From an uncultured Saprospiraceae bacterium (lineage in GTDB: Bacteria > Bacteroidota > Bacteroidia > Chitinophagales > Saprospiraceae), in the NCBI GenBank assembly GCA_937921825.1, contig CAKZVK010000063.1, forward strand, positions 1 to 52,753: a stretch of 52,753 nucleotides of DNA, in the 5' to 3' direction. The notes below the pieces were generated by a model that ran no database searches, was not told where the DNA came from, and saw only the letters and a program-made list of their open reading frames with translations. The translations under genes and the position numbers were made by a program. Positions 1 through 52,753 of the stretch are shown piece by piece (within the stretch, counting starts at the first letter, position 1; each line of letters starts with the position of its first letter).

Positions 1-1
1 C

Positions 2-2260
2 ATTACAGTAGTAGATGAAATAGATCCAACTATAACTTGTATGGGTATCACTACAACTCTGGATGGTAATGGAGATCCAATTATTAATCTAAGTGATGTA
101 ATAGTTTCTTCTGGTGATAACTGTTCTATCGTAAGTACAGAGCTCACACCTCCGGCTGAGGTAATAGCTTGTGTTGTGAATTTAGCCTTCATAACAGTAA
201 CAGATCAGTGTGGCAATACTTCTAGCTGTACTTTTGGTGTTTCTCTTGAGGATGAACCACCAGTTGCAAATTGTGTACCTGCCTTTGATTTATGTTTAGA
301 TGCAAATGGTAACGCAAGTATCACGGCTGAGGATATAGATAATGGATCTACAGATGATTGTGGTAGTCCACAATTAGCAATAAATCAGATGAACTTTGAT
401 TGTGATCATGTTGGTATGAATACGATTATGTTATCAGTATTTGATAATAATGCAATGCCTCAGACTGATCAGTGTACGACGGTAGTGACAGTAGTAGATA
501 AAACACCTCCTGCTGCCTTATGTCAGAATATTAATGTAGAAGTTAGTTCTACTGGAACTGTTTCTATTTCTGCACTGCAGATCGATAATGGTAGTAATGA
601 TGCTTGTGGTTTAGCTGCTAATCCATTCTCACTATCTACTAGCACTTTTGATTGCGATAGCAAAGGATTAAATAATACAACTGTACTTACAGTTACAGAT
701 GCAAATGGAAACACTGCTGCATGTAACGCCATAGTTACAGTGGAAGACAACATAGATCCTACGATTTCTTGTAGAATTCAGAGAGCAGTTAATCTTGATG
801 CAAATGGTCAGTTTAGTATTGATCCAAGTTTTGTGATCCTATCTACAGGAGATAACTGTCCTAATGTTACTACCAGTATAGATACGAACACCTTCAGTTG
901 TACAGATAAAGACAATGGTGTAATAGTTACTTCGACAGTAACAGATATGAGTGGCAACACTGCGACTTGTGAGACTAATATTATAGTAAGAGACTTAATG
1001 GCTCCTACATGTACCTTATTAACTGGAGAAGTATTTAATGTAGTAGGTGCACCACCAGTTGTCACAGTAGAAGTGAGTGATATCATAGAGTCATTCTCTG
1101 ACAACTGTGCAACTGCTCCTTCTAATGTTGTTATTAGTCCAAATAATTTCACTTGTGCAAATCTTGGTGACAATATGATCACTATGACTGTAGGTGATGG
1201 TTGTGGAAATACGTCTACTTGTAGTACTCAGATTACAATTCAAGATGTGAATGAGCCTACTTGTGAAGTGATGCCAGATGTTACTTTAGATTTGGATGCA
1301 GATGGAATGGTTATTATTGATCCATCTGATATAAATATTAGTAGTACTGCTGGATGTGATCCTAATGCAACATTGACAGTAGCACCAAATACTTTAGCAT
1401 GTAATCAAATTGCTCTAAGTCCTATATGTGTTACTCTTACAGTAACAGCTAGTAATGGGAACAGTGCAAGTTGTAAATCAAATGTGACTGTTCAGGATGT
1501 AATGCCACCTACAGTTACTTGTAATAATAGTATTACTCTACAACTAGGGGCTACTGGAACAGTATCGATTACCGAAGATGATATTATTGCGTCTTCTGCT
1601 GATAACTGTGTCAATGTTATGGAAACAATTGATATCAGTTCTTTTGATTGCACAGATAAACCAGGTCCAATCGTAGTTACAGCTACTGTGACAGATGACA
1701 GTGGCAATACTGCTACTTGTACTACTAATGTGACTATAGAAGATAACTTGGATCCTACTTGTACTTTACAATCTGGACTTTCGTTTGCACTTATAGGAAC
1801 ACCTCCAAGTGTAACTGTTACTGTTGCAGATGTATTAGATACGTATACTGATAACTGTGGAACGACACCAGCAGGTGCTACAGTTGCACCTGCGACTTTT
1901 GATTGTAACGAAGTAGGTCCTCAAGATATAGTAGTGACAGTAACTGATAATTGTAATAATACTAGTACTTGTACTACTTCTATAAATATTGCAGATACTA
2001 GTGCACCTACTTGTATTAGTCAAGATATCACAGTATGTCTTGATTCTATGGGTATGTATATGCTGACAGCTGCTGAGGTAGACAATGGTAGTAATGCAGG
2101 ATGTGGTACAAACGTGGACCTTTCGGTATCACCAAGTGCTTTTGATTGTGATGATTTAGGTATGCAAACTGTCACGCTGACGGTAACTACAACAGGAGGT
2201 AATTCTTCTTCTTGTACGGCAGTAGTAACTGTTACAGACAAGATAGACCCTGTTATTACA
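2..2260 (+). repeat. Tandem HYR-like Ig modules (about 246 bp period)
   Basis: About nine consecutive modules of roughly 82 codons. Each carries conserved Cys near the start, a DNC or similar in the middle, an F.C before the last strands, and ends in V-T-V-x-D followed by DP or PP. The copies are clearly related at protein level but diverged in DNA, so they are old duplications and not recent slippage. The boundaries are approximate. Confidence 0.75.
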
Positions 2261-4588
2261 TGTCCTGCAGATATGACTGTAGCATGTGGTGATCCACAGC
2301 TTAATGATTTAGATAATTTTGGCGTTGCAATTGCAACAGATAATTGCCCTAGTTCAATAAGTCCTGTTACAGAGTTTCCAGTCTTTAATCTGAATTCTTG
2401 CGGATTAGGAACCATAAATAGAATATTCCAGACTAACAGTGCAGGAGTAAACTATGACTGTACTCAAGTATTGACGATAAATCAAATACCTGCATTTACT
2501 CAAGCAAATATTACTTGTCCTGCGTCTGAAGTAACCTTGGATGGTTGTATTGACTTAGGTAGCATATTTGGAGGATCGCCAGTGATAGATGTGACAGGAT
2601 TGAATTGTGTATCAATAACAGTAGATTCTACCCTAGTAGACCTTTCTCCACAGACCACGGGTACTTGTGTAGATACTTTCTTGAAAACATGGGTAATACT
2701 GGATGAATGTACAGGTAATGAATTTATCTGTGAGCAGAATATCATTCTTGATGATGGTGAAGGTCCTGTAATTATGTGTATGGATACAACTGTAGTCCTA
2801 CCACCAAATGCTTCTAATTGCGAAATATTCGTTGATCTACCTGTTGCAATAATTGATTCATGTTCAATGAATCCTACTGGTACAAATAATTCGCCTTTTG
2901 CAGATGATAATACTATTGCAAATGCAGCTGGCACCTACCCTGGAGGTGTGACTGATGTTACCATTACGGCTATCGATAATTGTGGTAATGAAAGTACTTG
3001 TATTTATTCTGTCACTGTAATTGATACTACTGCTGAGATTGCAAGTTGTAAGAAGATTATAGAAACTATTCAGCCAGCTATGGGTGGCAACCCACCAATG
3101 GGAATAGTAGATACTTCACAGGCTTGTGTAGTTATAAATTCTAACTGTCCAACCTCATTGTACACCTTGTCCTTTGATCCTAACGACCCTAATGTAGTTA
3201 GTTTCACAGTAGACTGTGATGATGCTGCTAACGCGGGTGGAATCGTTCCAGGAGGATATACAGTTTATCTATGGATTGGAACTACCTTACTAGATAGTTG
3301 TAATAACTTCTTGCAGGTACTTGATGGTGCAGGACATTGTGTCTCACCTGCTCAAGGTGGAATCGCAGGTAGAGTGATTACAGAAGATGATCAGAATATT
3401 CCAGACGTTATGGTTAATCTGGAGGGTAGCGATATGAATGGTTATATGACAGATGATAATGGAGCATATGCTTTCAATGCTGTCACCTATGGAGAGAACT
3501 ATATGATTGTTCCGGAGAAGGATAAAGAGCACCTTAACGGAGTCTCTACCTTGGATTTAATAATTATGCAACGACATTTATTGGGCATAGAATCATTAGA
3601 TTCTCCATATAAGATTATTGCAGCAGATATCAACAGATCTGGAGGAGTTAATGGATTAGATCTCGTAGAACTTAGAAAATTAATTCTCGGTCTATATAGC
3701 AAGTTCCCTGATAATACATCATGGAGAATGGTAGATGCTGCTCATGAATTCTTATATCCTAGTAATCCATTCTACTCTAGAATTCCTGAGACCTATGGCA
3801 TAGAAAATCATAGCTCGGATATGGAAGTAGACTTCATAGGTGTGAAGATAGGAGATGTAAATTCTACTGCTGTTGTGAATGCTGTTGATTCTAGATTGGT
3901 AGAAAGAAGTTCTAAAGTAATTGATTTCAAGGTCCAAGCTATGGAGTACGTTGCAGGGACAACTGTTGAAGTTCCGATTACAGTAGATGCTACAGATGGA
4001 CTAGATGGTTATCAAATGACACTTGAAGTTAATCCTGCTTTGGCTGAGGTATTAGACTTAAGTTCTTCATTGGTTGATTTCAATGAGGGTAACTTCAATA
4101 TCTCTACAGAGACTAATGGACTTATCCATATTAGTTGGAATACACTAGATGATGATAATCTTGATTATGCAGATAATGAGCTGTTCAGACTTAAACTTAA
4201 GGTAAATGAAACAACTACTATCAGCAACATCTTAAGTGTCTATGAAAAAGGTCTGAAGCCAGAAGTGTATGTCAATAGAATAGCATATCCTGTGTCTCTA
4301 GATTTTCAGAATGGATCTACTCCTGAAGAAGTTGTCTTAGAGCAAAACAGCCCTAACCCTTGGACTTTAAATACAGTAATCACGTATAGTCTACCGGTTG
4401 CAGAGAAAGTAGTTATGAATATCTATGATGTAGAAGGTAAATTGATTACAGCGATCAACCAAGATGGTGTGCAAGGTCAAAATCAAATTACGTTGGACAA
4501 GACAGATCTAGTATCAGGAGGTATTTACTACTATGAACTAATCACTGGTCAAGCTAATTTGATCCAGAAAATGATCTTAATAAAATAA
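2..4588 (+). CDS. Giant T9SS-secreted surface protein with HYR-like Ig repeats, dockerin-like and cohesin-like domains (5' end missing)
   Basis: The open frame runs in from the left edge: codons 2-40 already read ITVVDEIDPTITC, the end of a repeat, so the ATG at 41 is internal and the N-terminus lies outside the window. Counting from that ATG, residues 1 to about 740 are roughly nine tandem modules of about 82 residues. Each has a pattern like DNC...C...TVTD.SGNT..C...VTV.D, which resembles HYR/Ig-like adhesin repeats. More divergent modules follow to about 1100. Then come a carboxypeptidase-regulatory-like beta domain (about 1106-1160), a dockerin-like pair (about 1164-1237, second loop AADINRSGGVNGLDLVEL), a cohesin-like beta domain (about 1290-1425) and a type A T9SS sorting domain (about 1430-1515, starting near QNSPNPW). 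Probable role: cell-surface adhesion or matrix protein secreted by T9SS. The C-terminal half is paralogous to the protein at 6441-11009. A strong terminator follows the stop. Confidence 0.85.
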   Translation: MTVVDEIDPTITCMGITTTLDGNGDPIINLSDVIVSSGDNCSIVSTELTPPAEVIACVVNLAFITVTDQCGNTSSCTFGVSLEDEPPVANCVPAFDLCLDANGNASITAEDIDNGSTDDCGSPQLAINQMNFDCDHVGMNTIMLSVFDNNAMPQTDQCTTVVTVVDKTPPAALCQNINVEVSSTGTVSISALQIDNGSNDACGLAANPFSLSTSTFDCDSKGLNNTTVLTVTDANGNTAACNAIVTVEDNIDPTISCRIQRAVNLDANGQFSIDPSFVILSTGDNCPNVTTSIDTNTFSCTDKDNGVIVTSTVTDMSGNTATCETNIIVRDLMAPTCTLLTGEVFNVVGAPPVVTVEVSDIIESFSDNCATAPSNVVISPNNFTCANLGDNMITMTVGDGCGNTSTCSTQITIQDVNEPTCEVMPDVTLDLDADGMVIIDPSDINISSTAGCDPNATLTVAPNTLACNQIALSPICVTLTVTASNGNSASCKSNVTVQDVMPPTVTCNNSITLQLGATGTVSITEDDIIASSADNCVNVMETIDISSFDCTDKPGPIVVTATVTDDSGNTATCTTNVTIEDNLDPTCTLQSGLSFALIGTPPSVTVTVADVLDTYTDNCGTTPAGATVAPATFDCNEVGPQDIVVTVTDNCNNTSTCTTSINIADTSAPTCISQDITVCLDSMGMYMLTAAEVDNGSNAGCGTNVDLSVSPSAFDCDDLGMQTVTLTVTTTGGNSSSCTAVVTVTDKIDPVITCPADMTVACGDPQLNDLDNFGVAIATDNCPSSISPVTEFPVFNLNSCGLGTINRIFQTNSAGVNYDCTQVLTINQIPAFTQANITCPASEVTLDGCIDLGSIFGGSPVIDVTGLNCVSITVDSTLVDLSPQTTGTCVDTFLKTWVILDECTGNEFICEQNIILDDGEGPVIMCMDTTVVLPPNASNCEIFVDLPVAIIDSCSMNPTGTNNSPFADDNTIANAAGTYPGGVTDVTITAIDNCGNESTCIYSVTVIDTTAEIASCKKIIETIQPAMGGNPPMGIVDTSQACVVINSNCPTSLYTLSFDPNDPNVVSFTVDCDDAANAGGIVPGGYTVYLWIGTTLLDSCNNFLQVLDGAGHCVSPAQGGIAGRVITEDDQNIPDVMVNLEGSDMNGYMTDDNGAYAFNAVTYGENYMIVPEKDKEHLNGVSTLDLIIMQRHLLGIESLDSPYKIIAADINRSGGVNGLDLVELRKLILGLYSKFPDNTSWRMVDAAHEFLYPSNPFYSRIPETYGIENHSSDMEVDFIGVKIGDVNSTAVVNAVDSRLVERSSKVIDFKVQAMEYVAGTTVEVPITVDATDGLDGYQMTLEVNPALAEVLDLSSSLVDFNEGNFNISTETNGLIHISWNTLDDDNLDYADNELFRLKLKVNETTTISNILSVYEKGLKPEVYVNRIAYPVSLDFQNGSTPEEVVLEQNSPNPWTLNTVITYSLPVAEKVVMNIYDVEGKLITAINQDGVQGQNQITLDKTDLVSGGIYYYELITGQANLIQKMILIK

Positions 4589-4596
4589 ATCTTTCC

Positions 4597-4629
4597 GCAG
4601 CGGAAGTCTATGGCTTCCGCTGCTCTTTT
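4597..4629 (+). terminator. Intrinsic terminator after the first surface-protein gene
   Basis: A perfect 10-bp GC-rich stem (4597-4606 pairing with 4614-4623) with a 7-base loop is followed by TCTTTTA. It lies 8 bases after the stop codon at 4586-4588. Confidence 0.85.
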
Positions 4630-4829
4630 AATATATTAATCACTCTTAAATATTTTGCAGAACATGTGTGGAATTTATACTCCTTATACAACCAATCCCT
4701 TTATTACTAATTGTCTAAATAAAGAATACACAAACTAGAGGCCATCCCAATGCCAACATTGCTTTCAAATTTTCGATTTTTTTGAAAGAAATAATTTACT
4801 CTATTTTTCTTACAAATAATATTTGTACT

Positions 4830-4865
4830 CGAAAGCCAAAATGCATGTTTTGGCTTTCGGTTTTT
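4830..4865 (+). terminator. Second perfect terminator hairpin just upstream of the DUF4403-like gene
   Basis: A 12-bp perfect stem (4830-4841 with 4848-4859), 6-base loop TGCATG, then G and five T. It lies 200 bases downstream of an already efficient-looking terminator and 22 bases before the chosen ATG of the lipoprotein gene. It therefore either ends a short independent transcript made from 4630-4830 or acts as a leader attenuator. No TAnnTTTG promoter was found for such a transcript. Confidence 0.75.
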
Positions 4866-4886
4866 AAATCACTAGTTGTTGATACT

Positions 4887-6281
4887 ATGAGAATACGTTT
4901 TTATATAGTTGCATTAATCTTGATGCTCTTCGGATGTAAGTCATCAAAGCATCTAGCTGAAGTAGAAGAAACTAACATCAATTTTATTATGCCGGAATTA
5001 AAGTCAACCTTAAATATTCACTATGATCTTAATCGACAATCACTAAAGGATACTTTTAATAAGGTTATAGATTACTATTTAGTTCAAGATATGGAGTTGA
5101 CTGCTCTCGGTATGGATGTCTTAGTCTCCAAAAATGAAGAAGCAGATATTGATTTATCTGGAAGAAGGGTATTGACACAGTTACCTATTAAAATTAATGT
5201 CTCTAAAAACACGATCCTAAATAGATTAAGTGCTGAAGGTATTCTTCAGTTAAATTTTATAACGGAAGTTGATATTGATTCCAGCTGGAATTTCTTAACC
5301 AAGACGACATTAGAACATTTCGAGTGGACACAAGAGCCGGCATTATCACTTGGAGTCTTTTCTATTCCAGTAGGAAGTCTAGCAAATGGTATCATAGAAA
5401 AAAGTAAAAGCCAATTTGAACAACAAATAGATAAAAGTGTCAATGACCAGCTTTCAATCAGAGACAAAGTCTTGGAACTATTGAAGTATGTGGAGCAACC
5501 CATTAAATTAGATACTATACTAGATTCTTGGGTTTCCTTCATTCCAGAGTACGTGCACATGGCTGAAATAACAAATTATCAGGATGTCTTCAATGGCAAT
5601 ATCACTGTCCAAGGTAGAACCAAAATAACAGAAGGCAAACCAGATGATATTATACCTGGAATTAGACTGCCAGAGTTTAATTGGCATAAAGAATTAGATG
5701 ATACCTCTCATATAAACTTTGTATTTGACATTAAGTATGATAATATTGAAAGTTACTTGCGCTCCAATTATATCGGAAAAACCTTTACACAAGATGGTAA
5801 GAATATAACATTAAACTCCATAGACCTCTATAAGAAAGGAAAAAAATTAGTAGTGGAGTCGAATGTTTCCGGATCTATAAATGGTGATATTTTGATTACG
5901 GGAACTCCGATCTTTGATAACACAAAGCAGTCCTTCTATGCAGATGATATCGATATACAATTGAAAACCAAAAATATGCTGCATAAGGCTGGAGCTTGGT
6001 TGTTAAAAGGAAAAATAAAGAATCAATTATCCAAGCTATTGGCATTTTCGATAGAGGATAATATGGAGTCTATTCAACGTCAGTTAGACCAGCAAATAGA
6101 TAATTATAGTATTAAGAATCAATTGTCTTTAGCCGCTGATATAAGACAATTGCAGGTGAGCAAATTTGTATTAGATGATCAGAAAATCCATTCATTTACT
6201 ACCATTAATCTGTTTCTAAAAGCTTCTATTCACGATATGAGCTTGTTTGGTAATAGTAAAACCCTGCCCTTAAAGAACTAA
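4887..6281 (+). CDS. DUF4403-like lipoprotein
   Basis: The protein has 464 residues. I chose the ATG at 4887 because it gives a clean lipoprotein signal (MRIRFYIVALILMLFGCKSS, lipobox LFGC, Cys17). The longer frame from 4782 would read through a perfect terminator hairpin. The mature protein has alternating beta-rich segments and amphipathic helices. A short N-terminal P-E-L-K-S-T-L-N-I segment is followed by two similar halves ending in long helices with Q/N/I, resembling the BPI-like DUF4403 family found in Bacteroidota and Proteobacteria. The function of that family is not established, but lipid or envelope association is plausible from its fold and lipid anchor. It sits alone between two T9SS giants. 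The family assignment is from memory of sequence style and is moderately sure. Confidence 0.7.
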   Translation: MRIRFYIVALILMLFGCKSSKHLAEVEETNINFIMPELKSTLNIHYDLNRQSLKDTFNKVIDYYLVQDMELTALGMDVLVSKNEEADIDLSGRRVLTQLPIKINVSKNTILNRLSAEGILQLNFITEVDIDSSWNFLTKTTLEHFEWTQEPALSLGVFSIPVGSLANGIIEKSKSQFEQQIDKSVNDQLSIRDKVLELLKYVEQPIKLDTILDSWVSFIPEYVHMAEITNYQDVFNGNITVQGRTKITEGKPDDIIPGIRLPEFNWHKELDDTSHINFVFDIKYDNIESYLRSNYIGKTFTQDGKNITLNSIDLYKKGKKLVVESNVSGSINGDILITGTPIFDNTKQSFYADDIDIQLKTKNMLHKAGAWLLKGKIKNQLSKLLAFSIEDNMESIQRQLDQQIDNYSIKNQLSLAADIRQLQVSKFVLDDQKIHSFTTINLFLKASIHDMSLFGNSKTLPLKN

Positions 6282-6328
6282 TATTAAGGCATTGTAATCA
6301 ATGTATTACATATTATAAAAATATTTAA

Positions 6329-6336
6329 TATGTTTG
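6329..6336 (+). promoter_or_regulatory. Candidate -7 promoter element TATGTTTG
   Basis: It matches the Bacteroidota TAnnTTTG element about 104 bases before the ATG at 6441, implying a leader of about 100 nt. That leader holds a small inverted repeat (6369-6384, ACCTATA/TATAGGT). No convincing -33 TTG was seen. Confidence 0.4.
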
Positions 6337-6440
6337 TGTTCTGTTTCTTTCCCAAGAACGTATAGCCTACCTATAAATATAGGTCAGGACTTATTTTGAA
6401 TTTAATTCTTATTAAATCAAAAACCTAAAATCGATTTAAA

Positions 6441-9400
6441 ATGGGGTATCTCCATCACGCAGCTGCTGCTCGTAGCAGAAATCTATTACCTTTCCTTCAG
6501 GTTATAGTCTTTTGTACTTTATCTGTAAGTGCATTTTGTTCCATTAGTTGTCATAATCAACTTAATATATCTTTAGATAACGACTGTCAGTCACAGTTGT
6601 CCGCTATGGATATCCTAACTCATGGGAACACCGGAGGTCCGTACACTTTAGAGCTCAGTACGGCTAATGGTACTGTGCTAGCACCATCCAATATAGTAGA
6701 TGAAAGTCACTTGTGGACTACACTGATGGCTAAGGTCACTGACACGAGTACTGGCAATAGTTGTTGGGGCTCTGTGCACGTAGAGGATAAATTAGGCCCT
6801 ACGATTACTTGTGCAGATATCACAATAGATTGTTACGACATGAATACTTATGAGCCTACTGCAGACGATGCATGTACCACCTCTACTGTATCCATTGTGA
6901 ATCAATCTATAACTGTATTGCCATGTACAGATGATAATCTCAAAGAAATACAACAAACTTACCAGGCTACAGATAGTTATGGCAATACCTCTAACTGTAC
7001 TCAGTCTATTACACTGAGACGATTTGATATGACCACCATTGATTGGCCAGAAGACTTCGAACTGATAAATGATACGAACTTGACTTGTAAAGATGAAGTC
7101 AATGATGAAGGGAATCCTGATATTTCTGTAACAGGCGTTCCGACATCTAATGGTGTTGCTCTATTTCCATATGATGACTTCTATTGTAATATAGCTGTAG
7201 AGTTTAGGGATGTAGTGATTGCTGATTTTGGCTGTGCTAAGAAAATAATGAGGACTTGGTATGTCTATGATTGGAATTGTAATAATACCTCAGCTAGTGT
7301 AAATCATGTGCAGACTATCGAAATAGATGATACTGAACTGCCTGTAATATCTAACTGTCCATCATCTATAATTATGGATGCTGATGGTTCTGCGGGTTGC
7401 CAGAGAACCCTTGAGCTTACTTTACCGACGGTTACAGATGACTGTTCTGGATTTTTGGAGATTGATGTGGCCTATAATGGTGGCTTTGTAAATAATGCTA
7501 CTGCCAATCCAGTTGTGACTCTTTCTGGGAGCTCTATGGTAACGTATACAGTATATGACAGGTGTGATAACTCTGCAAGTTGTTCTACTGTAGTTACAAT
7601 TAGAGATAATGAATCTCCTACTGCTGTTTGTGATCAGAATACAATTGTCTCACTCCGATCAGATGGAACCGCGAGAGCATACGCCAGATCATTTGATGAC
7701 GGTAGTTTTGATGATTGTGAATTATATAAGACACTAGTGAAAAGAGTCAGTCCTGATTGTGGTTGTGATAGACCTTATTTTGATGACATGACTTATCTAG
7801 GTGATCATGACGGGCATTTTTATTACCTATCAGATGACAAGACTACTGGGCCATGGGCTGGGGGACTGGCAACTGGACTGGATGGACAGTTAGTGTCTCT
7901 AGAGTCAGAAGCTGAAGCGAACTGGATTATAGATGCCGCACTGGCAATCACAGATTCTTTCTATATCGGGCTTACTGATGAAGGTCATCCGGGCTCATTT
8001 TTATGGTCAGATCACTCTGCTCCGACTTATACTAATTGGGCTGACGGCCAGGTGGATGCGGAAGGATCTCCACTAGTGGCAGGTAGTTATGTGGTAGTAA
8101 ATGAAGGTGGTGAGTGGGAGATAATAGGTGGCGGTGACCGACTAAGATATATAGTGGAAATCTCCGATGCTTGCGGATTTAGTGATAGAGTGGACTTCTG
8201 TTGTTCTGATGCTTCGGCTCAGCAAACAGTTCTTTTTAGAGCGATTGATATTTCCGGAAGAATCAATGAATGTACTTCATTAGTAACAGTACAAGATAAA
8301 ATTGCTCCGGTCATAAGTTGTCCAGCAGATGTCACTGTCGCTTGCGGCTCAGGCTTCGATCCAAATAATTCTAGCATATACGGTACTGCAACAGCTACTG
8401 ATCAATGTACTAGTCAGATCACCTTTGAGCTTAGTAATAATGTAGATCCGACTTGTCAGACTGGGTCGATATTAAAGGTATGGACAGCAGGGGACCAGAA
8501 TGGGTCGTCAAGTTGTACACAGACCTTTAGTATAGAGTCAGCTTCAGGATATGATCCTGATAACATTGTATGGCCGGAAGATTATGATGTAGTGGGCGGC
8601 TGTGATGAGAATAATTACTTGCCTCAGGATTTGCCTATTGAAAATGGATTCCCACAGTATAGCACTGGACTCTGCGATAATGTGAGTCAGAATTATAGTG
8701 ACGCTGTATTTTCATTTGCAGGTCCTGCATCGGATGCTTGTTCCAAAATAGTCAGAACATGGACTGTTACAGACCACTGTGCACCTCTGGTAGATGGGCA
8801 AAACCCGCAGATATACCAACAAGCAATTAAAGTAAATAACACGACAGCACCTACTATTAATAATTGTGAGCCAATAAGTGTGAACACCGCAGACTGTAAT
8901 CCAATAAATGTAAAGTTTTCTGCAACTGCCTTGGATGATTGTGCACCTAATACTAATGTAGATGGGACAATAGTTGTGGATGTGTTTTCAGATGGTAACT
9001 TTGAAAGCAGTAATAGCTCACAAGGCAACATTGTCTATTTCAACAGAGATTTACCAGTAGGAACACATAGTGCAATAATCAGTTTTACAGATAGATGTGG
9101 AAATGTGGCAAATTGCTCTAAAATGATTCAGGTAACAAATGTTACGACGCCTTCGGTAGTATGTAAGAATAGTGTTTCTGTAAATATTCAAGCTATGGAT
9201 CTGGACAGTGACCCGAATACACCTCCAGAAAATATGGCGATAGTGAATACAGGTAATCTAGTTCTGAGTACTTCTAATCCTTGTGGGTATAATGTGAGCT
9301 ATAGCTTCTCTGCCTCTAATCAGAACGATAATCAAAGGACTTTTGACTGTACATTTAGAAATACGACACAGGCTCTAACGGTATATGTAACTGATTCATT

Positions 9401-11009
9401 TGGATTAGGTTCTAGTTGTACTAGTACTGTCCAAATTCAAGATAATAACAATTTATGTGGCCAGCCTCCTGTCACTAACACTGTCATTAATGGATGTGAA
9501 GACCAAACGTTTGAGATCATTGATTGCCCAGTGGGGTCGCTCAGTTTTTCTACCTCTATAACTGGGTCTGGCTGTTCTATAGATGGAGAATATCTAGTTG
9601 TTGCCAATATTGATTTTAACCGTGATGGAGCTAATGATATCAGAGAAGATCTTATATCTTCTGGCATTTACACCTATGATTTTCCTACACCAGTCGGAAG
9701 CCATGAGTTGGAGCTTACTTATTCTGACCCCTGTGGTGTGGTCTTAACTTGTGTCAAAAACTTCACAGTTACATGTACACAAGGAATAGAGCAAGCCCTC
9801 ATAGTCGGTAGTGTAGAAACTGAAATGAGTCAAGCAGTCCAAGATGTAGAAGTCGCTCTACAAGGGGCAGGTAATACAAAAGTAATGACGGATGATTCTG
9901 GTTCATATGCCTTTCCTGCTATGCAAACAGGCGGAGAGTATAAAGTCACCGCCGTTAAAAACGAAAACCCTCTCAATGGAGTTTCTACTCTTGATCTGAT
10001 TGCGATTCAGAGGAATATTTTAGGAATAAAACAACTAGATTCTCCTTACAAGTTGATTGCAGCGGATGTAGATAGATCTGGTGACGTTAATGGTATAGAT
10101 CTGATAGAACTAAGAAAATTAATCTTAGGAATCTATGATGACTTCCCTAATAACACCTCATGGAGGATGATAGATGCTTCAGTTGATTTTGCTGATCCTG
10201 CTAATCCTTTCGCAGACAGTATCCAAGAAGACTATGCTATCAATAAGCTAGATGATAATATGGAAGTTGATTTTGTAGGTGTAAAGGTAGGTGATGTCAA
10301 TAATTCTGCGGAGCTATTAGGATCTAAAAGAATAGAAGAAAGAGCTTCATATAGTCTAGAATTACAGACCAAGAGTAATTCGGCTAGAGAGTATGAAATA
10401 ACAATCAACTCAGGAGATTTAGAAATAGAAGGATTCCAACTAGAATTTTTAATTGATGGTTCTAGGGCTACAGTTCAGAATATTATACCTCTTGTAGCAG
10501 GTCTGAATGAAGCTAATATTAGTAATACCTTCGAAGTAAATGACAAAGTAACGATGAGTTGGTATACTCAGCAGCCTGTTGCTAAGCATACTGCACTCTT
10601 TAGAATAGAGCTTGCAGCTAACTCCGAATCAGATGCCGAAGCGGCTATCAGTCTGGAGACTTCGAGAATTGCTAATGAGATCTATCATAATAACTCAGCA
10701 AAGCAAATCCAACTAGAGTTTAGAACTACTCAAATGTCATCTGAAGATCAGATTATGCTTTACCCGAATAGACCTAACCCTTGGTCCGAAACAACAGAAA
10801 TTAGCTATTATCTGCCTTCGGCTAAGGATATAATTCTTAGTGTCTATGATATAAACGGTAAGCTCATCTATCAAGAACAAAAAAGAGGATATCAGGGTAT
10901 AAATACAGTTCTGCTATCCAGAAATGACTTGCTTAGTGCTGGTGTTCTGTATTACGAGTTGGTAGCAGATAACATTAGTAAGATTCAGAAAATGGTGGTG
11001 ATAGAATAG
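6441..11009 (+). CDS. Giant T9SS-secreted protein with HYR-like modules, C-type lectin domain, dockerin-like and cohesin-like domains
   Basis: The protein has 1522 residues. The N-terminus carries a signal peptide with hydrophobic core LLPFLQVIVFCTLSVSAF. Cys-rich HYR/Ig-like modules of varying length follow (examples at DCYDMN, CPSSIIMD, CPADVTVACG). At about 448-577 a C-type-lectin-like domain is inserted: YIGLTDEGHPGSFLWSD, then TYTNWADGQ and a final GEWEI strand. The tail repeats the series in the gene at 2-4588: a carboxypeptidase-regulatory-like domain from about 1121, a dockerin-like pair about 1177-1240 (second loop AADVDRSGDVNGIDLIEL keeps acidic Ca-binding positions, first loop degenerate), a cohesin-like domain about 1303-1430, and a T9SS type A sorting domain about 1437-1522 (NRPNPW). 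Likely a carbohydrate-binding adhesin on the cell surface; the ligand cannot be read from sequence. Confidence 0.88.
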   Translation: MGYLHHAAAARSRNLLPFLQVIVFCTLSVSAFCSISCHNQLNISLDNDCQSQLSAMDILTHGNTGGPYTLELSTANGTVLAPSNIVDESHLWTTLMAKVTDTSTGNSCWGSVHVEDKLGPTITCADITIDCYDMNTYEPTADDACTTSTVSIVNQSITVLPCTDDNLKEIQQTYQATDSYGNTSNCTQSITLRRFDMTTIDWPEDFELINDTNLTCKDEVNDEGNPDISVTGVPTSNGVALFPYDDFYCNIAVEFRDVVIADFGCAKKIMRTWYVYDWNCNNTSASVNHVQTIEIDDTELPVISNCPSSIIMDADGSAGCQRTLELTLPTVTDDCSGFLEIDVAYNGGFVNNATANPVVTLSGSSMVTYTVYDRCDNSASCSTVVTIRDNESPTAVCDQNTIVSLRSDGTARAYARSFDDGSFDDCELYKTLVKRVSPDCGCDRPYFDDMTYLGDHDGHFYYLSDDKTTGPWAGGLATGLDGQLVSLESEAEANWIIDAALAITDSFYIGLTDEGHPGSFLWSDHSAPTYTNWADGQVDAEGSPLVAGSYVVVNEGGEWEIIGGGDRLRYIVEISDACGFSDRVDFCCSDASAQQTVLFRAIDISGRINECTSLVTVQDKIAPVISCPADVTVACGSGFDPNNSSIYGTATATDQCTSQITFELSNNVDPTCQTGSILKVWTAGDQNGSSSCTQTFSIESASGYDPDNIVWPEDYDVVGGCDENNYLPQDLPIENGFPQYSTGLCDNVSQNYSDAVFSFAGPASDACSKIVRTWTVTDHCAPLVDGQNPQIYQQAIKVNNTTAPTINNCEPISVNTADCNPINVKFSATALDDCAPNTNVDGTIVVDVFSDGNFESSNSSQGNIVYFNRDLPVGTHSAIISFTDRCGNVANCSKMIQVTNVTTPSVVCKNSVSVNIQAMDLDSDPNTPPENMAIVNTGNLVLSTSNPCGYNVSYSFSASNQNDNQRTFDCTFRNTTQALTVYVTDSFGLGSSCTSTVQIQDNNNLCGQPPVTNTVINGCEDQTFEIIDCPVGSLSFSTSITGSGCSIDGEYLVVANIDFNRDGANDIREDLISSGIYTYDFPTPVGSHELELTYSDPCGVVLTCVKNFTVTCTQGIEQALIVGSVETEMSQAVQDVEVALQGAGNTKVMTDDSGSYAFPAMQTGGEYKVTAVKNENPLNGVSTLDLIAIQRNILGIKQLDSPYKLIAADVDRSGDVNGIDLIELRKLILGIYDDFPNNTSWRMIDASVDFADPANPFADSIQEDYAINKLDDNMEVDFVGVKVGDVNNSAELLGSKRIEERASYSLELQTKSNSAREYEITINSGDLEIEGFQLEFLIDGSRATVQNIIPLVAGLNEANISNTFEVNDKVTMSWYTQQPVAKHTALFRIELAANSESDAEAAISLETSRIANEIYHNNSAKQIQLEFRTTQMSSEDQIMLYPNRPNPWSETTEISYYLPSAKDIILSVYDINGKLIYQEQKRGYQGINTVLLSRNDLLSAGVLYYELVADNISKIQKMVVIE

Positions 11010-11034
11010 ATATTAGAAGGATATAAAAAAGTCT

Positions 11035-11068
11035 GGCAGGTTCTTATTAAGAGAGCCTGCCTTTTTTT
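11035..11068 (+). terminator. Intrinsic terminator after the lectin-containing surface protein
   Basis: An 11-bp stem with two G-T pairs (11035-11045 with 11051-11061) and a 5-base loop, followed by seven T. Confidence 0.88.
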
Positions 11069-11123
11069 ATGGGCTCGACTGAAGCAATATTGCCAATTTT
11101 TCATAAATAATGGTTTAAAAAGG

Positions 11124-11131
11124 TAAATTTG
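11124..11131 (+). promoter_or_regulatory. Candidate -7 promoter element TAAATTTG for nhaB
   Basis: TAnnTTTG match 48 bases before the nhaB ATG and downstream of the preceding terminator. A T-rich stretch about 20 bases upstream could serve as a weak -33. Confidence 0.45.
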
Positions 11132-11179
11132 GGCTTTTCAGCACGTAGCTATTTTTAGTAATTCAAAATTAAAGATCTG

Positions 11180-12649
11180 ATGTTCAAATCGTTTTTAGGT
11201 CACAGCCCGGCTTGGTTTAAGTACACTATGCTAGGATTTCTTGTATTGAATGTCCTTTTATACTTTGTTGCAGGACCAACCATTACTGCATGGGTCTTTA
11301 TTCTTGAGTTTATCTTTACGTTAGCTATGGCATTAAAGTGCTATCCTCTACAGTCTGGAGGTCTATTGGCCATACAGGCTCTCTGTCTGGGCTTGACGAC
11401 ACCTAAGCATGCTTATCAGGAAGTAGAACATAATCTAGAAGTGATTCTTCTGCTAGTGTTCATGGTGGCAGGAATATACTTTATGAAGCCATTATTGATG
11501 TTTATCTTTAGTAAGGTCTTTACTAAGATAAAATCTAAGGTCATACTCTCACTTTTGTTCGTATTTCTTGGAGCCTTCCTTTCAGCCTTCCTTGATGCAC
11601 TGACAGTGACTGCTGTGCTTATAAGTGTAGCTGTTGGATTCTATGGTGTCTATCATAAGATACATTCCAGCTCTGCAGATTATGATGAAAGTGGCGTATT
11701 GGATAGGAAAGAACTGAGTGGCGAGACCTTAGAACAATTTCGTTCTTTCCTGAGATCTCTGGTTATGCACGGAGTAGTCGGTACTGCCCTAGGAGGAGTA
11801 ATGACACAAGTTGGAGAACCACAGAATCTACTGATCTCTCAGACTATGGGTTGGGACTTCATACAGTTCTTCCTTATCATGGCACCAGTAACTATACCTG
11901 TATTTTTCTGTGGAATGATTGCAACATTCTTTTTAGAGACAACAAAGACTTTTGGATATGGAGCCAAATTACCTGAAGTCGCTAGAACTATTATCGAAAA
12001 CTACACTGAAGAAGAAGATAGAAAACGTACCGATAGAGAGAAGTATTATTTGATAGTTCAGGCAGTAGCAGGAGTATTGCTTATTATAGCACTGGCACTG
12101 CATATTGCCTCAGTAGGTATGATCGGATTAGGTTTGATTATTCTACAGACTGCTTTTATGGGTATTACGGAGGAGCATTCTTTAGGTAAGGCCTTTGAAG
12201 AAGCACTTCCATTTACGTCATTACTCGTGGTGTTTTTTGTCATTGTAGCTATGATCCATGATCAGCACTTATTTACACCTATTATTAATTGGGCTTTAGG
12301 TTTAGAAGCTTCTCAGCAACCGACCATGTTTTATTTAGCTAATGGTCTACTCTCTATGATTAGTGATAATGTATTCGTGGCCACTGTATACATGGGTGAG
12401 GTAGCTGCAGCATTTAAAAATGGACAGATTACTCCAGATCAATATGATAAAATCGCAGTAGCCATTAATACAGGTACAAATTTACCATCCGTGGCTACGC
12501 CTAATGGCCAGGCGGCCTTCTTGTTCTTATTGACTTCTGCGATAGCTCCGCTTATCAATCTTTCCTATATGAAGATGGTTAAGATGGCTTTTCCATATAC
12601 TATAGTCTTAGGGACCATGGGTTGGATCGGTATAAAGTTCTTTTTGTAA
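11180..12649 (+). CDS. nhaB: Na+/H+ antiporter NhaB
   Basis: The protein has 489 residues, close to the about 510 of Escherichia coli NhaB. It exchanges internal Na+ for external H+ at the inner membrane. Recognised by family segments close to the enterobacterial protein: [10 protein letters not shown] at the N-terminus, [15 protein letters not shown] near residue 37, [30 protein letters not shown] near 130-150, and late [14 protein letters not shown] and [18 protein letters not shown]. About a dozen hydrophobic segments are visible, with a charged loop around 165-190 and another around 270-285 ([12 protein letters not shown]). It has its own promoter-like element and no co-transcribed partner upstream. 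NhaB is best known from Gammaproteobacteria, so its presence here fits a marine, sodium-exposed Bacteroidota and may reflect ancient transfer. Confidence 0.93.
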
Positions 12650-12702
12650 GAACAAAGTAGTATCCCTATTAATTGGTGCCTTCATTATTACCAAATACCC
12701 TT

Positions 12703-12710
12703 TACCTTTG
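12703..12710 (+). promoter_or_regulatory. TAnnTTTG element four bases before the dusB ATG (possible leaderless start)
   Basis: TACCTTTG ends at 12710 and the ATG is at 12715. A Bacteroidota -7 element normally fires a few bases downstream of its G, which would place +1 on or next to the A of ATG. The -33 region shows only a weak TTC at 12681. Confidence 0.5.
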
Positions 12711-12714
12711 TTAG

Positions 12715-13713
12715 ATGGTGAAGATTGGAAATCTAGAACTTGGTGAATTCCCCTTACTCCTTGCTCCTATGGAGGATGTGAGTGATCCACCCTTTAGAGC
12801 ACTCTGTAAGAAGCAAGGATGTGATATGATGTACACAGAGTTTATCTCTGTGGAAGGACTCATCAGAGACGCTGACAAAAGTGTCCAGAAATTAGACATT
12901 TACGATTATGAGAGACCCATCGGCATCCAAATATTTGGTGCTGAAATAGATTCTATGAGAAGGGCTGCAGAAATCGTAGAAGAAGCTCAGCCAGAAGTCC
13001 TAGATATTAATTTTGGCTGCCCAGTAAAAAAGGTCGTCTGTAAGATGGCTGGCGCAGGTATCCTTCAAGATATTCCTAGGATGGTGAAGCTCACTGAGGC
13101 TATCGTAAAGTCTACTTCTCTGCCTGTGACAGTAAAGACAAGGCTGGGCTGGGACGAGAAGACTATATTTATCGAAGAGGTGGCAGAACGTCTTCAGGAT
13201 GTAGGTATCAAAGCCCTGTCTATCCACGGGAGGACAAGAAAGCAAATGTATAAAGGAGAAGCAGATTGGACCTGTATAGGAAACATCAAGAATAATCCGC
13301 GAATCCATATTCCTATTTTTGGAAATGGAGATATCAATAGTCCCGAGAAAGCGCTAGAGTACAAGAATAGATACGGAGTGGACGGCATCATGATAGGCAG
13401 AGCAAGTATTGGGAATCCATGGGTCTTCAGAGAAATAAAAGCTTTTCTAGATAAGGGTGAGCTCATAGCACCACCTACTCTCAAAGAACGTGTGGATGCA
13501 ACTAGGGAGCACCTGGACAGATCTATCGAATGGAAGGGAGAGCGATTAGGTGTAGTAGAAATGCGTAGGCACTATACCAATTATTTCAGAGGACTAAGAA
13601 ATGTCAAGCACTTCAGATCTAAGCTCGTTACAGAATACGACCCAGCTATCTTGCATGAGATATTAGATCAGCTGTATGACTACTATACCCAAGATCAGTT
13701 AGCTACAATCTAG
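12715..13713 (+). CDS. dusB: tRNA-dihydrouridine synthase (DusB type)
   Basis: The protein has 332 residues. It is an FMN-dependent enzyme that reduces uridine to dihydrouridine in the tRNA D-loop, in the cytoplasm. Visible signatures: LLAPMEDVSDPPFR (residues 15-28, FMN-binding start of the TIM barrel), DINFGCPVKKV with the catalytic Cys at about 102, and the late FMN-phosphate motifs HGRTRKQMYKGEADW, GNGDI and GVDGIMIGRASIGNPW, then the helical C-terminal domain. Length and start match DusB, which begins shortly before the APM motif, so the ATG at 12715 is right even though it leaves almost no room for a leader. It is followed after 2 bases by cca, so the two tRNA enzymes form an operon. 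Confidence 0.95.
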   Translation: MVKIGNLELGEFPLLLAPMEDVSDPPFRALCKKQGCDMMYTEFISVEGLIRDADKSVQKLDIYDYERPIGIQIFGAEIDSMRRAAEIVEEAQPEVLDINFGCPVKKVVCKMAGAGILQDIPRMVKLTEAIVKSTSLPVTVKTRLGWDEKTIFIEEVAERLQDVGIKALSIHGRTRKQMYKGEADWTCIGNIKNNPRIHIPIFGNGDINSPEKALEYKNRYGVDGIMIGRASIGNPWVFREIKAFLDKGELIAPPTLKERVDATREHLDRSIEWKGERLGVVEMRRHYTNYFRGLRNVKHFRSKLVTEYDPAILHEILDQLYDYYTQDQLATI

Positions 13714-13715
13714 TT

Positions 13716-15134
13716 ATGGAATTTTCATTTTATGAGGATGAATTACAGTTGGTCAAGCTCATCGGCCAAGCTGGTGACGGCTTAGGTTATCCCACTTTTG
13801 TGGTAGGAGGATTCGTGAGAGATCGTATGATTAATAGACCTACTAAGGACCTAGATATAGTATGTGTAGGAGATGGCATAAAATTAGCGACCAAGGTTTC
13901 TGACTTGTTAGGACTCAAAAGAGCTGTCACTGTATTCAAAAGATTTGGTACTGCAATGCTGAAACATGGCGATTTAGAAGTGGAGTTTGTCGGGGCGAGA
14001 AAAGAATCTTACAGTACCGATTCTAGAAAACCAGATGTAACTCCGGGTTCTCTTGCAGATGATCAGAATAGAAGAGACTTTACTATTAATGCTCTAGCTG
14101 TATCTCTGAATGAAGCTAACTTTGGTGAACTCATTGATTCCTTTGGAGGTGTAAAACATCTAGGAGAGAGACTCATAAAAACCCCGCTAGAACCAGGCAA
14201 GACTTTTTCTGATGATCCCCTGCGTATGATGCGAGCCGTCCGCTTTGCAAGCCAGCTGGATTATGATATTGACCCAGAGACCTTCGAGGGTATAAAAGAG
14301 TATAAGGATAGAATACAGATTGTCTCCAAGGAGAGGATCATGGTAGAATTAAATAAGATTATCCTTTCACCAATTCCTTCCACTGGAATAAATCTATTAT
14401 CCGAAGCGGGCTTACTCGAGTATATCTTGCCTGAATTCGAAAAACTTAGAGGTGTAGAGATAAGAAATGGCATAGGGCATAAGGATAACTATTACCATAC
14501 TTTGGCGGTACTAGATAATCTTTCTCGGGAGACTGAAAACCTCTGGCTGAGATGGGCAGCCATCTTACATGATATTGCTAAGCCCCCCACGAAGAGATTT
14601 AATAATCAAGCAGGGTGGACCTTCCACGGGCATGAAGTACTCGGTGCTAAGTGGGTTCCTAAGATCTTCAAGAGACTTCGCTTGCCTCTAGATCATAAAA
14701 TGAAATATGTCCAGAAATTAGTACGTCTACATCTAAGACCTATCTCTCTGACTAATGCAGATATTACTGACTCTGCTATGCGACGATTACTCTTTGATGC
14801 AGGTGAAGACATAGATGATCTGATGATGCTCTGTAAGGCAGACATTACATCTAAAAATGCTCAGAAGGTCAAGCGTATAAAGCAGAACTATGAAATCGTC
14901 AAGCAGAAACTAAAAGAGGTAGAGGAGAAAGATGAAATCCGAAACTGGCAACCACCTATCTCTGGAGAGCTAATCATGAAGACCTTTGGTATACAACCTA
15001 GCAGAGAAGTAGGTACGATTAAGGATAGTATCAGAGAAGCGATCTTAGATGGGGTAATTCCAAATGACTACGATGCAGCTTACACTTATATGATTCAAGA
15101 AGCTGAGAAGCTTGGCTTGGAAGTAAAGAGTTAG
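13716..15134 (+). CDS. cca: CCA tRNA nucleotidyltransferase with HD domain
   Basis: The protein has 472 residues. It adds or repairs the 3' CCA of tRNA, or is a related poly(A)-polymerase-family tRNA nucleotidyltransferase. The N-terminal nucleotidyltransferase motif is GGFVRD (31-36) followed by DLD (45-47), the metal-binding aspartates. FTINALAV and the LRMMRAVRFASQL segment mark the head/neck domain. An HD-type phosphohydrolase domain follows (ILHDIAKPPT, then HGHEVLGA), as is usual for Bacteroidota homologues of this length. It starts 2 bases after the dusB stop and is certainly co-transcribed. It ends 9 bases from the convergent DUF5686 gene, with no clear terminator between them. Confidence 0.93.
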   Translation: MEFSFYEDELQLVKLIGQAGDGLGYPTFVVGGFVRDRMINRPTKDLDIVCVGDGIKLATKVSDLLGLKRAVTVFKRFGTAMLKHGDLEVEFVGARKESYSTDSRKPDVTPGSLADDQNRRDFTINALAVSLNEANFGELIDSFGGVKHLGERLIKTPLEPGKTFSDDPLRMMRAVRFASQLDYDIDPETFEGIKEYKDRIQIVSKERIMVELNKIILSPIPSTGINLLSEAGLLEYILPEFEKLRGVEIRNGIGHKDNYYHTLAVLDNLSRETENLWLRWAAILHDIAKPPTKRFNNQAGWTFHGHEVLGAKWVPKIFKRLRLPLDHKMKYVQKLVRLHLRPISLTNADITDSAMRRLLFDAGEDIDDLMMLCKADITSKNAQKVKRIKQNYEIVKQKLKEVEEKDEIRNWQPPISGELIMKTFGIQPSREVGTIKDSIREAILDGVIPNDYDAAYTYMIQEAEKLGLEVKS

Positions 15135-15143
15135 GTTCCTGCG

Positions 15144-17744
15144 CTAGAACTCTACCTTCATTCTTACTCTCATACCTAGACCTTTTACTCCCCATAGATT
15201 TTCTACATTAGGATGATCTAGATAGTTAGCCCTCTTGACCAAATCAAATCTTAGGAATCTTAGTATGTTGTAAATCCCGATCCCATACTCAAAGTAAGGT
15301 TTATTACTAAGTAGGGGATAAGTAAGTGATTCCCCATTCTCATTATTACTGTATTGTATGAGTTCTTCATTAAGAGCAGGATTCAGACGATCACTAAGTG
15401 AGCCCCATACCAGCTTTGCATGAAATATTTCCTTGAGGTTTAGTTTTCTTATGAGTGGAATTCTGTTGATCAGATACCCGTCAAAAAAGTGCTGCCAAGA
15501 AAATCTCAGATACTTATTAGTAGTAAACTCAAGAAAGTTCATCGTATTAAATGAGTAGGGTTGGAATGAATAGGATTGATTGGCTCTAGGTATATAGAGG
15601 AGTATATAAGGAAGATCATCACCTGCCCATACACGTCCTATTTCTAGATCTGTCAGTGATCTTCCTGCTATAGATAAAGGAATTCTTTTTTTAAGAATCA
15701 AGGCTAATTTATGATAACTATAATCGCCTCCGAGTAGGCCTTTGATAGCACCCTTGTAACTTATCTGTAGTCTAGGTACATTGTCTACCACTGGTACTCT
15801 TTTTCTTCTTCCTTGTAAGAAGGTAGCGTTAGGAGAGTATTCAGCGGATACATTCAGTTCCATAGTTTGTACATCTGGAATGCTCTGACCAAGACCATTC
15901 TCAAAACTCAAAGTGCCTTCACCTCCTGCCCCTCCATCATAGGCCAATCTATTGATATTCTCGAGACCTATCTTGTAGAAACCAAAGTCAGTATCATTAA
16001 AATAATCGAGACTGTACCTATCCATCAGCATCATCTGATTAGCTCTACCTCTTCTGATAGAGGTCAGAAAATTATCCGCCTCTAAGAATTCTAATTGTAA
16101 GCCAGGGAATATTACGTCATGCGTATACGAAGCCGTCAGTAAGTTTTTAGGATTTTCTCTCCAGTCATCAGTAAAAGAATAAGTGAAGGCTCCCTGATAC
16201 TTAAAGTTCTTATCTCTTAGTCCATAAGCGCCGTATCCTTCTAGTCTATATTTAGAAGAATGTGCATGGGAAGTTTCTCCCCCAAATCTGAATCTCCAAC
16301 CTTCTACATCATTCCTGCTGACAAAGGCCCCTAAGTCTCCTATGTCTATATGCCCAGCTGGAATGTAACCTGTGGCAACTATCTTAGTCGCTAGTACAAA
16401 GCGCTTATATGTCGGTACGGTAACCAGGGTATCTATCATTTTATAGATGCCTTCTTCCTTAGTACTCAGCGCTTCTATTCTATTTAGATTCCAGTAGGTA
16501 TCATCTTTTTTATAAGCATCTTTTGCTTCTATCATTGACCCTACACCTGATAGCTTTTCTGGGTCTGGAGGATCGAAATTAAAATTATCGAATGTGTTAG
16601 TTCTCTTAGCATAGATGCCCAATCCACCTTCTGCAATTGCAATATCTAGAGTTAGTTCATCTCTCTTTTTTCTGAAGACATCTTCTGCCTCTTCAAATTC
16701 TTGAACGACTTTTATATCTCTTACAAAATTGAGACTGATGTCCTTCGTGACACCGAGCACTGCTTTGAGCACTGTGTATTTATCATCATTCGAGATATAG
16801 AGGTCACCTGTGAAGCCGATGAAGGTTTTATTCCTCGGAATAAAGGACATATGAATGGCACTTTGATTATTGACAGAAGTGGTGTCTATGATATAGTACC
16901 TGTAATAGTTTGTACCCCATGGAGCCAGCGGACTCAGAAAGTCATTGTCTAGTATCCTTATACTATTCTGATAGATGTCTACTTCGTCATAGAGTAAGTC
17001 TATAGCACCGGTAATAGTGTGCATATCTATGGCTTCATCAAACTTGGTCATCTTGACAGCCTCTCTGCGCTCTTTTTCTATTTTAGGATCTTTCTGGAAG
17101 TGGACTGTGGATAGAATCTCTCTCATGAATAGAGGAAGGAATACTCGACCATTGACATTAGAGGTGTCAAGGTAATTCCAGAGGAACTTGAAGTTTTTAA
17201 ACTGTTTTCGCTGCTTGAACTCTTCAGTAATGTTATTAAGATCTATCTCTATTTTCTCATGTTTATCATAGTTGTAGTAGTCTTGCGATTCTATTCGATT
17301 CCTATCCTTGTTCTCACTCACCTTTTTGATAAGTTCTACAGCGGGATTATCTTTTTTCTTGTATCGTTGTTTCTTGCCTATGATAGTCACCTCATCCCCA
17401 ATAATTCCTTCTTCTTCGAGATAGAAATCAATTCTCTGTCGGTCCTCTTGGGAGACTATCTTTATTTGAGTAGAGTATCCCACAAAGGAAGCCATCAGAG
17501 TATCTGAGGGATTCTTGGTTTTGATTTTGTACTGGCCATCTAGGTCTGTAGAGGCACCTACATAAGTACCCTTAAAAGTGACATCTACAAAGGGCAGCGG
17601 TAGTTTGGTTTTTGCGTCGAATACCTTACCCCTGACCACTGTCTGTTCTTGACCTTTTAGAGTTAGGCTAGTTAAGAAGACAAGGCAAAGAAATGTAAGG
17701 TTTCTAAGGGTTGGGGATAAAGAACTATTGAGGGGCTTTTGCAC
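15144..17744 (-). CDS. DUF5686 / carboxypeptidase-regulatory-like outer-membrane protein
   Basis: The protein has 866 residues. The start is GTG (complement of 17742-17744); no downstream ATG would keep the hydrophobic signal sequence LTFLCLVFLTSLTLKG. Residues about 34-115 form a CarboxypepD_reg-like (TonB-receptor-plug-like) beta domain: VVRGKVFDAKTKLPLPFVDV, then GASTDLDGQYKI and FVGYST. A DUF5686 region follows (DNPAVELIKKV, NRIESQDYYNYDKHEKIE) and then a long stretch of alternating strands ending in an aromatic residue (MRVRMKVEF), as expected for an outer-membrane beta-barrel. The family's substrate is unknown. The gene is monocistronic as far as can be seen, with a TATTTTTG element 42 bases upstream. 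Confidence 0.88.
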   Translation of the reverse strand: MQKPLNSSLSPTLRNLTFLCLVFLTSLTLKGQEQTVVRGKVFDAKTKLPLPFVDVTFKGTYVGASTDLDGQYKIKTKNPSDTLMASFVGYSTQIKIVSQEDRQRIDFYLEEEGIIGDEVTIIGKKQRYKKKDNPAVELIKKVSENKDRNRIESQDYYNYDKHEKIEIDLNNITEEFKQRKQFKNFKFLWNYLDTSNVNGRVFLPLFMREILSTVHFQKDPKIEKERREAVKMTKFDEAIDMHTITGAIDLLYDEVDIYQNSIRILDNDFLSPLAPWGTNYYRYYIIDTTSVNNQSAIHMSFIPRNKTFIGFTGDLYISNDDKYTVLKAVLGVTKDISLNFVRDIKVVQEFEEAEDVFRKKRDELTLDIAIAEGGLGIYAKRTNTFDNFNFDPPDPEKLSGVGSMIEAKDAYKKDDTYWNLNRIEALSTKEEGIYKMIDTLVTVPTYKRFVLATKIVATGYIPAGHIDIGDLGAFVSRNDVEGWRFRFGGETSHAHSSKYRLEGYGAYGLRDKNFKYQGAFTYSFTDDWRENPKNLLTASYTHDVIFPGLQLEFLEADNFLTSIRRGRANQMMLMDRYSLDYFNDTDFGFYKIGLENINRLAYDGGAGGEGTLSFENGLGQSIPDVQTMELNVSAEYSPNATFLQGRRKRVPVVDNVPRLQISYKGAIKGLLGGDYSYHKLALILKKRIPLSIAGRSLTDLEIGRVWAGDDLPYILLYIPRANQSYSFQPYSFNTMNFLEFTTNKYLRFSWQHFFDGYLINRIPLIRKLNLKEIFHAKLVWGSLSDRLNPALNEELIQYSNNENGESLTYPLLSNKPYFEYGIGIYNILRFLRFDLVKRANYLDHPNVENLWGVKGLGMRVRMKVEF

Positions 17745-17785
17745 TAATTCTGATCTGTATTATAATCTGAGTCATTAATCTACAG

Positions 17786-17793
17786 CAAAAATA
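17786..17793 (-). promoter_or_regulatory. Candidate -7 element TATTTTTG for the DUF5686 gene
   Basis: On the minus strand, 42 bases upstream of the GTG start. The rest of the 221-base gap (17745-17965) shows no other recognisable site. Confidence 0.4.
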
Positions 17794-17965
17794 ACATGAT
17801 TAGGGAGATTAAGTTTGACTTAAGTAGAGACTATAGAACGGTTAGTATAAAAGTCTAGTATAGCGACAAGACAATAAGCCTAGCTTACATTATTATGACT
17901 AACACTGAGTTGATTTGCAGAATGTAGTTTGGCTATTTTTGATATTGCAGAACTATTATAATGAG

Positions 17966-19072
17966 CTACTCTTTTAAAATAAATTGCTCAAAGCCTGAAG
18001 AAAAAGATTGTATTATTTCCCCGTCCTTATTACTGGTAAAAAAACATGCTTCTAGCTGCATGTAATCTTCTATATAAGCCCTTGATTCCTCATAGCCCAT
18101 TATCATACAGGCAGTAGCTATCGCATCTGCTTCTATACAATTAGGAGCGACGACTGATACTCCTAGCAATTCATTCATTTCTGGATATCCAGTCCGAGGA
18201 TTTATTTCATGCCCATATTTCTTCTGCCCGACTTTGTAGTAAATTCTGTAGTTCCCTGATGAGGCGATGGCTTTTTCTGTGATGTCTAGAATGCTTGAGA
18301 AATCATCTATAGCGGAATATTCTTTAGGAGTACTTAGGCCAATTTTCCAGTTTTGATTTTGCCTGTTGCGACCTCTGGTCATTACCTCGCCACCTATTTC
18401 TACCATATAATTTTGAAGGCCTTGCGCTGAAAGAAAATCCGATAGATAGTCCACGGCATACCCTTTAGCTATAGCGCTGAAATCCAGTTGTGCTTTTTCA
18501 GGTTTGATGAGCACCATGGTTTCATCTCCCGTTCTAAATTCCAGTTTTTCCATTCCAGTATATGTCAGCATCTCCTGGACTTTCTGCGTATCTATTTTTG
18601 AGATAGCTTTCTTAGGTTCATAACCAAATCCCCAATAATTGACGAGTGGCATAACGGTAGGGTCAAAATGACCATTGGATTCTAAGAAGATTTGCTTTGC
18701 CTTTTCATAGTTCTTTATGAAATGGTCATCTCTTGAGAGAGTGATTCTATCAAAGGTCTTATATTTTCCATTTTCGAGCAGTGTAATAGTTTCACCATAT
18801 TTCTCAGGGCTATTGCATTTGGATATGGTAGAACTGTCTATGTAGGTAGAGAGGGATAAATTGATGTCAATGAGAATGGAGTCAATCTGCTTTTTAGATA
18901 AGAATACTTGCGAACTGTCTACAGAAATGTTGTAAGTGGTGCCCATTGTCTGACCACTTATCTTCTGATAGTCCTTTACAGGACTGTCATTATTGCTGTG
19001 GTTGTTATCTCTCTTGCAGCCAGTAATTAGAATTACCAGAGAAGTGAGATATAAAATAAAAAGGTGCTTCAT
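17966..19072 (-). CDS. apbE: FAD:protein FMN transferase, lipoprotein (ApbE)
   Basis: The protein has 368 residues. It transfers FMN from FAD to Thr/Ser of flavoproteins such as the Nqr or Rnf subunits on the outer face of the inner membrane. A lipoprotein signal is present (MKHLFILYLTSLVILITGC, Cys19). ApbE signatures in order: GQTMGTTYNI near 40, FDPTVMPLVNYWGFG, LDFSAIAKGYAVD, VEIGGEVMTRG, AIASSGNYRIYY and HEINPRTGYP. The last is normally H..DP.TG.P, here with Asn for Asp, which is seen in some members. No Nqr or Rnf genes are in the window, so its client is elsewhere. It lies 45 bases downstream of the coiled-coil gene and may be co-transcribed with it. Confidence 0.93.
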   Translation of the reverse strand: MKHLFILYLTSLVILITGCKRDNNHSNNDSPVKDYQKISGQTMGTTYNISVDSSQVFLSKKQIDSILIDINLSLSTYIDSSTISKCNSPEKYGETITLLENGKYKTFDRITLSRDDHFIKNYEKAKQIFLESNGHFDPTVMPLVNYWGFGYEPKKAISKIDTQKVQEMLTYTGMEKLEFRTGDETMVLIKPEKAQLDFSAIAKGYAVDYLSDFLSAQGLQNYMVEIGGEVMTRGRNRQNQNWKIGLSTPKEYSAIDDFSSILDITEKAIASSGNYRIYYKVGQKKYGHEINPRTGYPEMNELLGVSVVAPNCIEADAIATACMIMGYEESRAYIEDYMQLEACFFTSNKDGEIIQSFSSGFEQFILKE

Positions 19073-19117
19073 TAGATCTTACAGAGAGTTATTCAAGGTC
19101 TAATGTGAGTTTTTAGA

Positions 19118-20122
19118 TTACTCAAAGAAGTTTCCGTAGTCAGATTTGTCACCTTTGTTTCTATACTCTATTTCTCTTCGATTTTCATTGAGATCTAGAG
19201 TAGCTTCATTTTCCTCCTGGCCTCCTAGAAGTAATAGGGTACTCTTCTTTTCATACTCTTCTAGCATCTTGAGTCCTTTTTCTTCAAAGATTCCTTCTTG
19301 CAGATCAATAGATGACATGAAGTCAGAAGAGAGTTCCATGAATCGCTCCATCTCACCTACCTTATTTGCCACATCGTCAGCGATACCTTGCATGGCCTGA
19401 TCGAACATCGCTCTCTTGTCTGGATCTCCTTTGATGATGCTCATGGCAGATTTCATTGCAGAATGCGAAGCTCTTATTGCCTTGCGCTCTTGCTCTTTCA
19501 CTCTGACTTGATCTTTAGTATCTTCTAGAAGTATCTCTGAGTTAGAGTACATTTTGGTTAGAACTCTATATAGGACAGCTAGTTTATTATGCAGCGCTAC
19601 ATACTTTTCATTTGTTTCCTTTAGTCTTGCTGCTTTTCTAGAAGAGAGTACTAGTTGCTTTTCGTTGCCTACTTGTTTTGCCTTTCTCGCGATAGCAAGA
19701 TTTTGTTCTATCTCTTTATTATTATTGGCGAGCTGTGTTTTGAGATTTCTCATTTGACCCTTAAGGTTACCTATCTGCTTTCCCATTTTCTTAAGGTTAG
19801 ACTCTAGGTCAGAAATGTAGTTTTTTAATATCCCCATAGGGTCTATCGTTACGAATAGACTAGTGATTTTTCTCATGACACTTTGCCACATATAGCCTAT
19901 CAGGTTTCTGCTTCTACTATCCAGTGCTGTAAGTATTAGTACTCCTAGAACGCCGAAAATGACAATCTTTCCTACCAGCATACTGAAGAAACTAACCAGT
20001 ACAGCACCAAAAGTTAATCCGACCCAACCTAAAAGTCCGGCCATAATGATTAAAAACAGTAAGCCTGTTTTTCCTTCAGGTTTATTCCAAAATGAGGGTT
20101 GTGTGGTTTTATTTTTTGCCAT
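19118..20122 (-). CDS. Membrane-anchored coiled-coil protein, PspA/IM30-like arrangement
   Basis: The protein has 334 residues. Two adjacent hydrophobic segments lie at about 18-65 (LLFLIIMAGLLGWVGLTFGA and KIVIFGVLGVLILTAL). A long predominantly helical, charged region runs from about 85 to 300 with heptad-like spacing (DPMGILKNYISDLESNLKKM, then LKGQMRNLKTQLANNNKEI). The D-P-x-x-x-L-x-x-x-I-x-D-L-E opening of the helical part recalls PspA/IM30 and other ESCRT-III-like proteins, but those lack N-terminal membrane spans; I treat the link as a hypothesis. The C-terminus is acidic and polar. It starts 8 bases after the gene at 20131-20685, so the pair is an operon. Function unknown. Confidence 0.7.
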   Translation of the reverse strand: MAKNKTTQPSFWNKPEGKTGLLFLIIMAGLLGWVGLTFGAVLVSFFSMLVGKIVIFGVLGVLILTALDSRSRNLIGYMWQSVMRKITSLFVTIDPMGILKNYISDLESNLKKMGKQIGNLKGQMRNLKTQLANNNKEIEQNLAIARKAKQVGNEKQLVLSSRKAARLKETNEKYVALHNKLAVLYRVLTKMYSNSEILLEDTKDQVRVKEQERKAIRASHSAMKSAMSIIKGDPDKRAMFDQAMQGIADDVANKVGEMERFMELSSDFMSSIDLQEGIFEEKGLKMLEEYEKKSTLLLLGGQEENEATLDLNENRREIEYRNKGDKSDYGNFFE

Positions 20123-20130
20123 TGTTTTAC

Positions 20131-20685
20131 TTATAAGTACTTTGTAATTGTATCTATATCCGATTTGATAGATTCGAATAACACATTATATACACCTAAA
20201 AACCTATTTTTTGTTCCTTCGATCTTTTTTGTAGCACTATCTACATCTAAGTCTACATTGTCAATTTTGCTTTGAAATATTTCTATTTCTCTCTGGAGCT
20301 CTAGAATTTTCTGCTTGTGACTTTCAATTTTATCCTTGTAGAGTTCTACTTCATCTTTTTTTCCATCTACCTTTTCCTTTTTGCGAGCTAGTAGAGCTGT
20401 TGCAAAGGATTCCCTCTCATGTTCTAGCGTTCTCAGATACTTCTGAGCAGAGGAGATTAGATTCTCTTTCGTAAGTCCCATGGTCTCAGCAGTAGCGAAG
20501 GCTGACTTATATGAGGTGCTGGTATCCATGTTCATCTTCTCCAGAGCAGCTACAGACTTCTTAAATCTGAGGTATTCAAATTTATTGGGATCGAAGCTGT
20601 TTTTTAGAGCCCTTAGGAGGGCATAGACGGATTTTTTATCCATTTCTCCTATTTGGGGAAATATATCATGCAAATCAATAGTCAT
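20131..20685 (-). CDS. Small coiled-coil protein, partner of the downstream membrane coiled-coil gene
   Basis: The protein has 184 residues and no signal peptide or membrane span. An N-terminal helical region (residues 1-90) is followed by a strong coiled coil from about 95 to 160 rich in K/E/Q (RKKEKVDGKKDEVELYKDKI, then LELQREIEIFQSKIDN) and a short helical tail. It is the first gene of a two-gene minus-strand unit, 8 bases before the PspA-like gene, so the two probably assemble together. I do not recognise the family. Its divergent neighbour is the SprB-repeat giant at 20954. Confidence 0.7.
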   Translation of the reverse strand: MTIDLHDIFPQIGEMDKKSVYALLRALKNSFDPNKFEYLRFKKSVAALEKMNMDTSTSYKSAFATAETMGLTKENLISSAQKYLRTLEHERESFATALLARKKEKVDGKKDEVELYKDKIESHKQKILELQREIEIFQSKIDNVDLDVDSATKKIEGTKNRFLGVYNVLFESIKSDIDTITKYL

Positions 20686-20845
20686 GGTACAATTTAGGAT
20701 GAAGATAGGAACAAAATTGAAGATGAATATGGCAATTTATACGGATAAGGACTTATATCTATTAGAAATTAGCCACCATTGGTCATTTTGTGGTATAAAA
20801 CCATTAAAAACAGATATTAATACATTATAATAATATATAATATGT

Positions 20846-20853
20846 TATTTTTG
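20846..20853 (+). promoter_or_regulatory. Candidate -7 element TATTTTTG for the SprB-repeat protein
   Basis: A TAnnTTTG match inside the 268-base divergent gap (20686-20953), about 100 bases before the ATG at 20954. The surroundings are extremely AT-rich (20815-20850). Confidence 0.4.
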
Positions 20854-20953
20854 TATTCCCTCCCTTCCAGTAAATGCTCTCCTACATTTTGCACTTCATA
20901 GGTGTATAAATGTTCAGAGCTTGGTATTCTATTAATCAAATACGATTTTCTTT

Positions 20954-23900
20954 ATGAGTAGACTAAGTATACTTTCATTCGTTTTCTTCGTATCTCTACC
21001 AGTAGCCTTGGTCAGTCAGTGTGCTACAGGCTATGCTACAGTTACACAACATACACCTGTAGCTAACAGTGCATTATGGTTCAGTTTTACTCAAGTTCAG
21101 AATGCTCCTGATGGAGTAGGGATGGATATCCTTTCTTCAGTGCCTATGAATCCTGGACGTTCTACCTCTATTGTAGGCGTATGGGGGTTTGATATAGATA
21201 TACCGTGTAATGCAACTATTGATAATATATCATTTAATGTCACTAGAAGAAATAATGCCTCAGCTGGATCAGTTGTAGATGAAAATCTACAACTCCGATT
21301 ACCTGATTTCACTTTATCTCCTGTAAATGGAGCTACAGCTACAACTTGGTCTAATTCGACTACAACATGGGAGACCTTTACTTATAATCCTGGTGGAACA
21401 TGGGGTACAACTCTAACACCAGATATAGTTAACGATCATTTATTTGGTTTGGTACTAAGTTTAGAGAATGCATCTACTACAGAAATTGGTTTTCCCGAGA
21501 TAGATGCTATCGAATTGGAAGTCTGCTACACAGTGGTAGGTACTCCATATCCAACTTTAGAGGCAACAATTACTTCCAGCTCTGATAATCTTTGTGATCC
21601 AGTAGGTAATGCGGCGGTAACCATAAATGCGACCGGAGGTTCTGGTTCTTATGAATATAGTATAGACGGTGGTACGACTTGGTCTACGAACTCTACCTTT
21701 TCGTCTTTGGCTTCAGATACTTATTTCCCACAGGTTAGAAATGATAACATGACCTGTGAGTTAGATTTGGGACCATTATATCTTGGTTGTAATGATAACT
21801 CTATCTTACAAGTAGGGGACGCCATATATAGTTGTCTACCTACTCCTAATGATCCAGTGACTCTTGCTATAGACAGGACCCAACCTTTAAGTGATTTTTA
21901 TAGCTCTGGCCAAGTTGGTGTGGATGTATCTCCAGAATTACAGCAAAAGGCTTTTTCTTGGACTGCTGGTGAGTTAGGTGGTTCAGTGTTCGGTGTGACC
22001 TTTGATGATGACAGAAATATATATACGGGAGTCTCATCATTATATAATCTTATCACTGCAGTTACTAATCCGAATTTGTTAGCTATAGATGCTGCCACAG
22101 GAATCCCCACAGTGATTGCGACAGTACCTGGGAACGCAGGAATTGGTCAGCTAGATTATCAATCTGGTTGTGATCAACTATTCGTGGTGAATCTTGATGA
22201 TGGAATAATTTATAGGTACGATACTAATGGTACTCTACTATCTACGTTTGATCCACTGACTCCTGATGATGGAGTAGAAGGTCTAGCAGATCTAGGAGAA
22301 AGAATAGTAGCTGTTTCATATAATTATGGCGAAGACAGATTATATTACTCAGTCTGGTCTAATGATGGAATAAACAATGGAACAAGAAATAGCATAAGAT
22401 CTGTAGCCATTGATCCTGCTACTTGCGATTTCGTTCCGAGTACTGATATACTAGAAATAACAATGCCTTATCTCTCAGAGACCGAGGGTGGAAATCTTAA
22501 TTATAGCATGCCAGTTGTTGATATAGAGTTTGATCAATCAGGTGGCAGCCTACTTATAGCAGAGTCAGGATTTAATTCTACTGTCCCTGTTAGAGTTGCA
22601 CATAGAGCAAGGATATTTAGATATGATGGGATGACGACAAGTTGGTCCATCCAGAATACACCTCCAGCAGGTAACGATGACTATCAATTCGAGATCGGTT
22701 CTATTTTTGGTGGAACTAACGCCTTAGGAGGAGTAGATTTCTCATATGCAGGAATGTCGACTACAGGTTGTGTAACTGGAGAGGATTCATTTATTGTGGC
22801 TACGGGTGATGCCTTATTAGGGACTGATTGCAACTTTGTTGGCTGTATATACGGACTCCAATATATGCCAGTCACTGGTGGTAATCCTACTAATTCAGTA
22901 TTGCTTGATCTTGCCAGAAGTCCCGGAGGACTGCAAAAAGGATTCTTTGGTGATGTGGATGTAGTTAATGGCTGTTGTCCTTGTGCTTGTCCGAACATTC
23001 TTTTTGATATTACAGTAGACCCTAATAACATATGTCAGGGAGATGCAACTTCAATTTGTGTAGAAAACGAATCAGGAGGATCAGGTCCTTATACCTACTT
23101 GTGGTCTTCTAGTTTTACTACAGCTTGTATAAATGAAACCCCAACTACGACTACGACTTATTCTGCAACAGTTACAGATAGTAATGGTTGTTCTGGTGTT
23201 AATTCAATAGAAGTAGTAGTTTCTCCTACGGTTGCAATATCGAATGTTACATCTGTAGATAATACAGATTGTAGTATGGATAATGGAAGTATTACTATTA
23301 CAGCTTCAGGTGGTACAGCGCCTTTAGAGTATAGTATAGATAATGGTGTTACTTATCAGTCAAGTAATATGTTTTCTAGTCTAGGAGCTGGCACATATTC
23401 TATTGTAGTACAGGATGCAAGTAATTGTACAGCGACTAGTAGCGCCACCTTAGCAGGTCCAGGAGCAATTACCATATCGAATGTTGCATCTGTAGATAAT
23501 ACAGATTGTAGTATGGATAATGGAGGTATAACGATTACAGCTTCAGGCGGGACAGCTCCACTTCAGTACAGTATAGATAATGGTGTGACCTACCAGGCAA
23601 GTAATATGTTTTCCGGCCTGGGAGCAGGGACCTATTCGATAGTAGTTCAAGATGCAAGTAATTGTACAGCGACTAGTAGTACAACCTTAGCGGGCCCAGG
23701 AAGTATAGCGATTTCTAACTTGGCAGGAGCTGATGACACCGATTGTTCTATAGATAATGGTAGTATAACCGTATCAGTATCTGGAGGAGTAGCTCCTGTA
23801 GAATATAGTATAGACAATGGCATGACTTTCCAATCTGGTAATGTGTTCAATGATTTAGGAGCCGGAACTTATTCGATAGTCGTTAGAGATGCTAATAATT

Positions 23901-26311
23901 GTACGGCTTCAGGTAGTGCAACCTTAGATGGAGCAGCGGCATTAAACATAGCAAGTGTAGATACTTTAGACGATACAGATTGTGAGGCAGATAATGGCTC
24001 TATAACTATAAACGTATCATCTGGTGCCGCACCAATTATGTATAGTATAGATGGTGGAACCACCTTCGGGACGAGTAATGTCTTTAATAATCTATCAGCG
24101 GGAAGCTATGATATAGCAGTAGAAGATAATGATGGCTGTACAGCTGCTACTATAGTGATGTTATCAGGAGTGACAGCTTACTCTGTGAGTCTAAGTTCTA
24201 CTGATGATACCGACTGCGATAGAGATAATGGGTCTATTACTATTAGTGTCACTGGAGGTACAGCACCGATAGAATATAGTATAGATGGAGGATTGACTTT
24301 TGGTACATCCAATGCGTTTTCTAATTTATCTGAAGGTACATATACAGTAGTTACAAGAGATGCTTCTAATTGTGCAGAATCAACAGATGTTACTCTTGCA
24401 GGTCCTCCAGAGGTTAACTTTACAACTACAGTAGCAGATAACACTGACTGTACCATACCTAACGGAAGTATAACAATCAATGCTACGGGTGGAGTCCCTC
24501 CTTATATGTATAGTATAGATGGAGGTCTGACATTCCAACCAGCTAATTCGTTTTCTAATCTTTTGGATGGCACTTACAATGTTCTAGTTTCCGATTCATT
24601 CAATTGTACTGAATCAGATCAAGGCATACAAATATCAGGACCAGCTTGTGGTGGCACCATTGGTGACAGAGTATGGGAAGACCTAGATGGAAATGGTCAG
24701 CAGGATCCAGGTGAGCCAGGAGTGCCGGAAGTACGTGTAGAACTTTATAACCACCTTGGTAATCTTGTCAGTATCGATTTTACTGACTCTAATGGTAACT
24801 ATAGCTTTGAAGAAGTGTTTGCAGGAGAATACTATATCAGATTTGATAATATAGATGATTTTATACATACCACACCAGATGTAGGAGGAAATGATACTCA
24901 GGATAGTGATGTAGATGACTCTAATGGACCTAACACAACTCCTATATTCACACAGACGGCAGGTGAAATAGATTCAGGATGGGATCTTGGTTTATATAAA
25001 TGTGTTCCTGTCGGTGAATTAGTATGGCTAGACGTGAATGAAAATGGCATGTGGGATAATAATGAGAATGGAATAAATGGTCTTAAAGTGGAACTATATA
25101 AAAATGTAGCCAATCTGTGGATCAAAACTGACATCACTTATACTGGCCATAAACCTAATACTGCATCAGATGATGGGTATTATAAGTTCTGTGTATCTCC
25201 GGGACAATATTACTTGAAGTTTAATAATCCTCCTGATAGATTAGTCAGAACCAGACCAAACCAAGGTACTGAAAATAGAGACAGTGATATTACTGATGCT
25301 TTTGGCCAGGGGACAACTGATGCATTCACAGTAAACTCAGGTGATGAAAGATGTGATGTAGGTGCTGGTTTCGTACCTGCGGGATCTATTGGAGATTTTG
25401 TGTGGGTAGATGATAACGGTGACGGGATAAGGGGTGCAGGAGAACGAGGTCTTCAAGGAGTAGACGTGATGGCTATTAATAGCTCAGGTATGATAGCAAT
25501 GACCACAACAGATGAGGATGGTCAGTATCTGCTAGACTTACTACCTGAGGATCAATATTATCTACAGTTTTCTATCCCAGAAGGCTATACTTTTTCTCCA
25601 CCTAATTTAGGGGATGACTCTAAGGACAGTGATGTCGATGATAGTAATGGTCCTAATACGACACCAGTGTACAATGTTACGCCTGGAGATCATGTAGAAA
25701 ATGTAGATGCAGGTGTTCAGGGTAGCCCACTGCCAGTGACTTGGGTTAGCATAGATGCAGCTAGCGAAGGCAAGAATAATAGTATCGAATGGGTAGTCGC
25801 TACAGAAAAAAATGTGAGCCATTACGAGGTGGAGCATGCTTACAAGAGAGATTCAGAATTCAGCATGCTAGACAGAGTATACTCTGACTACGGTACTTAT
25901 CAAGGTCTACTTACTTATAGTTATCAGCATACAACCTTTGGTGCTGGTCTAAACTACTATAGAGTAAAACAAGTAGACCTAGATGGCAGATCTAGCTACT
26001 CTGATATTGTATCTGTAAGAAATTCTTCAACCGAAAATACAGACGCTTATAACATCAAAGTATTCCCTAATCCAGTACTCGCTGAGTTAAATATTGGAGT
26101 TGATCTAATAAAAGATACTGAGGAATTAGTAGTGAATCTTTATGATAATCTCGGACAGAAGATTGCAGGTAATCTCATCTTAGATATTAGCTTGAGAAAA
26201 GGATATAGATTGTATACACTAGATGTAACAGCTTATCCTCAAGGTGTCTATTCACTAGAGATAATAATAGATAATGATGCAATAGTGAGAAAAATCGCTA
26301 TTACCGAATAA
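20954..26311 (+). CDS. T9SS-secreted giant with SprB repeats and SdrD-B-like domains
   Basis: The protein has 1785 residues. The signal peptide is near SFVFFVSLPVALVSQ. Residues about 25-195 form a beta-rich domain. A first SprB-like repeat (GGSGSYEYSIDGG) lies around 230. About 280-680 is a region with YVTN/beta-propeller flavour (LFVVNLDDGIIYRYDTNGTL). A PKD-like module follows (GPYTYLWSSSFTT), then six tandem SprB repeats of 78-79 residues at about 760-1232. Three SdrD-B-like domains come next (GDRVWEDLDGNGQQDPGEPG, GELVWLDVNENGMWDNNENG, GDFVWVDDNGDGIRGAGERG), two of them ending in DSDVDDSNGPNTTP. A fibronectin-like linker (LPVTWVSIDA) and a T9SS type A sorting domain (VFPNPVLAELNI) close it. 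SprB repeats are known from the Flavobacterium gliding adhesin, so a surface adhesin or gliding role is plausible but unproven. Confidence 0.9.
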   Translation: MSRLSILSFVFFVSLPVALVSQCATGYATVTQHTPVANSALWFSFTQVQNAPDGVGMDILSSVPMNPGRSTSIVGVWGFDIDIPCNATIDNISFNVTRRNNASAGSVVDENLQLRLPDFTLSPVNGATATTWSNSTTTWETFTYNPGGTWGTTLTPDIVNDHLFGLVLSLENASTTEIGFPEIDAIELEVCYTVVGTPYPTLEATITSSSDNLCDPVGNAAVTINATGGSGSYEYSIDGGTTWSTNSTFSSLASDTYFPQVRNDNMTCELDLGPLYLGCNDNSILQVGDAIYSCLPTPNDPVTLAIDRTQPLSDFYSSGQVGVDVSPELQQKAFSWTAGELGGSVFGVTFDDDRNIYTGVSSLYNLITAVTNPNLLAIDAATGIPTVIATVPGNAGIGQLDYQSGCDQLFVVNLDDGIIYRYDTNGTLLSTFDPLTPDDGVEGLADLGERIVAVSYNYGEDRLYYSVWSNDGINNGTRNSIRSVAIDPATCDFVPSTDILEITMPYLSETEGGNLNYSMPVVDIEFDQSGGSLLIAESGFNSTVPVRVAHRARIFRYDGMTTSWSIQNTPPAGNDDYQFEIGSIFGGTNALGGVDFSYAGMSTTGCVTGEDSFIVATGDALLGTDCNFVGCIYGLQYMPVTGGNPTNSVLLDLARSPGGLQKGFFGDVDVVNGCCPCACPNILFDITVDPNNICQGDATSICVENESGGSGPYTYLWSSSFTTACINETPTTTTTYSATVTDSNGCSGVNSIEVVVSPTVAISNVTSVDNTDCSMDNGSITITASGGTAPLEYSIDNGVTYQSSNMFSSLGAGTYSIVVQDASNCTATSSATLAGPGAITISNVASVDNTDCSMDNGGITITASGGTAPLQYSIDNGVTYQASNMFSGLGAGTYSIVVQDASNCTATSSTTLAGPGSIAISNLAGADDTDCSIDNGSITVSVSGGVAPVEYSIDNGMTFQSGNVFNDLGAGTYSIVVRDANNCTASGSATLDGAAALNIASVDTLDDTDCEADNGSITINVSSGAAPIMYSIDGGTTFGTSNVFNNLSAGSYDIAVEDNDGCTAATIVMLSGVTAYSVSLSSTDDTDCDRDNGSITISVTGGTAPIEYSIDGGLTFGTSNAFSNLSEGTYTVVTRDASNCAESTDVTLAGPPEVNFTTTVADNTDCTIPNGSITINATGGVPPYMYSIDGGLTFQPANSFSNLLDGTYNVLVSDSFNCTESDQGIQISGPACGGTIGDRVWEDLDGNGQQDPGEPGVPEVRVELYNHLGNLVSIDFTDSNGNYSFEEVFAGEYYIRFDNIDDFIHTTPDVGGNDTQDSDVDDSNGPNTTPIFTQTAGEIDSGWDLGLYKCVPVGELVWLDVNENGMWDNNENGINGLKVELYKNVANLWIKTDITYTGHKPNTASDDGYYKFCVSPGQYYLKFNNPPDRLVRTRPNQGTENRDSDITDAFGQGTTDAFTVNSGDERCDVGAGFVPAGSIGDFVWVDDNGDGIRGAGERGLQGVDVMAINSSGMIAMTTTDEDGQYLLDLLPEDQYYLQFSIPEGYTFSPPNLGDDSKDSDVDDSNGPNTTPVYNVTPGDHVENVDAGVQGSPLPVTWVSIDAASEGKNNSIEWVVATEKNVSHYEVEHAYKRDSEFSMLDRVYSDYGTYQGLLTYSYQHTTFGAGLNYYRVKQVDLDGRSSYSDIVSVRNSSTENTDAYNIKVFPNPVLAELNIGVDLIKDTEELVVNLYDNLGQKIAGNLILDISLRKGYRLYTLDVTAYPQGVYSLEIIIDNDAIVRKIAITE
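23231..24649 (+). repeat. Six tandem SprB repeats, 237-bp period
   Basis: Repeat starts are at about 23231, 23468, 23705, 23942, 24179 and 24413, so spacing is exactly 237 bases except the fifth (234). Each unit encodes D-x-T-D-C, N-G-S-I-T-I, a Y-S-I-D-(N/G)-G core, F-x-x-L-x-x-G-(T/S)-Y and a final C. Copies 1 and 2 are almost identical in DNA over long stretches; copies 3-6 are progressively more diverged. Confidence 0.9.
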
Positions 26312-26333
26312 GAGCATATAATAAGTTTACAGA

Positions 26334-26368
26334 AGGTGGGGTAGCTAAGCTGCTTCACCTTTTTTTTT
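26334..26368 (+). terminator. Intrinsic terminator after the SprB-repeat protein
   Basis: An 11-bp stem (26334-26344 with 26350-26360, some G-T pairs) with a 5-base loop and eight following T, 22 bases after the stop codon. The left flank has no A-run, so it works for the plus strand only. Confidence 0.85.
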
Positions 26369-26417
26369 ATTGCTTCTCTATTTGAATGCCACTTATACTT
26401 GAGGACGCTATTTGATC

Positions 26418-27731
26418 TTACTCAAACAATTGATTGCCACTGAGTTTCTTCTCTTTGTCCAGGTCATATACGCTGGACGGTTGAGCGGCCTTTTCTTCTA
26501 GTAGCGTAGGGTCATCAAATTCTAATTCCCGTATAGGCATAATCGCATTACCAGCGATGCCTTTGAACGAGTTATACATATGGTTGGTATTTAAGAGGAC
26601 CTTCTGCAGCTGCTTCTCTCTTTTCTTCCAGTGCCCTTGTATAGATCGCTTCTCTGATTCTAAATCTGATTGCATCTGAGTGAAACCCTCTACAATAGCT
26701 TCTATCTGTAGCTTAAATTCATTACTGGTCAGAAACTTATACAACATGACCATTTTATCACCCTTGTTTTCTTGGGAGGAAAGTGCACTAGATATCTGCA
26801 CAATATTTTCCCTCAGTACAAAACATAGACCTTTGAACTCTTCATAAGTACAGATCCAAATCCCTTCTCGCAAGCACATCCTCTCTTCACCTTTGGGAAG
26901 AGCATCGGTGACTATGACGCCGATGTCAGCACCTTTAGCTCTGAGGTCATTTCTGAATTTTTCTATCCAGCTTTTTTGGAATTCCTTCGTTCGCTTGCTC
27001 TCATAATAGATAGAGCCACATTCGGGATTAGAGTGGGTTCTGATTTTTTGGAGACAGTCGGCACCTCTTGCACCTTTTTTTATTTCATCTATGGTATCTA
27101 GAGGAAAGTTAGACCTGAGCCATTCCTCTATCGCTAGTTCTTGTACCTCACCTTGTAACTGCATAGAACCTTGAGCATGCTTTCTTTGCATCTCTTCCAT
27201 AAGTTTCTTCTGGTCGTCAAGTTGTTTTTTATATTCTCTTTCTTTGAGTTCAAATTGTTCGCGCTCTTTGAGTCTCCCTTTGTTTTCTATAGCCGCACTT
27301 TTCTCGAGGAGTTCTTTTTCTAGTTTGAGCATCATCTCTTCCTCTCTTTCTTTGAGAGCAGCCTGATCCTTGAGTAACTTTATTTCTTGTTGTTTGAGTT
27401 GCCTGTTTTCGTTTTTGCGCTTTTCATTTTCCTCGTGTAAGGCATTGAGCTGAAGATTGAGATCCTCTAGCTTTTCTTTTTCTATTCTCTCTGATTCTAA
27501 TTTTACCTTTTCAGCTAGTTTGGCTTTGAATATTTCATTCTCCTTTTCTTTCTTCGCTGCGAATGCTTTGCGTTCTTCTTCTAGTTTGGCTTTTTCTGAC
27601 TGGATATGCTTAGTGTTCTCAGCAACTTTGGCTTCGTACTGAGCTTGTAGTTGTTCTTGTATCTGACCTGCTAGAGCTTCTTCTACATCAAAAGAGTGAG
27701 CACAACTTGGACACTTTATCTTATCATTCAT
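26418..27731 (-). CDS. DUF2130 coiled-coil protein
   Basis: The protein has 437 residues. The N-terminus has one zinc-knuckle half (CPSC, residues 9-12), followed by a very long charged coiled coil at about 20-195. A compact DUF2130 domain at about 195-400 contains GEVQELAIEEWL, KKGARGADCLQ, then GSIYYESKRTKEFQKSWIEK and GVIVTDALPKGEERM. The G-A-D ... E-S-K spacing resembles the acid/E-x-K core of PD-(D/E)XK nucleases, so a nuclease-like fold is possible (inference). The biological role of the family is not known to me. It is convergent to the preceding surface-protein gene and 108 bases downstream of gpsA, with no clear promoter of its own in that gap. Confidence 0.85.
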   Translation of the reverse strand: MNDKIKCPSCAHSFDVEEALAGQIQEQLQAQYEAKVAENTKHIQSEKAKLEEERKAFAAKKEKENEIFKAKLAEKVKLESERIEKEKLEDLNLQLNALHEENEKRKNENRQLKQQEIKLLKDQAALKEREEEMMLKLEKELLEKSAAIENKGRLKEREQFELKEREYKKQLDDQKKLMEEMQRKHAQGSMQLQGEVQELAIEEWLRSNFPLDTIDEIKKGARGADCLQKIRTHSNPECGSIYYESKRTKEFQKSWIEKFRNDLRAKGADIGVIVTDALPKGEERMCLREGIWICTYEEFKGLCFVLRENIVQISSALSSQENKGDKMVMLYKFLTSNEFKLQIEAIVEGFTQMQSDLESEKRSIQGHWKKREKQLQKVLLNTNHMYNSFKGIAGNAIMPIRELEFDDPTLLEEKAAQPSSVYDLDKEKKLSGNQLFE

Positions 27732-27839
27732 CTGTATAGTTTATAGGAGAAATAACAATAGTAAATATGATGATTTTATATCACAGTTCACTTGTTTGTA
27801 AAAGAGCAATTTATAGTGCAGTGAATGTGCACGAATCAG

Positions 27840-28871
27840 TTAGAGGAAATCTACGTCGACAGATAGTGGATTTTGAATCAGATCAATCAGTGCATTTTTG
27901 ATCGGCTTATCTTCATAGATGACACTATAGAGAGTCTTAGTCATCGGCGCATCTATATCAGCAGCAATGACAGTTTTGTAGGCAAATTTTACTGTTCTAT
28001 AGCCTTCTGCCACTTCATCCATAAGTGCACCTATCTCTTCTATTGTTTTGCCCTCTGCAAGGTATCTGCCGAAAGTATAGTTTCTAGAGTTGGTACTTGT
28101 AGCAGTGGCGATCAGGTCTCCGATCCCTGCTGTACCTAAGAATGGTCTTAATTCTGCACCTACAGATATAGCAATATGTATCATTTCCCTGAGTCCTCTT
28201 GTAATCAGCAGGGCTTGTACATTCTTACCGAACCCTATACCGTTCATCAGACCAGAGGCAATGGCAATGGTATTCTTAAGAGCACCAGCCAGTTCTATTC
28301 CTTTTAGATTATGTGACCCAAAGATTATGAATTGTTTGGAGGCTAGTGCTCTGATCCCCATTTCTATGACCTCATCAAATAGAGAGGCTATAACCGTGGC
28401 AGCAGGTTGACCATCTAATATTTCCTTGGATAAATTAGGACCTGCGAGTGCACCGATTCTGATAACACTGGTTTCTTGCTGTATCACCTCACTCATCGTG
28501 AAGACGGTTTTCTTGATCTCTTGTAAGGTCTCAGCAGATTCAAAAGCTGGTGTGATATCTAGTCCTTTTGTACCATGTATCATGATATGACTAGGGTCTA
28601 GGAATGGCGAGATATCTTTCATAACTTCTCGCAAGTACTGAGAAGGAATGACAGGAAATATGAGTTTGCATTCTCGACCTATCTCTTCTAGGCTCATCGT
28701 CGCTGATACAGAGTTGGGCAATTTATAGCCTTTCAAGGTTTTATCCTCATTGATGCTTTTGAGTATAGCATCTCTCCTTGTGTAGATTAATACCTCATTA
28801 TTCTTACCTAGCAATCTACTGATCGCTGTACCAAAAGACCCAGAACCTAGTACACCTATTTTGGTAGACAT
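27840..28871 (-). CDS. gpsA: Glycerol-3-phosphate dehydrogenase [NAD(P)+]
   Basis: The protein has 343 residues, the usual size. It reduces dihydroxyacetone phosphate to sn-glycerol-3-phosphate for phospholipid synthesis. Visible features: the N-terminal Rossmann motif GVLGSGSFGTA (residues 6-16), HGTKGLD with the conserved Lys near 100, AGPNLSKEI, ELAGALKNTIAIASGL with the catalytic Lys near 200, and the substrate-binding segment TAGIGDLIATATS...SRNYTFGR. It follows yidC by 46 bases on the same strand, so envelope lipid synthesis and membrane-protein insertion are probably co-transcribed. Confidence 0.95.
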   Translation of the reverse strand: MSTKIGVLGSGSFGTAISRLLGKNNEVLIYTRRDAILKSINEDKTLKGYKLPNSVSATMSLEEIGRECKLIFPVIPSQYLREVMKDISPFLDPSHIMIHGTKGLDITPAFESAETLQEIKKTVFTMSEVIQQETSVIRIGALAGPNLSKEILDGQPAATVIASLFDEVIEMGIRALASKQFIIFGSHNLKGIELAGALKNTIAIASGLMNGIGFGKNVQALLITRGLREMIHIAISVGAELRPFLGTAGIGDLIATATSTNSRNYTFGRYLAEGKTIEEIGALMDEVAEGYRTVKFAYKTVIAADIDAPMTKTLYSVIYEDKPIKNALIDLIQNPLSVDVDFL

Positions 28872-28917
28872 GATAGAAAGTTAGTGAAATAGAGCAGATA
28901 CAATAATTAAGAACAGC

Positions 28918-30801
28918 TTATTTTCTTCTCTTCTTTTTAGGTTGCTGATTACTTTTTTTCTTAGCCAGTTCCTGTTGTTGTTTCATTGCCTCTTCTAACC
29001 GTGAGCCAAACCCACTTTTTTTCTTCGGTTTACTCTTATTAGCATCTAATTCTGCTCGCAGTTTAGTATCACTAAAGACAAACTTCTTAGTCACTACGGT
29101 CTGTAGGATATTAAACACATTACTGAAGAACATGTAACAGGTTAGTCCTGATGCGTAAGTATTGAAGAAAAACAGAAAAGAGAATGGCATAAAATACTGA
29201 ACATATTTCATCGCAGGATTTGCGGACATATCCATGTGCCTCATATTGTAGAAAGAGTAGATCACAGTCGTCACTGCCCATAAGATAGTAAAGAGACTGA
29301 TATGCGCTCCGAACATAGGAATAGTAAACGGTAGATTGACTATCGAATCATAAGATGATAGATCTGTCGCCCACAAAAAAGGCTCTTGACGGAAAGTAAT
29401 AGAAGCAGGGAAGAATCTAAATAAAGCATACCAAATAGGCATCTGCGCCACCATAGGAAGACAACCCCCAAATGGACTGACCCCATATTCTCGATACAGT
29501 TTCATGGTTTCCATTTGGACCTTTTGAGAGTCATCAGGAAACTTCTCTTTTATACCAGCTATTTCTGGTTTGAGCAATCCCATTTTAGCTTGAGAGTGCA
29601 ACATCTTATACATCAGTGGGTACAAGATTAGTTTGATAATGAATATCAATAAGATGATTACAACCCCCTTGCTCCCTATGATACTTGAGAGCCAATTAAA
29701 GGCTGGTCTGATTATCCATCTATTGATGGTCCCAAAAATAGATCGTCCAAATGGAATAATTTCTTCTAGGGAGTTGTCATATGTTTTGAGTCTGTTGAAT
29801 TCATTCGGACCGATATAGATACTGGTTTCTATGGATTCATTAGCGACTAGATCTAGTGGAATGTCGAACTCTGACTTTATAAGTTTGAGATCTTCAGATT
29901 CGTCCTCGGTGGCTATAGTTTCGAATTTACCATCCTCAAACTTTTTGTTTTTCGCTATGATAGAAGTGTTGAAAAATTGGTTGACGTTAGAAACCCACTC
30001 AATAGAGTTCTCGTCCACTTCCTCTTTACTATCCGTTCTACAGTTACAGTAATCTGAGCTTTCTCCAGATTCCTTAAAATAGACAGTAGAGTAATATTTT
30101 TCAAAATTTGTATTCTGCTCTATTCTATCTAGATAGTTGTGCCATCTGAATTTCAGTTTATTATTGGATGGATCTATCTCATTATTGAGACCATTGAACT
30201 GGAGTGCATGTTCTAGTTTGTAACTGTTAGGGTTTACAGTATACACTTGCACAACTGACTGACCATTGCCTAGATCTGCAGTCATTTTTATTGTGCTTCC
30301 ACTTACAGAAGGTGTAAAGTTGAGTTCTTGTGTAGAGATTAATCCATAGTTCTTAGTGGGGATGATGTACTCAAACTTGTTCTTGTCATCATCCATCAGA
30401 GACACGAGGGTCTTGGTTTGATTTCTCTCCCTATCTTCTCTTAGTTTAAAATGCTCCTTGAGTTCTGCTTTCTTGATTATACCCCCCTTAGAAGAGAAGG
30501 TGATTTTAAGAAGTTCGTTTTCTAGAGTAGCTTCTTGATCCTGACCACCCATGGCCGCAGCAAAAGGCCCGAATCTAGAATTCAGTCTAGAAAGTGCAAT
30601 GGAGTCCGGTACTGAAGGCGTTCCGTCAATAGTCAGATTCTTAGTATCTAAGTTTTCAGTTACTGGATTATTAGCTTGGGCTATAGAATCTTGTATATGG
30701 CTTTGTCTTTCTAGCTCTGCAGCTGATGGAGCCGTATACCATAGGTAGGCCGAAACAAGCAATAAGATTAACATTAGACCGGTCCTCTGAGAATTATCCA
30801 T
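28918..30801 (-). CDS. yidC: Membrane protein insertase YidC
   Basis: The protein has 627 residues. It inserts and folds inner-membrane proteins alone or with SecYEG. The first membrane span is at residues 6-23 (RTGLMLILLLVSAYLWY), followed by the large periplasmic beta domain to about 345. The conserved five-helix core (about 355-560) includes GVVIILLIFIIKLILYPLMY, the FGGCLPMVAQMPIWYALFRF segment and the FFNTYASGLTCYMFFSN helix. The C-terminal tail is strongly basic (KKKRRK), as in ribosome-contacting YidC. The periplasmic domain has an extra Cys pair (DYCNC, near residue 252) that could be oxidised. It is the first gene of a minus-strand group with gpsA and diverges from the FAD oxidoreductase. 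Confidence 0.95.
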   Translation of the reverse strand: MDNSQRTGLMLILLLVSAYLWYTAPSAAELERQSHIQDSIAQANNPVTENLDTKNLTIDGTPSVPDSIALSRLNSRFGPFAAAMGGQDQEATLENELLKITFSSKGGIIKKAELKEHFKLREDRERNQTKTLVSLMDDDKNKFEYIIPTKNYGLISTQELNFTPSVSGSTIKMTADLGNGQSVVQVYTVNPNSYKLEHALQFNGLNNEIDPSNNKLKFRWHNYLDRIEQNTNFEKYYSTVYFKESGESSDYCNCRTDSKEEVDENSIEWVSNVNQFFNTSIIAKNKKFEDGKFETIATEDESEDLKLIKSEFDIPLDLVANESIETSIYIGPNEFNRLKTYDNSLEEIIPFGRSIFGTINRWIIRPAFNWLSSIIGSKGVVIILLIFIIKLILYPLMYKMLHSQAKMGLLKPEIAGIKEKFPDDSQKVQMETMKLYREYGVSPFGGCLPMVAQMPIWYALFRFFPASITFRQEPFLWATDLSSYDSIVNLPFTIPMFGAHISLFTILWAVTTVIYSFYNMRHMDMSANPAMKYVQYFMPFSFLFFFNTYASGLTCYMFFSNVFNILQTVVTKKFVFSDTKLRAELDANKSKPKKKSGFGSRLEEAMKQQQELAKKKSNQQPKKKRRK

Positions 30802-30872
30802 TAAGCTCTTGTAGGTTTAGTTTACTTTCTGCTTCATTTTTAACAAAGCAGGTGATTCTCTAAAATCGAACG

Positions 30873-30880
30873 CAAAGGTA
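30873..30880 (-). promoter_or_regulatory. Candidate -7 element TACCTTTG for yidC
   Basis: A minus-strand TAnnTTTG match 72 bases upstream of the yidC ATG, within the 213-base divergent gap. A TTTG lies 11 bases further upstream, closer than the usual -33 spacing. Confidence 0.45.
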
Positions 30881-30997
30881 CAATTTTGTCACAAAGAGGT
30901 GATTTCTATTTCGACCTATAATGTTCATATTACTACAAACTGCATTTAGAGCTAATATGTTGATATTCAATCCACTAGCTCTTTGCCTCTATTGTCA

Positions 30998-31005
30998 TAG
31001 CTTTG
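30998..31005 (+). promoter_or_regulatory. Candidate -7 element TAGCTTTG for the FAD oxidoreductase
   Basis: It ends 9 bases before the ATG at 31015, so the leader would be only a few bases. It also argues against the upstream TTG at 31003 as start, because that codon lies inside the element. Confidence 0.45.
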
Positions 31006-31014
31006 TGGCTGCCT

Positions 31015-32586
31015 ATGATTCACGAAATAGAAATAAAAGTACTCCCTTCCAGACTAGAAGATATGGTCTATATAAGGGAACAAGTCTATAAGAGCTTAAA
31101 GCTCAAAAGAGATAAGAAAATCGATATCAAACTGATACGACAGTCCATAGATGCAAGAAAGGGCAGACCTAAGTATGTACTAAGACTAAGAGTGGGAGTA
31201 GGAGAACCAGCCTACATAGATGCTGATAAGCTCGAGATAAAATACCATAAGGTCTCAGACTCTAAGCAGGTAATTATAGTAGGGGCTGGCCCTGCTGGTT
31301 ACTTTGCAGCTCTAGAATGTCTGGAATTAGGAATGAAACCTATCGTACTGGATAGAGGAAAAGACGTGCAAGCGAGAAGGAGAGATCTTAAAGCAATCCA
31401 ACAGGATAGCATAGTCAATCCAGAAAGCAATTATTGTTTTGGAGAGGGTGGTGCAGGAACCTACTCTGATGGTAAGTTGTATACCCGAGCAAAGAAGCGT
31501 GGGAAAATTATCAAATCTCTCAAGATATTGGTGGATCATGGCGCCTCTGCTGATATCCTTACAGATGCACATCCGCATATAGGTTCTAATAAACTGCCTA
31601 AGATCATTGCTCGCATGCGACAGACGATTTTGGATCATGGAGGAGAAGTTAGATTTGAAAACAAAGTAACCGATCTGATTATAAATGAGGGTAAGTGCAG
31701 AGGAGTTGTCATAGGAGACAGTGAAGAATTGATAGCTGATAGAGTCATACTAGCTACAGGACATTCTGCTAGAGATATCTTCAAGCTGCTCGCAGAGAAG
31801 AAAGTTCGACAGGAGCCTAAGCCCTTTGCGATAGGCCTAAGAATAGAACATCCACAAGAGCTAATAGACGAGATTCAATATGATCAGCTGCCAAGAGAAG
31901 CTGGTCTGCCAGCGGCCTCTTATAAACTGGTAACACAAGTAGAGAAGGTCGGCGTATTCTCTTTTTGTATGTGTCCTGGAGGTCTTATCGTCCCAGCTGC
32001 TACCGCTCCTGGTGAGATAGTGGTGAATGGGATGAGCCTATCCAAAAGAGATTCTCCTTTTGCTAACTCGGGTATTGTCACTCAGATATCGGTAGAAGAA
32101 CTCCAGGCTAAAGGATACACTGGAGTCTTCGGGAATATGGATTTTCAAGCAGAAGTAGAAAGAAGTGTTTTTGATTTTGGAGATGGGTCCCAACAAGCAC
32201 CTGCTCAGAATATGATAGACTTTGTAAGTGGGCAAGATATGATAGAGGTCAATAAAAGCTCCTACATACCAGGCGTCTATCGTGCTCCTCTTCACGAGAT
32301 CCTACCTTCTTTTGTCTATGAAAGACTGAAGCAAGGACTGACTGCCTTCTCTCTGAAAATGAAGGGATACTTTACCAATGAAGCCAACCTTGTCGCCGTA
32401 GAAAGCAGAACCAGTTCTACCGTCAAGATTCCACGAGACCCCAAATCTTGCGAACATCCCGAGGTAACTGGGCTATTTCCCTGTGGAGAAGGCGCTGGTT
32501 ATGCAGGGGGTATTCTCTCAGCAGCTATGGATGGACAGAGGGTTGCACAGGCTATATATTCTAAATATTATGGTGACTTGGCTTAA
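31015..32586 (+). CDS. FAD-dependent oxidoreductase of the NAD(P)/FAD-dependent 'FAD-dependent protein' family
   Basis: The protein has 523 residues. ATG at 31015 is preferred over TTG at 31003 (four codons upstream, inside a promoter-like motif). An N-terminal domain of about 85 residues (MIHEIEIKVLP, LIRQSIDARKGRPKYVLRL) precedes the dinucleotide-binding motif VIIVGAGPAGYFAALEC (about 87-103). Then come FGEGGAGTYSDGKL, ATGHSARDIFKLL, SFCMCPGGLIVPA and the closing FPCGEGAGYAGGILSAAMDG that contacts FAD. This architecture is common and highly conserved across bacteria but the physiological substrate is not established. It is divergent from yidC and lies 43 bases upstream of the sigma-factor gene. 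Confidence 0.88.
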   Translation: MIHEIEIKVLPSRLEDMVYIREQVYKSLKLKRDKKIDIKLIRQSIDARKGRPKYVLRLRVGVGEPAYIDADKLEIKYHKVSDSKQVIIVGAGPAGYFAALECLELGMKPIVLDRGKDVQARRRDLKAIQQDSIVNPESNYCFGEGGAGTYSDGKLYTRAKKRGKIIKSLKILVDHGASADILTDAHPHIGSNKLPKIIARMRQTILDHGGEVRFENKVTDLIINEGKCRGVVIGDSEELIADRVILATGHSARDIFKLLAEKKVRQEPKPFAIGLRIEHPQELIDEIQYDQLPREAGLPAASYKLVTQVEKVGVFSFCMCPGGLIVPAATAPGEIVVNGMSLSKRDSPFANSGIVTQISVEELQAKGYTGVFGNMDFQAEVERSVFDFGDGSQQAPAQNMIDFVSGQDMIEVNKSSYIPGVYRAPLHEILPSFVYERLKQGLTAFSLKMKGYFTNEANLVAVESRTSSTVKIPRDPKSCEHPEVTGLFPCGEGAGYAGGILSAAMDGQRVAQAIYSKYYGDLA

Positions 32587-32629
32587 CTTTAGGGTACTAT
32601 AAGAAATAAATGGAGGACTATAAGATTTC

Positions 32630-33190
32630 ATGATTCAGTCAGAGGATAAGTATATTAACTATCTAGTGCACAATGATGCCAATGGTATTAAAGAAATTTA
32701 TGACACCTATTTGCCTAAAGTTCAGGCAATTATTGGCAATATGGGGGGTACAAAGGATGAAGCATGGGAAATCTTCCAAGAAAGTCTGATAGTTATACTC
32801 CAAAAGGCACAAACGCCTGATTTTCAATTAAGTAGCTCTTTTTACACCTTCCTTGTGAGCATCTGTAAGTTCAAGTGGTATAATGAATCGAAGAAAAAAT
32901 ATAAAAAGAACGTTACGATTGAAGATGTGGGAACATTAAAAGTCGAAGAAGATATTGTAGATTCATTATATAAGTTGGAACGATTTCAGCTTTATAAAGA
33001 GAAAATGGCTGAGTTAGGACCAGAATGTAGGCAACTACTAGAGCTCTTCTTTGCCAAAGTACCTCTGAAAGAAATAGCGGTAAGATTAGGTCTGAAGACC
33101 GAAAATGCGGCTAAACAGAAGAAGTACAAGTGCCAAAAGAAACTCATTGAAAAAATAAAGAAAGACGTTAAATACGATCAACTGTTATGA
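32630..33190 (+). CDS. ECF-like RNA polymerase sigma factor
   Basis: The protein has 186 residues. A region 2-like N-terminal half (DANGIKEIYDTYLPKVQAI, then EAWEIFQESLIVILQKA, with an aromatic/basic KFKWYNESKKKYKK stretch that would contact the -10 strand) is joined by a short linker to a region 4-like helix-turn-helix (ECRQLLELFFAKVPLKEIA, RLGLKTENAAKQKKYKCQKK). This is the usual ECF layout without region 3. It is the first gene of the putative signalling and collagen unit, and its last codons overlap the next gene by 4 bases (ATGA), typical of sigma/anti-sigma pairs. No TAnnTTTG element was seen upstream, so autoregulation through another promoter type is possible. Confidence 0.88.
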   Translation: MIQSEDKYINYLVHNDANGIKEIYDTYLPKVQAIIGNMGGTKDEAWEIFQESLIVILQKAQTPDFQLSSSFYTFLVSICKFKWYNESKKKYKKNVTIEDVGTLKVEEDIVDSLYKLERFQLYKEKMAELGPECRQLLELFFAKVPLKEIAVRLGLKTENAAKQKKYKCQKKLIEKIKKDVKYDQLL

Positions 33191-33930
33191 ATATCAACGA
33201 AAACAATAAGTTTAAATTGATCGATGATTACCTTAAGGGTGGTATGAATCAAGACGAAATCGACAGTTTCAAAGCTTTTATGCAGAGTGATAGAGACCTA
33301 GCCTATGATATAGCAATCTCTAAGGAATTAGAGGAAGCTAGTGCATTCAGTTCTATAGAGACGCAGCTAAGAGATACCTTAGGAACCATCAGAAGAGAAG
33401 ATGTAGGATCTGGAAAAGGTCAAAATGCAAGTGCTAATTATTTCAAGATTGCTCTTGTCACCATAGCTCTAACACTGCTTACTTTTATATCATATACTTA
33501 CTTCTCCAAGGTCACGCCAGCAGCCACTAGTGGTCAGCAATTTGCTATGGTAGAGCCTCTAGAATTGAGTACTAAAAGTAATACAGCAACTACAGAGATA
33601 ATCAATATGCAAGCCAGCTATAATGCTGGTGATTACACGACAGCTTTACCTCAGATAAATAATTACCTTAAGTCCAATCCTAGAGATCTGGATGTGCTAC
33701 TCGCAAAAGGTATTGCTCTTACGCAGACAGAATCATATTACCAAGCACAGCAAGTTTTTGCTCTGATGGCCTCTATGAAACCTAGAGTCCAAAAGCACAA
33801 GTGGTATAGTGCCGTAGCTTATACCAAAGAAGGAAAGACGGAGCAAGCAAGAATGATTCTTACAGACATTTATAATTCTAAATCTTACAATCACGAGCAG
33901 GCGAGAAAATTAATGGCTACATTTAATTAA
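33187..33930 (+). CDS. Single-pass membrane protein, likely anti-sigma factor with periplasmic TPR-like domain
   Basis: The protein has 247 residues. A cytoplasmic N-terminal part (1-85) opens with IDDYLKGGMNQDEIDSFKAF, the kind of short helical segment found in Bacteroidota anti-sigma factors and lacking zinc ligands. One membrane span lies at about 87-108 (FKIALVTIALTLLTFISYTY). The C-terminal half (about 135-247) is helical with two or three TPR-like units (YNAGDYTTALPQINNYLKSN, ESYYQAQQVFALMA, KEGKTEQARMILTDIY). Gene overlap with the sigma gene supports a regulatory pair; direct evidence of binding is absent. With its C-terminus outside the membrane it would face the periplasm, the same compartment predicted for the next gene's CHAT domain. 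Confidence 0.78.
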   Translation: MNINENNKFKLIDDYLKGGMNQDEIDSFKAFMQSDRDLAYDIAISKELEEASAFSSIETQLRDTLGTIRREDVGSGKGQNASANYFKIALVTIALTLLTFISYTYFSKVTPAATSGQQFAMVEPLELSTKSNTATTEIINMQASYNAGDYTTALPQINNYLKSNPRDLDVLLAKGIALTQTESYYQAQQVFALMASMKPRVQKHKWYSAVAYTKEGKTEQARMILTDIYNSKSYNHEQARKLMATFN

Positions 33931-33953
33931 TTACTGAATCTAACTTTCAGTGC

Positions 33954-36782
33954 TTGAAGAACATTGCCATTATATTCTTTTCTCTCCTTTGCTCTACAAT
34001 AGCTGCACAGCAACATAATAGCCGTGTTGCTATCGAGAATGCGCTCATTCAGTATAAGGATCTAGATACTGACCCACAATTATTACTGCTAGAAAGAAGT
34101 CTCCAGAAAGCAGAAAAAATGTTTTCTGTCTCGGATACTACGACTGCTAAAGTGTATAAAGCTCTATCAGATTGGTATCGTGATAACTCTGATTTCGATC
34201 TTGCACTCAGTTTCAGTAAGAAGCATTTGGCGTCTCTCATAGATATAGCAGACTATCCGATTAGAACAGCTGAAGCCTATACGCTGACAGCTGAGAGACT
34301 GTTAGAACTCTACAATTTTGAAAAGGCAGGAGAGTACTTTCAGAAAAGTCTTGATCTAAATCAAAGTACCGTCAAAAGTTATGATTTCAGAAATTATAAA
34401 GGCTTAGCGACTGTACTCTTGTCACAAGGCAATTTCAATCTTCAAATCCAGCATGCAAAGTATGCCTACGATCTCGCAGAAACACCTGCTGAAAAATGTC
34501 ATGCCTTGCACTCACAATTTCAAGGGTATGCAAGACTAGGGGATATAGATGCTTGTTATAAGAACATCGAAGAACAACTGGCTATATCCAAAAGGAATAA
34601 GCTAGACTACTGTAGGGGCAGAGCATATTCTAGTCTAGGTTGGGTACATAATCTTAAGGCACGACCACATTACAACGCATATAAAAGAGAGTTAACTAAG
34701 GCTTATGCTAGCAAGTCTTCCAAGACTACTGTGGGCGAAAGTGAGCGAGCTATTGAATTGAAGAAACTATTCGAACCAGATATTAAAGCGTCTATTGGCT
34801 ATTATGATAAAGGTGTATCTTTTCTAAAAGGTAGTGGACATAGAGATGAAATGAGAGCAATCTCATGGGCTTACAAGAATATCAGTAACCAATATAAGGG
34901 GCTGGGAAAATTAGATCTTTCTATACAGTATGCAAAATTAGCTATTCAGGAGAACAGAGCTTTTTTTGGCAAAGAGTATTATCCAGAGCTGGCAGACCTG
35001 TTTCATAATCTATCTACCAAATATTCTCTACCTAAGAAATATGGTGGTCCTGAAGATTATGAATCGGCACTAAGACAGATACAGAATGCTATAAAATGCC
35101 TACTGCAAGACGAGACCTTTTCTGACACCAGAGAAGTTATTCCTCAAGACAAATTATATAAGGTAAGTATCAAGTGGCAATTACTCACTGAGCTTAAAGA
35201 AAAGGCCTTGTGTTATGCGCACCTCTATATCAATCATAAAAATAGAGAGGACCTAGAAAGTGCTGAAAGACATCTGTCCAATGCTGTAGAGCTGATAGAT
35301 ATTATGAGAGCTGAGTTCTCGACTGATGATACCAAAATATTCTGGAGAAATAGAACTAGGTTCATCTACGATACAGCAGTGGAGATAGGTGATTGGCTAG
35401 CGGACAATGATAAGGTGCTAAAGTATATGGAAAAGAGTCGGGCACTCCTGCTGCTAGACGAACTGAATAATAAGGATGCGAAAACCTTTATACCAGATAA
35501 ATTAGCTCAGAGAGAAAAAGACCTCAGAGATGCCTTTGTAGATGCAGACGAGAGTGACATATTGCAGTATAAGATTTATAATACCTACTTGGACTCACTG
35601 AAAGAGGCTTATCCTAGTTATTATAAATATAAGTTTGATGTAAGGACACCATCTCTACTAGAAGTGCAATCGGAAATCCTAGATGATTCTACACAAGTGC
35701 TAAGTTATCACATTACTAACGATAGCTTGTATATGTTGAATGTTACTAAGAAGTCCTCTAGTCTTAGTACGCAAGCTAATCCAAGAATGCTCAAGCCCAA
35801 AGTGCAAAGATTTCTAAGTCTGCTAAACAATAAGGATAGTCTAGAATTCCAAAAGAACTATGAAGAGTTTATCGGCCTCTCTAAGGAGCTGAAGACGATT
35901 CTGCTTTCGGGTATGAATCCGACTATTCCCAAGGTGATAATAGTAGGGGATGGTATTATAAATTATGTGCCGTTTGATGTTTTGTCAAAAGAAAATGCTG
36001 ACGGGTCGCCTAGGTTTATGATTGAGGATTATACCTTTAGTTTTGCACCCTCTCTGTCTGTTCTACTAAAGTATACTGAGGCTAAGGAATTCAATCAGTT
36101 ATTAATGATTAGTCCTAGGAGTTTTTTAGATCAAAATCTAATACCCTTGGCTCAGAGTGATGAAGAGATAGAGGAAATAAAGAACATTACCAATACAGCA
36201 ATTCTGGAATCTGATGCGGCTACGCTGACCAATTTCATTGAGGTCTGTAAGGAGTATGACGTTATTCATTTTTCTACACATAGTGGTATACGAGAAGACA
36301 CGAATGAGCCTTGGATTGCATTCCAAGATTCATTGATCAGTCTGAACGAAATCTATAAGCTCAATCTTGATGCTTCTCTGGTAACCTTGAGTTCATGTAA
36401 GAGCTATGATGGGGTAGACAGAAGTGGCGAAGGTATTAATAGTTTATCAAGAGGCTTTCTATTTGCAGATGCTGCTGCTGTAGTCGGCAGCATGTGGGAC
36501 CTTAATGAGTCCGCAGGTAGGAATATCCTCGTAGAGTTTTACAAAGGCATAAAAAACAAGAAAGATAAAGCGACTGCACTTAGAGCCGCTAAGCTTCAAT
36601 TTATAAATGATAATAGATATAAATCACCCTATTATTGGTCTTCTCTTATCTTGATAGGGGACTCTGATCGACTTTCTTCGACTCCACAGGCTAGCGGTAT
36701 CAATATATTATATCTTATGTCTTGTATTGGGCTACTTCTGTTAGCTCTGTTTTATCTCAATTTTAGAACAAAAAAGCCTTAG
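33954..36782 (+). CDS. TPR-CHAT caspase-like protein, exported and membrane-anchored
   Basis: The protein has 942 residues. The start is TTG at 33954: it gives a classical signal peptide (MKNIAIIFFSLLCSTIAAQQ) and no in-frame ATG lies nearby. Residues about 30-500 are a run of TPR-type helices (for example YFQKSLDLNQS, AISWAYKNISNQYKGLGKLD, ESALRQIQNAIKCL). About 630-905 is a CHAT (caspase HetF-associated with TPRs) domain: VIIVGDGIINYVPFDVLS, then YDVIHFSTHSGI with His776 and LVTLSSCKSYDG with Cys815, then GINSLSRGFLFADAAAVVGS and SPYYWSSLILIGD. Both dyad residues are intact, so a cysteine protease activity is plausible. A final span (about 915-935) precedes RTKKP, so the protease domain should lie in the periplasm. 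It follows the anti-sigma-like gene by 23 bases. Confidence 0.88.
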   Translation: MKNIAIIFFSLLCSTIAAQQHNSRVAIENALIQYKDLDTDPQLLLLERSLQKAEKMFSVSDTTTAKVYKALSDWYRDNSDFDLALSFSKKHLASLIDIADYPIRTAEAYTLTAERLLELYNFEKAGEYFQKSLDLNQSTVKSYDFRNYKGLATVLLSQGNFNLQIQHAKYAYDLAETPAEKCHALHSQFQGYARLGDIDACYKNIEEQLAISKRNKLDYCRGRAYSSLGWVHNLKARPHYNAYKRELTKAYASKSSKTTVGESERAIELKKLFEPDIKASIGYYDKGVSFLKGSGHRDEMRAISWAYKNISNQYKGLGKLDLSIQYAKLAIQENRAFFGKEYYPELADLFHNLSTKYSLPKKYGGPEDYESALRQIQNAIKCLLQDETFSDTREVIPQDKLYKVSIKWQLLTELKEKALCYAHLYINHKNREDLESAERHLSNAVELIDIMRAEFSTDDTKIFWRNRTRFIYDTAVEIGDWLADNDKVLKYMEKSRALLLLDELNNKDAKTFIPDKLAQREKDLRDAFVDADESDILQYKIYNTYLDSLKEAYPSYYKYKFDVRTPSLLEVQSEILDDSTQVLSYHITNDSLYMLNVTKKSSSLSTQANPRMLKPKVQRFLSLLNNKDSLEFQKNYEEFIGLSKELKTILLSGMNPTIPKVIIVGDGIINYVPFDVLSKENADGSPRFMIEDYTFSFAPSLSVLLKYTEAKEFNQLLMISPRSFLDQNLIPLAQSDEEIEEIKNITNTAILESDAATLTNFIEVCKEYDVIHFSTHSGIREDTNEPWIAFQDSLISLNEIYKLNLDASLVTLSSCKSYDGVDRSGEGINSLSRGFLFADAAAVVGSMWDLNESAGRNILVEFYKGIKNKKDKATALRAAKLQFINDNRYKSPYYWSSLILIGDSDRLSSTPQASGINILYLMSCIGLLLLALFYLNFRTKKP

Positions 36783-36807
36783 TTGACTATTACCTTATTG
36801 TAGTCAA
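36783..36807 (+). repeat. Inverted repeat between the CHAT and small T9SS genes
   Basis: TTGACTA (36783-36789) pairs with TAGTCAA (36801-36807) across an 11-base loop, overlapping the end of the CHAT gene. There is no T-run, so it does not look like a terminator. It could modulate mRNA stability between the signalling and structural genes. The remaining gap to 36884 shows only weak short pairings. Confidence 0.35.
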
Positions 36808-36884
36808 GGAGATTAATAACTGAGACGCATTCAATTGCGGTCACGTTCGCCATTATTAGCGAGAATTCTAAATAGATTAACATT

Positions 36885-37358
36885 ATGAATAAATTATTTC
36901 TGTTAGCTGGACTGTTTCTATCCTCGAATCTTGTAGGGCAGTCTATATCAAGCTATGTAATTACTTCTGCGGGAGATGCCATCATGAGTGATGAGGGTGC
37001 ACTTTACTTATCTATAGGTGAGCCGATGAATACAGAGCTTACTGGAGGAGAAGTAATGATCTCACAAGGTTTTCTTCAGGTGACTATTGCAGATAGGATT
37101 CTTAACTCTGAAGAACTGCTAGAAGAGTCAGTCACTGTCTATCCTAATCCCGTAGCGGAGGAGCTAAGATTTGATCTCGAGGATGCCTACGAGCAATATT
37201 CATTGAGGGTATATAATACCAGCGGACAGATCATTCATACTACTGAAAGCTTGTCTTCATCTAGACTAAATGTAAAGGACTATTCCGTAGGTACTTATTT
37301 TCTGACTCTACATAAGGATAATAAGAGCAGCAGGGCTGTTCAATTTATAAAACTATAA
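36885..37358 (+). CDS. Small secreted protein with T9SS type A sorting domain
   Basis: The protein has 157 residues. The signal peptide is MNKLFLLAGLFLSSNLVGQ. A short beta domain (SSYVITSAGDAIMSDEGALY, LSIGEPMNTEL, GGEVMISQGFLQV) is a common Bacteroidota unit found just before a sorting signal. A T9SS type A C-terminal domain follows from about residue 80 (VTVYPNPVAEELRFDL ... LRVYNTSGQII ... YSVGTYFLTL ... VQFIKL). It should be exported through the T9SS and anchored to or released from the surface. It stands between the CHAT gene (102 bases upstream) and the three collagen-like genes (9 bases downstream). That location suggests it serves the collagen proteins, perhaps as a surface attachment factor, which is inference. 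Confidence 0.82.
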   Translation: MNKLFLLAGLFLSSNLVGQSISSYVITSAGDAIMSDEGALYLSIGEPMNTELTGGEVMISQGFLQVTIADRILNSEELLEESVTVYPNPVAEELRFDLEDAYEQYSLRVYNTSGQIIHTTESLSSSRLNVKDYSVGTYFLTLHKDNKSSRAVQFIKL

Positions 37359-37367
37359 GAATTGACT

Positions 37368-38393
37368 ATGAGATTATCACTAATCATATCCTTAGTTATG
37401 ATGACTGCTTTGCTCTTGGCACAGCAGCCCATACGATATCAGGGAATAGCCTTTGATAGTAATGATGAGCTTATAGCCGCATCAGATTTCTCTTTACGAG
37501 TGGCAATTAGAAAAGACAGTGATTCTGGCACCTTGGTCTACTTAGAAAACCATAATGCTCAAAGTGATGAAGCCGGTGTCTTCGAAATATTTATCGGTGC
37601 TGGTGAGGCTGTTCAGGGCACTTACCCTGATATTCCTTGGAGCCAAGGAAGTTACTATGCAAACATATCTATAGATCCTAATGGGTCTATAAACTATATA
37701 TACGCTGGAAGTACAGAGCTGCTATCTGTCCCTTATGCCTTTCATGCAATGGAGGCTTATCGAGGACCCACTGGGGAAGATGGTCTAGATGGACCAGATG
37801 GTCCTCAAGGGCCACAAGGCGCTACTGGCCCCCGAGGAGCCAATGGAGTTCAAGGCCCTATTTGTCCACCATCACCCGATGGCGGAATAGGTCCACCAGG
37901 CCCAGCGGGCCCACCAGGTCCAGCAGGACCCCAGGGGCCTAAAGGTGATCCAGGTCCGAAAGGTGATACCGGTCCAGCAGGACCAACAGGTCCTCAAGGA
38001 AGAGCTGGAGGCCCTAAAGGTGAGCCAGGAAGAGCAGGACCTCCTGGTCCCAATGGTCCACAAGGGCCAGCAGGTCCTATGGGTGATGTAGGACCACAAG
38101 GTTCCTCTGAAGGACCAGCAGGCCCTATAGGACCAGTAGGTGATAGAGGTGATGTCAATGGTCCACCTGGCCCTAAGGGAGAACCCGGTCCTGCAGGACC
38201 ACAGGGTCCAGCAGGAGCAGTCGGACCACAAGGACCAGAAGGTGCTCCAGGTGCCCCCAAAGAAGATATACTCTCAGTAGTACCTGACCCCAATGTGCGC
38301 ACTTTCTACTTGGACGATGGCTCCAATAGATTAGATGGGAAAGCTGGTTTTAGATACTATTCTAATGCAGATGGCCTCTGGATAGATTTATAA
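37368..38393 (+). CDS. Collagen-like protein, chain 1
   Basis: The protein has 341 residues from the ATG at 37368 (a TTG two codons upstream is less likely). The signal peptide is [19 protein letters not shown]. An N-terminal beta domain of about 110 residues ([10 protein letters not shown] ... [10 protein letters not shown] ... [13 protein letters not shown]) precedes a Gly-X-Y stretch of 26 triplets, a 4-residue unit, 10 triplets, a 4-residue unit, 4 triplets, a 4-residue unit and 11 triplets. Triplet 12 has Cys in place of Gly (CPP) and triplet 13 has Ser. A C-terminal domain follows, ending [19 protein letters not shown] ... WIDL. There is no T9SS sorting domain. The C-terminal motif is shared with the next two chains. 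Likely a surface or extracellular triple-helical fibre. Confidence 0.88.
37764..38258 (+). repeat. Gly-X-Y collagen repeat of chain 1
   Basis: Parsed in blocks of 26, 10, 4 and 11 triplets separated by the four-residue units GRAG, GSSE and GDVN. Proline is frequent at X (second) and Q, K, A or P at Y (third). Confidence 0.9.
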
Positions 38394-38417
38394 ATTTCAA
38401 AAATCTAAATCGCTATT

Positions 38418-39461
38418 ATGAATAAGTTTGTAATTCTCGTCCTGTTGTTATGTATAGCTGGTTTGGCTTCGGCACAAGTGCCCGCTTCATTTTCTTACCA
38501 AGGGATAGCTAGAGATGCTAGTGGTGAGACCTTAACGAATAGCGCCTTAGGCTTAAGGTTCTCCATCTTAGACAGTGATATCAATGGAAATATATTGTAT
38601 CAGGAAGAAACAATTACTGAAACCACAAGCATCGGGCATTTTGGAGTCCAAGTAGGTAAGGGGCAGGTCTCTTTGGGAGATTTTCTCGCTATAGATTGGT
38701 CTGTAGCACAACATTACTTGCGTATAGAGCTTGATGCTGAGGGAGGAACTAATTATACTAATCCGATTACTATTCCACTAACAGCAGTCCCCTATGCTTA
38801 TGCGGTAAACTCTTCTGGTAATAGACCAGTAGGACTACCTGGTAAAGATGGAGCAGATGGTGCTGCTGGATTAGCTGGCCCGAAAGGAGCTCAAGGCCCA
38901 ATGGGTTTGCCAGGCCCACAAGGACCGCAGGGCCCCTTAGGTAGTGTAGGACCAATAGGTCCTCAGGGCCCACAAGGCCCCCAAGGTCCGCAAGGGCCAC
39001 AGGGAGATCCTGGAGGAGAACCTGGAGACCCAGGCCCTCAGGGTTCTAAAGGACCAACAGGTCCAGATCAAGGAATACAAGGAGATCCAGGTCCTCAAGG
39101 GCCGCAAGGCGAACAAGGTCCTGATGGACCTAAAGGACCTGACGGTCCACAAGGACCAACAGGACCACCCTCTAATATTGTAGGACCAGAAGGCCCTCAA
39201 GGACCAGAAGGTCCAAATGGCGGTCCTCCAGGTCCAGTAGGTGATCAAGGTCCACCTGGACCCAATAGTCCAGATGGGGTAGATGGTCCAGTAGGAGTAC
39301 CAGGTGTAAGATTTTATAATTACAGAACCTTCAATATGAGTAGCGAACCTAATACCTCTTATGAAGTGCTCGGCGCATTATATATCGATGATGGAACCAA
39401 TAGATTAGACGGCAGACCTGGTTTTAGAATGTATGATGGTACTAATTGGATAGACCTTTAA
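38418..39461 (+). CDS. Collagen-like protein, chain 2
   Basis: The protein has 347 residues. The signal peptide is [20 protein letters not shown]. The same N-terminal beta domain as chains 1 and 3 is present ([20 protein letters not shown] ... [10 protein letters not shown] ... [13 protein letters not shown]). The Gly-X-Y part has 19 triplets, GDPG, 5 triplets, GPDQ, 10 triplets, GPPS, 4 triplets (the first, NIV, lacks Gly), GPNG and 10 triplets. No Cys occurs in the collagen part. The C-terminal domain is longer than in chain 1 and ends [20 protein letters not shown] ... WIDL. It begins 24 bases after chain 1. Role as for chain 1; with chains 1 and 3 it may form a heterotrimer. Confidence 0.88.
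38832..39311 (+). repeat. Gly-X-Y collagen repeat of chain 2
   Basis: It contains a near-homopolymeric run of five consecutive G-P-Q triplets around 38960-39002 with varied codons, so the run is kept by protein selection and not by DNA slippage. Confidence 0.9.
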
Positions 39462-39471
39462 ATTGAGAAGA

Positions 39472-40515
39472 ATGAAAAATTATCTAACTATTCTTTTGAG
39501 CATTTGTGTGGTTTCTCTTTTTGGGCAGCTGCCAGACGCCTTTACTTTCCAAGCCATTGCTATGGATATGAATGGCGAGGTCGTGACAAATAGTGCAATC
39601 GGATTACGAAGTTCTATCTGGCAAGGTGGACCTTCAGGTTCCAGGGTATATTCTGAAGTGCATACGCTTATGAGTACAGACCTTGGGCATATAAATATGG
39701 AGATTGGGAGAGGAACTCCTGAAGGAACTCATCAAGATATAACACTATTGGATTGGTCTCAAGGCAATCATTATTTGCAATTGGAAATGGATGTGACTGG
39801 TGGTAGTGACTATAGAGAAATAGGATTTGTAGAACTAGTTTCTGTGCCCTATGCCTTATATGCCGATCTAGATTTGTCAGGAATAAAAGGCCCTAGAGGT
39901 CAAGCTGGAAGAATGGGTGCTATGGGACCAATTGGACCCATCGGAGACCCTGGGCCTCCAGGAATCCAAGGGACTATGTGCCCGATAGGTCCTGCTGGTC
40001 CGCGCGGCCCTGCTGGACCTCAAGGCCCTGCTGGACCACAAGGACTACCTGGTCCCAAGGGTCCTAGTAAAGGCTACACAGGTCCTTATGGACCTGTTGG
40101 TCCTCAGGGTGACCCTGGTGATCCTAATGGCCCACAAGGTGAGCAAGGACCACAAGGTCCATTCGGGATACCTGGTATACCAGGTAATCCAGGCCCTAAA
40201 GGAGATCCAGGCCCAGTAGGTCTGGGAGGAGGCCCTGCTGGACCTCCAGGTCCCAAAGGTCCGAAAGGTCCAGATGAAGGTATCCAAGGACCTAGAGGTC
40301 CTCAAGGTATAGCAGGACAAGCAGGTAGACCAGGTCTTCCAGGACCGGCAGGAACTCCAGGACCTGACGGAATCGGAGAGCTGAATGTGAGAGATGTAGA
40401 GCCAGATTTTACAGTAGAAAGATTATACATTGATACTGGAGAAAATAGAGCAGATGGACAGGCTGGAATGAGATTCTACGATCTCAATCTAAGAGCATGG
40501 ATAGACTTGTATTAG
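39472..40515 (+). CDS. Collagen-like protein, chain 3
   Basis: The protein has 347 residues from the ATG at 39472; a TTG three codons earlier would overlap the previous stop region and add only M-R-R. The signal peptide is [19 protein letters not shown]. The N-terminal beta domain is [16 protein letters not shown] ... [12 protein letters not shown]. The Gly-X-Y part has 20 triplets, GPSK, 5 triplets, GDPN, 10 triplets, GLGG, 4 triplets, GPDE and 11 triplets. Triplet 12 is CPI, so Cys replaces Gly at the same place as in chain 1. The C-terminal domain ends [20 protein letters not shown] ... WIDLY. It starts 10 bases after chain 2 and is the last gene before a terminator, so it probably closes an operon beginning with the sigma factor. 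Confidence 0.88.
39880..40377 (+). repeat. Gly-X-Y collagen repeat of chain 3
   Basis: It has the same block lengths after the first 26 units as chain 1 (10, 4, 11 triplets). The interruptions have quite different residues from chains 1 and 2 but sit at matching places. Confidence 0.9.
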
Positions 40516-40536
40516 TAAGAGAAGATAAGATTAGAT

Positions 40537-40572
40537 AAAAAAGGGTGATCAATTAATTTGATCACTTTTTTT
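40537..40572. terminator. Bidirectional intrinsic terminator between collagen chain 3 and pcrA
   Basis: A perfect 8-bp stem (40545-40552 with 40558-40565) with 5-base loop, a run of T on the right (40566-40572) and a run of A on the left (40537-40542). It can therefore end the plus-strand operon and the minus-strand helicase gene. Confidence 0.87.
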
Positions 40573-40596
40573 GAAGTAGCTAATTGTAAATCTTTG

Positions 40597-42870
40597 TTAC
40601 TCTACTATCTGCAATCTTGCAAAGTCAAGCATTATTCTTTTTTCAGCGTTTTCAGTAAGATTTTCGAATCTGATGGAAGCAACATTTCGTTCATCGATAC
40701 TTAAGATCTTACCTTGACCAAACTTTAGGTGAAGTACCGTCTGCCCAGCCTTTAGTTCTGATATAGAATTTGGTTTGAAATCTTTTGGATCTATACCTAA
40801 GGCCTGAGGTTGAGCTTTAGAAAGTTTTTTGAAGTTTCCTAGGACACGTGGTTCCTTAAAACTTGGTTTCTTCGAAATGCTAATATTGGCTTCTAGATTT
40901 TTTTCAGAAATTTCTTCTAAGAATCTACTAGAATCATTGAATCGCATGTTACCGTATTGGTAGCGACTATTGGCATAAGTAAGCGTCAGTAATTCCTCAG
41001 CCCTCGTAATCGCTACATAGAATAATCTTCTCTCTTCATCTATCTGATCAGGAGAAGAAAGGGACATATAAGACGGAAATAAATTTTCTTCCAGTCCTAC
41101 CACGAAGACAGATCTGTACTCCAGCCCTTTGGCTGCATGTACTGAAAGTAGGGTCACGGTGTCTACATTATCTTTATCCTCGTCGGCATCGGTCATCAGT
41201 GAGATGCTTTGAAGAAATTTTGATAGGGTTCTTTCTTGATCATTGATATCTTCCCCAGCATCTAAGACATCATCTTCTGTAAATTCTTGGATACCATCTA
41301 AGAGGGCATTAATATTATCCATACGGTTTTGTGCTTCTACAGAATTCTCTGATTTGAGCAGATCCATAATTCCTGATCTCTTGACTATGTAGACAGCGGC
41401 TTTGTAGGCATTAAGATTTTGAGCTTTGTCCTGACAGGTTCTGATGATGGATACAAAGTCTCCTAGTTTCTTTTTAGCGCCCTTGGATAATTCTATTTTG
41501 CTTAAGCACTGCCAGATAGAAATTTCGTTATCATTGGCGAGGTTGGTGAGATTCTCCATGGTCGTCTTACCTATACCTCTCTTAGGATAGTTGATTATCC
41601 TTTTGAGTGCTTCGTCGTCTTTGGAGTTTATCGATAGCCTAAGGTAGGCCACTACGTCTTTTATTTCTTTTCTCTGATAGAAGGACATACCTCCATATAT
41701 CCTATAGGGGATATTATATCTTCTGAGATGTTCCTCGAAGACTCTAGACTGCGCATTCGTCCTATAGAGGACTGCGATATCTTTATTCGCTAAGTTGAAT
41801 CTGTTCTTCTGTTCTATAATGAGGTCGGCCACTCTTTTGCCTTCTTCATTATCCGTCATCGCTTTGATGACCTTTATCTTACTGCCACCATCTTTCTCTG
41901 TCCAGATTTCCTTTTGTATCTGTCTTTGGTTATTGCCGATGACTTCATTAGCGGCAGAAACGATGTAATTTGTAGATCTATAATTTTGTTCTAGCTTGAA
42001 AGTACGGACATCGGGAAAGTCGTTTTCAAACTGTAAAATATTTTCTATCGTAGCTCCACGAAAGGAGTAGATGGATTGGGCATCATCACCTACAATACAA
42101 ATGTTGTGCTTACTGTCTGGGTAAATGGCGAATAGCTTTAGTATCTCATACTGTAAGAAATTCGTATCCTGAAACTCATCTACTAGAACATACTGAAACT
42201 GACGTTGGTACTTTGTTCTGATGTTGTCCGGATTGGTATACATGAGCTTAAACATCTGCAGCAGTAGGTCATCAAAATCCATAGCACCTGCTCTCTTACA
42301 CTTGGCAACATACTTAGAGTAGATGAGATGAGTCATCGGTCGTCTATTCATCCTGTCGTGCTCCATCAGTTCCTCATTAGCCGTATACATCTTAGGGGTG
42401 ATGAGATTACTTTTAGCACTGGATATTCTAGACTTGACTGCGCCGACATTATATTCTTTGGTGGTTAAGCCTAGACTCTTGATGACTTCCTTCAGTACAC
42501 TTTTGGTATCATCAGTATCATATATACTGAAGTCGTTAGGGTAGTCTAATCTGTGAGCCTCTACTCTTAGTATTCGAGCGAATAACGAGTGAAAGGTACC
42601 CGCCCAAACTTTGTAAGCATCTCCTCCTACCACTTTTTCTATCCTGTCTTTCATTTCACGAGCCGCCTTATTCGTAAAGGTCAGTGCAAGAATCTGCCAT
42701 GGTGGAACTCCCGACTTTAGCAAATGTGCAATTCTAAAGGTTAATACTCTAGTTTTGCCAGAACCTGGCCCAGCTATTACCATGACTGGTCCATCTGTAT
42801 TGACGACAGCTTGTCTTTGTATGTCGTTAAGACTGTCGAGATAGTGGGCGGAGGTATCTAATTCTTGCAT
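40597..42870 (-). CDS. pcrA: UvrD/PcrA-type ATP-dependent DNA helicase
   Basis: The protein has 757 residues. It is a superfamily 1A 3'-5' helicase for nucleotide-excision and replication repair. Motifs visible: Q-motif LNDIQRQAV, Walker A AGPGSGKT (33-40), ALTFTNKAAREMKDRI, GTFHSLFARIL, Walker B VLVDEFQDTN, GDDAQSIYSFRGA, LEQNYRST, VAVLYRTNAQSR-type motif IV (here IAVLYRTNAQSR), LLSVHAAKGLEYRSVFVVGL and LFYVAITRAEELL. The C-terminal about 55 residues (AGQTVLHLKFGQGKILSIDE) form the Tudor-like fold that binds RNA polymerase in PcrA. UvrD and PcrA cannot be told apart reliably in this phylum. A TACCTTTC sequence at 42900-42907 (minus) is a near match to a -7 element. Confidence 0.94.
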   Translation of the reverse strand: MQELDTSAHYLDSLNDIQRQAVVNTDGPVMVIAGPGSGKTRVLTFRIAHLLKSGVPPWQILALTFTNKAAREMKDRIEKVVGGDAYKVWAGTFHSLFARILRVEAHRLDYPNDFSIYDTDDTKSVLKEVIKSLGLTTKEYNVGAVKSRISSAKSNLITPKMYTANEELMEHDRMNRRPMTHLIYSKYVAKCKRAGAMDFDDLLLQMFKLMYTNPDNIRTKYQRQFQYVLVDEFQDTNFLQYEILKLFAIYPDSKHNICIVGDDAQSIYSFRGATIENILQFENDFPDVRTFKLEQNYRSTNYIVSAANEVIGNNQRQIQKEIWTEKDGGSKIKVIKAMTDNEEGKRVADLIIEQKNRFNLANKDIAVLYRTNAQSRVFEEHLRRYNIPYRIYGGMSFYQRKEIKDVVAYLRLSINSKDDEALKRIINYPKRGIGKTTMENLTNLANDNEISIWQCLSKIELSKGAKKKLGDFVSIIRTCQDKAQNLNAYKAAVYIVKRSGIMDLLKSENSVEAQNRMDNINALLDGIQEFTEDDVLDAGEDINDQERTLSKFLQSISLMTDADEDKDNVDTVTLLSVHAAKGLEYRSVFVVGLEENLFPSYMSLSSPDQIDEERRLFYVAITRAEELLTLTYANSRYQYGNMRFNDSSRFLEEISEKNLEANISISKKPSFKEPRVLGNFKKLSKAQPQALGIDPKDFKPNSISELKAGQTVLHLKFGQGKILSIDERNVASIRFENLTENAEKRIMLDFARLQIVE

Positions 42871-43159
42871 AAGCCGAAGGTCTTATTTTTTTACTAATTG
42901 AAAGGTATTTTCTAGAGGGAACTCTATTTGCATTCTGAGGTACTTAATCATTAGGATGAGCACTTACGAAGCATGAGTCTTAGAGTGAGGATAAAGCTAA
43001 GCAACTGATCGACAGAGCAATAGCTCAGGAAGGTTGGCTCAAAAAGATTTAAAGGATGATAAACTAACCTTATTCCTAGGCTTAATGGTTTCTAATCATT
43101 ATCTACATCAAGCAAGAGCATAAAATCAATTATCATTGTGATGTAATCAATTAGGCTTA
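42871..43159. other. 289-base gap between divergent pcrA and the CPBP protease gene
   Basis: No RNA gene or terminator was seen. A plus-strand frame ending at 43051 (TAA) reads AKQLIDRAIAQEGWLKKI and looks like the end of a helical protein, but it is closed upstream by a stop near 42978 and has no convincing start. It may be a remnant of a decayed gene or chance. Confidence 0.3.
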
Positions 43160-43915
43160 ATGCGTATAGAGCAAGGCATCAAAGAGTTTTTGACTTTTCT
43201 TAAGTCGCCTACATTTAGATATAAGGAGGACCAGCCTTTGGACTTTTCCCTAGTCACCACTTTGTTTTTTCTCGTATTTATGTTCGAGATGTTGCTGTTC
43301 ATTCCTGTAGGGAGTCTGATAGGTCTTGAAGATGTTCCGCATGCCATGGAAGATCTGCTGAGTAATAGTTCAGTTCTTTTGGTAATTAGTTTGGCTGTGA
43401 TCTCAGCACCTTTAGCGGAGGAGCTCTTGTTTAGATATCATCTACGCTATGGATCTTACAGTCTCTTATATTTAGGAATAGTTGGAGTGGGATATTTCAT
43501 TTTGATCTCCTCCTATTTCATGCCTTCATTAGGTATGAGTTTTTCTTTGGAAAGTCTGTCCGCTACTATGGTTGCGAGATGGTACTATACACCTCTTTTG
43601 TTGATCTTTCTCTTTGGTCTTTTCTTTATAATGAATCAATTTGAAAGGCAAAGCGAACATCGTTTTATACAAAAGATATTTCCATTTCTTTTTTATCTAT
43701 CTGCTCTGGTCTTTGCTTTGGTTCACCTCAGTAATTTTCAGATAGGCCCAGAAAGGTGGGTAATAGCGCCATTATTTGTTCTGCCACAATTTATACTGGG
43801 CTTATATCTAGGCTATGTTAGAATTAGAAATAATATCTTCTACAGTATTTATATCCATGCCTTGAATAATCTGATTCCCATAATTTTATTCTTGGCCGCA
43901 GATAAGGTCATTTAA
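43160..43915 (+). CDS. CPBP family intramembrane metalloprotease
   Basis: The protein has 251 residues with about six to eight membrane spans. The CPBP (CAAX protease and bacteriocin-processing, Abi) signature is present: SAPLAEELLFRYHLR with the Glu pair at 87-88 and Arg92, then a second motif with His (FALVHLSNF) and a third (IHALNN) with His and Asn. These are the expected metal-binding and catalytic residues. The substrate is unknown. It lies divergent to pcrA and 72 bases ahead of the DoxX-like gene. Confidence 0.85.
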   Translation: MRIEQGIKEFLTFLKSPTFRYKEDQPLDFSLVTTLFFLVFMFEMLLFIPVGSLIGLEDVPHAMEDLLSNSSVLLVISLAVISAPLAEELLFRYHLRYGSYSLLYLGIVGVGYFILISSYFMPSLGMSFSLESLSATMVARWYYTPLLLIFLFGLFFIMNQFERQSEHRFIQKIFPFLFYLSALVFALVHLSNFQIGPERWVIAPLFVLPQFILGLYLGYVRIRNNIFYSIYIHALNNLIPIILFLAADKVI

Positions 43916-43955
43916 GCTAGTATGCTAGTGTTAAATTTTAATCGGAAATAGCCAA

Positions 43956-43983
43956 TTGTTCCATAATTATCTGATTAGCTTTG
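43956..43983 (+). promoter_or_regulatory. Promoter TTG-N17-TAGCTTTG touching the DoxX-like ATG
   Basis: The best two-part match in the window: TTG at 43956-43958 and TAGCTTTG at 43976-43983, spaced 17 bases. The ATG at 43988 begins only 4 bases after the element, so +1 should fall at or next to the start codon. Confidence 0.6.
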
Positions 43984-43987
43984 CGGC

Positions 43988-44407
43988 ATGTTCAAGAAAA
44001 TAGTCGAACTCCTCGGGAGGATTATATTAGGCTTGTTTTTCTTTTTTGAGGCTGTAGACACTATAGTCTATTTTGGTCAGACAAGAGAAACTTTAGAAAG
44101 CTATGGCATCACTTTTATGCCCAATGTGCTGATTGTACTTTCCATCATTGTGCTTTTAATAGGGGCAAGTATGGTCATTATTGGATACTACGCCAGTGTA
44201 GGAGCTGCTATGCTCTTTGTGTACTGGTTTCTATTTACGCTTATAGTCTATTCGTTTTGGAATGATCCTGTAGAGGATAAAAATCTGACCATCACTTACT
44301 TTAGTAGAAATATGGCCCTCTGTGGAGGCTTACTCATCTTAGTAGCCAATGGGGTTTCTGGTTGGTCGGTAAAGCGGATTCTTCATGTGATGCGATTACC
44401 AAAGTAG
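43988..44407 (+). CDS. DoxX-like four-helix membrane protein
   Basis: The protein has 139 residues with four hydrophobic segments: LLGRIILGLFFFFEAVDT, NVLIVLSIIVLLIGASMVII, YASVGAAMLFVYWFLFTLIV and MALCGGLLILVANG. The G-R-x-x-L-G-x-x-F opening of the first helix and overall size fit the DoxX/SURF4-like family, whose biochemical role varies (redox balance, sulfur metabolism). Its stop codon is immediately followed by the ATG of the HAD nucleotidase gene, so the two are translated from one message. Confidence 0.75.
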   Translation: MFKKIVELLGRIILGLFFFFEAVDTIVYFGQTRETLESYGITFMPNVLIVLSIIVLLIGASMVIIGYYASVGAAMLFVYWFLFTLIVYSFWNDPVEDKNLTITYFSRNMALCGGLLILVANGVSGWSVKRILHVMRLPK

Positions 44408-45103
44408 ATGAGAAAGTATACCTGGTTATTCTTTGATCTCGATAATACTTTATTGGATTTTTCTAGTGCTTCTAAAAAGGCGTTTTTTCATATTTTCAAT
44501 GAAAGGAGCATAGAGCTAGACGACCGGCACTATGCGATTTACTCTGAGATAAATCATAAGATGTGGGTGGAGCTAGAAAGGGGGAAGATTGGCTTTGAGG
44601 ATCTAAGGACAGGTAGATGGCAGCTCTTTATGGACGAGATTATGATCACAGAAGATTCTGTGGAGATTAACAATGCGTACTTTGAGCATATCGCTAATCA
44701 CCCCATCTTTATCGATGGCGCCCAAGAGCTAATCCGGCATGTCGAGGGCAAGTACAATCTGGCTATGATCACCAATGGCTTACCGGAAGTACAATATCCA
44801 AGGATAAAGTTGACAGAGCTAGACAAGTATTTTGATCCCATAATTATTTCCAAAGAGATAGGCTACTCCAAGCCCGATAGAGCTTTTTTTGAATATGCCA
44901 CTCGGAAAACTGGCAATCCTATGAACGAAGATGTATTGGTTATAGGTGATTCACTGACTTCGGATATCAGGGGAGGGATCAATTACGGCTATGATACTTG
45001 CTGGTACAATCCAACCAAGCAAGAAAATCAAACAGAATATCACGCTACTTATGAGATAGATGATGTCAGGCAACTGATTTCTATCCTAGGAGAAGAAGGG
45101 TAG
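44408..45103 (+). CDS. yjjG: YjjG-type HAD pyrimidine 5'-nucleotidase
   Basis: The protein has 231 residues. A HAD superfamily phosphatase that, in YjjG, hydrolyses noncanonical pyrimidine nucleoside monophosphates (house-cleaning). Motif I FFDLDNTLLDF has the nucleophile Asp10 and acid Asp12. The helical cap contains MWVELERGKI. Motif II is MITNG, motif III Lys is in GYSKPDRAFF, and motif IV is VLVIGDSLTSDIRGG. It begins at the base after the DoxX-like stop. It ends 4 bases before the convergent channel gene. Confidence 0.88.
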   Translation: MRKYTWLFFDLDNTLLDFSSASKKAFFHIFNERSIELDDRHYAIYSEINHKMWVELERGKIGFEDLRTGRWQLFMDEIMITEDSVEINNAYFEHIANHPIFIDGAQELIRHVEGKYNLAMITNGLPEVQYPRIKLTELDKYFDPIIISKEIGYSKPDRAFFEYATRKTGNPMNEDVLVIGDSLTSDIRGGINYGYDTCWYNPTKQENQTEYHATYEIDDVRQLISILGEEG

Positions 45104-45107
45104 ACGC

Positions 45108-46016
45108 CTATTTTTTTTCTTTGTTTCTTCTTTTTTGCTGAGCTATGAGATCAGCTAAGTGCAGGTGTTCTCCACAGTATTTGCAATATTCTGAATCGTC
45201 GTCATGGCCATCTTTCAGACAGAAAGAACATACTTGAGTTGATATTTTCTTTGCTTGCTTACGCTTATGACCTTTTGAAAACTCAGCTGTAACTATACCA
45301 GTAGGTACAGCAATAACAGCATATGCAAGTATCATTAATATGGAAGACAAGAACTGACCAAGCGGTGAGGTTGGGTAGATGTCTCCATAGCCTACTGTAG
45401 ATAGAGTAACTATAGCCCAATAAACACTTTTCGGTACACTAGAAAAACTCTCCTTATTGCCCAGAGCACTTTGCGTCTCTACGAAAAAGATGACCGTACC
45501 GAAGATGGTAACCATCACTAGAATAAAGAACATAAAGACCAATATCTTATCTCTAGATTCTTTTAAGGCTTTAAGAATCACCTGTCCTTCAAATAAGAAG
45601 TTACCGAGTTTGAATATTCTGAAAACTCTGAGTAGTCTAAGAGCACGTACGACCATGAGCGAAGAAGTGCCTGCAAAGAATAAAGTAAGATAGGTAGGTA
45701 TAATAGATATCAAATCTATTACTCCAAAAAAGGAGGTTATATATTTTATAGGTCTATGGACAGTGTAGATACGAGTGAAATATTCTATCGTAAAGAAGAT
45801 AGTGAATATCCATTCTAAAGTGTAGAATAGACCATGGTACTGCTCCATGTTAGGAACTGTATCTAGCATTACGACTACTACAGAACCTAGTATGAACAAA
45901 AGCAATATGATATCAAATAATCTCCCAGTGGCAGTATCTGCCTCGAAAATTATCTCGTACAGCTTTTCTCTATAGTAGCTGAATTCTTCGTTGCTCTTAT
46001 TACTAGATTTCGACAT
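45108..46016 (-). CDS. Voltage-gated K+ channel with C-terminal zinc ribbon
   Basis: The protein has 302 residues with six membrane spans. S4 carries spaced basic residues (VVRALRLLRVFRIFKLG). The pore helix and filter are YWAIVTLSTVGYGDIYP (TVGYGD is the K+ selectivity filter), followed by S6 (FLSSILMILAYAVIAVPTGI). After the conserved TAEFSKGHKR, the cytoplasmic tail has a CxxC-x12-CxxC zinc ribbon (CSFC ... CKYC). Inner-membrane K+ conductance, voltage-gated by homology. Upstream lies a 339-base AT-rich gap with a TACATTTG far from the start. Confidence 0.9.
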   Translation of the reverse strand: MSKSSNKSNEEFSYYREKLYEIIFEADTATGRLFDIILLLFILGSVVVVMLDTVPNMEQYHGLFYTLEWIFTIFFTIEYFTRIYTVHRPIKYITSFFGVIDLISIIPTYLTLFFAGTSSLMVVRALRLLRVFRIFKLGNFLFEGQVILKALKESRDKILVFMFFILVMVTIFGTVIFFVETQSALGNKESFSSVPKSVYWAIVTLSTVGYGDIYPTSPLGQFLSSILMILAYAVIAVPTGIVTAEFSKGHKRKQAKKISTQVCSFCLKDGHDDDSEYCKYCGEHLHLADLIAQQKRRNKEKK

Positions 46017-46355
46017 TGTAAATCAAAAGTCGTAAAAAAAAGAAAAGAAAACCATACACCTTGGACTAGATCATGGGATAGTAGAGAAGTATTCTTCTCG
46101 GCTTTTGGAATGACCTGGGCCTAATTTTTCGATATACGGTTTTCTTGTTAAGAATGTGCCTTTTAAAACACAATATAGGGACTCTGGCTGTTCAAAATTT
46201 TTAGTTTCATAGCCAATTTGCAGATGATTTCATCGCAACCCAAATGTATAATGAATTCATATATTATGATATAGTGTAATAGGTATTTTTCATATTATTA
46301 TTACATAAATATATTATAATCAGATATATACGTATTGAATATATTTTTAATATGA
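46017..46355. other. 339-base AT-rich gap between two minus-strand genes
   Basis: It lies between the channel gene start and the DUF547-fusion stop. 46255-46350 is about 85-90 percent A+T. A minus-strand TACATTTG (46241-46248) lies 225 bases before the channel ATG, so if it is a promoter the leader is long or it makes a short RNA. A weak hairpin GAGAAG/CTTCTC occurs near 46083-46100. No convincing small ORF was seen; the longest, following TACATTTG on the minus strand, has 8 codons. Confidence 0.4.
46241..46248 (-). promoter_or_regulatory. Isolated TACATTTG element in the AT-rich gap
   Basis: Matches TAnnTTTG on the minus strand and sits just downstream (in that direction) of a strongly AT-rich block that could act as an UP element. 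Its target is either the channel gene or an unrecognised short RNA. Confidence 0.3.
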
Positions 46356-47864
46356 TTAAAATCTATAAAACCTCAAACCCAAATTAAAAGTATGTGCGGT
46401 TCTTCCTGGAGTAGTGTCTATGAAGTTAGTGTATAGTAATTCCGCCTCTAGGAAATCTGTCACAAAATACTTAGCTCCAGCGCCGATCTGCCCATAAACG
46501 GAATAGGTTCCGAAGGTGTCTGTATCTCTATTGAATTTGACATCTACTCGCTGACCAAAAGAGCCCAATCCGTAAAGGGTCGTCTTTGAGTTAGGGAAGT
46601 AGCTGTAGATTGCTGTAACGGGCAACTGGATGGGCATAAAGTGCTCCTCGTTTCTGTGTACACCTAATTTGATGTTTTCTATATGCAGACCAGCATCGAC
46701 AAAGAGTCTTCGCTTGACGCTGAGTTCCTTCTCGAAGAATACCTGATTGAAGAACTGGAGGTTGTTATAATCAGAATATCCATAGTCCTCATTTCCTTCA
46801 GCAGAGCCCATCGGAACGAAGTAAATGGTGTGCAGAAAATTGATGTTGTTTTTACTTTTGAACGGCTGGTATTTTATTCTAGGACCGATGCCTGATATTC
46901 CTGCTCTAGAAAAGACTTCTCCATTTGTGTTTTCTTGGAATGTTCTGTTCCTGAATCCCAAAGCTGAAAAGGTGCCTACCTGACCTTGATTGACGCTTCT
47001 TAGTTTTACGTCTAGACCGTAGTTGAAATTTTTATTGCTTCCTAGGAGTAACTGGAAGAATGAAGAGAAAAAATTAGAGGTAAAGCCATTGTCTTTCTGA
47101 GAATAATAGTTATTGAATATTTTAAGCTCGTAACCCCCCTTTGCATAGAGCTTGGTAGGATAGAAGCCTTCTCCATTACGGTCGTCTATATCATTGAGTA
47201 GCCAATCGTACTCTAGGTATTCTATGCTGCGACTATCCAATGCTTTGTTTCCAGTCAATCTACTAAGCTCCTTTAGTATGGTTTTATTAGATCCAAAGTC
47301 TTCTTGGTACCAAAAGAATATCTGAGATAATCCTAGTTTGCCATCAGTGACAGACAGAATATTTTCGTTATTTAATGCATGGGAAATATAGCTATCTAGC
47401 TTTTGCTCGTCAGAGATGTACTGTAGTTCAGGGCATGATCTGGCTCCGCAATTAAAGAGAAAATGTATATATGGATTATTTGATTTGGTGATGACTTCTC
47501 GTTCGAAGTTATCCAATCTAAGGACTTGGTCCCCCGCATTTATTTCGGTCTTGAAGAAATTGTTTATCGCAGCGACAGACTGAATCGGATATACATTGAG
47601 CACTTCCCTTATCACCAGGTAGTTATAGACATTGATCTGAGAAGGAATACTCATGGCCATAATGTCTTGGACGGCTTTCAAGCGAGCTTCTATACTCTCA
47701 AGACTATTGATATCTACCTCAGCATAGTTAAATCCTAGAGGACTATTGTAAGCCTCTAGTAGTTTTTTGAATTGTTCATTGAATGCTGATTCTTGTGCAG
47801 TTGCTGTATTGAGACTAGTAAGAAACAAGAAGGGAAGGAATAAATACTTTAGTAGATTGAACAT
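46356..47864 (-). CDS. DUF547 domain fused to a C-terminal outer-membrane beta-barrel
   Basis: The protein has 502 residues. The signal peptide is LKYLFLPFLFLTSLNTATAQ. Residues about 25-235 match DUF547: FKKLLEAYNSPLGFNYAEVD, INVYNYLVIREV, PYIHFLFNCGARSCPEL (with the conserved Cys pair) and the closing IEYLEYDWLLND. From about 240 the sequence switches to alternating strands with aromatic ends, finishing HTFNLGLRFYRF, a typical outer-membrane beta-barrel terminus. DUF547 proteins usually lack a barrel, so this is a fusion; both halves are in one uninterrupted frame. Function unknown. It lies 72 bases downstream of yaaA on the same strand. Confidence 0.82.
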   Translation of the reverse strand: MFNLLKYLFLPFLFLTSLNTATAQESAFNEQFKKLLEAYNSPLGFNYAEVDINSLESIEARLKAVQDIMAMSIPSQINVYNYLVIREVLNVYPIQSVAAINNFFKTEINAGDQVLRLDNFEREVITKSNNPYIHFLFNCGARSCPELQYISDEQKLDSYISHALNNENILSVTDGKLGLSQIFFWYQEDFGSNKTILKELSRLTGNKALDSRSIEYLEYDWLLNDIDDRNGEGFYPTKLYAKGGYELKIFNNYYSQKDNGFTSNFFSSFFQLLLGSNKNFNYGLDVKLRSVNQGQVGTFSALGFRNRTFQENTNGEVFSRAGISGIGPRIKYQPFKSKNNINFLHTIYFVPMGSAEGNEDYGYSDYNNLQFFNQVFFEKELSVKRRLFVDAGLHIENIKLGVHRNEEHFMPIQLPVTAIYSYFPNSKTTLYGLGSFGQRVDVKFNRDTDTFGTYSVYGQIGAGAKYFVTDFLEAELLYTNFIDTTPGRTAHTFNLGLRFYRF

Positions 47865-47936
47865 AGGCTACGAATGAGAATGTAAAAAAAAACCATCGGA
47901 GGAGGTATCAACAGTAATCTAAAGATCATGTCGAAG

Positions 47937-48698
47937 TCATCTGACGAACATGTAGTTCTGATCTGTAGAGTTTTCTTCAGAATAGGTATACCCCTCTAGG
48001 TTGAATCCTTTGAGATCGTCTCTATTAGTGATCCTATTTTGTATGATGTACCTAGTCATTAGCCCCCTTGCTTTTTTTGCATTGAATGAGATGAACTTCA
48101 GTGTATCACCCTTGTACTCTTTGAAGCTGATGTCTTGGATCTCGCCTTTTAGAGTGGACTTGTCTATGGCACTGAAGTATTCCTTAGAGGCGAGATTTAC
48201 AATCAGGTCGTTTTGGTTTTTCTTCAGGGACTTATTGATTTCTTTAGTCAAGGTATCTTTCCAAAATTCATAAAGATTCTTTCCTTTATTGTTTTTCAGT
48301 GCGGTGCCCATCTCTAATCTATAGGGTTGCATTTTATCGTAAGGTTTGAGTAGACCGTATAGTCCAGATAGAATACGAAGATGTTTCTCTGCAAAATCTA
48401 AATCTTTACTAGTCAGTGTATCTGCATCTAGACCAAGATAGACATCACCTCTGAAGGCGTAGATAGCGGCTTTAGAATTTTTATCTGTATACCGAGATGA
48501 GAAACTATGATACCTCTTGTGATTCAGCTCAGTCAGCTTGTCACTTATATGCATAAGGGACTTGATCTTGGCAGGAGGATATTCTTTTAAGATAGAGATC
48601 AACTCACTGCTCTGTTTTCTGAAAGTGGGTAGTTGTTTTCCGGAACCTGTTCCGTAGTTTTCGTCTAAGGTCTTGGCAGGGGATAGGAGAATGATCAT
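47937..48698 (-). CDS. yaaA: Peroxide stress protein YaaA (UPF0246)
   Basis: The protein has 253 residues, the usual length. YaaA limits free iron and binds DNA during peroxide stress in Escherichia coli. Recognised by MIILLSPAKTLD at the N-terminus, then IKSLMHISDKLTELNHKR, AIYAFRGDVYLGLDADTLTS, HLRILSGLYGLLKPYDKMQP, YRLEMGTALKN, LVNLASKEYFSAID, and the end motif FNAKKARGLMTRYII. A run of T follows its coding strand near 47890, but no clear stem was found. Confidence 0.92.
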   Translation of the reverse strand: MIILLSPAKTLDENYGTGSGKQLPTFRKQSSELISILKEYPPAKIKSLMHISDKLTELNHKRYHSFSSRYTDKNSKAAIYAFRGDVYLGLDADTLTSKDLDFAEKHLRILSGLYGLLKPYDKMQPYRLEMGTALKNNKGKNLYEFWKDTLTKEINKSLKKNQNDLIVNLASKEYFSAIDKSTLKGEIQDISFKEYKGDTLKFISFNAKKARGLMTRYIIQNRITNRDDLKGFNLEGYTYSEENSTDQNYMFVR

Positions 48699-48785
48699 AA
48701 CACTAATAATTGTTTGTGATAGTAGTCCAGTAACAAGACAGGCCTAAAAATGATTAACAAACTGTGAAATTAATAGGGTAAGTGT

Positions 48786-48819
48786 AAAAAAAAATACCCT
48801 CAAGAATATCTTGAAGGTA
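48786..48819 (-). terminator. Intrinsic terminator for the DUF1573 gene
   Basis: A 10-bp stem with one mismatch (48795-48804 with 48810-48819), 5-base loop and, read on the minus strand, nine T (complement of 48786-48794). It lies 25 bases after the DUF1573 stop and ahead of yaaA, so the two genes are separate units. Confidence 0.8.
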
Positions 48820-48843
48820 TTTTATATGTCTTTATAGAGCTTT

Positions 48844-49347
48844 CTAGTTCTTGCCACCTGGGCTTAACATGTTTGGCTCATTAACTGGCACAGTTTCTTC
48901 CTCTTCTACCTTCAGTACATTTCCTGTTACTTTGATAGTATGCTGAGGCGCCTTAGCAGTTTCGTTTGTCGTAAACTTAACTGTCTTAGTAAACTTTCCT
49001 AATCTGTTTGTTGCATATCTGATTTCTATTTCAGCACTTTCACCTGGCATAATTGGCTCTTTTGGCCATGTAGGTACAGTACATCCACAACTTCCTTTTG
49101 CATTAGTGATAACAAGAGGCTCATCACCTTTATTTGAGAACTTTAATAATCTAAGTGGCTCAGAATGTTGGTCTATAGTACCATAATCCACAGTAGTAGA
49201 TTCAAATTCCATGAAAGCACCTCCATCTTCAGCACTTCTTTCTGCTTGTGGGGCATCTGGGTGAGCAATTGGAGTAGGTGTTACTTGTCCGAAAGCCAAT
49301 CCAGCAGTCAATAAGCACACAACTATTAAAGATATTCTATTCAACAT
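48844..49347 (-). CDS. DUF1573 secreted protein
   Basis: The protein has 167 residues. The signal peptide is MLNRISLIVVCLLTAGLAFG. After a low-complexity linker, residues about 45-145 form an Ig-like (ASPM/MSP-like) DUF1573 domain: FESTTVDYGTIDQHSEPLR, FSNKGDEPLVITNAKGSCGC with its conserved CGC, PGESAEIEIRYATNRLGKFT and VTGNV. The tail is acidic. The family is widespread in Bacteroidota and has no assigned function; it is probably periplasmic or on the outer membrane. It is monocistronic, with a promoter-like element and a terminator. Confidence 0.88.
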   Translation of the reverse strand: MLNRISLIVVCLLTAGLAFGQVTPTPIAHPDAPQAERSAEDGGAFMEFESTTVDYGTIDQHSEPLRLLKFSNKGDEPLVITNAKGSCGCTVPTWPKEPIMPGESAEIEIRYATNRLGKFTKTVKFTTNETAKAPQHTIKVTGNVLKVEEEETVPVNEPNMLSPGGKN

Positions 49348-49372
49348 GATGTTTTATTTAAAATTTATAGAT

Positions 49373-49380
49373 CAAAAGTA
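49373..49380 (-). promoter_or_regulatory. Candidate -7 element TACTTTTG for the DUF1573 gene
   Basis: A minus-strand match 26 bases upstream of the ATG, giving a leader of about 20 bases. It lies in the 226-base divergent gap shared with the E1 dehydrogenase gene. Confidence 0.5.
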
Positions 49381-49533
49381 ATACTTATAAGACGAATAGT
49401 AAACTATTAATTGTTTAATGAGACGTTAATAAGGCATTAGCAATCCTTAAAATACAGTCAAAGTAATGCATAAAACCTGCCAAATAGTGGATAGCTCTGT
49501 ACAATATTATGCTTTCCAGCATCTAAATAATTC

Positions 49534-49541
49534 TATCTTTG
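49534..49541 (+). promoter_or_regulatory. Candidate -7 element TATCTTTG for the E1 dehydrogenase gene
   Basis: It ends 32 bases before the ATG at 49574, with a TTTC at 49513-49516 about 17 bases upstream as a weak -33. The spacing predicts a leader of about 25 bases. Confidence 0.5.
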
Positions 49542-49573
49542 CGCCTCCTGCCTTAACCTATAAATAAGAACCT

Positions 49574-51952
49574 ATGATAGCTCTTCCTGAGTTAAATATA
49601 TCTACAGTCAATAATGATCAAGATGATAAGCATATCAATAAGATTCTTAGTGACTATTGGATAGCATTACTCAGCAGAGAAGCTAGCTTGTTAGGAAGAA
49701 AAGAAGTGCTGACAGGAAAGGCCAAATTCGGCATACTCGGTGATGGTAAAGAAATCCCACAAGTAGCGCTTTCACATTTTTTCAATAAAGGAGACTTCAG
49801 ATCAGGATATTATAGAGACCAGACATGGATGATGGCTTTAGGCCTATGTAGTCTAGAAGACTTTTTTGCTCAGCTATATGCTGATCCAGAAAAGGATCCT
49901 TTCAGCGGAGGACGACAGATGAATAATCACTTCGCTACGCCAATGATAGATAATAACGACAATTGGCTCAATCATACAGAGAGTTATAATGTTAGCTCTG
50001 ATATCTCCTCCACTGGTGGACAGATGGCGAGAGCTTTGGGTTTAGCTATGGCTTCTCAGAAGTATAGAAACCTTTCTGAGCTAGATAAAAATAATCAATT
50101 CTCTAACTCTGGAAATGAAGTGGTCTTTTGCTCTATAGGTGATGCGAGTACCTCTGAAGGTATCTTCTGGGAGACTCTGAATGCGGCCTCTGTCGCGAGG
50201 GTACCCTTAGCCATACTAGTGTGGGATGATGGTTATGGTATTTCCGTACCTATCGAATTGCAAACGACTAAGGGAAGTATCTCTAAGGCTTGCGAGGGGT
50301 TCCTCCTTGATGAAAATGGAGATGGTATCCTAATGTATACCGCCAAAGCCTGGGACTATGCGGAACTAGTGGAAGTGTACGATAGAGCAATATCACAAAT
50401 ACGAAAGGAGCATAGACCTGTATTGATTCATGTGCAAGAATGCACACAGCCACAAGGGCACTCTACCTCAGGCTCTCACGAAAGATATAAGACTCAGAAG
50501 AGATTGGAATGGGAGCAGGAGTTTGATGGTCTTAAGAAAATGAGGGATTGGATTCTTTCTAATGGTTTTGCAGTGCTAGATATAATCGAAGAGCTAGAAG
50601 CTAAGGCCAAAAAAGAAGTCAGAGCAGCAAGTAAGAGGGCCTGGTCCTCGTATCAGGATAAGGTAAAAGTAAATAGTAAAGAACTCCTTTCTATAGTAGA
50701 ATCATTATCTCAATCTGAGTCTCAGCAAAAAGTGATTCAAGAATTAAAAAGTCCACTGCCTTTATCAAAGGGAGAAATTCTGGCGATGGCGAGGAAGTTA
50801 AGGTCTGAACAAGTCATCAATCAAATGGAGGTGTCTGCTGCATTGGATGAATTTGTGAGAACAAATCTAGCACATGGCATTAGTACTTATGATCAGCATC
50901 TATATAGTAATGCCGATAGTTCTGCCTTGAATGTTCCTGTCGTTCTTCCAGAGTTTTCGGATAGTCCTAATGTCAAGAATGGTTACGAGGTAATAAATAC
51001 ATTTTTTGATTACGTCTTTGAAAAATATCCTCATACTGTTGCCTTCGGTGAAGATGTAGGGAATATCGGAGATGTGAATCAGGGCTTTGCAGGCTTACAA
51101 GAGAAGTATGGTCACGAAAGGATATTCGATACCGGCATCCGGGAGTGGAGTATTATGGGTCAGGCGATAGGTCTGTCTATGAGAGGCTTCAGGCCAATAG
51201 CCGAAATACAATACCTAGATTACCTTATCTATGGCATGGCTCCACTAAGTGATGACTTGGCTACCCTGAGGTATCGAAGCAATAATCTTCAGATGGCCCC
51301 TGCTATTATCAGAACTAGAGGACATAGACTGGAAGGTATCTGGCATGCTGGATCACCGCTAGGAATGATGCTGAATAGTTTTAAAGGTATCTATCTCTGT
51401 GTTCCTAGGAACTTTGTGCAGGCGGCAGGAATGTACAGCACCTTGCTAAGGTCTACGGATCCTGCTATAGTCATAGAGGTGCTAAATGGTTATAGAATCA
51501 AGGAATCTATGCCTGATAATATTGGCGAGTACACAGTACCTCTCGGGGTGCCAGAAATCATCTCTGAAGGGAGTGACCTGACTATCGTCACTTATGGTGC
51601 CTGTGTAAGGTATGCCCAAGAGGCGATAGAGAGACTAGGAAATCTAAGTCAATCCGTAGAACTCATAGATGTGCAGACCTTGATGCCTTTTGATCTAGAG
51701 CATCAGATTAGCAAATCTCTGCAGAAGACCAATAAGGTCTTATTTCTAGATGAAGATGTACCAGGAGGAGGTACTGCCTATATGATGCAGAAGGTACTAG
51801 AGGAACAAGGGGGCTATTATCACCTAGACGGCAAACCAAGAACTCTTACAGCTAAGGAGCATAGATGTGCCTTCGGATCTGATGGAGATTACTTCTCCAA
51901 GCCGCAGGTCGAAGATATCGTGGAGCTGGTATTAGAAATGTTAGGGGAGTAG
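49574..51952 (+). CDS. Fused E1 alpha/beta subunit of a 2-oxoacid dehydrogenase complex
   Basis: The protein has 792 residues. A thiamine-diphosphate-dependent oxidative decarboxylase. The alpha half (about 40-330) contains YYRDQTWMMALG, FSGGRQMNNHFATP, and the ThDP/metal motif starting GDASTSEGIFWETLN (about 189) and ending DDGYGISVP, then GHSTSGSHERYK, the phosphorylation-loop-like segment. A helical linker spans about 335-455. The beta half (about 465-792) has VAFGEDVGNIGDVNQGFAGL, RIFDTGIREWSIMGQAIGLS, EIQYLDYLIYG and the transketolase C-terminal domain ending LDEDVPGGGTAYMMQKVLEE. Substrate could be pyruvate or branched-chain 2-oxoacids; the sequence alone does not decide. E2 and E3 are not in the window. 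Confidence 0.9.
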   Translation: MIALPELNISTVNNDQDDKHINKILSDYWIALLSREASLLGRKEVLTGKAKFGILGDGKEIPQVALSHFFNKGDFRSGYYRDQTWMMALGLCSLEDFFAQLYADPEKDPFSGGRQMNNHFATPMIDNNDNWLNHTESYNVSSDISSTGGQMARALGLAMASQKYRNLSELDKNNQFSNSGNEVVFCSIGDASTSEGIFWETLNAASVARVPLAILVWDDGYGISVPIELQTTKGSISKACEGFLLDENGDGILMYTAKAWDYAELVEVYDRAISQIRKEHRPVLIHVQECTQPQGHSTSGSHERYKTQKRLEWEQEFDGLKKMRDWILSNGFAVLDIIEELEAKAKKEVRAASKRAWSSYQDKVKVNSKELLSIVESLSQSESQQKVIQELKSPLPLSKGEILAMARKLRSEQVINQMEVSAALDEFVRTNLAHGISTYDQHLYSNADSSALNVPVVLPEFSDSPNVKNGYEVINTFFDYVFEKYPHTVAFGEDVGNIGDVNQGFAGLQEKYGHERIFDTGIREWSIMGQAIGLSMRGFRPIAEIQYLDYLIYGMAPLSDDLATLRYRSNNLQMAPAIIRTRGHRLEGIWHAGSPLGMMLNSFKGIYLCVPRNFVQAAGMYSTLLRSTDPAIVIEVLNGYRIKESMPDNIGEYTVPLGVPEIISEGSDLTIVTYGACVRYAQEAIERLGNLSQSVELIDVQTLMPFDLEHQISKSLQKTNKVLFLDEDVPGGGTAYMMQKVLEEQGGYYHLDGKPRTLTAKEHRCAFGSDGDYFSKPQVEDIVELVLEMLGE

Positions 51953-52002
51953 TCAAGATTATTGATATTCTACTTTTTACCTCATATGTATATTTATCTT
52001 AA

Positions 52003-52010
52003 TACATTTG
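52003..52010 (+). promoter_or_regulatory. Candidate -7 element TACATTTG for the polyprenol-phosphate glycosyltransferase
   Basis: It lies 23 bases before the TTG start at 52034, giving a leader of about 20 bases, and supports that start. Confidence 0.45.
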
Positions 52011-52033
52011 AGTCTTCATAATCAACAATAATT

Positions 52034-52753
52034 TTGGCTGAAGTCCTAATAATAATTCCCACTTATAACGAGATAGAGAATGTCGCTTCTATTATATCTG
52101 CGGTGCTCAGCTTGTCCGGTGACTATCATGTGCTTATAGTAGACGATGGTTCGCCAGATGGGACAGGTCAGAAAGTGAGGGAACTTCAGGAAGAATATAA
52201 AGGCAGATTACACTTATTAGAAAGAGAAGGGAAGTTGGGTCTGGGTACGGCTTATATAGCTGGCTTCAGATTTGGCTTGGACTTAGACTATAAGTATATC
52301 ATGGAGATGGATGCTGACTTCAGTCATAATCCCAAGGATGTCCCTAGATTGGTAGAAGCGGTAAAGCAAGAAGATGTAGGAATGGTCGTCGGTAGTCGCT
52401 ATGTAAAAGGTGGCGGTTTCAAGAACTGGAACAAGTACAGATTGATGTTATCCTACGGTGCTTCTTTGTATACGCGATTAATAACAGGTATGCCTGTTAA
52501 AGATCCTACAGCTGGTTTTGTGATCTATAATAGCATCGTCCTGAAAAAGATGAATCTCGATAAAATCACCTTTGTAGGTTATGCCTTTCAGATAGAAATG
52601 AAATACTACTGCCATTCTTTAGGCTTCGATATCAAAGAGATTCCTATTACGTTTATCGATAGAGAACTAGGAACCTCCAAGATGAATATGAGTATCGTAC
52701 AAGAGGGTATTCTGGGAGTTTTGCAGATGAAGATGAGGAATTATAAAGTGTAG
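52034..52753 (+). CDS. Polyprenol-phosphate mannosyltransferase-like GT2 (dolichol-phosphate mannose synthase family)
   Basis: The protein has 239 residues and is complete: its stop occupies the last three bases of the window. The start is TTG at 52034, since the frame is closed by TAA at 52019 and contains no ATG before the conserved LIIIPTYNEIENV. GT2/DPM1 signatures: VLIVDDGSPDGTG, YIMEMDADFSHNPKD with the metal-binding D-A-D, GSRYVKGGGFKNW, MPVKDPTAGFVIY and FQIEMKYYCHSLG. It lacks C-terminal membrane spans, like the soluble or peripheral class. It should load a sugar from a nucleotide donor onto a polyprenol phosphate at the inner membrane for later protein or glycan modification. Confidence 0.9.
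   Translation: MAEVLIIIPTYNEIENVASIISAVLSLSGDYHVLIVDDGSPDGTGQKVRELQEEYKGRLHLLEREGKLGLGTAYIAGFRFGLDLDYKYIMEMDADFSHNPKDVPRLVEAVKQEDVGMVVGSRYVKGGGFKNWNKYRLMLSYGASLYTRLITGMPVKDPTAGFVIYNSIVLKKMNLDKITFVGYAFQIEMKYYCHSLGFDIKEIPITFIDRELGTSKMNMSIVQEGILGVLQMKMRNYKV

What the first reader, a model, noticed from the sequence alone, without database searches (positions are those of the whole stretch)
37368..40515. Three tandem collagen chains with interruptions kept in register: candidate heterotrimeric bacterial collagen
Parsing each chain into triplets shows the same block plan. Chain 1: 26 triplets, interruption, 10, interruption, 4, interruption, 11. Chain 3: 20 triplets + GPSK + 5 triplets (26 units), interruption, 10, interruption, 4, interruption, 11. 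Chain 2: 25 units, interruption, 10, interruption, 4, interruption, 10. Every interruption is a single extra residue (G-x-y-z), yet the residues differ in all three (for example GSSE, GPPS, GLGG). A triple helix of different chains needs matched interruptions, as in C1q A/B/C, whereas three independent homotrimers would not. Known bacterial collagens are generally treated as homotrimers. Common ancestry by duplication is the simpler rival explanation.
Basis: partly seen in the sequence, partly recalled or inferred. Interest (0 to 1): 0.85.

Follow-up and report, generated by a model that had tools for sequence, protein, structure and literature searches.

The report
Three-strand bacterial collagen gene set
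Three neighbouring bacterial genes appear to encode three different strands built to twist together into one collagen rope, although bacterial collagens are generally described as made of three identical strands.

Summary
In detail: three adjacent collagen genes (37368-40515) share interruption positions. I found 20 such triads in 8 genomes, five in the window's own genome. In the 8 long triads of the window's genus: (1) Interruption positions match within triads and differ between them; 27 of 43 sites are in all three chains and 2 in one (0 of 5000 class-preserving shuffles). (2) Chain classes c1, c2, c3 split before the triads multiplied (only c2 reaches the tool's top support mark), and X/Y residues match no better within triads than with permuted triplets; tandem duplication or gene conversion therefore does not explain the register. 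(3) Across all 12 long triads plus one short triad, 16 of 20 collagen-core cysteines have a partner at the same level in another chain (2.7 expected). (4) Lys/Arg-Asp/Glu pairs peak at the axial salt-bridge distance in one cyclic direction, c1>c2>c3>c1: 57 forward, 18 reverse, 29 same-chain; forward leads in 8 of 8 triads. Best reading: an A:B:C collagen heterotrimer, displayed with a type IX-secreted companion. No biochemistry or structure prediction was available. Chain order is not confirmed in the second family or the short triads.

The parts
36885..37358 (+). Companion gene, 157 aa: signal peptide by eye, N-terminal part, C-terminal type IX secretion (Por) sorting domain
   Evidence: Pfam PF18962 E=1.9e-11, TIGR04183 above cut-off. 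A similar gene lies directly upstream of 13 of 13 clusters of the genus that have upstream sequence
37368..38393 (+). Collagen chain 1 (c1; TTG 37362 is the alternative start)
   Evidence: (PF01391 E=2.4e-20)
38418..39461 (+). Collagen chain 2 (c2)
   Evidence: PF01391 E=1.1e-17
39472..40515 (+). Collagen chain 3 (c3; TTG 39463 is the alternative start)
   Evidence: PF01391 E=7.6e-19
37368..37739 (+). c1 signal peptide (by eye) and N-domain up to VPYA
   Evidence: NF053851 Bdello_MAT_N E=5.8e-7, 29.4 bits, below cut-off 60
38418..38798 (+). c2 signal peptide (by eye) and N-domain up to VPYA
   Evidence: NF053851 E=3.3e-8, 33.5 bits, below cut-off 60
39472..39855 (+). c3 signal peptide (by eye) and N-domain up to VPYA
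   Evidence: NF053851 E=7e-4, 19.4 bits
37764..38258 (+). c1 collagen core
38832..39311 (+). c2 collagen core
39880..40377 (+). c3 collagen core
39012..39014 (+). c2 interruption site 1, extra residue (c3 has it, c1 does not)
40069..40071 (+). c3 interruption site 1, extra residue
38007..38009 (+). c1 interruption site 2, extra residue
39069..39071 (+). c2 interruption site 2, extra residue
40126..40128 (+). c3 interruption site 2, extra residue
38109..38111 (+). c1 interruption site 3, extra residue (GSSE)
39171..39182 (+). c2 interruption site 3, SNIV; a similar S-N type insert is in all 8 long c2 chains of the genus
40228..40230 (+). c3 interruption site 3, extra residue (GLGG)
38157..38159 (+). 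c1 interruption site 4, extra residue
39219..39221 (+). c2 interruption site 4, extra residue
40276..40278 (+). c3 interruption site 4, extra residue
37863..37865 (+). c1 cysteine in place of Gly, 41 residues after VPYA
39979..39981 (+). c3 cysteine in place of Gly at the same position, 41 residues after VPYA; c2 has none
38307..38390 (+). c1 C-terminal cap (YLDDG...WIDL)
39381..39458 (+). c2 C-terminal cap
40426..40512 (+). c3 C-terminal cap

Best explanation
The locus encodes one A:B:C heterotrimeric collagen fibre. Composition and register are written in the sequences. Interruptions sit at matched levels, so the chains fit one another best. Lys/Arg at Y on one chain faces Asp/Glu at X of the next triplet on the next chain in the cyclic order c1>c2>c3>c1; the best fit in the genus is c3 leading, c1 middle, c2 trailing. 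A Cys pair, here c1-c3, can lock two chains by a disulfide (inferred). The companion gene carries a type IX sorting signal and probably anchors or nucleates the fibre on the cell surface (inferred). Shown from sequence: register match, class ages within the genus, absence of gene conversion, Cys pairing, directional charge pairs, the companion. Not shown: the protein complex itself, its function or its ligand.
For: 20 triads in 8 genomes; their 17 clusters each hold exactly 3 or 6 collagen frames on the sense strand within 3 kb. Within-triad interruption F1 0.773 against 0.444 for the same class in other triads, 0 of 10000 shuffles. Sites in 3/2/1 chains are 27/14/2 against 15.0/24.4/17.2 by chance. 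c1, c2 and c3 form separate groups in 8 long triads. X/Y identity within triads 36.0% against 35.7% permuted. Cys partners 16 of 20 against 2.7. Inter-chain charge pairs, lags 1-3: 134 against 87.7 sd 7.3, 0 of 400; window triad alone 27 against 13.8, 0 of 400; obs/exp 1.73 within triads, 1.08 across. Direction: 57 forward, 18 reverse, 8 of 8 triads; no like-charge peak in the forward direction. Of 27 ordered assemblies the three ABC assemblies in 1>2>3 order rank first, and zero slip is best of 81 registers. Interruptions: 6.82 per 100 triplets in long triads, 0.76 in 27 other collagens. Directionality of axial Lys-Asp pairs: passages of PMC7824840.
Against: c1 lacks some interruptions of c2 and c3, so the strict Gly-phase match is modest (0.686 within, 0.608 same class across). 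16 of 43 sites in the genus are not in all three chains. Four of 20 core Cys have no partner. In the second family (G019) lags 1-3 are not significant (35 against 27.2, 25 of 400) and the order is unclear: residue lags favour forward 21:14, block-anchored counts favour reverse c3-c2-c1, 14 against 6.6, 0 of 500. Short triads have no interruptions and few charges; reverse (12) exceeded forward (9). With pairs that could stem from own-chain KGD-like motifs removed, the signal falls to 68 against 51.3, 1 of 300; for the window triad 14 against 9.0, 19 of 300. Opposite-direction lags -3..-1 are also somewhat raised (103 against 86.5, 3 of 300). A c1 homotrimer scores 10 against 12 for c3-c1-c2 in the window triad, and 11 against 8 in triad C. 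Counting chains in threes is partly built into how triads were picked.
Confidence: 0.87

Rival explanations
1. Three independent homotrimers whose block plan is alike only because the genes arose by tandem duplication within each locus.
For: The chains are homologous in N-domain and cap, neighbours share a layout, and c1 alone of the window makes a well-paired homotrimer on paper (10 pairs).
Against: In the genus the classes are older than the triads, yet registers agree within triads and not within classes. X/Y identity is at the permuted level. Charge pairs are directional and hetero-chain; inherited homology gives no direction. c2 and c3 of the window make 0 and 2 pairs as homotrimers.
Confidence: 0.04
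2. Gene conversion between neighbouring collagen cores keeps the layouts alike without any shared helix.
For: Repeats recombine readily, and only the repeat-bearing cores need to be exchanged.
Against: No residual X/Y similarity within triads. Highest identity of a within-locus DNA match of at least 40 bp in triads A-C is 83%. All 8 long c2 chains keep an S-N type insert at the third site, though c1 of B and G011a and c3 of G012a carry similar inserts at other sites. Conversion predicts neither paired Cys in two of three chains nor one-way charge pairs.
Confidence: 0.02
3. The three chains meet as separate homotrimers bundled side by side, so matched kinks reflect higher-order packing and not one helix.
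For: Matched bends would also suit a bundle; bundles of collagen stalks exist in C1q (recalled).
Against: The charge peak sits at the one-triplet axial distance inside a triple helix with one cyclic direction. Same-chain pairs are rarer than forward hetero-chain pairs (29 against 57). A Cys level present in only two of the three chains is not expected of homotrimers.
Confidence: 0.02
4. Heterotrimers of looser make-up (for example AAB, or c2-c3 with c1 optional).
For: c1 misses interruptions; c2-c3 match best in the genus (F1 0.89 against 0.70 and 0.72).
Against: c1 is in the strongest charge pairs (c1>c2 23, c3>c1 20). Assemblies with one chain used twice score at most 38 against 55.
Confidence: 0.05

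Closest known systems
Bacterial collagen-like proteins (Scl1/Scl2 of Streptococcus, Lcl of Legionella)
   Same: Gly-X-Y stalk, non-collagen domains at the ends; NCBIfam hits to SclB, SclA and Lcl models, far below cut-off.
   Different: [quoted passage not shown] Here there are three distinct chains with matched register. The chains end in WIDL or WIDLY without an LPXTG motif (read).
Animal heterotrimeric collagens with interruptions (C1q A/B/C, collagen IV) - recalled
   Same: Three different chains, interruptions at matched levels, Cys between chains, charge pairs that help set the register (recalled for the animal proteins).
   Different: No detected homology beyond the Gly-X-Y repeat; different end domains; a four-gene bacterial cluster.
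Mosaic adhesive trimer (MAT) fibres of Bdellovibrio (PMC10769870, passages)
   Same: Signal peptide followed by a beta-rich domain of about 130 aa, then a trimeric fibre; NF053851 matches the N-domains weakly.
   Different: The word collagen does not occur in that paper's main text; the fibres shown there are beta-helices with trimeric tips. Score here is below the family cut-off.
Designed ABC collagen peptides with axial Lys-Asp pairs (PMC7824840, passages)
   Same: Directional inter-chain Lys-Asp/Glu pairs fixing composition and stagger.
   Different: Those are synthetic; this is a natural, replicated gene set.

Membership tests
Collagen-like proteins (Pfam PF01391) | Gly-X-Y triple-helix repeat above gathering score | tested here: met
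   72.5, 63.9 and 67.7 bits against 27.2
Scl/Lcl bacterial collagen adhesins (NCBIfam equivalogs) | score above the equivalog cut-off | tested here: not met
   SclB 100, 86, 85 bits against 325; Lcl 77, 66, 73 against 500
Heterotrimeric collagen | three distinct chain genes kept together | tested here: met
   17 clusters examined, each with exactly 3 or 6 chains; clusters were picked as triads, and N-domain collagen genes of other families also occur singly, in pairs or in unequal sets
Heterotrimeric collagen | interruptions at matched levels among partner chains | tested here: met
   not absolute, 16 of 43 sites in the genus missing in at least one chain
Heterotrimeric collagen | inter-chain charge pairs with one chain order | tested here: met
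   met in the 8 long triads of the genus; second family and short triads do not confirm it
Heterotrimeric collagen | isolated protein contains three different chains | not testable with these tools
MAT fibre family (NF053851) | N-domain above the family cut-off | tested here: inconclusive
   29.4, 33.5 and 19.4 bits against a cut-off of 60, E down to 3.3e-8
MAT fibre family | beta-helix fibre with S74 or other adhesive tip | tested here: not met
Type IX secretion cargo (companion gene) | Por C-terminal sorting domain, with PorU in the genome | tested here: met
   PorU 1161.5 bits against cut-off 420
C1q / collagen IV homology | C1q or NC1 end domains | tested here: not met
   Pfam shows only Collagen in c1-c3; the N-domain profile has no PDB sequence relative below E 0.13

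The most novel reading that the evidence does not exclude
One bacterium carries several mutually exclusive ABC collagen heterotrimers (five triads in this genome). Each locus has its own code of matched interruptions, one-way salt bridges and paired cysteines that selects its own three partners and a fixed stagger. That would be a natural, orthogonal set of heterotrimeric collagens without animal-type processing, displayed by a type IX-secreted companion.
Probability: 0.55. Interest if true: 0.93.

Novelty: new variant of a known kind. Interest (0 to 1): 0.87.

Why it matters
[quoted passage not shown] Natural bacterial ABC collagens would show that chain selection and register can be coded within short chains, would supply many natural solutions to compare (20 triads here), and might be simple to express in laboratory E. 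coli. They would also suggest an independent origin of heterotrimeric collagen outside animals (inference).

Tried and rejected
Rejected: tandem duplication and gene conversion as full explanations. Phage tail fibre: PHROG hits lie mainly in the repeats, and the neighbours are a Por-tail gene, a CHAT/TPR protein and a helicase-like gene (the last judged by eye). RNA element: no Rfam match at gathering score in 36000-41500. Promoter/terminator scan: 12 promoter-like sites against 6.8 in shuffles and 3 terminator-like against 3.1; not used.

Weaker or negative tests kept in the account: strict Gly-phase metric, strict charge test, short-triad charge test, G019. Searches for more triads at family, order and class level (match lists capped) were followed up at selected loci only. 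These gave single genes, pairs (some of near-equal length), and three sets of three unequal lengths (L181, L231, L235); G115 gave a different kind of triad.

Method limits: interruption parsing uses my own dynamic-programming costs. EF-like loops were cut out before register tests, and their cysteines left out of the Cys count, as were N-domain cysteines. In one search two chains without a found anchor (G011b c1, G012a c2) got a default offset of 10; searches used 12 for G012a c2, and searches used 10. CALIHL01 was aligned by core start. The G019d c3 frame is shortened at its start and was left out of the tree. The charge lag +2 was expected beforehand from known geometry; the direction was first seen in the genus data and then tested on G019 and the short triads without clear confirmation. 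The extension to two units for trailing-to-leading is my derivation. Triads B and G011a, and G019c and G019d, are close relatives and not independent.

Odds: after rechecking, the confidence went from 0.90 to 0.87, because counting in threes is partly built into the selection and the window's c1 homotrimer scores close to the heterotrimer.
Full report
WHAT IS THERE. Three collagen genes, 343, 347 and 350 aa by the ORF tool, follow one another with gaps of 24 and 1 bases (10 if c3 starts at its ATG). A 157-aa gene with a type IX sorting tail ends 3 bases before the first frame, 9 before its ATG. Measured from VPYA, interruptions lie at 89/123/139 in c1 and 71/90/124/140 in c2 and in c3. c1 misses the first one. 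c2 has an SNIV insert at the third. c1 and c3 carry a Cys in place of Gly at exactly the same position, 41 residues after VPYA.

THE GENOME HOLDS MORE. A search of the window's own genome led to four further triads: B, C, and the adjacent D and E. Searches of relatives raised the total to 20 triads in 8 genomes: 5 in G000, 3 in G003, 3 in G011, 2 in G012, 1 each in G007 and G009, 4 in G019 (another family of the order), and 1 in the named record CALIHL01, uncultured Saprospiraceae (L080). By matching contig lengths, G003, G011 and G012 are MAGs titled Saprospiraceae and G019 a MAG titled Chitinophagales. The triads form 17 clusters, and a recount of sense-strand collagen frames within 3 kb gives exactly three or six in each of the 17. 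Triad C and the G019c/d cluster lie next to contig ends, so genes beyond them cannot be excluded. G006 has two chains at a contig end and was not counted. Since clusters were picked as triads, this count is not an independent test; in genomes outside the genus, N-domain collagen genes also stand singly, in pairs or in unequal sets. Of the 14 genomes of the window's genus searched, six hold complete triads (G000, G003, G007, G009, G011, G012).

REGISTER. In the 12 long triads interruption positions match within triads (F1 0.676, n=36 pairs) and much less between same-class chains of different triads (0.322, n=198) or different-class chains (0.319, n=396). For the 8 long triads of the genus the values are 0.773 (n=24), 0.444 (n=84) and 0.434 (n=168). 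No class-preserving shuffle of 10000 reached the observed value in either set. Site by site in the genus, 27 sites are in three chains, 14 in two and 2 in one; shuffles give 15.0, 24.4 and 17.2. For G019 alone the result is weaker: 8, 4 and 4 against 4.5, 7.0 and 8.5, with 140 of 5000 shuffles as high. A stricter test on exact Gly phase is also weaker: 0.686 within, 0.608 same class across, though the class-preserving shuffle still reached the observed value only once in 20000; in G019 this measure is no higher within triads than across (0.593 against 0.686 and 0.592). In triad B the c1 and c3 chains hold a Cys-bounded loop after about 11 triplets and c2 has none there, while the later interruptions stay in step.

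NOT COMMON DESCENT. A tree of N-domains puts the c1, c2 and c3 chains of the eight long triads of the genus in three separate groups (support 92/94, 98/98, 94/89; only c2 starred by the tool). In the five short triads in the tree each class is also a group, all three starred. The classes thus predate the spread of triads within the genus, and the layouts changed in step. In G019 the gene positions do not map simply on these classes. X/Y residues at aligned places are 36.0% alike within triads, 37.9% for the same class across triads, and 35.7% with triplets permuted, so there is no sign of gene conversion.

CYSTEINES. Of 20 core cysteines outside the loops in the 12 long triads and CALIHL01, 16 have one in another chain within 5 residues (random mean 2.7, 0 of 20000); 14 within 3 residues (random 1.78, 0 of 20000). 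The bearing pair differs: c1-c3 in A, c1-c2 in C, c2-c3 in G011b, c1-c3 in G019b, c1-c2 in G019c and G019d. CALIHL01 has a 1-2-1 set. G019c and G019d are close relatives and not independent. The four without a partner are G003b c2, one in G011b c2, and one each in G019c c1 and G019d c1. All 7 short triads have two Cys in c1 and one in c3 at fixed places by the collagen start, and one in c2 near its N-terminus; in five of the seven, c3 has a second Cys 8 residues earlier.

CHARGES. In the triple helix, axial Lys-Asp/Glu contacts run one way round the strands (PMC7824840, passages). In the genus, K/R on one chain and D/E on another at +1 to +3 residues occur 134 times against 87.7 (sd 7.3) when triplets are shuffled locally, 0 of 400; for the window triad alone 27 against 13.8, 0 of 400; the cross-triad control is 1.08 times expectation against 1.73 within; G019 alone is not significant (35 against 27.2, 25 of 400). 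K-K and D-D coincidences are not raised in the genus, while lags -3 to -1 are somewhat raised (103 against 86.5, 3 of 300). Anchoring units at shared interruptions sharpens this: c1>c2 23, c2>c3 14, c3>c1 20, against the reverse c2>c1 1, c3>c2 10, c1>c3 7. Forward exceeds reverse in 8 of 8 triads; by plain residue lags it is 6 of 8 with two ties. Among 27 ordered assemblies c3-c1-c2 (leading-middle-trailing) scores 55, its two cyclic forms 51 and 46, the best other 38, and the three homotrimers 28, 18 and 19; in single triads c3-c1-c2 is best or tied in 6 of 8. Zero slip gives 55; the other 80 registers average 22.4, maximum 51. In the window triad it makes 12 such pairs (null 3.7, 0 of 500), against 10, 0 and 2 for the homotrimers of c1, c2 and c3. 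Against: in triad C a c1 homotrimer scores higher, 11 to 8; G019 prefers the opposite order in this test (14 against 6.6, 0 of 500); the short triads say nothing clear; and the strict version that excludes own-chain motifs is weaker (68 against 51.3, 1 of 300).

CONTRAST. Interruptions that shift phase number 132 in 1936 triplets of the long triads plus CALIHL01, 0 in 355 of the short triads (a set that again includes CALIHL01), and 22 in 2910 of 27 other collagen frames or fragments, which stand singly or in pairs or unequal sets; 17 of these 22 are in two proteins, one of which (G256) reaches 6.06 per 100. Interruptions are thus a habit of the long triads and rare in most other collagens looked at.

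COMPANION. A gene of the type seen at 36885-37358 lies directly upstream of 7 of 7 long clusters of the genus with upstream sequence (C is at a contig end), and a longer gene of about 520 aa upstream of 6 of 6 short clusters. The sorting domain was verified by Pfam for A, B and D/E; the others were recognised from their sequence only. In CALIHL01 such a gene lies between c1 and c2 (by eye). None was seen within 600 bases upstream of the G019ab cluster, and G019cd starts at a contig end. PorU is in the genome.

LITERATURE. Searches, most with capped lists, listed no paper whose title or abstract start tells of a natural bacterial collagen heterotrimer; 'collagen-like protein' with 'Saprospiraceae' gave no paper, and 'collagen-like' with 'heterotrimer' and 'Bacteroidota' none from 2019. 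The library holds open-licence papers only. [quoted passage not shown] Passages of PMC13138384 added nothing on bacterial heterotrimers.

CONCLUSION. Several lines from sequence - register, class age, cysteines, one-way charge pairs - agree on one A:B:C triple helix per locus. The complex itself, the role of the companion and the function of the fibre remain to be shown.

Noticed in passing
L189:2050-5968 (G115, same family): Another kind of triad: three N-domain proteins of 370, 362 and 370 aa with a short collagen stretch and an Lcl_C-type tip (above cut-off in one of three), with a Por-tail gene between two of them.
   Followed up: partly
L080:5789-8702: Short triad of another Saprospiraceae MAG with cysteines 1-2-1 in the three chains, each 35-36 residues after the N-domain anchor (added up), and a Por-tail-like gene between c1 and c2.
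   Followed up: partly
L228, L229, L233: Tandem pairs of N-domain collagen genes of nearly equal length (e.g. 472 and 468 aa) in other families, L228 and L229 beside contig ends; possibly parts of larger sets.
   Followed up: no
L181, L231, L235: Three N-domain collagen genes in a row but of unequal lengths, e.g. 409, 515 and 1770 aa; not analysed for register.
   Followed up: no
L014 and L012 (own genome, contigs 83 and 118): Open frames running off contig ends with very long, regular collagen repeats and Cys-bounded DxNGDG loops; possibly one gene split by assembly.
   Followed up: no
Triads B, C, G011a, G012a: Loops of about 28-30 aa (C-[WFY]-D...NGDG...DC) resembling calcium-binding loops, inserted in one, two or three chains at matching levels.
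   Followed up: partly
window 23237-23769: Two 237-base repeats, 85% matching, within the 1785-aa frame at 20954-26311.
   Followed up: no
window 32630-36782: Sigma-70-like gene, a protein with a weak TPR match and a TPR-CHAT protein directly upstream of the collagen cluster.
   Followed up: no
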